A DNA stretch of 36,153 nucleotides from Chlorobaculum sp. (GTDB lineage Bacteria > Bacteroidota > Chlorobiia > Chlorobiales > Chlorobiaceae): NCBI GenBank assembly GCA_013334855.1, contig JAAXWU010000011.1, positions 1-36,153 on the forward strand, read 5' to 3'. Under the pieces are notes generated by a model. That model did no database searches. It saw nothing but the letters and a program-made list of their open reading frames with translations, and was not told where the DNA came from. Of the stretch, positions 1 through 36,153 are shown piece by piece (position 1 is the stretch's first letter; each line of letters begins with the position of its first letter). Made by a program: the position numbers and the translations under genes.

Positions 1-362
1 GGCGCTATCCCGGCAACTACAGCGTTTATCTGGAGATGAAAGCCTCGGTCGCCGCCGCCGAAAAGAGCCAGTCGCAGAAAAAAGAGCCTGTGCAGCCGCA
101 GCCACAACCGAAGCCATCGATACAGCCGACCGCCTCGTCTCCGAAACAGCGCAAGCTCAACAGCAAGGAGAAGCGCGAACTGGAGCAGCTCGAAGTGGCG
201 ATAGCCGAAGCCGAAGCGCGGCAGGAGTCGATCAACCGCGAACTGGCCGCCGCCGGTTCCGACTTCGAAGCCGTCCAGCGCCTTGGCGAAGAACTGCACA
301 AAATCCAGGCCAGGCTCGACCGCGACATGACGCGGTGGTCGGAGCTGGCGGAGCTGGCGTAG
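1..362 (+). CDS. ABC-F family ATPase (Uup-like), C-terminal fragment
   Basis: Reading frame 3 is open from the window edge to the TAG at 360-362, so the start of the gene lies outside. The visible product begins RYPGNYSVYLE, which resembles the end of the second ABC domain of ABC-F proteins. A Gln/Pro/Lys-rich linker follows, then a charged helical hairpin (from about KLNSKEKRELEQLE) ending in RWSELAELA. This linker plus coiled-coil tail is the typical C-terminal domain of Uup/EttA-type ABC-F ATPases, soluble ribosome- or DNA-structure-associated NTPases. No ATPase motif is inside the window, so the family call rests on the tail alone. The methionine at 36 is internal and should not be used as a start. 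A heptanucleotide array begins 10 bases after the stop codon. Confidence 0.75.
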   Translation, partial: RYPGNYSVYLEMKASVAAAEKSQSQKKEPVQPQPQPKPSIQPTASSPKQRKLNSKEKRELEQLEVAIAEAEARQESINRELAAAGSDFEAVQRLGEELHKIQARLDRDMTRWSELAELA

Positions 363-372
363 GATGTGGGAG

Positions 373-447
373 TAATGGATAATGGATAATGGATAATGGA
401 TAATGGATAATGGATAGTTGATAATGGATAGTTGATAATGGATAATG
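373..447 (+). repeat. Heptanucleotide tandem array (TAATGGA)n
   Basis: About ten units of the 7-mer TAATGGA, some degenerate (TAGTTGA), start 10 bases after the stop codon of the ABC-F gene. Because 7 is not a multiple of 3, the array places TAA in all three forward frames within 21 bases. It resembles the short tandemly repeated repetitive (STRR) heptamers described in cyanobacteria. Four further arrays of the same unit occur in this window. Confidence 0.9.
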
Positions 448-520
448 AAGAAAGGTATTGGGGCGAGGTGACTTGCTGGGGCGCATGGCGTGCGCCTTTG
501 CGGGACATTTGTAGGGATGA
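448..520 (+). repeat. Repeated ~60-bp segment following a heptamer array (copy 1)
   Basis: The sequence from GAGGTGACTTGC to TTGCGGGACATT just after the heptamer array is closely matched at about 5437-5484, also just after a heptamer array. The shared unit is therefore array plus about 60 bp, here in front of the first DUF4062-NACHT gene and there in front of the alkD-like gene. I see no coding capacity in it. Confidence 0.7.
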
Positions 521-550
521 AGCCGTGTTCGCCTCGTGTGAGTCTGCGTG

Positions 551-617
551 TATAAATCTGATTTTTGCGTAATTTCCCTCTTGTCCGGACCTCCTGTCAA
601 ACTCATTCCCCTGAATT
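551..617 (+). promoter_or_regulatory. Conserved leader and -10-like box of NACHT paralogue 1
   Basis: A TATAAA box at 551-556 lies 67 bases before the ATG. In the two paralogues a TATAAT box sits 68 bases before the ATG, so the spacing is conserved. The 48 bases before the ATG (570-617) are nearly identical in all three genes. No clear -35 box and no Shine-Dalgarno sequence are visible. An in-frame TGA at 612-614, six bases before the ATG, rules out an upstream start. Confidence 0.5.
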
Positions 618-3600
618 ATGGCGCAGGAACCCATTAAAATTCTTATCGCCTCTCCGTCCGATGTTGCTGAAGAGCGGAAGATTGCTGAGGAGGTTATCAA
701 CGAGTGGAACATTCGGAATCGCGTGGAGCGCGGCTTTTCGCTGGATGCCGTGCTGTGGGAAACGCATGGTGCGCCGGAGAGCGGGGAGCGTGTCCAGGGT
801 ATTCTGAACCGGCAGTTTGTTGATAGCTGCCATTGCGCCATCGCCATATTCTGGACCAGAATCGGTACCGATACCGGTGTAGCGCCCGGTGGAGCGGTCG
901 AGGAGGTCGAGCGCCTGATGAGCAACGGAAAGCCGGTCATGTTCTATTTTTCAAGTGTTCCGATCTCTCCGGACGAGATCGATCCTGCGCAGAAACAACA
1001 ACTCGATGCATTCAAAACAGCTCTCCAGAAAGATGTCCTGTCAGAAAAATTCACTGATCGTCATGAGTTCAGACGCAAACTGACGCATCACCTCGATATA
1101 CAGGTGCGCCGCTGGTTTTGTTCATCTTCGGAGCAGGATAGCGATAAAAGCGCATGGCAATCGGTTGAAGATTTGCTGTGTTATCAGGCTTCGCTGAAAG
1201 AGGAACTTGGCTATATCCGCATACTCGGTCTTCCCGATGCAGAGCGCATCATGGTTAACCTGAACGACGACACCTTCGTGCCGCTACGGCTTTCACGGCG
1301 GCGTGATGCCGATTTTCTTCCAGGAAAAAAGCCTTTTCAGCAGGAACCGTCCGGCGAAGGATTCCTTATGCCCGATGAGGTGATGCGGCAGGCGTTCAGA
1401 AAGCGCAGGATGCTGCTCATCATCGGCGACGCAGGAGCGGGCAAAACGACGCTGCTCAAATATTATGCCCTATCCTGTCTTGAGGGAGACCGGTATAAAA
1501 AGCTCGGTTTTTCATCGCCGGTCAAGGTCTTTTATCTGCCGTTACGTTCGCTGGTCAATGCGGAGCGCGGGATTTTCCCTGCACTGCCCGCCAAACTTTC
1601 CGAGTGGGCGGCGAGGAACCAGTTGACCCTGACTCCTGACGTTTTCACGGCGTGGCTGCAATCCCGATCAGTGCTGGTGCTGCTCGACGGGCTCGATGAG
1701 ATCAGCGATCCTGAACTGAGAAAAAAAGCGTGCCAATGGATTGACGGCGCGTGGCGTGGGTTCACGAATGCCCGTTTTGTGGTGACGTCGAGAGGCACGG
1801 GGTATCGGCCACACGAGGGCGTCGAACTGAGCAGCGATTATGAGCGAGCCGATGTGCACGATTTCACGCATGAACAGCAGGAGCGATTCCTGACGAACTG
1901 GTTCAGGGCGGCGTTGCTGCGCGAGCCTCCTGAACAGGGTTTCAGCGATGAGGCGTGGCGGAAGCGACAGGAGGCGAAAGCCGCCGAACGAACGGCAAAG
2001 ATTCTCGAACATCTCAAAGAGGAGAAGAACAAGGGGTTGCGGCAGATTGCCACCATTCCCATGATTCTGCAGATCATGGCTATTCTCTGGAAAGAGCGCG
2101 ACCACCTGCCCAAAAGCCGCGACATGCTCTACAGAGCCGTGCTCAACTATCTGCTCTCTATTCGTGAACAACGGCGCGGGATCAATCCACCGCTCACCAC
2201 TGAAAACGCCCTCATGGTGCTTGGACCGGTTTCGCTCTGGATGCAGAAGGAGCTGAAGCGGGATGAGGTAGACCGGAGTGAAATGCAGCACAAAATGGAG
2301 GATACGCTCGCCCAGCTCGACAAACCTCCGAGTGCTGAAGTGTTCTGCGACTATCTGGTACAGCGCTCCAGCCTGCTGGTGGAGTATGGCGGCAAGGAGT
2401 ACCTTTTCAGGCACAAATCGTTCAGGGAGTATCTGGCGGGGGTGGAGTTTATGAAAATCGTCCATCGTACCACCGGCTATTTCGATACGCTGGTGGAGGG
2501 TTTTGACGATGACTGGTGGAGTGAACCGTTACGTTTTTTTATCGCCCAGTCAGATGCCGACACGTTCAATCTTTTCATGCAGAGGCTGTTCGACAAGATC
2601 AGTGACGATACTTTGCAGAAGAGGCTGGGCTTTCTGCTTACCCTCGTCGAGGAAGCGCCGCTGAAAAAGGTCGATGCCTTGTGCGAAAAGCTGTGTGATC
2701 CGGCGAACAGCGCCGTTCGGCAGCGGCTGCTTCTCGATTGCCTCAAGGTTATCGGCAAACCGTCTGCGCTTGAAACCCTTGCAAGGTTCAAATCCGAAAA
2801 ACTTGCCAGAAACAGGGATGTCGCCGGAAGGCTTGACGAGGTGATCATTGCCTCCGGTGAGGCGACATCCCAAAGATCGGTTACGGTTGTTTCTCGCAAC
2901 ATCGATTTGGCTACTCGTCCGCCCTTTTTCTATAACGAGTTTGAACATCGGGCGCAATATATCCTGATTCCGGGTAAACGATCACTGTTTTCGTTTATCG
3001 GAACAAAGCAATCCGATCTGTACTTTGCCAAATATCCGGTAACCAACAGGCTGTACCGGCGCTTTATCGATTATCTGCAATCGAAAAATCCAGACTGTGA
3101 AGCTCTTTTTCCGGCATCGGAATTCAGGGATGTATTGCTGGGAATAGCGAACAACCAGGAATGGGATAAAGGCTTTGCGGAATATCTGAAGGAGGGGAAA
3201 AACGACCTTGCCGGTCTGTTCCGTTCACGTAAAGATGAAGACCGGAAGTTCGGTGGTGATGACCAGCCGGTGGTCAGGATTACCTGGTATGCCGCCCGCT
3301 CCTATTGTTTGTGGTTGTCGCTCGTGGAGAGCAAGGGGAAGAACCGCGATCTCTATCGTCTGCCGGAGGAGCCTGAGTGGGAGTACGCCGCAGCCGGAAA
3401 GGAGAGGCGCGAATATCCGTGGGGAAATACCGCGCCAAACCCGAAACTGGCCAATTATGACAAGAGCAACATCGGAGCGACCACGCCGGTCGGCAGCTAT
3501 CCCGAAGGAGCAACGCCGGAAGGGCTGTACGACATGGCGGGCAACGTCTGGGAGTGGCAGGAGAGCCTTTACGACAATAAAAAGTACCCTGGCTCCCGTG

Positions 3601-3734
3601 CGTTGCGCGGGGGTTCGTGGCTCGTCGGTACTGACTCTCTGCGCTGCTCCTCCCGGGACTTCTACGTCCCGGTCAACTGGGGCAACAACGTCGGTTTTCG
3701 TGTCGTTCGCCCCAGTCCCCTCCTGGAACCCTGA
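618..3734 (+). CDS. DUF4062-NACHT-FGE/C-lectin protein 1 (putative DGR target)
   Basis: A 1038-residue predicted cytosolic STAND-type NTPase. Residues about 6-110 are DUF4062 (IKILIASPSDVAEER motif, a nucleotide-processing/TIR-like fold often fused to NACHT). The NACHT domain has a P-loop GDAGAGKT at 270-277 and Walker B VLVLLDGLDEI at 352-362. A helical/winged-helix part ends with the typical FRHKSFREYLAG motif. Residues about 795-1035 form an FGE-sulfatase/C-type-lectin domain (YPVTNRLYRRFI, EWEYAAAGKE, DMAGNVWEWQ, RGGSW...LRCSSR...GFRVVRP). Such domains serve as ligand-binding variable domains of DGRs, and 3621-3692 carries that signature. Related bacterial NACHT proteins act in antiphage defence; a sensor-effector role here is inference. 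It lacks the avd-like gene found after the other two copies. The start is fixed by an in-frame stop six bases upstream. Confidence 0.92.
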   Translation: MAQEPIKILIASPSDVAEERKIAEEVINEWNIRNRVERGFSLDAVLWETHGAPESGERVQGILNRQFVDSCHCAIAIFWTRIGTDTGVAPGGAVEEVERLMSNGKPVMFYFSSVPISPDEIDPAQKQQLDAFKTALQKDVLSEKFTDRHEFRRKLTHHLDIQVRRWFCSSSEQDSDKSAWQSVEDLLCYQASLKEELGYIRILGLPDAERIMVNLNDDTFVPLRLSRRRDADFLPGKKPFQQEPSGEGFLMPDEVMRQAFRKRRMLLIIGDAGAGKTTLLKYYALSCLEGDRYKKLGFSSPVKVFYLPLRSLVNAERGIFPALPAKLSEWAARNQLTLTPDVFTAWLQSRSVLVLLDGLDEISDPELRKKACQWIDGAWRGFTNARFVVTSRGTGYRPHEGVELSSDYERADVHDFTHEQQERFLTNWFRAALLREPPEQGFSDEAWRKRQEAKAAERTAKILEHLKEEKNKGLRQIATIPMILQIMAILWKERDHLPKSRDMLYRAVLNYLLSIREQRRGINPPLTTENALMVLGPVSLWMQKELKRDEVDRSEMQHKMEDTLAQLDKPPSAEVFCDYLVQRSSLLVEYGGKEYLFRHKSFREYLAGVEFMKIVHRTTGYFDTLVEGFDDDWWSEPLRFFIAQSDADTFNLFMQRLFDKISDDTLQKRLGFLLTLVEEAPLKKVDALCEKLCDPANSAVRQRLLLDCLKVIGKPSALETLARFKSEKLARNRDVAGRLDEVIIASGEATSQRSVTVVSRNIDLATRPPFFYNEFEHRAQYILIPGKRSLFSFIGTKQSDLYFAKYPVTNRLYRRFIDYLQSKNPDCEALFPASEFRDVLLGIANNQEWDKGFAEYLKEGKNDLAGLFRSRKDEDRKFGGDDQPVVRITWYAARSYCLWLSLVESKGKNRDLYRLPEEPEWEYAAAGKERREYPWGNTAPNPKLANYDKSNIGATTPVGSYPEGATPEGLYDMAGNVWEWQESLYDNKKYPGSRALRGGSWLVGTDSLRCSSRDFYVPVNWGNNVGFRVVRPSPLLEP
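3621..3692 (+). other. DGR-type variable region of paralogue 1
   Basis: The 72 bases after the RGGSW codons encode six variable codons, an invariant LRCSSR block, then eleven variable codons around an invariant CCG. Aligned with 9302-9373 and 12991-13062, all differences fall in codon positions 1 and 2; the third base is identical in all three copies. The 3' flank (GGTTTTCGTGTCGTTCGCC) is invariant and could include the IMH (initiation of mutagenic homing) site. Confidence 0.88.
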
Positions 3735-4138
3735 TTATCTGTTTTCTGAAAATCTGAAAGAAGAGAATTGACAATTGACGATGGATAAAGCAAGACAAGC
3801 CGATGGTGATGGCGATTTCGAAAAAAGAGGCTGTTTGAATAGATGATGATTAATCAGTTTCTCAGGGACAGGTTCAGAGTCATTCTGAACGAAGTGAAGA
3901 ATCCATTTTCAGTGGACTTCTATAAATTTATTATTATCAGTGAGTTACCAGACTTTTCTGGATTCTCCGCCCGACGGCGTCGGACTCAGAATGACGGAGA
4001 TCGCGAACGTGACATAATAATAAAAGACTCATTTTTGCTTTTGAGCCACCCCTTTGCAAGCGTATACCGCAAAGATCAGCGCAGATTCGGGTGAATCTCG
4101 GCTCCATTTGAAAGCAATGGTTTAGAACATCGATCATT
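3735..4138. other. Gene-free spacer with repeat remnants
   Basis: The first 35 bases resemble the AATCTGAAA-rich leader of the avd-like genes after the other paralogues (AATCTGAAAGAAGAGAAT), but no avd coding sequence follows, suggesting deletion. A palindromic interspersed repeat occupies about 3879-3995. At about 4060-4110 is another widely dispersed repeat type (CGCAAAGATCAGCGCAGATT). The open frames here run through these repeats and are not credible genes. Confidence 0.6.
3879..3995. repeat. Interspersed palindromic repeat
   Basis: The left arm GTCATTCTGAACGAAGTGAA and the right arm CGGACTCAGAATGAC are imperfect inverted copies flanking an AT-rich centre. The right part also holds a CCGACGGCGTCGG palindrome. 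This looks like a non-autonomous intergenic repeat; when translated it gives the familiar VILNEVKNP artefact. Confidence 0.65.
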
Positions 4139-5350
4139 ATGCAATCATCGGAAATATTCAACGCTGCGCGTATTGGCGGCATTGCGCTTCGCAATCGATT
4201 TATCCGTTCAGCGACGCATGAGGGGATGGCCAGCGCTGAGGGCGCTCCGACGGAGTCGCTTGAAAAGCTCTATGTTCGTCTTGCGAAAGGGGGTGTCGGC
4301 GCGAATGTCACCGGATACGCGGGGGTCATGCAGCAGGGAAAAAGCAATTTCCCCGGAATGCTGATGATAGACGACGATGCGCTGATACCCGCTTACCGGA
4401 AGGTTGTCGAGGCCACGCATCGCGAAGGCGCGCCGCTGATCATGCAGCTTGCCCATTGCGGTCGCCAGACCCGATCCGCAGTTACCGGAATGCGCACCGT
4501 CGCCCCATCAGCCGTGCGTGACCCCTACTACAGCGAAGAGGTTCCGCACGAGCTGACGGAGAATGAGATCAAGGCGATCATCGACTCCTTCGTCAAGGCG
4601 GCCGGGCGGGCGAAAGCCTCGGGATTCGACGCCGTGCAGTTGCACATGGCGCACGGCTATCTCTTGGCGCAATTCCTCTCACCCAACGCCAACCGGAGGC
4701 GAGACCGCTGGGGCGGCTCTCTCGAAAACCGTTTTCGGATCGTTTCGGAGATACTCGCCGGTATTGCGCGAAGCATCGGCGACTATCCGGTGCTGGCGAA
4801 AATCAACGGCTACGATGGCATGACCGGCGGGATGCGGCCAGAGGAGGCCGTGAAGGTCGCCATGATGCTCGAAGCCGCGGGATGTAGCGCCGTGGAGGTC
4901 TCCTCGGGCACGATTGCCGAAGGGCTGTCGATCATGCGCGGAGAGCGCGTGCCAATCGATGCGGTGCTCGCGGTCAACTTCAAATTCGCCTCCATCCCGA
5001 AGCCTCTCAAGCCATTGCTGAGCCGCATGCTGCCGGTGTTCGCGCCGAAAAGCCCAAAGCCTTTGCGAGGCTATAATCTCGATGTCGCCCGTGTCATAAA
5101 GAGCGCCGTATCGATTCCGGTGATTGTGGTCGGCGGCATTCATACCCTCGCGGAAGCGACGGAGGCCATCGTGAACGGAAGCGCCGATTTCGTGTCGATG
5201 TCGCGCCCGTTCATCATCGAACCGGCTCTCGTGAAGCGGTACGAGGAGGGCAGGCAGGAGGCTTCGAGATGCACCATGTGCAACTACTGCACGATCATGG
5301 TTGAAAAAGAGCCGCTTCGCTGCTGGAACGGACGACTGGCTAATGGATAA
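4139..5350 (+). CDS. Old Yellow Enzyme family NADH:flavin oxidoreductase
   Basis: A 403-residue FMN-dependent TIM-barrel oxidoreductase of the OYE/2,4-dienoyl-CoA reductase barrel family, predicted cytosolic. Supporting motifs are the N-terminal LRNRFIRSATHEGMA, the FMN-contacting MQLAHCGRQT, the substrate-site HMAHGYLLAQFLSP (His-x-x-His type), NRRRDRWGGSLENRFR, and the phosphate-binding VVGGIHTLAEA near the C-terminus. The tail has a CTMCNYC cluster, resembling the Cys-rich segment after the barrel in larger family members that carry Fe-S; whether a cluster forms here is unknown. The substrate cannot be predicted. The last codons (AAT GGA TAA) are already heptamer repeat, so the array supplies the stop codon and the final two residues may not be ancestral. 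Confidence 0.9.
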   Translation: MQSSEIFNAARIGGIALRNRFIRSATHEGMASAEGAPTESLEKLYVRLAKGGVGANVTGYAGVMQQGKSNFPGMLMIDDDALIPAYRKVVEATHREGAPLIMQLAHCGRQTRSAVTGMRTVAPSAVRDPYYSEEVPHELTENEIKAIIDSFVKAAGRAKASGFDAVQLHMAHGYLLAQFLSPNANRRRDRWGGSLENRFRIVSEILAGIARSIGDYPVLAKINGYDGMTGGMRPEEAVKVAMMLEAAGCSAVEVSSGTIAEGLSIMRGERVPIDAVLAVNFKFASIPKPLKPLLSRMLPVFAPKSPKPLRGYNLDVARVIKSAVSIPVIVVGGIHTLAEATEAIVNGSADFVSMSRPFIIEPALVKRYEEGRQEASRCTMCNYCTIMVEKEPLRCWNGRLANG

Positions 5351-5422
5351 TGGATAATGGCTAATGGATAATGGATAATGGATAATGGATAATGGATAAT
5401 GGATAATGGATAATGGATAATG
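5341..5422 (+). repeat. Heptanucleotide tandem array (TAATGGA)n
   Basis: About eleven nearly perfect units overlap the 3' end of the Old Yellow Enzyme gene and provide its TAA stop at 5348-5350. The unit has the same orientation relative to the upstream gene as in the other arrays. The segment after it (about 5437-5484) repeats the ~60 bp that follows the first array. Confidence 0.92.
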
Positions 5423-5493
5423 AAAAACGGCGTAGGAGTGAGGTGACTTGCCGGGGCGCTTGGCCTGCGTCCTTGCGGGACATTGCCGGTTAT

Positions 5494-5547
5494 CCTATTC
5501 GTCCCATTCGTCCCATAAGACCTATAAGTCCTATACGTCCCATTCTT
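5494..5547 (+). repeat. Nonanucleotide tandem array (CCTATAAGT-like)
   Basis: Six exact-length 9-bp units follow the pattern CCYATWMGW (CCTATTCGT, CCCATTCGT, CCCATAAGA, CCTATAAGT, CCTATACGT, CCCATTCTT). The array lies just upstream of the alkD-like gene. Related arrays with the same 9-bp phase occur at about 26803-26848 and 32096-32131. Confidence 0.85.
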
Positions 5548-5569
5548 TGTAAATAATACTGCACTTGCC

Positions 5570-6268
5570 ATGATCACCGCGATTCTCGCCCGTCTCGAAT
5601 CTCTTGCCGATGAGCCGACGGCGGGGATTCTTCAGCGCTTTTTCAAGACCGGCCCCGGTGAGTATGGCGAGGGCGACCGGTTTCGCGGCATTCGCGTGCC
5701 GGTGCTGCGCAAGCTTTGCCGCGAGTTCCGGCATGCGGGCATCGAGACGATTTCGGCACTGCTCGATTCGCCGTGGCACGAAGATCGCCTGCTCGCGCTG
5801 CTTCTGCTCATCGAGCGGTATCGCGCCTCCGGCGAAGAGGGGAGGGAAGTGTTCTACGACTTCTACTGCGCCAGCACCGCCCGCATCAACAACTGGGATC
5901 TGGTCGATCTCTCCGCGCCCTACATCGTTGGCCGCCACCTCGAAACGCGCCGCCGCTCGCCGCTCTACCGCTTCGTCCAGTCGCCCAGCCTCTGGGAGCG
6001 GCGCATCGCCATCGTCTCGACCTTCCACTTCATCCGCAACAACGACTTCGCCGACACCATCGCCCTCGCCGAACGGTTGCTCGCCGACCCCGAATCGCTG
6101 CTCCACAAAGCCACCGGCTGGATGCTCCGCGAAGTCGGCAAACGCGACCAGCCCGTCCTCGAAGCCTTCCTCGCCCGCCACGCCACCGTCATGCCAAGAA
6201 CGGCGCTACGCTACGCCATCGAGCGCTTCCCGGAGGAGCAGAGGCAGGAGTATTTGAAGGGGGGTTGA
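5570..6268 (+). CDS. AlkD-like DNA alkylation repair protein
   Basis: A 232-residue all-helical protein of the DNA alkylation repair (HEAT-like AlkC/AlkD) family, predicted to excise alkylated bases such as N3- and N7-alkylpurines in the cytosol. Characteristic segments are RGIRVPVLRKLCREF, the helix with NNWDLVDLSAPYIVG (Trp/Asp near the lesion site in this family), WERRIAIVSTFHFIR and HKATGWMLREVGKRD. The length matches the family norm. The 3' part (6053-6268) is duplicated in frame at the ends of two downstream avd-like genes. A heptamer array starts at the TGA stop. The assignment is from family motifs; activity is inferred. Confidence 0.9.
   Translation: MITAILARLESLADEPTAGILQRFFKTGPGEYGEGDRFRGIRVPVLRKLCREFRHAGIETISALLDSPWHEDRLLALLLLIERYRASGEEGREVFYDFYCASTARINNWDLVDLSAPYIVGRHLETRRRSPLYRFVQSPSLWERRIAIVSTFHFIRNNDFADTIALAERLLADPESLLHKATGWMLREVGKRDQPVLEAFLARHATVMPRTALRYAIERFPEEQRQEYLKGG
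6053..6268 (+). repeat. 3' end of alkD-like gene, present three times as direct repeat
   Basis: This 216-bp segment is nearly copied at 9619-9834 (also 216 bp), and its last 174 bp (6095-6268) at 13332-13505 (also 174 bp), without length change. The copies form the C-termini of the two chimeric avd-like genes. The direct repeats flank the second and third NACHT units and mark past recombination joints. Confidence 0.85.
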
Positions 6269-6329
6269 TAATGGATAATGGATAATGGATAATGGATAAT
6301 GGATAATGGATAATGGATAATGGATAATG
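6268..6329 (+). repeat. Heptanucleotide tandem array (TAATGGA)n
   Basis: About eight to nine units begin at the stop codon of the alkD-like gene and run to the leader of paralogue 2. The following 110 bases are almost identical to those before paralogue 3, so this array is part of the duplicated unit. Confidence 0.9.
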
Positions 6330-6374
6330 AAAGACGACGAAGCGGCGAGCGTCTTTTATTTGTATTTCAGCATT

Positions 6375-6442
6375 TATAATTCATGATTTGTCAGTAATTT
6401 CCCTCTTGTCCGGTCGTGCTGTCAAACTCATTCCCCTGAATT
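6375..6442 (+). promoter_or_regulatory. Conserved leader and -10 box of NACHT paralogue 2
   Basis: A TATAAT box at 6375-6380 lies 68 bases before the ATG, the same distance as in paralogue 3 and one more than in paralogue 1. The 48 bases 6395-6442 are shared by all three genes. The -35 region is weak (TCTTTT near 6352). There is no Shine-Dalgarno match, and an in-frame TGA lies six bases before the ATG. Confidence 0.5.
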
Positions 6443-9415
6443 ATGGCGCAGCAAAAGGTTCAAATCATCAAGGTGCTTATTGCTTCTCCCGGCGATGTTG
6501 CGGAGGAGCGGAAAATCGTGGCTGAAGAGATCGGCAAGTGGAATATTGCCAACAAGGAGGTCTGGAACATCGTGCTTGAGGCGGTGATGTGGGAAACCCA
6601 TGCCCACGCGGCTTCCGGGGAGAGGGCGCAGGGGATTCTCAATGCGCAGATTGTCGATTCTTGCGATTTTGCCATCGCTATGTTCCATTCGCGAATCGGC
6701 ACCGATACCGGTTTTTTCCCCGGCGGCGCGGTCGAAGAGGTGGAGCGAATGCTTGCGAAAAAGAAGCAGGTAATGTGCTTTTTCTCCGGGATGCCAGTGT
6801 CCATTGGCGCTGATCTCGATCAGCTCAAGGCGGTCAGAGCGTTCAAGGCTGAAATGCAATCGAAAGCGCTCTGTCCCGACTATGCCGACCTGAACGAATT
6901 CAGAACAAAAGTGGCGTTACAGCTTTCGCTTGCGCTGAAAGAGCGCATGGGCGTTTTGGATGAGGCTTTGGCGAGTTATCAGGGTTTGCTGAAGCGGGAG
7001 TTTGAAAATCTCAATCTCTCCGGCTCGTCGGCGATTGCGGCTTTTTCGGTGCCGCTGTCCGAAACCTTCGTGTCGTTGAGCCTCTCCGACACTATGCGCG
7101 GCGAAGCGCATCTATGCGGTGAACTCTCCGGCGACGCCATGCTGGACGGCAATCGTATCCGCACGCCTGAAGAGGTGATGAAGCTCGTGTTCAGGAACTA
7201 TCGTCTTTTACTGGTTATCGGCAATCCCGGATCGGGCAAGACTACTCTGCTGAAATATTACGCTTTATCGTGCCTCAACGGAGGGCATGAGGCGTTCGGA
7301 TTCACCTCGCCCGTGCCGGTGTTCTGGCTGCCGTTGCGCGAGATGATGCGTGGCGACGATGGCTACGGTTCGCTTGCGCTCAATCTCGCTCGCTGGTGCA
7401 AGCGAAATTGTCTCGATGAGGTGACGCCGCAGTACGCTTCCGGGTGGCTCGATGCGTCGGAATCGCTGGTGCTGCTCGATGGACTGGACGAAGTCAGCGA
7501 GGTGCGTGACCGCATCGAGATGTGCCGCTGGATCGACCTGATGGCGAAACGTTACGGCAAAGCCCGTTTCGTGGTGACCTCGCGCAGCACGGGTTACCGG
7601 AAGGGCGACGGTATCGAGATCGAGACGCCGCATGTTCGCGCCGACATCATGGATTTCAACGACGCGCAGCAGGCCGAGTTTCTTGGGCGCTGGTTCAGGG
7701 CGGCGTACCGGCGGGAGTTGCCGCCGAATGGTGAAGATGAAGGCAACTGGCGAAAGACGCAGGAGCGGAAAGCGGATGAAAAGGCGGCGACCATTACCGC
7801 CTATCTTGCCGAGGAACAGAACCGGAGCATCAAGACGCTTGCCGAAGTGCCGCTCTTGTTGCAGATCATGGCGCTGCTCTGGAAGGAGCATGAATACCTG
7901 CCGAGTGGCCGCATGAAGCTCTACGATGCCGCGCTGGATTATCTGCTCGACTATCGCGACCGCCTGAAAAACCTGAAGCCGTTGCTCTCCACCGACGATG
8001 CCCGCCGGGTGCTTGGGCCGGTTTCGCTCTGGATGCAGGAGGCGGTGAAGCGCGACGAGGCGAAGCGTGCGGCGGTGCATGGCAGGATGGAGGAGGTGCT
8101 GGCGACGCTGAATACGACGGTTGACGCAACGGCTTTTTGCCGGAATCTGGTTGACCGGGCAGGAGTGCTGGTTGAATATGGCGATGACGACTATGTGTTC
8201 CGTCACAAGACCTTTCGGGAGTATCTCGCCGCCGTGCAGCTCGACAAGAACATCCGTCGAACGTCGGGATTTCTGGACGGACTGGTTCCCCATTTTGGGG
8301 ATGACTGGTGGTCTGAAGTGTTCCGTTTCTTCATCGCCAGGCTCGACGATGCGGAGCTGTTCGAGCGCTTCATGCTCAAGCTGTTCGAATCGTCAGTGAC
8401 GGAGAGCCTCACGCCGAAGCAGCAGGAGTTGCTTTTGACGCTGGTGCGTGAAGCGCCGCAGAAGCAGTATGGCGAACTGATAACGAAACTGCTCGATACG
8501 ACAACCACGGCAAATCGTCAACGCTATCTGGTTGAGTGTCTCAAGACTATCGGCAAGAAGGATGCCCTCGATGCGGTACTTCAGCTTGAAAAGAGGAGTG
8601 ACAGCGGCCTCTTCATCAATCCGCTGGAACTCGACGCGCACTATATCCCGATCAGGGGAGGCGCTTTCGAATACTCCTTGACAGGGAACAAGGTGACGCT
8701 CCCGGATTTCCGGCTGGCTCGCTATCCGGTGACCAATCGGCAGTACCGCAGGTTTATCGAGTATCTGAAAACCGGCAGGATCGATGATCTTGAATTGATG
8801 CCGGTTGCGCGTTTCAGGGAAGCGCTTCTGGCTTTTGCGCAAAAAGAAGGGTTAGAGTGGCTTGCTGAAAAAACACAAGGCGATGCCGACCTTGCCGGTG
8901 AGTTCCGTTCCGGTTGTGACGACGACAAGCGATTCAATGGCGAGGAGCATCCGGTGGTTGGCGTCACCTGGTATGCTGCCCGCTCCTATTGTTTGTGGCT
9001 GTCGCTCGTGGAGAGCAAGGGGGAGTGTATCGATCGCTGTCGTTTGCCGGATGAAACCGAATGGGAGTACGCCGCAGCCGGGAAAGAGGGGCGCATCTAC
9101 CCGTGGGGTGATACCGAACCCACATCGAAACATGCCAATTATGACAGAAATGAAGGGGCAACCACGCCGGTTGGAAGCTACACTGAAGGAGCGACTCCAG
9201 AGGGGTTGTATGATATGGCAGGCAACGTCTGGGAGTGGCAGGAGAACCTGGCTGGCGATACTAACTTTCCAGGTGCCCGTGCGTTGCGCGGGGGATCGTG
9301 GGTCAACGATGCTGTCGATCTGCGCTGCTCCTCCCGGCTCAGCTACGGCCCGGGCAGCTGGATCGGCAGCGTCGGTTTTCGTGTCGTTCGCCCCAGTCTT
9401 GCCGTGGAACCCTGA
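6443..9415 (+). CDS. DUF4062-NACHT-FGE/C-lectin protein 2 (putative DGR target)
   Basis: A 990-residue paralogue of the 618-3734 product with the same architecture. DUF4062 is at about 8-115 (IKVLIASPGDVAEER). NACHT has P-loop GNPGSGKT at 260-267 and Walker B LVLLDGLDEV near 342-351, with the FRHKTFREYLAAVQ motif closing the STAND part. The FGE-like domain runs from about 755 (DFRLARYPVTN) to the C-terminus. It is the most divergent copy; the segment before the FGE core is shorter than in copies 1 and 3. The first ~20 codons and the leader are almost identical to copy 3, while the rest differs strongly, indicating recombination or conversion. A chimeric avd-like gene follows 65 bases downstream and is probably cotranscribed. 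A role as a diversifying sensor of foreign or self ligands is inference from the architecture. Confidence 0.92.
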   Translation: MAQQKVQIIKVLIASPGDVAEERKIVAEEIGKWNIANKEVWNIVLEAVMWETHAHAASGERAQGILNAQIVDSCDFAIAMFHSRIGTDTGFFPGGAVEEVERMLAKKKQVMCFFSGMPVSIGADLDQLKAVRAFKAEMQSKALCPDYADLNEFRTKVALQLSLALKERMGVLDEALASYQGLLKREFENLNLSGSSAIAAFSVPLSETFVSLSLSDTMRGEAHLCGELSGDAMLDGNRIRTPEEVMKLVFRNYRLLLVIGNPGSGKTTLLKYYALSCLNGGHEAFGFTSPVPVFWLPLREMMRGDDGYGSLALNLARWCKRNCLDEVTPQYASGWLDASESLVLLDGLDEVSEVRDRIEMCRWIDLMAKRYGKARFVVTSRSTGYRKGDGIEIETPHVRADIMDFNDAQQAEFLGRWFRAAYRRELPPNGEDEGNWRKTQERKADEKAATITAYLAEEQNRSIKTLAEVPLLLQIMALLWKEHEYLPSGRMKLYDAALDYLLDYRDRLKNLKPLLSTDDARRVLGPVSLWMQEAVKRDEAKRAAVHGRMEEVLATLNTTVDATAFCRNLVDRAGVLVEYGDDDYVFRHKTFREYLAAVQLDKNIRRTSGFLDGLVPHFGDDWWSEVFRFFIARLDDAELFERFMLKLFESSVTESLTPKQQELLLTLVREAPQKQYGELITKLLDTTTTANRQRYLVECLKTIGKKDALDAVLQLEKRSDSGLFINPLELDAHYIPIRGGAFEYSLTGNKVTLPDFRLARYPVTNRQYRRFIEYLKTGRIDDLELMPVARFREALLAFAQKEGLEWLAEKTQGDADLAGEFRSGCDDDKRFNGEEHPVVGVTWYAARSYCLWLSLVESKGECIDRCRLPDETEWEYAAAGKEGRIYPWGDTEPTSKHANYDRNEGATTPVGSYTEGATPEGLYDMAGNVWEWQENLAGDTNFPGARALRGGSWVNDAVDLRCSSRLSYGPGSWIGSVGFRVVRPSLAVEP
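9302..9373 (+). other. DGR-type variable region of paralogue 2
   Basis: This 72-nt segment has the same phase and length as the other two. The variable codons again keep the third base (C, T or G) seen in the paralogues while positions 1 and 2 differ. Flanks are RGGSW codons upstream and GFRVVRPS codons downstream. The variable blocks read VNDAVD and LSYGPGSWIGSV. Confidence 0.88.
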
Positions 9416-9417
9416 CA

Positions 9418-9475
9418 ATCTGATATCTGATAATCTGAAATCTGAAAATCTGAAATCTGAAAATCTGAAAAAGGA
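9418..9475 (+). repeat. Short direct repeats between NACHT gene and avd-like gene
   Basis: The spacer is built of AATCTGAAA/TCTGATA-like repeats. The equivalent spacer at about 13107-13149 is the same but lacks one 15-bp unit (TCTGAAATCTGAAAA), a typical slippage difference. The spacer ends with the AAGGAG ribosome binding site of the next gene. Confidence 0.75.
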
Positions 9476-9480
9476 GAATC

Positions 9481-9834
9481 GTGGCCAGTCAGGAGATGCT
9501 CATCGTGAAAAAGTCCTACGACTTTTCGAAATGGCTGCTGAACCATACGGGAAAATTTCCGAAAAGTTACCGCTTCAGCGTAGCCGTGCGCCTTGAAAAT
9601 ACCATGCTTGAGTTCACCGACACCCTCGCCCTCGTCGGACGCCTTCTCGCCGACCCCGAATCGCTGCTCCACAAAGCCACCGGCTGGATGCTCCGCGAAG
9701 TCGGCAAACGCGACCAGCCCGTCCTCGAAGCCTTCCTCGCCCGCCACGCCCCCGCCATGCCGCGCACCGCGCTACGCTACGCCATCGAGCGCTTGCCGGA
9801 GGAGCAACGAAAGCAGTATTTGAAGAAGAGTTGA
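9481..9834 (+). CDS. avd: Chimeric gene: Avd-like N-terminus fused to AlkD C-terminus (copy 1)
   Basis: Product of 117 residues starting at GTG, five bases after a good AAGGAG site. Residues 1 to about 46 (IVKKSYDFSKWLLNHTGKF, then PKSYRFSVAVRLENTMLEF) match the start of the bacterial Avd/four-helix-bundle family, the accessory protein that assists the DGR reverse transcriptase. From about TDTLALVGRLLADPE onward the product is the last 72 residues of the neighbouring AlkD-like protein, keeping its GWMLREVGKRD helix. The DNA joint is near 9613-9624, where both parents share TTC(G/A)CCGACACC. Overall length is near that of normal Avd proteins, so two HEAT helices replace the last helices of the bundle. 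It may be a broken relic or a functional hybrid; the sequence does not decide. The stop leads straight into a heptamer array. Confidence 0.8.
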   Translation: MASQEMLIVKKSYDFSKWLLNHTGKFPKSYRFSVAVRLENTMLEFTDTLALVGRLLADPESLLHKATGWMLREVGKRDQPVLEAFLARHAPAMPRTALRYAIERLPEEQRKQYLKKS

Positions 9835-9874
9835 TAATGGATAATGGATAATGGATAATGGATAATGGATAATG
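9833..9874 (+). repeat. Heptanucleotide tandem array (TAATGGA)n
   Basis: About six units start at the stop codon of the first chimeric avd-like gene, in the same position relative to the alkD 3' end as the array at 6268. It is shorter by about three units, as expected from slippage after duplication. Confidence 0.9.
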
Positions 9875-9919
9875 AAAGACGACGAAGAGGCGAGCGTCTT
9901 TTATTTGTAGTTCTGCATT

Positions 9920-9987
9920 TATAATTCATGATTTGTCAGTAATTTCCCTCTTGTCCGGTCGTGCTGTCAAACTCATTCCCCTGAATT
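9920..9987 (+). promoter_or_regulatory. Conserved leader and -10 box of NACHT paralogue 3
   Basis: The TATAAT box at 9920-9925 lies 68 bases before the ATG. The leader is nearly identical to that of paralogue 2, with a few substitutions such as GTAGTTCTGC for GTATTTCAGC. It has no Shine-Dalgarno match and the same in-frame TGA six bases before the ATG. Confidence 0.5.
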
Positions 9988-12900
9988 ATGGCGCAGCAAA
10001 ATGTTCAAATCATCAAGGTGCTTATTGCTTCTCCCGGCGATGTTGCGGAAGAGCGAAGAATAGCGGAAACTGTAGTTCATGAGTGGAACACTCGCCATGA
10101 TGGAAAAGAGGGTATCTGGTTGAAACCTGTGTTGTGGGAACTGGATACTGCGCCGGAAACGGGAGAGAGGCCACAAGAGATCATCAACGGGCAGATCGTG
10201 GATGAGTGCCATTGCGCCATCGGTATTTTCTGGACGCGAATCGGCACTGATACCGGTGTCGCTCCAGGTGGGGCAGTTGAAGAGATAGAGAGATTAGTAA
10301 AAACGAAAAAACCGGTGATGATCTACTTTTCAGATATACCGGTTTCGCGTTCTAAAATAGATAAAAAGCAGGAGACAAAACTCGATAAATTCAAAGCGAA
10401 AATCAGAAAGAAAAACCTTGCACATGGTTATTCAGACCTCAAGGACTTTCGGAATGATCTTGCCCGGCATCTCGATTTACAAATTACCGGATGGTTTTGC
10501 GATTCTGATTCTGTGCCTGAAAAAATTATAGAATTGGATTTCGCTGTTGACCTTCAGCGATATAAAACTGCGCTGAAAAATGAACTTGGGACGATTCGTA
10601 TTCTTGGGTTGCCGGGTATCGAGCGGATCGATGTGAATCTCGATGAGCAGACTTTCGTGCCGTTGCGCTTTTCGAGGCGGCATGAGTTGCCGGTATCACC
10701 CGGAGACGTAATGCCGAAAGAGCGGTTTGGTGAGGAGGCGCTTGAGCCGGACAGGGTTATGAAGCTTGCCTTCGAACATCGGCGGATGCTGCTCGTGATT
10801 GGCGATGCCGGGGCCGGGAAAACAACGCTTCTGCAATATTATGCGCTCTCCTGCCTCGATGGTTCGCGCTTTGACAGGCTTGGTTTTTCGGCATCGGTCA
10901 ACGTTTTTTACTTGCCGTTGCGCGAGGTCGAGCAGGAGCGCTCGTTGCCGGAGAATCTTGCCTTGTGGGCAAAGCGGCATCACCGGACGATCAATGCGGC
11001 GGCTTTCGAGCATTGGCTTGGTTCCGGCAATACCCTCGTGCTGTTTGACGGACTTGATGAGATCGGCGTTTCCGAGGAGCGGAAAAAGATGTGCGGCTGG
11101 ATCGACGGTGCGTGGAGCGGGTTCGAGCATGTTCGCTTCGTCATTACCTCTCGCCGTTCCGGTTATCGCAAGGAGGACGGGGTGGAACTGCAAGCCGATT
11201 ATGAGCAGGTCGATGTGCTCGATTTCACCGCTGAACAGCAGGAGCGCTTTCTGAAGAACTGGTTCAATGCCGCCCTGTTGCGCGACACGCCGGACGAGGG
11301 TATTTCGGCAGAGGAGTGGCCGGAGATGGCCAATGCCAAAGCCGAAGCGAAAACAGTGAAGATCATCGCGCATCTGAAGGAGGAGAAGAACCGGGGGTTG
11401 AAGCAGATCGCGGCTATTCCGATGATTCTCCAGATCATGGCCATTCTCTGGAAGCGTGACGAGTACCTGCCCGAAACCCGTGAAAAGCTTTACAGCTCGG
11501 TGCTCGACTACCTGCTGGAACTCAGGGACAAACACAAGGATATAAAGGCTCCGATGAGCGCCGAGCGGTCGCGGATGGTGCTGGAACCGGTTGCGCTCTG
11601 GATGCAGGAGGAGCTGAAAAAGGACGAAGTCGGTCGCGAACAGATGCACGAGAGGATGCAGAAGGAACTCGACGGCATGGTTGGCCGCAACTTCACCCCG
11701 CCTCCGGCGGATGAGTTCGGCCGACACCTGGTCGATCGGGCGGCCTTGCTGGTCGAACTCGGAACCCGCTCGAAAACCTATCTGTTCCGGCACAAGACCT
11801 TCCGGGAGTATCTGGCCGGAGTCGATCTGGTGCGTAAGGTTTTGCGTGATCCAAACCGTTTAGACGCTTTTCTTGCAGATTTCGGTAACGGTTGGTCGGA
11901 TGAGATGCTGCGAACCTTCATGGCCAATGCTGATGCCGAAAGTTTCGATCTCATAATGGATAAACTTTTCGATGAGAAGTTTAACATCGAATGGAATCAG
12001 AATCAGAGGTTGCTGCTCTTCTCCCTCATCGACGAGGCCCCGCTTCGAAAAGTCGATGCGCTGTGTCGTCGCCTGCTTGAGCCTAACACGGCGGCTCGGC
12101 AGTTCATGATGCTCGATTGCCTGAACGAAACCGCTATGCCCGAAGCCATTGTTGCTTTGCAGAATTTTCTTAAAAGCGGGCTTACAAAGAACAGGAAGTT
12201 GATGGATAAGGCAAGAGAGGTATATGTTTCGTTAAACAACCGGACAGGAAAAGAAAATGTATCGAGCAGGAAAACCGCCATGCCCGTGATCGGGAAATCG
12301 GGTGTTCTGGAGCCATTCTTCGAAAATCCTTTCGAGAAGGATGCCCGCTACCTCCTGATTCCGGGCAACGGAACCAATGTTCGAGACACCTTCTTTGCCC
12401 GCTACCCCGTGACCAACAGGCTCTACCGGCGCTTTATCGACTACCTGCAATCGAAAAATCCGGACTTTGAGTCGCTTTTTCCGGCATCGGGATTCAGTAA
12501 AGTATTGCTGGGAATAGCGAACAACCAGGAATGGGATAAAGGCTTTGCGGAATATCTGAAGAAGGGGAAAAACGACCTTGCCGGTCTGTTCCGTTCAAGT
12601 GAAGATGAAGACCGGAAATTCGGTGGTGATGACCAGCCGGTGGTCAGCATCACCTGGTATGCCGCCCGCTCCTATTGTTTGTGGTTGTCGCTCGTGGAGA
12701 GCAAGGGGAAGAACCGCGATCTCTATCGTCTGCCGGATGAAACTGAATGGGAGTACGCCGCAGCCGGAAAGGAGAGGCGCGAATATCCGTGGGGTAAAGC
12801 TGAACCAACGCCGAAACTGGCCAATTATGACAAGAGCAATATCGGAGCGACCACGCCGGTCGGCAGCTATCCCGAAGGAGCAACGCCGGAAGGGCTGTAC

Positions 12901-13104
12901 GACATGGCAGGCAACGTCTGGGAGTGGCAGGAGAATCGTTACGGGCATGAAAAGTATCCTGACGCCCGTGCGTTGCGCGGGGGTTCGTGGTACATCAATT
13001 CTGTCAATCTGCGCTGCTCCTCCCGGATCATCTGCTACCCGGGCGGCGGGGACTCCTACATCGGTTTTCGTGTCGTTCGCCCCAGTCTTGCCGTGGAACC
13101 CTGA
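9988..13104 (+). CDS. DUF4062-NACHT-FGE/C-lectin protein 3 (putative DGR target)
   Basis: A 1038-residue paralogue, the same length as copy 1. DUF4062 covers about 8-115; the P-loop GDAGAGKT is at 272-279, Walker B LVLFDGLDEI is near 350-359, and the FRHKTFREYLAG motif is present. The FGE-like domain starts near 801 (TFFARYPVTN) and ends RALRGGSW...LRCSSR...GFRVVRP. The protein is a mosaic: its first ~20 codons and leader match copy 2, whereas most of the rest, including the stretch NRLYRRFIDYLQSKNPD, matches copy 1. The region about 10260-10620 is visibly more AT-rich than its flanks, hinting at a separate origin. A second avd-like chimera follows 50 bases downstream with its own AAGGAG site. 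Function as a diversifying conflict-system sensor is inferred. Confidence 0.92.
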   Translation: MAQQNVQIIKVLIASPGDVAEERRIAETVVHEWNTRHDGKEGIWLKPVLWELDTAPETGERPQEIINGQIVDECHCAIGIFWTRIGTDTGVAPGGAVEEIERLVKTKKPVMIYFSDIPVSRSKIDKKQETKLDKFKAKIRKKNLAHGYSDLKDFRNDLARHLDLQITGWFCDSDSVPEKIIELDFAVDLQRYKTALKNELGTIRILGLPGIERIDVNLDEQTFVPLRFSRRHELPVSPGDVMPKERFGEEALEPDRVMKLAFEHRRMLLVIGDAGAGKTTLLQYYALSCLDGSRFDRLGFSASVNVFYLPLREVEQERSLPENLALWAKRHHRTINAAAFEHWLGSGNTLVLFDGLDEIGVSEERKKMCGWIDGAWSGFEHVRFVITSRRSGYRKEDGVELQADYEQVDVLDFTAEQQERFLKNWFNAALLRDTPDEGISAEEWPEMANAKAEAKTVKIIAHLKEEKNRGLKQIAAIPMILQIMAILWKRDEYLPETREKLYSSVLDYLLELRDKHKDIKAPMSAERSRMVLEPVALWMQEELKKDEVGREQMHERMQKELDGMVGRNFTPPPADEFGRHLVDRAALLVELGTRSKTYLFRHKTFREYLAGVDLVRKVLRDPNRLDAFLADFGNGWSDEMLRTFMANADAESFDLIMDKLFDEKFNIEWNQNQRLLLFSLIDEAPLRKVDALCRRLLEPNTAARQFMMLDCLNETAMPEAIVALQNFLKSGLTKNRKLMDKAREVYVSLNNRTGKENVSSRKTAMPVIGKSGVLEPFFENPFEKDARYLLIPGNGTNVRDTFFARYPVTNRLYRRFIDYLQSKNPDFESLFPASGFSKVLLGIANNQEWDKGFAEYLKKGKNDLAGLFRSSEDEDRKFGGDDQPVVSITWYAARSYCLWLSLVESKGKNRDLYRLPDETEWEYAAAGKERREYPWGKAEPTPKLANYDKSNIGATTPVGSYPEGATPEGLYDMAGNVWEWQENRYGHEKYPDARALRGGSWYINSVNLRCSSRIICYPGGGDSYIGFRVVRPSLAVEP
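12991..13062 (+). other. DGR-type variable region of paralogue 3
   Basis: This 72-nt segment is collinear with those of copies 1 and 2, with invariant third codon positions and variable first and second positions. Its blocks read YINSVN and IICYPGGGDSYI around the constant LRCSSR. The flanks before and after are almost identical to copy 1 and copy 2, so divergence is confined to this segment. Confidence 0.88.
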
Positions 13105-13154
13105 CAATCTGATATCTGATAATCTGAAATCTGAAAATCTGAAAAAGGAGAATC

Positions 13155-13505
13155 GTGGCCAGTCAGGAGATGCTCATCGTGAAAAAGTCCTACGACTTTT
13201 CGAAATGGCTGCTGAACCATACGGGAAAATTTCCGAAAAGTTACCGCTTCAGCGTAGCCGTGCGACTTGAAAATACCATGCTTGAGTTCACCGAACTTGT
13301 CGCGGTGGCCAACATGCGAGCCGCCAAACGGTCGCTGCTCCACAAAGCCACCGGCAGGATGCTCCGCGAAGTCGGCAAACGCGACCAGCCCGTCCTCGGA
13401 GCCTTCCTCGCCCGCCACGCCCCCGCCATGCCCCGCACAGCGTTACGCTACGCCATCGAGCGCTTGCCGGAGGAAGAGCGGAAGGGGTGGTTGAAGAGGG
13501 GGTGA
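13155..13505 (+). CDS. avd: Chimeric gene: Avd-like N-terminus fused to AlkD C-terminus (copy 2)
   Basis: Product of 116 residues from a GTG start behind AAGGAG. Its first ~46 residues are identical to the first chimera, but it keeps more of Avd (TELVAVANMRAAKR) before switching to AlkD sequence at SLLHKATG. The DNA joint lies in TCGCTGCTCCACAAAGCC (13332-13349), 42 bases further into alkD than the joint of the first chimera, so the two fusions arose separately or one was later reshaped. The AlkD Trp in GWMLREVG is Arg here (GRMLREVG), so the tail is not under the same constraint. The Avd half still includes the FPKSYRF and RLENTMLEF helices. No reverse transcriptase follows, unlike complete DGRs. 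It is a relic or hybrid. Confidence 0.8.
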   Translation: MASQEMLIVKKSYDFSKWLLNHTGKFPKSYRFSVAVRLENTMLEFTELVAVANMRAAKRSLLHKATGRMLREVGKRDQPVLGAFLARHAPAMPRTALRYAIERLPEEERKGWLKRG

Positions 13506-13610
13506 AACAATGAAGCTGGATACAGCAGGGATAGCTATTGATATGGTAATTTTCTTCAAGTTTCACATATTCCTTAATCACATCGTTTTCTTTGTCAAAA
13601 TAACCCGTTC

Positions 13611-14837
13611 ATGATACTTAAAAGCATAAGGCTTGAAAATTTCCGGATTATCGAAGAGGCTCAGCTTGATCTCGGACGTCGTCTGACATTGTTTAGTGGT
13701 GCTAATGGTTCCGGAAAGACCTCTGTCATGGAGGGGCTGTCGATAACTCTTGGATCCGTTCTTACTCATTTGCCTGAAGTGAGCGGTCGCGCTTTCAGTA
13801 AAACAGGCGAGGAGATTCGTCAGTTCGAGAACAAAAAAGCGCCCTATTGTCGAATCTCAATTGAAACTGTTCAGGGATTGAAATGGGATCGTATGCAAAA
13901 GCGGGACAAAAGCAGAAACACTGCACGGTTGTTGCCGTCAGATGGCTTCGGTGTTCGAGAGCTTCATCGATATGTCGATGGTGAAATGATCGACCCGATC
14001 AACAGAGACGAAAGGTTTCTGTTGCCGGTTTTTGCTTTCTACGGAGTGAGTCGGGCATTACTTAATCCACCATACACAAGAAAGGGTTTTCCCAAAACGC
14101 ACAAACGTCTTGAAGCGCTTCAGGGAGCCCTTGAGGCTAGCGTTTCGTTCAAATCGGCATTTATCTGGTTTTACAACAAGGAAAATGAAGAATTTCGTCA
14201 TAAACAGGCTGAGCAGAGTTTTGAGGTGACCCTTAAAGAACTCGACACTGTGCGGCGGGCTATTGCCGGAATGTTTCCGGATATTTCTGAACCTCATATT
14301 GAGGTCAATCCTTTGCGGTTTGTGGTCAGGCAAGGGGCGGAATTGCTTGATATTATGCAGTTGAGTGATGGTTACAAGACCTTGCTTGCTCTGGTGATCG
14401 ATCTGAGCCGACGTATGGCCATGGCCAACCCTCACCTCGATGATCCTCTTTCTGCGGAAGCCGTCGTGATGATTGATGAAATCGATCTTCATCTGCACCC
14501 ATCATGGCAACAGCGCGTGATCGGCGACTTGCTGAAGACCTTTCCGAACACCCAGTTTATTGTGACTACCCACTCTCCGTACATCATAGAATCGGCAAAC
14601 AACAACCTCAAACGTCACCAGATCAGAAATCGATCAATTGAAAGCGAAGATATCCGTCGGCTTGTTCCGCTCGATCCCGCAGATACGTCGGCATATTTCA
14701 TGCGTGGGAAGGAAGGTATCGAGTCGCTGATGGATACGGAACTCGGTCTTCTGGATGATCGTCTGATCGAGCCGTTCAACCAGATGACGATGCTGTTTGA
14801 CCGGATGCGCGATATCGAGTGGGGAGAGAGCCAATGA
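13611..14837 (+). CDS. AAA/ABC-like ATPase (OLD/SMC-type) of a putative defence pair
   Basis: A 408-residue cytosolic ATPase of the AAA_21/COG3950 type related to RecF/OLD-family ATPases. Walker A is GANGSGKT at 30-37, an ABC-like signature LSDG is at 251-254, Walker B plus catalytic acidic residues VVMIDEID ends at 289-292 and is followed by LHLHPSWQ, and the switch histidine is H321 in VTTHSPYII. The N-terminal IRLENFRIIEEA strand and the long helical insertion between Walker A and the signature fit this family. It lacks a TOPRIM domain, so it is not a complete OLD nuclease. Its stop overlaps the start of the next gene (ATGA), indicating translational coupling to a nuclease-like partner. 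Such pairs are common in antiphage systems; that role is inferred. Confidence 0.85.
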   Translation: MILKSIRLENFRIIEEAQLDLGRRLTLFSGANGSGKTSVMEGLSITLGSVLTHLPEVSGRAFSKTGEEIRQFENKKAPYCRISIETVQGLKWDRMQKRDKSRNTARLLPSDGFGVRELHRYVDGEMIDPINRDERFLLPVFAFYGVSRALLNPPYTRKGFPKTHKRLEALQGALEASVSFKSAFIWFYNKENEEFRHKQAEQSFEVTLKELDTVRRAIAGMFPDISEPHIEVNPLRFVVRQGAELLDIMQLSDGYKTLLALVIDLSRRMAMANPHLDDPLSAEAVVMIDEIDLHLHPSWQQRVIGDLLKTFPNTQFIVTTHSPYIIESANNNLKRHQIRNRSIESEDIRRLVPLDPADTSAYFMRGKEGIESLMDTELGLLDDRLIEPFNQMTMLFDRMRDIEWGESQ

Positions 14838-15343
14838 CAATATCAGTTGCCGGTTATGAACATTGCGTTTGTTGCGGCAGGAGGCGTCCTCATTGTTTAT
14901 GCGATGGTGAATTGGCATTTGAAGAAAACGGGAAGAAAATCCGGTTGACTCTCAGAAGTGATGAAGAGGGCGTCGCGCTGGTTCTTGACGGCTGCGTTTT
15001 CAGGGATGATGAGCCGAAATGTGACGGGCTGTTTCTCTGGAAGAAGGGCACATCGAAAAAGTACGCTATTCTGGTGGAATTAAAAGGTGTCGATATAGAG
15101 CAAGCATTCAAACAGATCGCTTATGTGCGGAGCAATCGCCTTGAGTATCGTCAAATTGTGGAAACATTCATGTCAGATGTCGGCACTTCAACGGTGGTTG
15201 AAAAAGCGGTGATTGTCAGCAATGGAGCGCTCACAAAACCTCAGTGGGTAAAGTTTGAGAATCAGTTTGGATTCAGAGTTTTACCTGTTCTCGATTCGGA
15301 TGCCACGACTCGGGTGACAGATGCGAGAGAGCTGTGCCGTTGA
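14834..15343 (+). CDS. PD-(D/E)XK nuclease-like protein, partner of the ATPase
   Basis: A 169-residue product. I chose the ATG at 14834, which overlaps the ATPase stop (ATGA) behind GGGAGAGAG; an upstream GTG at 14819 is possible. The N-terminus has a CVCCG...CLC cluster that may bind zinc. The centre has Asp64 in CDGLFLW and Glu82-x-Lys84 in ILVELKG, followed by Gln90 and a helix AFKQIAYVR. This D...ExK pattern on adjacent strands is the hallmark of PD-(D/E)XK endonucleases. No named family was recognised. With the ATPase it forms a plausible two-gene effector module in which the ATPase senses and the small protein cuts nucleic acid. That mechanism is inference; the coupling and motifs are seen. 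Confidence 0.7.
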   Translation: MTISVAGYEHCVCCGRRRPHCLCDGELAFEENGKKIRLTLRSDEEGVALVLDGCVFRDDEPKCDGLFLWKKGTSKKYAILVELKGVDIEQAFKQIAYVRSNRLEYRQIVETFMSDVGTSTVVEKAVIVSNGALTKPQWVKFENQFGFRVLPVLDSDATTRVTDARELCR

Positions 15344-15534
15344 AGCCTTCTGTTAAGCAGTGTCGCGATTACTATTTAACCAGAGAATCCATCTGTCTTG
15401 GTTACTACGCTACACGCCGAGTTCTCAGTTCTGATTTGACGCTTAACGAGCTGATGAAGGTATTGGTTGGCTCAATAAATACCATTTCGTTCGAATGCAC
15501 AGCGACGTTAAATGCCAAAGAAAGAAATTGTTAG
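15334..15534 (+). CDS. Hypothetical small protein, doubtful
   Basis: A 66-residue frame beginning with GTG inside the end of the nuclease-like gene (10-bp overlap) and ending at 15534. The product (MPLKPSVKQCRDYYL..., C-terminal AKERNC) shows no motif I recognise. Its end runs into a dispersed hairpin repeat, which argues against an intact gene. It could be the remnant of a third gene of the ATPase-nuclease cassette. Confidence 0.25.
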   Translation: MPLKPSVKQCRDYYLTRESICLGYYATRRVLSSDLTLNELMKVLVGSINTISFECTATLNAKERNC

Positions 15535-15555
15535 GGCGGACACGCAGGTCCGCCC
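15534..15555. repeat. GGGCGGAC hairpin repeat / possible terminator
   Basis: A perfect 8-bp stem, GGGCGGAC (15534-15541) and GTCCGCCC (15548-15555), has a 6-nt loop. The sequence belongs to a hairpin type widely dispersed in bacterial intergenic DNA. It lies between the convergent nuclease-like gene and the peptidase gene and may terminate transcription from both sides, though no T-run is present. Confidence 0.6.
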
Positions 15556-15586
15556 CTTCAGTTCACCTCGGCTCGATTCCGTTTTT

Positions 15587-15621
15587 CATTATCAATTATC
15601 AACTATCCATTATCCATTATT
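15587..15621 (-). repeat. Heptanucleotide tandem array (TAATGGA)n, minus orientation
   Basis: On the minus strand this reads TAATGGATAATGGATAGTTG and onward, starting exactly at the TAA stop (15617-15619) of the prolyl oligopeptidase gene. The orientation relative to the upstream gene matches the other four arrays. Confidence 0.85.
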
Positions 15622-17788
15622 CCCCGCCCGTCTGCCACAGCCCGAAGCTCAGCATGTCGGCGAGTGATTCGAACTGCTTCGTTTTCGTGTCGCCGATGCC
15701 GTGGCCGGCTTTGTAGTCGGTGAAGAAGAGCACCGGTTTGCCGGAAGCGGTGGCTTCCTGTAACCTCGCGGCGAATTTGGCGGGTTGCCAGGCGGGGACT
15801 CTGGGGTCGTTCATGCCTGCGGTGATGAGCGCTGCCGGATACTTCACGCCGTCGCGGAGGTGCAGGTAGGCGTCCATCTCGATAAGCGCCTTGCACTCAG
15901 CCGGATTCTTCACCGTGCCGAACTCCGGCACGTTGACCGGGCCGTTGGGGCTGAATTCGCTCCTCACCGCGTTGAGCACGCCCACCTGCGGCATGGCGGC
16001 GGCGAAGAGGTCGGGGCGCTCGGTCATCGCCCTTCCCACGAGGATGCCGCCCGCGCTCGCCGCGTTGATGGCGATGTGTTGCGGCGAGGTGTAGCCCTCC
16101 CGGACGAGAAATTCCGCGCAGGCGATCAGGTCTTTCCAGGTGTTCGGCTTGGTGGTTTTCTGGCCAGCCTTGTGCCAGTCGTCGCCCAGCTCGCCGCCGC
16201 CGCGCACGTGCGCCACGGCGAGGATGCCGCCCTTGTGCGTCCAGAGCAGCAGCGACGGGCTGAAGAATGGCGTGATCCCGTTGCCGTACGCGCCGTAACC
16301 GTAGATCAGCACGGGATTCTTGCCGTCCATCGCCACGCCGCGATTATAGATGAGCGACAGCGGCACCTTGACGCCATCGTGCGACGGAACCATCACTTCG
16401 CGGACTTCGAGATTGTCGTACTCAGGAAAGCTCGCCTTCGAGGAGAGCGTTTCGTCGATGAATTGCTTCTCGCCCGCATCGTAGCGGAAGCGGCGGAAAT
16501 CGTGGTTCCAGCCACCCATGATCGTCCAGACTTCCGGGTGGTCGAACCCCTTGGAGGAGATGGCGAGCGTTCCGGCCTCGAACGGCGTCTCGATCTTTTC
16601 GGGCCGCTTGCCGTCGAACTCCAGATGGTACAGTTCCTCCCGGACGCCGTTGAACGATTCGCTGAAGAAGATGCCCTTGCTCGTCAGCGCGAGGCCCGAA
16701 AGGGTTGCCTCTTTCGGCTCGGGGATGACGGTCTCGGCGCTCGCCAGATCGGGCCGGTCGAGCGGGGTTTTCACCACCTTGAAGCGCGGCGCGTTCTTTG
16801 GCGTGAAAATGTAGAGATCGTGTTTGGTCGCGGAGAAGTCGTACACCTCATCCTCCGGTCGGAAGAGTGTTTTCCACGCAATCACCTTGTCGCCAACAGC
16901 CTCCGCCGGGGCTTGCCATGCCGTGACCCTCGGATCGACGCTGCCGACGAAGGCGAAGAGTCTGCCGCTTTTGCGGTCATAGACGACGGATGGAATGTCC
17001 TCCGCCTTGATGGCGAGCGCCGGGTCGTGGGTGCGCGAAAAGATTTCGCGGTCGGTCGCCGGATCGGTTCCCACCACGTGCAGCCAGACGCGGCTGTCTT
17101 TCTGACGATTCCGGTCGAGCGGGTCGCCGGTGTTCAGGCGATTGTAGAAAAACGAGTTGCCATCCGGCAGCCACGACGGGGATGCGAACCGTCCCCGGTC
17201 GATGCGCTCCGGGTAAATCTGGCCGGTCTCGACCTCCATCACCAGCAGGATCGCGTTTTCCGAGCCGTTCGGCGAAACGCCGATGACCACCTTCGAGCCG
17301 TCGAGGCTGGGCGCGACCTCGCTGATGACGAAGTTGCCGCCGCTGCCGTCCTTGAAGGTCGCCGGGTCGAAGAGCAGCCGCTCCTGACCTTTGAACCCTT
17401 TACGGAAAAAGAGCTTGCCGGTTTCGTCCGCCGGAGTTTGCTTGAGGTAGAAGTAGCCGTCGTTGTCCGTGATCGAGAGGTCGAAGATCTTCTCCTGCCG
17501 CCGCTTGTCGAACTCCACCATCTTTGCGATCAACTCGTTCCGTCCCGGAATGGCGTCGAGCGCCGAGCGGGCGCGGTCAGACTGCCGCTGGTACCATGCG
17601 GCGACCTTCGGGTCTTTGAGGTTTTCAAGCGGCCGGTACGGGTCGGCGATCTTCTCACCGCAGAGGGTTTCGACGACGCTGGCCGATGGCGCGTCCATGT
17701 TCGCCTTGCCGCCCGCGATGACGGAATCCGGCGCGGAAAGCAGGAGGGCGGAGAGGCAGAGTGTGGCAGAAAAACGGATAGTTCGCAT
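15617..17788 (-). CDS. Prolyl oligopeptidase family serine peptidase (S9A), exported
   Basis: A 723-residue prolyl endopeptidase cleaving small proline-containing peptides. The N-terminus MRTIRFSATLCLSALLLSAP with the following VIAGG is a signal peptide, so it should act in the periplasm. Residues about 35-440 form the seven-bladed propeller; the C-terminal part is the alpha/beta-hydrolase. The catalytic triad can be placed: Ser578 in ASAGGILVG, Asp661 in NDPRVPAWQ, His696 in KAGHGIGD. YGYGAYGNGITPFFSP and HVRGGGELGDDWH are further family motifs. The usual nucleophile motif GGSNGG is NAASAGG here, a small variation seen in some members. The stop codon coincides with the start of a heptamer array. 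It appears monocistronic; a 303-bp spacer with a palindrome cluster lies upstream. Confidence 0.93.
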   Translation of the reverse strand: MRTIRFSATLCLSALLLSAPDSVIAGGKANMDAPSASVVETLCGEKIADPYRPLENLKDPKVAAWYQRQSDRARSALDAIPGRNELIAKMVEFDKRRQEKIFDLSITDNDGYFYLKQTPADETGKLFFRKGFKGQERLLFDPATFKDGSGGNFVISEVAPSLDGSKVVIGVSPNGSENAILLVMEVETGQIYPERIDRGRFASPSWLPDGNSFFYNRLNTGDPLDRNRQKDSRVWLHVVGTDPATDREIFSRTHDPALAIKAEDIPSVVYDRKSGRLFAFVGSVDPRVTAWQAPAEAVGDKVIAWKTLFRPEDEVYDFSATKHDLYIFTPKNAPRFKVVKTPLDRPDLASAETVIPEPKEATLSGLALTSKGIFFSESFNGVREELYHLEFDGKRPEKIETPFEAGTLAISSKGFDHPEVWTIMGGWNHDFRRFRYDAGEKQFIDETLSSKASFPEYDNLEVREVMVPSHDGVKVPLSLIYNRGVAMDGKNPVLIYGYGAYGNGITPFFSPSLLLWTHKGGILAVAHVRGGGELGDDWHKAGQKTTKPNTWKDLIACAEFLVREGYTSPQHIAINAASAGGILVGRAMTERPDLFAAAMPQVGVLNAVRSEFSPNGPVNVPEFGTVKNPAECKALIEMDAYLHLRDGVKYPAALITAGMNDPRVPAWQPAKFAARLQEATASGKPVLFFTDYKAGHGIGDTKTKQFESLADMLSFGLWQTGGE

Positions 17789-18091
17789 ACAGGATTCAGG
17801 GAGGTAAGTAGATGAGAAGAAAGTGTTGAGTGCGTAAACTATATATGGCTGAAGAAATTGGGCTGAAGCCCGGTATTTTTTGTTTTATCCGTGCCCCCCG
17901 GCTTGAAAGCCGGGGCAACATGAATGCACGAGTCTGTAATGAATGGATGCTACTGAAACTCTTAATAATTGCCCTGTCCCGAAAGCTTTCGGGACAGGGT
18001 ATATAGATAAATCAAATTATTTCAGGGCTTTAGCCCAATCTCTCCCAGCGTGACTTTGGTGAGTTATTGTCACCGGAGAAATACAGGAGCG
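17789..18091. repeat. Spacer with MITE-like palindromic element (17857-18039)
   Basis: Outer 15-bp inverted repeats ATTGGGCTGAAGCCC (17857-17871) and GGGCTTTAGCCCAAT (18025-18039) match at 14 positions and enclose 183 bp. Inside are a 9-bp-stem hairpin (CCCCGGCTT...AAGCCGGGG, about 17897-17918) and a perfect 28-bp palindrome at 17972-17999. No coding frame is present. The layout resembles a miniature inverted-repeat element or nested REP-type hairpins, and the hairpins may also terminate transcription of the flavoprotein gene. Confidence 0.7.
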
Positions 18092-18673
18092 TTAACTCGC
18101 ATTCAGTTTTTTGAGCAGGAACGCCATCGATTTGCCGAGGTCGCGCATGTTGTCGAGCGCTTCGGCGTCGTTCATCACCTCGTCGCCTTCTCTGCCACCG
18201 AAACCGAGGTTCCAGTAGGTCGAGCCGACGGTGAACATCTGGCTGATGCCGAAGAGGTGGTTGATGCTGTCGTAGGCGTGAATCGCGCCGCCGCGCCGGA
18301 GCGAGATCACCGCCGCGCCAGCCTTGTGGCGGAACAGCCCGCCGTTGACCCGCGACACGAAGCCCGAGCGGTCGATCAGCGCTTTCAGCTCGGGGGTGAT
18401 GTCGGCGAAATAGGTGGGCGAGGCGAGGATCATGCCATCCGCTGCGAGCATCTTCGCGAAAATTTCGTTGAAGCCGTCGTTTCTGGTCGAGCACTCGCTG
18501 TTTTTTGTCTTGACGCAGGCGTAACAGGAGCGGCACCCTTTGATGTCCGTACCGCCAACCTGAATCAGTTCTGTCTCGATGCCTTCCGCTTGGAGCGTTT
18601 CGAACACGGTAGAGAGCATTTTCGAAGTGTTACCCGCCGGGCGCGGGCTGCCGTTGATACCGATGACTTTCAT
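18092..18673 (-). CDS. NADPH-dependent FMN reductase / iron-sulfur flavoprotein-like
   Basis: A 193-residue flavodoxin-fold protein. The ATG at 18673 was chosen because MKVIGINGSPRPAGNTSKML is the canonical N-terminus and FMN-phosphate loop of this family; an upstream in-frame ATG adds 33 unlikely residues. The segment CRSCYACVKTKNSEC matches the Cys-rich stretch of the iron-sulfur flavoprotein/flavodoxin_2 group, and ILASPTYFADITPELKALIDR contacts the isoalloxazine ring. It probably transfers electrons from NAD(P)H or a ferredoxin to quinone or other acceptors in the cytosol. The spacing of Cys residues does not give the full compact 4Fe-4S motif with certainty, so cluster binding is open. 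Confidence 0.88.
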   Translation of the reverse strand: MKVIGINGSPRPAGNTSKMLSTVFETLQAEGIETELIQVGGTDIKGCRSCYACVKTKNSECSTRNDGFNEIFAKMLAADGMILASPTYFADITPELKALIDRSGFVSRVNGGLFRHKAGAAVISLRRGGAIHAYDSINHLFGISQMFTVGSTYWNLGFGGREGDEVMNDAEALDNMRDLGKSMAFLLKKLNAS

Positions 18674-19006
18674 TGGGCGATGATCTTCCGGAGCGCACGG
18701 CCATCCGGGGAATTGATGAATTTGAAACTTTTTCAGCTCTGACGCCGGAATGCCTCCGCGCCAGCGAAACATTTTCGCAATATACGAGAAAGGTTCAGAG
18801 ATTACACTGCGTCAACGCTCAAGCTGTTTTCAGTCATCGAAAGAACTCATTATCGAAATCGATCAGAGGCGTGGATTTCCTTCAATGAGCGAGCTTCCCT
18901 TATCCGGCTCGCTACCGCACATAAGCATTGAACAAGGCAATCAATGGGGATGGATCGCCACATCCCGACAGGTCGGGACTCGCGATGACGGAGTTAGAGT
19001 GGAAAC
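18674..19006. other. Spacer with half-copy of interspersed palindromic repeat
   Basis: There is no credible gene. At about 18936-18990 is the repeat arm GGATGGATCGCCACATCCCG followed by GACAGGTCGGGACTCGCGATGACGG cut to its arm; it contains a CCCGACAGGTCGGG palindrome. The same arm occurs at 25747-25789 and, inverted, at 35846-35885. The remaining sequence shows no other structure I can support. Confidence 0.55.
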
Positions 19007-20056
19007 TTATGCATAGGTCGCGCTGAGGACATGCCTGATCTTTTCGAGCACGGCCTGCATGTCCGCCGGAAGGGGAGCGGTGAAGGCGAGCGGTTCGCCG
19101 GTGGTGGGCTGGCGGAAGCGCAGCGTTTCGGCGTGCAGCGCCTGGCGGGGCATCAGCTCCAGCAGGTTGCGGGTGAACTGCTCGCTTTTGCTGAAGGGAA
19201 GCGTGCGGGGCGTCGCGCCGCCGTAGGTTGCGTCGCCGAGGATCGGATGGCCGAGGTGTTGCAGGTGCACCCGGATCTGGTGCGTGCGGCCCGTGTGCAG
19301 CGTCATCTCCATCAGCGCGAAGTACTGCAACTCCTCAGCCACCAGATAGTCCGTGATGGCGTGCTTGCCTTCCGCGCCTTCGAACGGGAAGTTGGCCATC
19401 ACTTTGCGATTTTTGTGCGAGCGGGCGATGTTGGTTTTGATCGTCCCGGACGGCGGATTCGGTACGCCCCAGACAATCGCCTTGTAGACCTTTTCGACCT
19501 GCCGCCGGGCGAACTGCGAGGCGAGCTTGTGCAGCGCCACCGGATTCTTGGCGATGATGATGAGGCCGGAGGTGTCCTTGTCGAGCCGGTGCACGATGCC
19601 GGGGCGCATCTCCGTTTTGTCGAGATCGTCGGCATCCTTGCCGAGATGGTGGAGGATGGCGTTGGCCAGCGTGCCCGTCCAGTTGCCGAAGGCCGGATGC
19701 ACCACCATGCCCGCCTCCTTGTCGATCACCATCAGGTCGTCGTCTTCGTAGAGAATGCTGATCGGGATGTCCTCCGGCGCAAGCTCAGGCGCTGGCGGAC
19801 GCAGGAAGGTGATGTGGATCAGGTCGCACGACTTGATGCGGTAGTTGGACTTGACCGGCTTGCCGTTAACCAGCACGCGCTCCTCCTCGATGGCTTCCTG
19901 CACCTTGTTTCGCGTGGCGTTTTCGACCTGCTGGGCGAGGTAGCGGTCGATGCGCATCGAAGTCTGCACCTTGCTGACCTGGATGGTCATCTTCTTCGGT
20001 TCAAGCTCCGGCGGAAGGTCGGCTGGCGATTCGTTTTTTATCGGCTCTTTTTGCAT
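19007..20056 (-). CDS. rluD: RluA/RluD-family 23S rRNA pseudouridine synthase
   Basis: A 349-residue enzyme converting uridines in structured RNA, most likely 23S rRNA, to pseudouridine. A charged N-terminal extension (about 1-25) precedes an S4 RNA-binding domain (about 33-90, SMRIDRYLAQQV and VLVNGKPVKSNYRIK). The catalytic domain has the HRLDKDTSG motif at 156-164 with catalytic Asp159, then HPILGDATYGG and LHAETLRFRQPTTGEPLAF typical of RluA-type enzymes. Length and S4 domain fit RluD/RluC rather than the short RluA. The RluD versus RluC choice is not certain. The gene stands alone, with repeats on both sides. Confidence 0.9.
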   Translation of the reverse strand: MQKEPIKNESPADLPPELEPKKMTIQVSKVQTSMRIDRYLAQQVENATRNKVQEAIEEERVLVNGKPVKSNYRIKSCDLIHITFLRPPAPELAPEDIPISILYEDDDLMVIDKEAGMVVHPAFGNWTGTLANAILHHLGKDADDLDKTEMRPGIVHRLDKDTSGLIIIAKNPVALHKLASQFARRQVEKVYKAIVWGVPNPPSGTIKTNIARSHKNRKVMANFPFEGAEGKHAITDYLVAEELQYFALMEMTLHTGRTHQIRVHLQHLGHPILGDATYGGATPRTLPFSKSEQFTRNLLELMPRQALHAETLRFRQPTTGEPLAFTAPLPADMQAVLEKIRHVLSATYA

Positions 20057-20442
20057 TTTGTGACGGCTTGAGACGGTCTTTACTTCTGTCTTATAGGGAT
20101 TTTAGAATCGAAATCGATTTCAACTGGCAATCTGTCGAACTTTGATAAGTACCGTGCCGTCATTGCGAGAAGCGCAGCGACGCGGCAATCCATTTTCTTT
20201 ATAGATACGTATGGATTGCTTCGCTTTGCTCGCAATGACCGGGAGAAAGGATGCGAAAAGAGTGAAATCAGGTAACTTTTTCGATAAATTCGACAGGCTG
20301 CCAGGAAAAACCCTGTTGAGACAACTTCGCTCATGATTTTTACTTGACTTAGTATACACAAAGATTCATCCTCTGCAACCGTGATCGTTTATCGCCGCCG
20401 ACGTCAAGGCGCGAGATGGCCGATCCATAATCCTTTACAGCA
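20057..20442. other. Spacer between rluD and lpdA with palindromic repeat
   Basis: The divergent spacer must hold the promoters of both genes. A full interspersed repeat occupies 20159-20239: the arms GTCATTGCGAG and CTCGCAATGAC are perfect inverted copies, with nested GGCAATCCAT and ATGGATTGC. Short frames here translate the repeat and are not genes. No other feature stands out. Confidence 0.65.
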
Positions 20443-21852
<1,410 letters not shown>

Positions 21853-21980
21853 GAGTTCAGGAGTGTCGCCGTTTTTGTCGGGACTGCCCTGCTTTTTCTC
21901 GATTGGCTACCTGTTCAGAGAGGCGCTTCGCGGATGTTTTCCGGCGCGCTTCATTTCCCTGTGACATTCGTGAAAAGCGT

Positions 21981-22009
21981 TTGTTATCTCTATGCTAAAA
22001 GCATAAATT
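21981..22009 (+). promoter_or_regulatory. Candidate promoter upstream of bchI
   Basis: TTGTTA (21981-21986) and TAAATT (22004-22009) are separated by 17 bases, a sigma70-like arrangement about 105 bases before the bchI ATG. A small inverted repeat ATGCTAAAAGCAT overlaps the spacer. The rest of the 21853-22115 spacer shows no gene. Without transcript data this stays tentative. Confidence 0.35.
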
Positions 22010-22115
22010 CAGGATTCGTAATTGAATTTTTCTTTCTTCTCAATCAAGCACGCCCCTGCCGGGAAAACCGTGATCGTCGAAGCCCGGGGCCGGGTATTAA
22101 CCAACCAATCTGACT

Positions 22116-23294
22116 ATGACCCAGACTGCCAAAGCCGCAAAAAAAACCACTTCAGCCAAGGCATCGGCCACCAAGGAAGCCAAGGCAAAGGCGCCCGCAG
22201 AAGAAAAGGCTGTAACTGAAGTCAAGAAGCCGGCTGCAAAAAAGAAAAGCGCCCTGGCATTCCCCTTCACCTCCATCGTCGGACAGGAGGAGATGAAGCT
22301 CAGTCTGATCCTCAACATCATCGATCCGAGGATTGGCGGCGTTCTGGTCATGGGTCATCGCGGTACCGGCAAGAGCACGACCGTTCGCGCACTCGCCGAG
22401 GTGCTTCCGTTCATTCCGCGTGTCAAGGGTGATATTTACAACCGCACCGTCGAGCAGTACATCGAGATGGAGTCCGGCGCGAAGGGTGCTTCCGCCATCA
22501 AGCCCGAGGATGTCAAGACCGAACTCATCCCCGTGCCGGTGGTTGACCTTCCCCTCGGCGCTACCGAAGATCGCGTCTGCGGCACCATCGACATCGAAAA
22601 AGCGCTCACCAGCGGCGTCAAGGCGTTCGAACCCGGTCTGCTCGCCCAGTCCAACCGCGGCTTCCTCTACATCGACGAAGTCAACCTTCTCGACGACCAC
22701 CTCGTTGACGTGCTCCTCGACGTGGCCGCCAGCGGCAAGAACGTTGTCGAACGCGAAGGTATCAGCATCCGCCACCCTGCCCGCTTCGTGCTTGTCGGCT
22801 CCGGCAACCCGGAAGAGGGCGAGCTTCGTCCGCAGCTCCTCGACCGTTTCGGTCTCCACGCCCGCATCATCACCATCAACGATGTTGCCAAGAGGGTGCA
22901 GATCGTCAAGCTCCGCCGCGAGTACGACGAGGATCCGGAAGCCTTCATGAAGAAAGTGACCAAAGAGCAGCAGAAGCTCCAGAAGAAGATCGTCGCCGCC
23001 CAGCAGCTCCTGCCGCAGGTCACGATGGATGATGCGGTGCTGACCGACATCGCCCGCCTCTGCATGAACCTCGGCATCGACGGCCACCGCGGTGAACTCA
23101 CCATTACCCGCACCGCCCACGCCTTCGCCGCCTGGGAGGGTGACAAGGAGGTGACCATGAAGCACGTTCGCGAAATCGCCGGTCTCTGCCTCCGCCACCG
23201 TCTGCGCAAGGATCCGCTCGAAACCGTCGATGCGGGCGAGAAGATCGACCGCGAACTCGGCAAAGTTCTGGGAGAGGCCGAAGCAGCAGCATGA
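22116..23294 (+). CDS. bchI: Magnesium chelatase subunit I
   Basis: A 392-residue AAA+ ATPase subunit of magnesium chelatase, which with BchD drives Mg2+ insertion into protoporphyrin IX by BchH, the first committed step of bacteriochlorophyll synthesis. Walker A is GHRGTGKS at 80-87; Walker B is GFLYIDEVNLLDD. VGSGNPEEGELRPQLLDRFGLHA is the sensor/arginine-finger segment, and PLGATEDRVCGTIDIE is the BchI-specific insertion. The first ~45 residues are an Ala/Lys-rich tail absent from many homologues. The stop overlaps the bchD start (ATGA at 23291-23294), so the two subunits are translationally coupled. bchH is not in the window. Confidence 0.97.
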   Translation: MTQTAKAAKKTTSAKASATKEAKAKAPAEEKAVTEVKKPAAKKKSALAFPFTSIVGQEEMKLSLILNIIDPRIGGVLVMGHRGTGKSTTVRALAEVLPFIPRVKGDIYNRTVEQYIEMESGAKGASAIKPEDVKTELIPVPVVDLPLGATEDRVCGTIDIEKALTSGVKAFEPGLLAQSNRGFLYIDEVNLLDDHLVDVLLDVAASGKNVVEREGISIRHPARFVLVGSGNPEEGELRPQLLDRFGLHARIITINDVAKRVQIVKLRREYDEDPEAFMKKVTKEQQKLQKKIVAAQQLLPQVTMDDAVLTDIARLCMNLGIDGHRGELTITRTAHAFAAWEGDKEVTMKHVREIAGLCLRHRLRKDPLETVDAGEKIDRELGKVLGEAEAAA

Positions 23295-25156
23295 TAGCAT
23301 TTACCGACATTGTAGGAATGGATCTGGCCAAGCAGGCGCTCATGCTCCTGGCCGTCGATCCCTCCCTTGGCGGTGTCGTGATTCCTTCGACCGTAGGTTC
23401 GGGAAAATCGACGCTCGCAAGGGCTTTCGCTGACATTCTGCCTGATGGCACACCCTTCGTGGAGTTGCCGCTGAACGTGACCGAAGATCGCCTGATCGGC
23501 GGCGTCGATCTCGAAGCGACCCTTGCCTCCGGCGTGCGCGTCGTCCAGCATGGCGTACTCTCCAAGGCGCACAAGGGCGTGCTCTACGTCGATTCGCTCA
23601 GCCTGCTCGACAGCTCGGCGGTGTCGCACATCATGGACGCCATGAGCCGTGGCGTGGTGCTTGTCGAGCGCGAGGGACTCAGCGAGGTGCATCCGGCGGA
23701 CTTCATGCTGGTCGGCACTTACGACCCGAGCGACGGCGAGGTGCGCATGGGACTGCTCGACCGCATCGGCATCATCGTGCCGTTCACGCCGGTCAACGAC
23801 TATCGCGCCCGCAAGCAGATCGTCAACATCGTCATGGGCAAACGCGACGAGGAGGATACGCAGGACGAGTTGCGCATGTTGCGCGGTCTCATCGATGCGG
23901 CGCGTGAGCAGTTGCACAAGGTCTCCATGACCAACGAGCAGATCAAGGGTCTCATCCAGACCGCCATCAGCCTCGGCGTCGAGGGCAACCGCGTCGATAT
24001 CTTCGCGATCCGCGCCGCCATCGCCAACGCCGCGCTCAGCCAGCGCACCGAGGTGGACGACGAGGATCTGAAGCTCGCCATGAAGCTGGTGCTGGTGCCG
24101 AGGGCGACCCGTATGCCCGAGCGCGAACCGTCGCCGGAGGAGATGGCCCAGGAGGAGCCGCCGCCGCAGGAGGAGGAGCAGCCGGAACAGGAGGGCGAGG
24201 ACGAAAACGCCCCGCCGGACGAGACCGATTCCGAGGCCGACGAGGAGCAGAAGGACACGCCCGACATGATCGAGGAGCTGATGATGGATGCCGTCGAGAC
24301 CGAACTGCCCGACAACATCCTGAACATCTCGCTCGCCTCCAAGAAAAAAGCCAAGAGCGGCAGCCGTGGCGAAGCGCTGAACAACAAGCGAGGCCGCTTC
24401 GTGCGCTCGCAGCCGGGCGAAATCAAGAGCGGCAAGGTCGCCCTGATTCCGACGCTCATCTCCGCCGCGCCGTGGCAGGCATCGAGAAAAGCCGAGCAGG
24501 CGAGGAAAGGGATCAAGACCACCGCCGCGCTCATCATCGGCAAGGAGGATGTCAAGATCAAGCGTTTCCGCGACAAGTCCGGCACGCTCTTCATCTTCAT
24601 GGTGGACGCCTCCGGCTCGATGGCGCTGAACCGTATGCGCCAGGCAAAAGGCGCCGTGTCGAGCCTGTTGCAGAACGCCTATGTGCATCGCGACCAGGTC
24701 TCGCTGATCTCGTTCCGTGGCAAGCATGCGCAGGTGCTGCTGCCACCATCGCAGAGCGTGGATCGCGCCAAGCGCGAGCTTGACGTGCTGCCGACTGGCG
24801 GCGGAACCCCGCTCGCCTCGGCCCTGCTTACCGGCTGGGAAACCGCCAAACAGGCGCGAACCAAAGGCATCACGCAGATCATGTTCGTCATGATCACCGA
24901 TGGTCGCGGCAACATTCCGCTGGGCGCGGCATACGATCCAACCGTCACGAAGGCTCCAAAAGAGGATCTTGAGAAGGAGATCGAAGCACTCGCGCTCTCT
25001 ATTCAGGCCGACGGCATCGCCTCGATCGTGGTCGATACCCAGATGAACTACCTGTCGAGAGGCGAAGCCCCCAAGCTCGCCCAGAAACTCGGCGGTCGCT
25101 ACTTCTACCTCCCCAACGCCAAAGCCGAACAGATCGTCGAAGCGGCGTTGAGCTGA
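23291..25156 (+). CDS. bchD: Magnesium chelatase subunit D
   Basis: A 621-residue partner of BchI forming the AAA+ double ring of magnesium chelatase. The N-terminal AAA+ domain keeps a Walker A-like STVGSGKST. The centre is an acidic Pro/Glu-rich linker from about 275 to 335 (PPPQEEEQPEQEGEDE). The C-terminal von Willebrand A domain has the MIDAS motif DASGS at 439-443, with the later GGGTPLASALLTGWE and MITDGRGN segments. This linker and integrin I-like domain are diagnostic of BchD/ChlD. It starts inside the last codons of bchI. An imperfect hairpin (25176-25205) follows the stop at 20 bases. Confidence 0.97.
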   Translation: MIAFTDIVGMDLAKQALMLLAVDPSLGGVVIPSTVGSGKSTLARAFADILPDGTPFVELPLNVTEDRLIGGVDLEATLASGVRVVQHGVLSKAHKGVLYVDSLSLLDSSAVSHIMDAMSRGVVLVEREGLSEVHPADFMLVGTYDPSDGEVRMGLLDRIGIIVPFTPVNDYRARKQIVNIVMGKRDEEDTQDELRMLRGLIDAAREQLHKVSMTNEQIKGLIQTAISLGVEGNRVDIFAIRAAIANAALSQRTEVDDEDLKLAMKLVLVPRATRMPEREPSPEEMAQEEPPPQEEEQPEQEGEDENAPPDETDSEADEEQKDTPDMIEELMMDAVETELPDNILNISLASKKKAKSGSRGEALNNKRGRFVRSQPGEIKSGKVALIPTLISAAPWQASRKAEQARKGIKTTAALIIGKEDVKIKRFRDKSGTLFIFMVDASGSMALNRMRQAKGAVSSLLQNAYVHRDQVSLISFRGKHAQVLLPPSQSVDRAKRELDVLPTGGGTPLASALLTGWETAKQARTKGITQIMFVMITDGRGNIPLGAAYDPTVTKAPKEDLEKEIEALALSIQADGIASIVVDTQMNYLSRGEAPKLAQKLGGRYFYLPNAKAEQIVEAALS

Positions 25157-25175
25157 CCTCTCTCATTTGTCATGT

Positions 25176-25205
25176 ACTGTCCCATTCTACACAGAGTGGG
25201 ACGGT
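25176..25205 (+). terminator. Hairpin after bchD, possible terminator
   Basis: ACTGTCCCA (25176-25184) pairs with TGGGACGGT (25197-25205) with one mismatch around a 12-nt loop. It lies 20 bases after the bchD stop. No T-run follows, so it may slow or protect transcripts rather than act as a classic intrinsic terminator. Confidence 0.4.
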
Positions 25206-26032
25206 ATGATGGCGATCTATTTACAGATTATACAAATAGATAATAGCTCTTGTCGCTGTCTGACCGGACGAATCGGTCAGTGGATGAGTCGAGTTGCCTG
25301 GACCCCGGGATTGAGGTTTTCATAGTGCGCGAACCCGCATGATGTTATGATTGACGCAACGGCCGTTCTTGCCGGTTTGGCGGCTTTGCAGAGTAGATGT
25401 GCAGAGCGGCGTCGCTTCGATTCTCCACAAGGAGAGCGGCGTGTGTGCGCACACAGAAAACTCGGCCATCGCGGTGATCCGCAAGTCCCGCAGACAGAAC
25501 CGGAAGGTCAAGTCTATTTCGGAATACTTCTGGTCATGACCCGAATAATCCCGGAGGTGGTCGTCGTCCCGTTGCTCATCGATATGCTGCCCTTCAAAGA
25601 GTGGCTTGTTGACAGGGAGGCAAGAGAACCGTTACTGCCACTTTAACCTAGTGTCAAGTCAATACCAACAGTCTTGTGCATTCTGCGTCATTGCGAGCCG
25701 CGAAGCGGCGCGGCAATCCATACGGATTCAGCGCGATAGCGAAAAGGGATGGATCGCCACGTCCCGACAAGTCGTGACTCGCGATGACGAATCTCCGTCA
25801 TTTTTCTATTGACATACCATTAGGCAGAAGTGAGGAAAAATCTATACACTTGCACGGCAACCGGTTCTCGAAAATCAGGCAACGGGAATAAAAGATTTGA
25901 TGAAGTGGAGGTATTGTCAGGTTCGATTTTGCATATATACGTTATAAATATCTCGAATAGGTGCTGTTATTACGTCGTTTGATTGAAAAATGTTAACGAT
26001 TATTAATTTTTTAAAAAAAATGAACAAATAAT
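25206..26032. other. Long gene-poor spacer after bchD
   Basis: Frames of 60-100 codons exist around 25320-25646 in three registers, but none has a recognisable domain, good start context or clear codon bias; this may be a degraded gene. About 25687-25789 is a full interspersed palindromic repeat (TCATTGCGAGCCGCGAAGCG ... TCGCGATGACG). From 25830 to 26050 the DNA is strikingly AT-rich, including A/T runs near 26005-26020, and precedes the candidate small RNA. Confidence 0.55.
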
Positions 26033-26060
26033 TTGGCAATTAATTTTTCTGACCTATATT
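26033..26060 (+). promoter_or_regulatory. Strong promoter-like site for candidate small RNA
   Basis: TTGGCA (26033-26038) and TATATT (26055-26060) are 16 bases apart, in an AT-rich region with A/T tracts upstream that could act as an UP element. The predicted start is near 26066-26068. A second TATAAT-like box (about 26076-26082) lacks a matching -35. Confidence 0.45.
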
Positions 26061-26066
26061 TGAAGC

Positions 26067-26153
26067 GAGTAGACTATATAATCGACGCCCGTTGATCTAC
26101 ATAGTTTACATGTGCAGCATGATGTAAAGGGGTACGTCATGCTGCTTTTTTTT
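26067..26153 (+). ncRNA. Candidate small RNA of about 87 nt
   Basis: Between the promoter-like site and the intrinsic terminator is a stretch of about 87 bases without an open frame of note. The terminator has no plus-strand gene upstream within 950 bases other than bchD, and it points away from the minus-strand nucleotidase gene. The simplest reading is a short independent transcript. No known RNA family was recognised. Confidence 0.4.
26114..26153 (+). terminator. Strong intrinsic terminator
   Basis: The stem GCAGCATGATGT (26114-26125) with ACGTCATGCTGC (26134-26145) pairs over 12 bp with one wobble, has an 8-nt loop, and is followed by eight T residues (26146-26153). It is the clearest Rho-independent terminator in the window and works only for plus-strand transcripts. 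Confidence 0.85.
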
Positions 26154-26173
26154 GTGCCAGCCCTCAGCGGGGT

Positions 26174-26749
26174 TTACCCCGTGAACTCCGTGATCATCGC
26201 ATAAACCTCCCGCCACGACTCAGCTCTCGGCGCTTCGATATGCCGGTTCGTGCTGTTTCCGAAACAGATGGTCTTGAGCCCTTTGCCCCGAAGTTGTACG
26301 ATATTGTCGGGAGAATCCTCTATATAGATGTCCGCGCCGACCTGCGTTTTGGCCTTCATGAAGCATAAATCCCAATATGGAATGCCGTGGCTGTCGAGCC
26401 AGTTGACCGTCTGCTGCACGGCGGCGGCGTGGAAATAGTGGATGAAGAGGCGATGGGTGATGATGCGGATGCGAAAACCCTCGTCAGAGAGCTGGCGCAG
26501 GTATTTTCGCGCCCCAGGAATCACCTCCATGCTGCTGAACAGCTCCCGCTGCGTTACGGCAAAACGGTGCAGGCTGTCGTACTGGCTCTGGTTCGTGATC
26601 CCCCATTCTGAAAGGCCATAGGAGACCTCGTTTGAAAGCTCCTCGATTGGCCGCTCGAACCACTCAGCCGCAATCTGCCTCATGCGCCCGTAAAAATCAG
26701 CGCAAACGCCGTCGAGGTCAACGCCGATAACGATACTGTTGTCTGACAT
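26174..26749 (-). CDS. HAD-superfamily 5'(3')-deoxyribonucleotidase-like protein
   Basis: A 191-residue protein with the HAD nucleophile motif [13 protein letters not shown] (Asp11 and Asp13), followed by the helical cap. IRIITHRL gives the motif II Thr, and [18 protein letters not shown] gives the C-terminal Asp pair and is typical of the NT5C (5'-nucleotidase, deoxy) family. The ATG at 26749 was chosen because it places motif I ten residues from the N-terminus; an upstream in-frame ATG would translate the repeat array. It probably dephosphorylates nucleotides or a related small phosphate in the cytosol; the substrate is not determinable. The thioredoxin-like gene lies upstream on the same strand, 122 bases away. 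Confidence 0.85.
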
Positions 26750-26781
26750 GGTGAAGGGTTTTTTGTGAATCAGCAGTTGAA

Positions 26782-26848
26782 CCCCGGCGAGCCGGGGAAT
26801 GTGACTCATAAGTCGTATAGGACTTATAGGTCTTATACGACCTATAGG
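26782..26848 (-). repeat. CCCCGGC hairpin and nonanucleotide array
   Basis: CCCCGGC-GA-GCCGGGG (26782-26797) is a near-perfect hairpin. Next to it, about 26803-26848 read on the minus strand gives 9-bp units TCGTATAAG, ACCTATAAG, TCCTATACG, ACTTATGAG. This is the same family and phase as the array at 5494-5547. It lies between the thioredoxin-like gene and the nucleotidase gene. Confidence 0.75.
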
Positions 26849-26871
26849 GAAAAAGATTGAGACAATGCACT

Positions 26872-27678
26872 TCAAAAAGCCCGGTCGAAGGCGCGGCGGT
26901 GTTTCAGGGTTGTTTCGTGCTCCTGGCCGAGGAATCGGAAGATGGCGATGCAGGCCTTGCGCGAGCCGTCGTCGTCGTACTGGCGGTTTTCGCGCAGAAC
27001 GCCGATGAAACGGTCGAGCGCGCTGTCAAGCTCGCCGCTTCGCAGGGTCTCGACCGCCTGGGCGTAAGCCTCGCGACTTTCGCCTTCGGGCAGCTCCGAC
27101 AGGGGGCGAATCAGCAATGGAGCGAGCGTCCTGGCCGACTCGCTCAGCTCGGCGTAATCTGGCTCCGCTTCGAGCGTTTCGGCAAGCTTGAGAGCCTCTT
27201 CGGGACGCGAAAAAAGAGTCAGCCTGACCAGCATGGCGGCGGCCTTCCGGTTATCCGGTTCGTTGGCCAGCACGCCTTCGAGCAACGCGATGGCCGTCTC
27301 GTCGTTGCCAGCCTCGATCTCGGCGGCGGCGCGATCCACATCTTCGCTCCACGGGCTTGGCAGGGCTTTTCTGAGCCACTGCTCGATCTGGTATTCGGGA
27401 AGCGCTCCGGTAAATTCATCGATCACCGCGCCAATGGAAAACAGCTTGACATTGGGAATCCCCCGAATGCCATATTGCGCCGAAATCTCGGGAAACTCGT
27501 CTGTGTTGACCTTCACGAGCACCCATTTACCGGCGTGACGCTCGGCAAGCCGTTCGAGTACGGGAGCGAGAATCCGGCACGGATTGCACCATGGTGCCCA
27601 GAAATCGACGAGTACGGGCACGGTTTTGCTTTGTTCGATGACCTCAGTCTGAAAATCGAATGGAGTACTGCTCTGCAT
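26872..27678 (-). CDS. Thioredoxin-domain protein with TPR-like tail (CnoX/YbbN-like)
   Basis: A 268-residue cytosolic protein. The start at 27678 ([17 protein letters not shown]) fits the thioredoxin N-terminus; an in-frame upstream ATG adds 21 residues without homology. The thioredoxin domain has the active site WCNPC (Cys31, Cys34), the cis-Pro segment [11 protein letters not shown], and [16 protein letters not shown]. Residues about 125-268 are helical and repeat-like ([45 protein letters not shown]), as in the CnoX/YbbN family of holdases that protect substrates from oxidation and aggregation. Unlike E. coli CnoX, which lacks the CxxC pair, this one keeps both cysteines, so it may also reduce disulfides. 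Confidence 0.88.
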
Positions 27679-27964
27679 TGGAACTATGTTTATCGTTGTG
27701 TACCGGTCGTGATGAGTATAACCGGTAAAAGCATCCGTCATGCACCATAATAAACCGGAAAGTCGAAAACATCAACGCCAGCGCTGCGAAAGTGCCGTCC
27801 AGCCGATCGATCGACTATCGGCAAGAGAATTTATCTGATTATGCGTGTGGAAAGATTATCACCGCACAATTACCTTTGGTATTCACCATGATTTGTCACT
27901 AAATTCCACCTTAGCTATCGAAACGCCCAGGCTGGTTAAAATCAACCATAAAACATCACTATCC

Positions 27965-28663
27965 ATGAAAAAAAACGTGCTGAAACAAACGCTGCTTCCT
28001 GCGCTGCTGGCCATCGGTATGTGCGCTCCCGTCGCGGCATCTGCCGGAACCGGTGATATCGCGCTTGGTGTCAAAGGCGGCACCGCCGGTCTTGGCGGTG
28101 AACTCACCGTTGGCGTCCTCAACTTTCTCAATTTCCGGACTGGTTACAACACCTTCAATTATGACGGAAATGATACGCAAAGCGACATCGATTACGACTA
28201 CAAGCTCAAGCTTCAATCCATCCCGTTGCTGGTTGACCTGCATCCCTTCGGCGGCGGCTTCAGGCTAACGTCAGGTATTTTCATCAACAACAACGAAGTC
28301 ACCTCAACGGCAAAGCCAAATAATACAGCCAAAGTCAATATCGGCGGGACAGAATACTCAATTGGAGGTGTTGGGGCAGATTTAGTCTCACTTGACGGAA
28401 AAATCGATTTCCAATCAACAGCCCCGTATCTCGGCATTGGCTGGGGGAACGCTGTTGGCAAGAACAGCCATCTGACCATCTTTTTCGACGCCGGTATCAT
28501 GTTCCAGGGAACACCGAAGGTGTCACTCAACGCGAACGGCCCTATTGCAAGCGATGCAACTTTTGAGCAAAAACGTGCTGAAGAGGAAGCGCAGCTCAAG
28601 AATGACATCAAGGATTTACAGTATTACCCGATTCTTTCGCTCGGATTGGCTTACAAGTTCTGA
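27965..28663 (+). CDS. Small outer-membrane beta-barrel protein, exported
   Basis: A 232-residue protein starting at the ATG 27965, just before MKKNVLKQTLLPALLAIGMC, an evident signal peptide with the cleavage context ASAG. The mature part alternates hydrophobic and polar residues in strands (IALGVKGGTAGLGGELTVGV, FRTGYNTFNYDG, YLGIGWGNAVG) and ends YYPILSLGLAYKF with the terminal Phe typical of Bam-inserted barrels. A short coiled segment (EQKRAEEEAQLKNDIKD) precedes the last strand. It belongs with small porin-like or OmpA-barrel-type hypotheticals; function unknown. A hairpin follows 19 bases after the stop, shared with the convergent small gene. Confidence 0.8.
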   Translation: MKKNVLKQTLLPALLAIGMCAPVAASAGTGDIALGVKGGTAGLGGELTVGVLNFLNFRTGYNTFNYDGNDTQSDIDYDYKLKLQSIPLLVDLHPFGGGFRLTSGIFINNNEVTSTAKPNNTAKVNIGGTEYSIGGVGADLVSLDGKIDFQSTAPYLGIGWGNAVGKNSHLTIFFDAGIMFQGTPKVSLNANGPIASDATFEQKRAEEEAQLKNDIKDLQYYPILSLGLAYKF

Positions 28664-28682
28664 TCCTTCACAAAGAGCAAAA

Positions 28683-28708
28683 AGGGCTGATCCTGGAGGA
28701 TCAGCCCT
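28683..28708. terminator. Bidirectional hairpin terminator
   Basis: A perfect 11-bp stem AGGGCTGATCC / GGATCAGCCCT has the loop TGGA. It sits between two convergent genes, and the TGA stop of the minus-strand small gene (28701-28703) lies inside the right arm. The T-run is poor on both sides, but the position and stability support a shared terminator. Confidence 0.75.
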
Positions 28709-28880
28709 GCTGCTTGAGTTCGTTCGATACTTTCCTGATATAACCCGATGCCTCTTCGAGATGCTTCAGCGCCTGGCGGATTTCATAATCGTCATCCGCG
28801 TCGGCTCTGGCGCGTTCAAGCCGCTTCCGGGCATCATCGATAGCATCGGTGGCAAGTTGGAGCGTTGAATTGACTGACAT
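28701..28880 (-). CDS. Conserved-type small helical protein, 59 residues
   Basis: A 59-residue frame starts at the ATG 28880, preceded on the minus strand by AAGAGGAAAAAAACC, a good ribosome binding site. The product begins MSVNSTLQLATDAIDDARKR and continues with Glu/Arg/Ala-rich heptads to end NELKQQG. It is predicted to be two helices with high charge, possibly a coiled coil. I recognise no family. The codon use, the ribosome binding site and the terminator shared with the outer-membrane gene make it a credible gene despite its size. Confidence 0.7.
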   Translation of the reverse strand: MSVNSTLQLATDAIDDARKRLERARADADDDYEIRQALKHLEEASGYIRKVSNELKQQG

Positions 28881-29075
28881 GGTTTTTTTCCTCTTATTGC
28901 GTTGTTGACAAAAAGATTTCCATCATCACTTCAATGTAAAAAAGAGATACCTTGCAATGCAATCAGGTATGCTTCTCTTTCAGGAATGATTCTTGCTCTG
29001 GACAGCAAAGCCTGAACCGATTCCGGGCTTCGGGTATGGCAATTCAAGCACGATCATAACCGCGCCGATCTTCAT
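28881..29075. other. Divergent spacer
   Basis: This holds the promoters of the small helical protein and the DUF2141 gene. An imperfect inverted repeat with arms GATACCT and AGGTATG lies near 28949-28972. Nothing else is evident. Confidence 0.4.
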
Positions 29076-29549
29076 ATGAAAAAAACAACTTACGCATTTT
29101 TACTGTTCTCGCTCTTTTCCGCGCCATCGATTGTCCGTGCGGAAAGCGTTTCCACCGGCAGAATCGAGGTGCTTGTCGATGGCGTGCGAAGCGCCGATGG
29201 CGTCGTGGGCGTGGCGCTTTTCAGCGCCAAACGGGGCTTTCCCGATAACAGAGCGATGGCCATCGGAGGGCGAAGCGTTCCGGCGGGCAAGCGCTGCAAG
29301 GTGATCTTCGAGAACGTGCCGTGGGGCGCTTACGCCATCAGCGTGCTGCACGATGAAAACGGAAACGGCAAAATGGACAAGGGGTTCCTCGGGATTCCGA
29401 AAGAGGGATTCGGCGTCTCGAACAATCCCGAAATCAAAATGGGGCCGCCCTCCTTTTCCGAGTCGCGATTCGAGCTGAAAAGCACCGAGCTGATGCTGAA
29501 CATCGAGATGAAGTATCTCCGCAAACCAGAAACCCAGGTTCGGCAGTAA
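29076..29549 (+). CDS. DUF2141 domain protein, exported
   Basis: A 157-residue protein with the signal peptide MKKTTYAFLLFSLFSAPSIV followed by RAES. The mature part matches DUF2141: a beta-sandwich opening with RIEVLVDGVRSADGVVGVALF, the segment YAISVLHDENGNGKMDKGFL, and IPKEGFGVSNNP. The DENGNGKMD segment resembles a calcium-loop-like stretch characteristic of the family. It is probably periplasmic or outer-membrane associated. The molecular function of DUF2141 is unknown. It appears to be a single gene. Confidence 0.88.
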   Translation: MKKTTYAFLLFSLFSAPSIVRAESVSTGRIEVLVDGVRSADGVVGVALFSAKRGFPDNRAMAIGGRSVPAGKRCKVIFENVPWGAYAISVLHDENGNGKMDKGFLGIPKEGFGVSNNPEIKMGPPSFSESRFELKSTELMLNIEMKYLRKPETQVRQ

Positions 29550-29768
29550 CTCCGTAAAACATCATGACGCGCATCGAACTATCTTCATTTTTGTAGTTCT
29601 CACATTCATTCATACCAATACGTATCATTTCCGGTTTGTCAACCCATTGTTGAAAAATATCTAACCTGTTATTTCAGAATATCTTGAAGTCAAGCCGTTC
29701 TGAACTGGCACGGTTATTGTAGGAGTAATCTGGAGACAGAAGTTCCATTTCATAAAAAAGGACTAAAT
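29550..29768. other. Spacer upstream of the repeat-containing hypothetical
   Basis: A 219-bp spacer without gene. AAAAAAGGAC just before 29769 is a serviceable ribosome binding site. TTGAAG (about 29684) and further AT-rich boxes could be promoter elements, but no convincing pair was found. Confidence 0.4.
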
Positions 29769-30701
29769 ATGACCGATTTCAAAACCATATATGGCGAGCT
29801 TCGCGGCGTCGAGTTCCGAACGCTCTATTCGAACGGCAAAACCGATGGCTGCCTGGTCAGAGAGGAGAATATCCTCCACACCCCGTACGGCGACCTGATT
29901 CCTCAGTATGAGGCCGAGGATATGGGACGGCGACAGCTCAAGCCCTTCTATTTCTATAAAAGCGGCTCGATCAAGTCGATGCCGTTGCAATCGCAAACCC
30001 TTATCCGCACGCCGGTTGGCGGCGTGCCTGCCGAGCTGGTCACTTTTTACGAGTCGGGCGCGATCAAACGCATCTTCCCGCTCGACGGCAAGCTCAGTGG
30101 CTTCTGGACGGCAAAAAACGAGTTCGCGCTCGCCGAGGAGGTCACGATCGAGTCGCCGCTCGGCAGTCTGCGAATAAAGCCCATCGCCCTGCAATTCTAT
30201 GAAAGCGGCGCACTGAAAAGCATCACGCTGTGGCCCGGCGAGTCTCTGACCCTTTCGACGCCGGTGGGCCGGATCAGGGTTCGCACCGGCATCGCTTTCT
30301 ACGAAAATGGCGCGATGCGCTCCCTCGAACCGGCGGGCGTGGTGAAGGTCGAAACGCCGGTGGGCGCGATGACGGCGTACGACAACGATCCGAAGGGCAT
30401 CCACGGCGATCTGAACTCGCTGGAGTTCAGCGAGGAGGGGAGCGTCATGGCGCTCAAAACGGTCTCGGAGGAGATAACGGTAATCGACCAGCTCGGCAAT
30501 CCACATCTCTTTACGCCATGGCTGAAGGACAATCCGTGCGGCCATGAACGCAAGGTGGTGGTGCCGCTGAAGGTGCGCTTCAGCAAGGGGCGGATCATCT
30601 TCGACGACCGGCAGGAGTCGTTCAACATGGATCAGTGCCGCGTTGAGATCAGGCCGTTCGACCGCAAGGCTGGCGATCCGGCCTACTCCTGCGCCGTCTG
30701 A
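29769..30701 (+). CDS. Repeat-containing cytosolic hypothetical (MORN-like repeats)
   Basis: A 310-residue protein without signal peptide. It is built of about six to eight repeats of roughly 20-30 residues in which an aromatic-Tyr/Glu-Ser-Gly turn recurs: FRTLYSNGKTDG, FYFYKSGSIKSMPL, VTFYESGAIKRIFPL, LQFYESGALKSITLW, IAFYENGAMRSLEP, LEFSEEGSVMALK. Alternate segments read TPVG or SPLG (IRTPVGGVPAE, IESPLGSLRIK, LSTPVGRIRV, VETPVGAMTAY). The pattern recalls MORN or YwqK-type beta-hairpin repeats, which bind lipids or proteins. I do not assign a function. The C-terminal 19 bases overlap the convergent flavoprotein gene. Confidence 0.75.
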   Translation: MTDFKTIYGELRGVEFRTLYSNGKTDGCLVREENILHTPYGDLIPQYEAEDMGRRQLKPFYFYKSGSIKSMPLQSQTLIRTPVGGVPAELVTFYESGAIKRIFPLDGKLSGFWTAKNEFALAEEVTIESPLGSLRIKPIALQFYESGALKSITLWPGESLTLSTPVGRIRVRTGIAFYENGAMRSLEPAGVVKVETPVGAMTAYDNDPKGIHGDLNSLEFSEEGSVMALKTVSEEITVIDQLGNPHLFTPWLKDNPCGHERKVVVPLKVRFSKGRIIFDDRQESFNMDQCRVEIRPFDRKAGDPAYSCAV

Positions 30702-32047
30702 CGGGCCTTGTCGAACAGCGAGCGGGCGGCGTTACTACCGGCTACCCAGCCGGTGGAGAATGCCGCTTGCAGGTTGAAGCCGCCGACCTCGCCCGCGTAA
30801 TCGAGCAGTTCGCCGCAGCAGTAGAGGCTCGGATGGAGTTTCGACTGCATGGTTTTGGGATCGATTTCGCCCAGCGTGACGCCGCCTGCCGACACCTCCG
30901 CCCGGTCGAGCGGCACCTTGCGCACCGTGCCGAGCGCAAGCCGCTTGAGCGTCGAGACGAGGCCGAGGCGCTGCACTCTGCTCAGGCCGCTCATCGTAAC
31001 CTCCTTGTCGATTCCCGCCTGGCGCATAGTTTCGTCAGCGAAGGCGTTGGGAATGGTTGGCGCGTCGGTCGATGAGTCAGGCGCATCGAGACGCTCCGGC
31101 GCAAGCGGGCAGCGTTGCAAAAAGGTGCGCACTTGGCGGGTGCCGTGACGGGCTGCCTCTTCGAGGATGAAGGCTGAGAGCTTGCTCGCCTCGTAGCCGG
31201 GAAAAAGATCGACTGAAATCGTGACCGTCTTGCCTGAAGTGTGCATCGTGGCCACGCTCCGGGAGAGCGAGAGGCAGGCAGGCCCGGAAATTCCCCGGTG
31301 GCTGATAAGCACGTCGCCACGGCGCGAGTCGGACGCGCCTTCGCTGCTCGCTACGAGTAGAATATTACGCAACGTAATTCCGACAAGCTCCGGACTCGGC
31401 GGCACGGTGAAGTAGTTCGGCGCGAGCGCGGGCATGACCTGCGCGATGGCGTGACCCACGGCAGCGGCGATGCGATTGCCATCGCCCGTCGTACCGGCGG
31501 AACCCCACGAAGCGCCGCCCGTGGCGAGAATCACCGCATCGGCCTCGAATCGCCGCTCTCCGGCGTGAACGACGAATCCCGAAGCGCCGCATTCAAGCCT
31601 TTCCACTCGTGCGTTGGTAACTATCGTCGCCGCGCTCTCTTCGAGCATCCGCCGCAAGAGGTCGAGCACCTCGCCCGCCCTTCCTGAAACGGGAAATATC
31701 CGCCCATCTTCACGCGCCTCCGTCTTGAGGCCGTACCGCCCGAACAGCGCCAGCAGGTCGGCATTGCTGAATGAGTGAATAGCGTGACGTAAAAAGCGTT
31801 GTTCGTTTTTTCGGAGGAATCCCTTATCAAGCAACCGTTTTACGTCAGCATCATGCGTCAGATTGCAGTGACCGCCGCCAGAGATGGCGATCTTGTTGCC
31901 CGGCTTCGGATTGCGTTCGAGCAGCACGATGCGCAGCCGCTCGTCGGAGACGCCGAGGCTTCGGGCGGTGCGCCTGGCTGAAATGGCGGCCAGCATCCCG
32001 GAAGCTCCCGCGCCGATGATGAGCAGCGTTGAAGAAGCGCCGCTCAC
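30683..32047 (-). CDS. BaiN/HI0933-family flavoprotein (NAD(P)/FAD-dependent oxidoreductase)
   Basis: A 454-residue two-dinucleotide-binding-domain flavoprotein of the HI0933/YhiN/BaiN family. The N-terminal LLIIGAGASGMLAAISAR is the FAD-binding Rossmann loop. RNPKPGNKIAISGGGHCNLTHD is the family signature, VILATGGASWGSAGTTGDGNRIAAAVGH the middle motif, and FNLQAAFSTGWVAGSNAA with GVTLGEIDPKTMQSKLHPSLYCCGELLDYAGEVGG cut to its core LYCCGELLDYAGEVGG the C-terminal motif. It starts with GTG at 32047 without a clear ribosome binding site, so the start is tentative. Members reduce unsaturated steroids or are uncharacterised; the substrate here is unknown. It overlaps the convergent gene by 19 bases. 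Confidence 0.88.
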   Translation of the reverse strand: MSGASSTLLIIGAGASGMLAAISARRTARSLGVSDERLRIVLLERNPKPGNKIAISGGGHCNLTHDADVKRLLDKGFLRKNEQRFLRHAIHSFSNADLLALFGRYGLKTEAREDGRIFPVSGRAGEVLDLLRRMLEESAATIVTNARVERLECGASGFVVHAGERRFEADAVILATGGASWGSAGTTGDGNRIAAAVGHAIAQVMPALAPNYFTVPPSPELVGITLRNILLVASSEGASDSRRGDVLISHRGISGPACLSLSRSVATMHTSGKTVTISVDLFPGYEASKLSAFILEEAARHGTRQVRTFLQRCPLAPERLDAPDSSTDAPTIPNAFADETMRQAGIDKEVTMSGLSRVQRLGLVSTLKRLALGTVRKVPLDRAEVSAGGVTLGEIDPKTMQSKLHPSLYCCGELLDYAGEVGGFNLQAAFSTGWVAGSNAARSLFDKARQTAQE

Positions 32048-32095
32048 TGGAGAATTAAGGTTGTAGGTATCACGAAATTCCTGGGTTTTTTAGAA

Positions 32096-32131
32096 TAGGA
32101 CTTATAGGTCGTACGGGTCGCATAGGACTTA
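32096..32131 (+). repeat. Nonanucleotide tandem array
   Basis: Four 9-bp units TAGGACTTA, TAGGTCGTA, CGGGTCGCA, TAGGACTTA lie between the flavoprotein gene and the membrane fusion gene. This is the third array of the family also seen at 5494-5547 and 26803-26848. Confidence 0.75.
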
Positions 32132-32165
32132 TGGAAGAGGATTACAAGACAATTTATTTCACTCT

Positions 32166-33335
32166 TCATTTCCCCTGAACGGCTACTCGCATTCCGGGTT
32201 CGAGTTCGTTCGGGGGGTGAATCACCACTCGCTCGCCCTGGCGAAGTCCGCTGAGCACTTCGGCCATGTCGGCTCCGCGCATTCCGAGGCTGACCTTGCG
32301 CACGTTGGCGCGGTCGTTCTCGATGACGAACAGCTCCCAGCCCTCTTTGCCTCTGAAGAGGGCGCTGACCGGCACGCGGAGTACGCGACCGGCCTGGCTC
32401 GTCACGATCCGCGCCTGAATGCGGAAGTTGTCGCCAAGGCGCGGCTCTGGCTTGTCGAGCATCGCGACGATGTTGACCCGTTTCTCCTCGATGCCGAGCG
32501 CGGAAATCTTGGTGAAGGCCGCCGGTTCGATCCGCTTCACCACTCCGGCAAGCGCTCCGGCACCGCCCCAATCCTCGATCCAGACCCGATTGCCCGGCCT
32601 GACCCGCACGGCGTCCGACGAAAGTACGTCGATCACCACTTCGAGCAGCCAGGGATTGCCTATCTCGACGAGTGGCGTGCCCGCCGGAACGACGCGCTCG
32701 CTCTTTTCGACGATGCGCAGCACCTTGCCATCGACCGGCGAATGGACGTCGACCGCCTTGCCGGCGATTCCGGCGTCGATGCGAGCCGTCGCCGCCGATG
32801 CCTGCATCCGCGCCGCCTCGACGGCTGCCGATGCCGCCAGCGCCTCCTTTTCGAGCACCGAAGCTTCCTCGGCGGCAAGTTCGCTGCTCTCCTTCGACAC
32901 CGCGCCTTCGCGGTAGAGCCGCTCATAGCGCCCGGCCTTCAGGCGGGCTTGCGAGAGCCGCACCGAGGCTTGATGCTGCCGCGCCTGCGCCTCGCTCACC
33001 GACGCCGAGGCCGATCCCGCCAGCGCCGCCGATTCACGATATTCGCGAGCATTCTGGTCGGGCGGCAAAATCGCAGCCACTGTCATTCCCGCCTTGACGC
33101 TGTCACCCTCCGTCAGCCCGCTCCGCCGCAACTTGCCCATCACCGGAGCCGAGATGGTGAAGCGGTCAATCACTCTGGTGATCCCCTCATCCTCGATAGA
33201 GACTTCGAGCGGCCCGAAGCTCGCCACGCCCGCATCGACCGGCAACGGCGCGGGCCGGAACGCCAGATAGAGCAGGATCGCGACGGCGGCGGATGAAGCG
33301 GCGACGATGCGTTGTGTTTTACTCAACGGTTTCAT
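32166..33335 (-). CDS. HlyD-type membrane fusion (periplasmic adaptor) protein
   Basis: A 389-residue adaptor linking an inner-membrane transporter to the cell envelope. Residues about 8-26 (TQRIVAASSAAVAILLYLAF) form a signal anchor. A biotinyl-lipoyl-like half (about 60-95, ISAPVMGKLRRSGLTEGDSV and KAGMTVAAILP) is followed by a long Ala/Glu-rich coiled-coil hairpin (about 100-190), the second lipoyl half (VHSPVDGKVLRIVEKSERVV), and beta-barrel and membrane-proximal domains to the C-terminus. It starts one base after the permease stop, so the two are coexpressed. It pairs with the FtsX-type permease as in MacA/MacB- or DevBCA-like exporters. Substrate unknown. Confidence 0.88.
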   Translation of the reverse strand: MKPLSKTQRIVAASSAAVAILLYLAFRPAPLPVDAGVASFGPLEVSIEDEGITRVIDRFTISAPVMGKLRRSGLTEGDSVKAGMTVAAILPPDQNAREYRESAALAGSASASVSEAQARQHQASVRLSQARLKAGRYERLYREGAVSKESSELAAEEASVLEKEALAASAAVEAARMQASAATARIDAGIAGKAVDVHSPVDGKVLRIVEKSERVVPAGTPLVEIGNPWLLEVVIDVLSSDAVRVRPGNRVWIEDWGGAGALAGVVKRIEPAAFTKISALGIEEKRVNIVAMLDKPEPRLGDNFRIQARIVTSQAGRVLRVPVSALFRGKEGWELFVIENDRANVRKVSLGMRGADMAEVLSGLRQGERVVIHPPNELEPGMRVAVQGK

Positions 33336-33336
33336 A

Positions 33337-35700
33337 TCACTCTTTTGTTTTCAGTACGGCGATCATGTCGAGCGTCGCGAGCTTCCGCCCCACAATCACA
33401 CCCGATACAATAGCAACCGTAACCAGAACGGCAAAAGCAAAAAGAAAATTTGCCGGGGTGAAGACCAGCGGCATTCGGTAAAGTTCGGAGCTGAGCGCTT
33501 TTGCCAGCAGCACCGAAAGCACGATGCCGAACAGAAAGCCGAGCGGAATGGCCGCGATGCAGAAAATCGCCTGCTCGCCGAGCAGAATCACCGCGATCTC
33601 GCGCTTCGTCATGCCGAGCACCCGCAGGCTCGACAGCTCTCGCGCCCGCTCCGAGAGCGTGATGCGCGCGCCGTTGTAGATCATGGCAAACGCCAGCACA
33701 CAGGCGAAGGAGGTCAGAATGAAGGTCGAGGTGTTCATGCTTTTGGCGATCATCTCGTCGAAGCTTTTGCGCATCGCTTGCAGCATCATGATGCCGCCCA
33801 CCCCGGGCGTGCGCTTGAAGCGCTCGTACAGCTCCGCCCGCTTCGAGGCATCGATCCTCAGCACCCCGGCGCTGAGTGCGCCGCCATCTCCGGCAAGCCG
33901 GTTCAGCTCGTCGAGCTGCAGATAGGCTGAAATGCCGAGAATTTCGTCGATGGTTCCCGCCACCGGCACATCGACGGAGCGGCGAGCGCCTTGCAGAAAC
34001 TCGACCGTCAGCACATCTCCGGCTTTCACGCCAAGCAGGTCGGCGAGCGTTTTTGTCAGCAGCAGCCCGTGTTCGGGAAGGCTTTGCGGTCTGTCGCGGC
34101 TGTCGATGAGCCGCTGCAAGCCATCGACCCGCTGCAACCCCTTGAGCGTCTGCCGCCGCGAACGGTAGCCGGAGACGAGCCGCACCGGCTCCTCGCGATA
34201 GTACTCCGCTTCGAGCACCCCCGGCATCGAGCTGAAGCTGAAGGCGGTCGATGGCGGCATGGCGTCGTTGAAGATTACTGTGACATCCTCGCGGTGGCGC
34301 GAACCGAACTCGAGTTCGATCATTCGCTCGACCGAATCGTAGCTGTAGCGCCCGGCCACGAGGATGGCCACCGCGAGGGAGATCATCGTCACCGACAGCG
34401 CCGATTTGAAGGGGTGGCGCTCGATGTTGCGCAAGATGATGCGCAATGGCATCGAAAAGCGCCGCGCCACGCCCGTCCTGTCGAGTACGCCTGGCCGGTA
34501 CACCTGCGGCGACTCGGGGCGCATCGCCTCGGCGGGCGGCAGCTTCACGGCTCGCCGCGCCGCCATGAGCGCGCCGCCAATCGCCGCGCCGAAGCTCAGA
34601 AGCACCGCGCCAAGCGCGTTTTCCATGCGGAACACGTAGAGCAGGCGCGGAAAATTGTAGACATCGCCATAGAGCTGCAACAGCCCGGAGCCGAGCCACG
34701 CGCCAAGCCCGGTGCCGACAATCACCCCCGCGACGGTCGGCGCGAGCGCGAAGCCGAGCACGTGCAGCCCCACCGCCTCGTCGTCGTAGCCAATCGCCTT
34801 GAGCACGGCGATCTGCTCACGTTGCGTGCTCACCATCCGCTGAAGCACGATGTTGAGCAGGAACACCGCGACGGCAAGGAAGATCGTCGGCAGCACGGTG
34901 ATCTCCATGCCGAGAATGCGGATCTCGTCGCCGATGAAGCGGTCGGAGAGCTGCTGGTCGCGCCCGTACGCGCCGAGCGAGCCGTAGCGGGCGAACATCC
35001 GGTCGAGCTGGCGGATCGCCTCTTTTTCGGACGCGCCGTGCGTGAGGGTCAGCGACAGATCGTTGAACGCGCCGCTCATGTCGAGCGCCGATTCGAGCGC
35101 CTTCTGGCTCATCCAGAAGATGCCGAAGCGGCGGTTGTCAGGGAAAAACGCTCCCGGCTGCACCTCGTAGATGTACTCCGGCGAAAGCCCGACGCCCACG
35201 ATCACGAGCCGCTTCCACCGCCCGTTGATCACCGCGCCGATCTGGTCGCCTGGCCTGAGCCGGTTCGCCTTCATGAAGGGCTTGCTCGCGATCACCTCCT
35301 CCGGCCTCGCGGGATCGATCATCCGCCCGTCGGCGATGAAAACGCCGTTCAGCGCGGGCGCGTCCCGGTCGGGCAGCGAGACGAGCTGCGCTGTCGCCGG
35401 TTCGTCGAGGCCGGGCACATCGATGGTCACGTTGGTCACGATGCGCGGCGCGACGGTCGCCACGCCCGGAATGCGCCGCGCCGCTTCGAGCGTGAACTCC
35501 GGTGCACGCTTGAGCTGCATGAAGAGATCGGCGAAGCGGAAGCGGCTGTAGTAATCCGCCCGCGTCATTTCAAGCGAGTACTTCACATTGCTCATCGACA
35601 CGAACATGGCAATGCCGCACGCCACCACCGCCGTAACGGCCAGCATCTGCCCCTTCATATGCAGAAGATCGCGCAGCAATTTCCGGTTAAGCTGCCTCAT
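33337..35700 (-). CDS. FtsX/MacB-type ABC transporter permease
   Basis: A 787-residue inner-membrane permease with two FtsX domains. An N-terminal membrane segment (about 15-35, LAVTAVVACGIAMFVS) precedes a periplasmic region. Three membrane segments follow: near 265-290 (VLPTIFLAVAVFLLNIVLQ), around 315-345 (VLGFALAPTVAGVIVGTGLG), and 360-385. A short cytoplasmic linker with PPAEAMRPE comes next, then a second segment near 430-450, a second periplasmic domain, and three C-terminal segments (TFILTSFACVLAFAMIYNG, FCIAAIPLGFLFGIVLSVL, FLFAFAVLVTVAIVSGVIVG). The layout is that of large LolE/DevC-like exporters of the FtsX family. The membrane fusion gene follows one base later. No ABC ATPase gene is adjacent in the window. 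Confidence 0.88.
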   Translation of the reverse strand: MRQLNRKLLRDLLHMKGQMLAVTAVVACGIAMFVSMSNVKYSLEMTRADYYSRFRFADLFMQLKRAPEFTLEAARRIPGVATVAPRIVTNVTIDVPGLDEPATAQLVSLPDRDAPALNGVFIADGRMIDPARPEEVIASKPFMKANRLRPGDQIGAVINGRWKRLVIVGVGLSPEYIYEVQPGAFFPDNRRFGIFWMSQKALESALDMSGAFNDLSLTLTHGASEKEAIRQLDRMFARYGSLGAYGRDQQLSDRFIGDEIRILGMEITVLPTIFLAVAVFLLNIVLQRMVSTQREQIAVLKAIGYDDEAVGLHVLGFALAPTVAGVIVGTGLGAWLGSGLLQLYGDVYNFPRLLYVFRMENALGAVLLSFGAAIGGALMAARRAVKLPPAEAMRPESPQVYRPGVLDRTGVARRFSMPLRIILRNIERHPFKSALSVTMISLAVAILVAGRYSYDSVERMIELEFGSRHREDVTVIFNDAMPPSTAFSFSSMPGVLEAEYYREEPVRLVSGYRSRRQTLKGLQRVDGLQRLIDSRDRPQSLPEHGLLLTKTLADLLGVKAGDVLTVEFLQGARRSVDVPVAGTIDEILGISAYLQLDELNRLAGDGGALSAGVLRIDASKRAELYERFKRTPGVGGIMMLQAMRKSFDEMIAKSMNTSTFILTSFACVLAFAMIYNGARITLSERARELSSLRVLGMTKREIAVILLGEQAIFCIAAIPLGFLFGIVLSVLLAKALSSELYRMPLVFTPANFLFAFAVLVTVAIVSGVIVGRKLATLDMIAVLKTKE

Positions 35701-36153
35701 AAACCGTTAACGATGAGAAGATTCCGCGAAAAATCACCTTTTCCGAAAGTTATCATCCCGAAGCATCGAAAAAAATTGCTTTGCGATTATCGATGATTTC
35801 AATGCAGTCAAGGCAGGGTGTGTCAAAAGAACAATGACGGAGACTGGTCATCGCGAGTCCCGACAAGTCGGGGCGTGGCGATCCATCTTTCTCTGATACC
35901 GCATGGATTGCCACGTCTCTTTGCTCCTCTCAATGACGGTGAATGTACAAGGCTGTTTGGTATTGACTTGACAGTGAAGTGACAACTGACTTTGTTTAAA
36001 CAAATTCCGGATAACGAATATTCCGGATCAATCTTCAACTTCTTATCGCTTCATCACTTCCATGCTTCAGGGAAATTTTGTATTTTCAGCGCTACAGCCC
36101 GTAGATCGCGCTTGAAAAAATGTGTAGCCTTCACGCAAGAAACACTCAAGCCG
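35701..36153. other. Spacer at right edge with palindromic repeat
   Basis: No gene is visible. A full interspersed repeat lies at about 35846-35940, with the arms CATCGCGAGTCCCGACAAGTC and ATGGATTGCCACGTCTCTTTGC cut in the middle by CGTGGCGATCCATC; it is related to the copies at 20159-20239 and 25687-25789. The frame from 36038 down to 35823 (SLRGAKRRGNP) is translated repeat. The last 100 bases may be the leader of a gene beyond the window. Confidence 0.55.

Follow-up and report, generated by a model that had tools for sequence, protein, structure and literature searches.

Three NACHT-FGE genes of Chlorobaculum with the footprint of a diversity-generating retroelement whose cassette has probably been lost

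A stretch of 36,153 nucleotides from Chlorobaculum sp. (GenBank contig JAAXWU010000011.1), referred to below as the window, contains three paralogous genes whose ends vary in the first and second codon positions and not in the third. This raises the question of what wrote these gene ends and whether the writer is still present. The original prediction attributed them to a diversity-generating retroelement (DGR) and expected both a template repeat (TR) and a DGR-type reverse transcriptase (RT) in the same genome. The reading that we favor, with a probability of about 0.77, is that the window carries DGR-diversified NACHT-FGE sensors and that their cassette decayed in cis and was probably lost.

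Variable ends of three paralogous genes

The genes, their variable repeats (VRs) and the adjoining flanks are as follows.

618..3734, + strand: variable-protein gene 1, 1038 aa, with NACHT at 264-431 (1.9e-13) and FGE at 800-1031 (5.3e-40)
6443..9415, + strand: variable-protein gene 2, 990 aa, with a DUF4062-like N-terminus (below cut-off), NACHT and FGE
9988..13104, + strand: variable-protein gene 3, 1038 aa, with a DUF4062-like N-terminus (below cut-off), NACHT and FGE
3621..3692, + strand: VR1, from gapless alignment and third-position tests
9302..9373, + strand: VR2, on the same basis
12991..13062, + strand: VR3, on the same basis
3693..3716, + strand: invariant 24-nt flank of VR1, located where the TR and VR of relatives have their conserved 3' part
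9374..9397, + strand: invariant flank of VR2, from the three-copy comparison
13063..13086, + strand: invariant flank of VR3, from the three-copy comparison

In all three paralogues a NACHT domain, above cut-off, is combined with a C-terminal FGE domain, and the VR closes the gene within its last 37 codons. The predicted FGE/C-type-lectin fold of the host domain was borne out by PF03781 matches in all three genes (1.7e-43 to 9.3e-38) and by a sequence match to TvpA (2y3c, 9.3e-7, residues 115-236), which was outscored in the same search by FGE-fold enzymes and PorK. An AlphaFold model of the FGE domain built with 17 sequences had a mean pLDDT of 55.7, with values below 50 in the VR stretch, and supports no claim made here. 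For the N-terminal domain of gene 1 a HEPN model matched below cut-off and no family was found above it. The PADLOC match to PDC-S60 is restricted to the first ~165 aa. The domain architecture suggests that the window proteins are immune-sensor-like, with a putative role in sensing or defense.

A recount of the three 72-nt segments agreed with the prediction in coordinates, in the gapless alignment and in the number of variable sites, which is 28; as had been stated, they lie in codon positions 1 and 2 and none in position 3, and the count for each of the first two is 14. All three copies have the same DNA in the LRCSSR codons, in the CCG codon and in the GGTTTTCGTGTCGTTCGCC flank, also as described. 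That the pattern is unlike ordinary divergence can be seen from the part of the FGE region that lies upstream of the segments in these genes, where 60, 47 and 111 variable sites occupy positions 1, 2 and 3 (214 aligned codons) and half of the differences are thus in the third position. The difference in third-position share, 0/28 versus 111/218, has a Fisher p of 1.3e-8, and the probability of finding no third-position change in 24 codons is 2.4e-8. If the variable segment and the 24-nt flank are taken together, none of the 32 third positions differs in any of the three pairs, whereas 14.9, 5.4 and 14.2 differences would be expected from the divergence of the 600 nt upstream. The silent sites of the window VRs are uniform, as after a reset to a template. 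Since the upstream regions have diverged and the tips carry no silent differences, the paralogues appear to be old and their tips to have been made uniform at silent sites recently while being varied elsewhere.

In the mechanism proposed for such gene ends, an RNA copy of an AAC-rich template would be reverse transcribed with errors at adenines, after which the cDNA would replace ~100 nt at the 3' ends of the variable-protein genes. The replacement would set the silent sites back to the template and randomize codon positions 1 and 2. We suggest that mutagenic retrohoming as in known DGRs wrote the window VRs, and the flank at 3693..3716 may be homing-initiation-like.

Other features lie close to these genes. 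Tandem arrays of the heptamer GATAATG are found at gene borders of the duplicated region (378-412, 5367-5422, 6267-6329 and 9833-9874), with related heptamer DNA in reversed orientation near 15578-15620; the GATAATG arrays may have served duplication or recombination. An ATPase encoded at 13611-14837 matches Septu PtuA models (2e-92) and is followed by a small ORF at 14819-15343 that has no PADLOC match. These two could form a defense pair with an unrecognized partner.

Templates and cassettes in related genomes

The sequence CTGCGCTGCTCCTCCCGG is used here as the core that would identify the TR family, which has an AAC-rich body. This invariant 18-base core was found in 21 of 86 genomes of the family, two of which (G046 and G049) have single one-mismatch matches in a context that is not that of a VR. 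In the sister genus the core occurs at gene ends and recurs ~650-700 nt downstream, this time in an AAC-rich copy that precedes an RT, with avd in between; this gives the order VR gene, avd, TR, RT. The RT of these relatives is a plain RVT_1 protein with 8ub7_A, an entry titled 'Reverse transcriptase', as its best solved relative (1.9e-53), which we take to be the RT of the Bordetella phage BPP-1 DGR, and the small gene before it is Avd according to the curated model NF033474 (100.8 bits, cut-off 80). The Avd and RT of BPP-1 are related to those of the relatives. With regard to a pair of sites for the initiation of mutagenic homing (IMH/IMH*), the TR of these cassettes has AAT where VRs mostly have AGT; the window VRs also have AGT, and no window TR was found for comparison. 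Two of the matched DGR RTs in the sister genus, L059 (G065) and L054 (G083), each contain one internal stop codon, so decay may be under way there too.

The TRs of relatives make it possible to ask where the variable sites of the window fall on a template, with the restriction that such a test rests on these TRs and not on the window's own. Fifteen TRs were located, three of which were left out because of their body length. In the gapless alignment with the TR of G080, 27 of the 28 variable sites coincide with a template A, as do 2 of the 44 invariant sites (p = 2e-16). For the 12 TRs of equal length, several of which are near-identical and hence do not provide 12 independent tests, the corresponding ranges are 23-27 of 28 and 1-5 of 44. 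Variable sites of the window are thus almost confined to template adenines of relatives, which supports the predicted adenine-directed change of an AAY-rich template. Differences between the G080 TR and the window segments are also found at five third positions and at one first position where the template does not have A.

The same directionality is found within the relatives. Thirteen genomes with both repeats provided 26 VR/TR pairs, of which 21 from 11 genomes were used after removal of five pairs of unequal length (G077 and G060 had only such pairs). In the core and body, to which the count was confined with exclusion of the 5' boundary, 232 of 401 template adenines were changed as opposed to 1 of 739 other bases, and no change was in a third position. 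With the 5' boundary included the mismatches were 198 at A and 54 at non-A (407 A and 670 non-A sites); counted separately, the 5' 18 nt had 80 of 177 adenines and 19 of 201 other bases changed. The VR pattern required GG[TC]TTTCG after the body, which leaves VRs with an altered flank in G083 (L045, near 13446) and G034 (L017) uncounted. Within the genus of the window, 11 of 18 VRs could be compared at equal length with the G080 TR, namely those that aligned gapless or were read as such. The letters that these VRs carry at template-A sites are A 127, G 109, T 71 and C 12 times. Among them 30 of the 32 A sites of the template are variable, and 14 of the 64 non-A sites vary as well, which indicates that older template differences or point changes are also present. 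The variable non-A sites are mostly T (9 of 21 T sites), as would be expected if templates differ between lineages.

The template test bears directly on an explanation that needs no retroelement, in which ordinary positive selection acts together with gene conversion between the paralogues. Uniform silent sites could result from conversion alone, and the paralogues are close together. Yet this would leave unexplained why variable sites lie on the template adenines of other species, and the avd remnants described below would find no explanation either. Ordinary divergence and conversion among paralogues are contradicted by the template test, and we consider this explanation extremely improbable.

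Remnants of the cassette and the search for a writer

Downstream of VR2 and VR3, at the place that avd takes in complete cassettes, the window contains truncated avd genes that continue in frame into an unrelated tail.

9481..9609, + strand: truncated avd after VR2, NF033474 DivGenRetAVD positions 1-45 of 104 (33.6 bits, cut-off 80)
9610..9834, + strand: DNA-alkylation-repair tail that continues the reading frame of this avd piece, 90% identical at the DNA level to the 3' end of the gene at 5570-6268
13155..13331, + strand: truncated avd after VR3, NF033474 positions 1-60 of 104 (46.4 bits, cut-off 80)
13332..13505, + strand: DNA-alkylation-repair tail that continues the reading frame of the avd piece after VR3, 89% identical at the DNA level
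5570..6268, + strand: complete DNA-alkylation-repair gene (PF08713, 2e-64) to which the tails are related; it is not part of the retroelement

The fusion ORFs span 9481-9834 and 13155-13505, and their two joints differ by ~50 nt in position. Both avd pieces stay below the curated cut-off, and no avd was found downstream of VR1. In another genome (G012, L087 on C127, 3915-4271) a VR gene is followed by an avd that stops at ~80 aa and then by a further VR gene; this avd ends in a stop codon, with no fusion seen. The adenine footprint and the uniformity of the silent sites were seen directly, as were the avd-TR-RT cassettes of sister genomes and the fusion of a truncated avd to an unrelated tail. 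Together they suggest that a cassette once stood in the neighborhood of the window and decayed after the last round of diversification. The window sensors are probably frozen now.

The TR and the DGR-type RT that had been expected in the same genome did not turn up in its assembly (2.55 Mb in 233 contigs, 88% complete). The core pattern with up to one mismatch gave three matches, all of them window VRs, and a DNA search with a relative's TR returned the same three VRs and no further TR-like DNA. Runs of AAY inside the window at 994, 14598 and 28286 were dismissed by eye as TR candidates for lack of a VR-like context. The best match to a relative's DGR RT is only 27% identical. Seven RVT_1 matches, two of them in one ORF, were assigned to a group II intron, RT-Cas1, Drt8-like, UG13b and AbiP2-like RTs; the genome thus has several defense-type RTs next to an RT-Cas1 fusion (L001-L007). 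The original prediction had named, as one outcome that would speak against it, a template-free genome with ordinary substitutions. The first part describes what was found by core pattern and DNA similarity; the second does not, since the differences are not ordinary. With an assembly of this completeness and fragmentation the TR and RT could sit in the missing part, and repeats also break assemblies.

The main rival is a writer that acts in trans and is absent from the assembly, with TR, Avd and RT intact in an unassembled part of the genome, on a plasmid or phage, or in other cells. Silent sites that are uniform over three old paralogues imply that the writing was recent, and besides the incomplete assembly this scenario is favored by the trans action and the structural variants with intact RT reported for Thiohalocapsa PB-PSB1 (PMC10907252). 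Cognate RTs (≥70% identity) are also frequent among the genomes of the sister genus (17 of 65). Among the matches listed, however, no cognate RT was found in any of the 21 genomes of the window's own genus, including a single-contig genome with two VRs, and each of the 18 genus segments that were read closes an open gene, with no TR among them. Plasmid and phage matches to the RT (2744 and 153 records, respectively) all stayed below 60% identity, with 51.2% and 39.5% as the best listed, and a scan of IMG/VR for the core gave four matches, none with a VR or TR context. A writer in trans is a possibility to be taken seriously, but we do not think it probable. If, on the other hand, none of the seven VR-bearing genomes of the genus has the cassette any longer, it would have to have been lost several times, separately and fairly recently.

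A second DGR type exists in the genus, at L089 (G017, C375, 4911-6100) and L090 (G005, C69, 4905-6100), with a TR just downstream of an RT that is ~40% identical and with the motif RNCRSAYR...VGFRLVFVPQ, read by eye. This motif differs from that of the window VRs, so the second type does not fit them, and no such RT was among the matches in the window's own genome; it was rejected as the writer.

The distribution of VR genes in the family is patchy. DNA matching the TR was found in 7 of 21 genomes of the genus, from which the 18 segments derive, and in at least 25 of 65 genomes of the sister genus (match of at least 100 nt, counted by hand without inspection of each and often with 10 candidates scored). 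Addition of three sister-genus genomes with core VRs only (G053, G055 and G066) brings the latter number to 28. A cognate RT was found in 17 of these 28 and in none of the seven VR-bearing genomes of the genus, a difference with a Fisher p of 0.008 in a set of genomes that are not independent and several of which are incomplete.

Such a patchy distribution would also agree with horizontal transfer of genes that had already been diversified in a DGR-bearing relative, in which case the lineage never had an active writer. A comparison with G001 argues against this. The genome of G001 is a single contig of 2.80 Mb with two VRs, and neither a TR nor a cognate RT nor an avd was found in it. Gene 3 has its neighborhood in common with its G001 counterpart, and the two genes differ at 11% of upstream third positions, yet their VRs are different, with 15 differences in first and second positions and none in third positions, where 3.6 would be expected (P of none = 0.02). 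Writing thus went on after the lineages split. The avd remnants in cis also speak against transfer, and we regard it as unlikely. The DNA downstream of the G001 counterpart follows the window up to the start of avd and then diverges, as if a second loss of a different kind had taken place there.

The preferred reading, decay of a cassette in cis, can be extended to the genus as a whole. DGR-written sensors would then outlive their writer as a rule: diversification would come in episodes, in which the RT and template are either resident for a time or provided by mobile elements or other strains, and with their disappearance the selected sensor versions would be locked in. We put this forward only tentatively and consider it rather doubtful. 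If it were true, the genus would present a hypermutated immune repertoire as a natural series of frozen states.

Relation to known systems

The kind of system described here is known and its orphan state has precedent; what stands out is that the search of a whole genus yielded no writer. The footprint of a DGR could be recognized and assigned to a template family without its own template, by means of sister genomes. No cognate RT was seen in any of the seven VR-bearing genomes of the genus and in 11 of the 28 of the sister genus, some of them incomplete, and this suggests that DGR surveys that start from the RT miss such targets. A genus with hypermutated NACHT-FGE sensors and no detectable writer also provides a setting in which to ask whether such sensors persist after diversification stops. 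In open-licence PubMed Central no paper on writer-less variable repeats in this genus was found, which is not proof of absence.

The prototype of these elements is the DGR of Bordetella phage BPP-1, which introduces adenine-specific changes at the 3' end of a gene with a C-type-lectin fold. Its target is a phage receptor-binding protein, and all its parts act in cis. TvpA of Treponema denticola is a DGR target of different architecture. It resembles the window proteins in having an FGE-type C-type-lectin variable domain, and differs in coming from an unrelated organism.

DGRs of Chlorobiaceae were listed in 2012 in the DiGReF survey, with two VRs for Chlorobium phaeobacteroides DSM 266 and four for Pelodictyon phaeoclathratiforme BU-1 (PMC3521204). 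They belong to the same bacterial group, have several VRs per genome, and stand in a survey in which FGE-type targets are said to be frequent (PMC3521204); they were found via their RT, whereas the genome of the window yielded neither a DGR RT nor a TR and has truncated avd genes. Other papers report that DGRs are enriched in a group that includes Chlorobi (PMC8144416) and that DGRs and FGE-type domains are associated with conflict systems (PMC7159879), and a cyanobacterial survey mentions a degraded cassette of which the RT alone is left (PMC7517822). For the orphan state a parallel is Thiohalocapsa PB-PSB1, in which degenerate DGR loci have been described, part of them supplied in trans and part accompanied by structural variants that are intact (PMC10907252). 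There, intact copies occur in the genome or in structural variants, as opposed to none found among the 21 genomes of the window's genus. In both cases the target joins NACHT (NACHT/STAND in Thiohalocapsa) to a C-terminal C-type-lectin/FGE domain and the degenerate loci miss parts of their machinery (PMC10907252).
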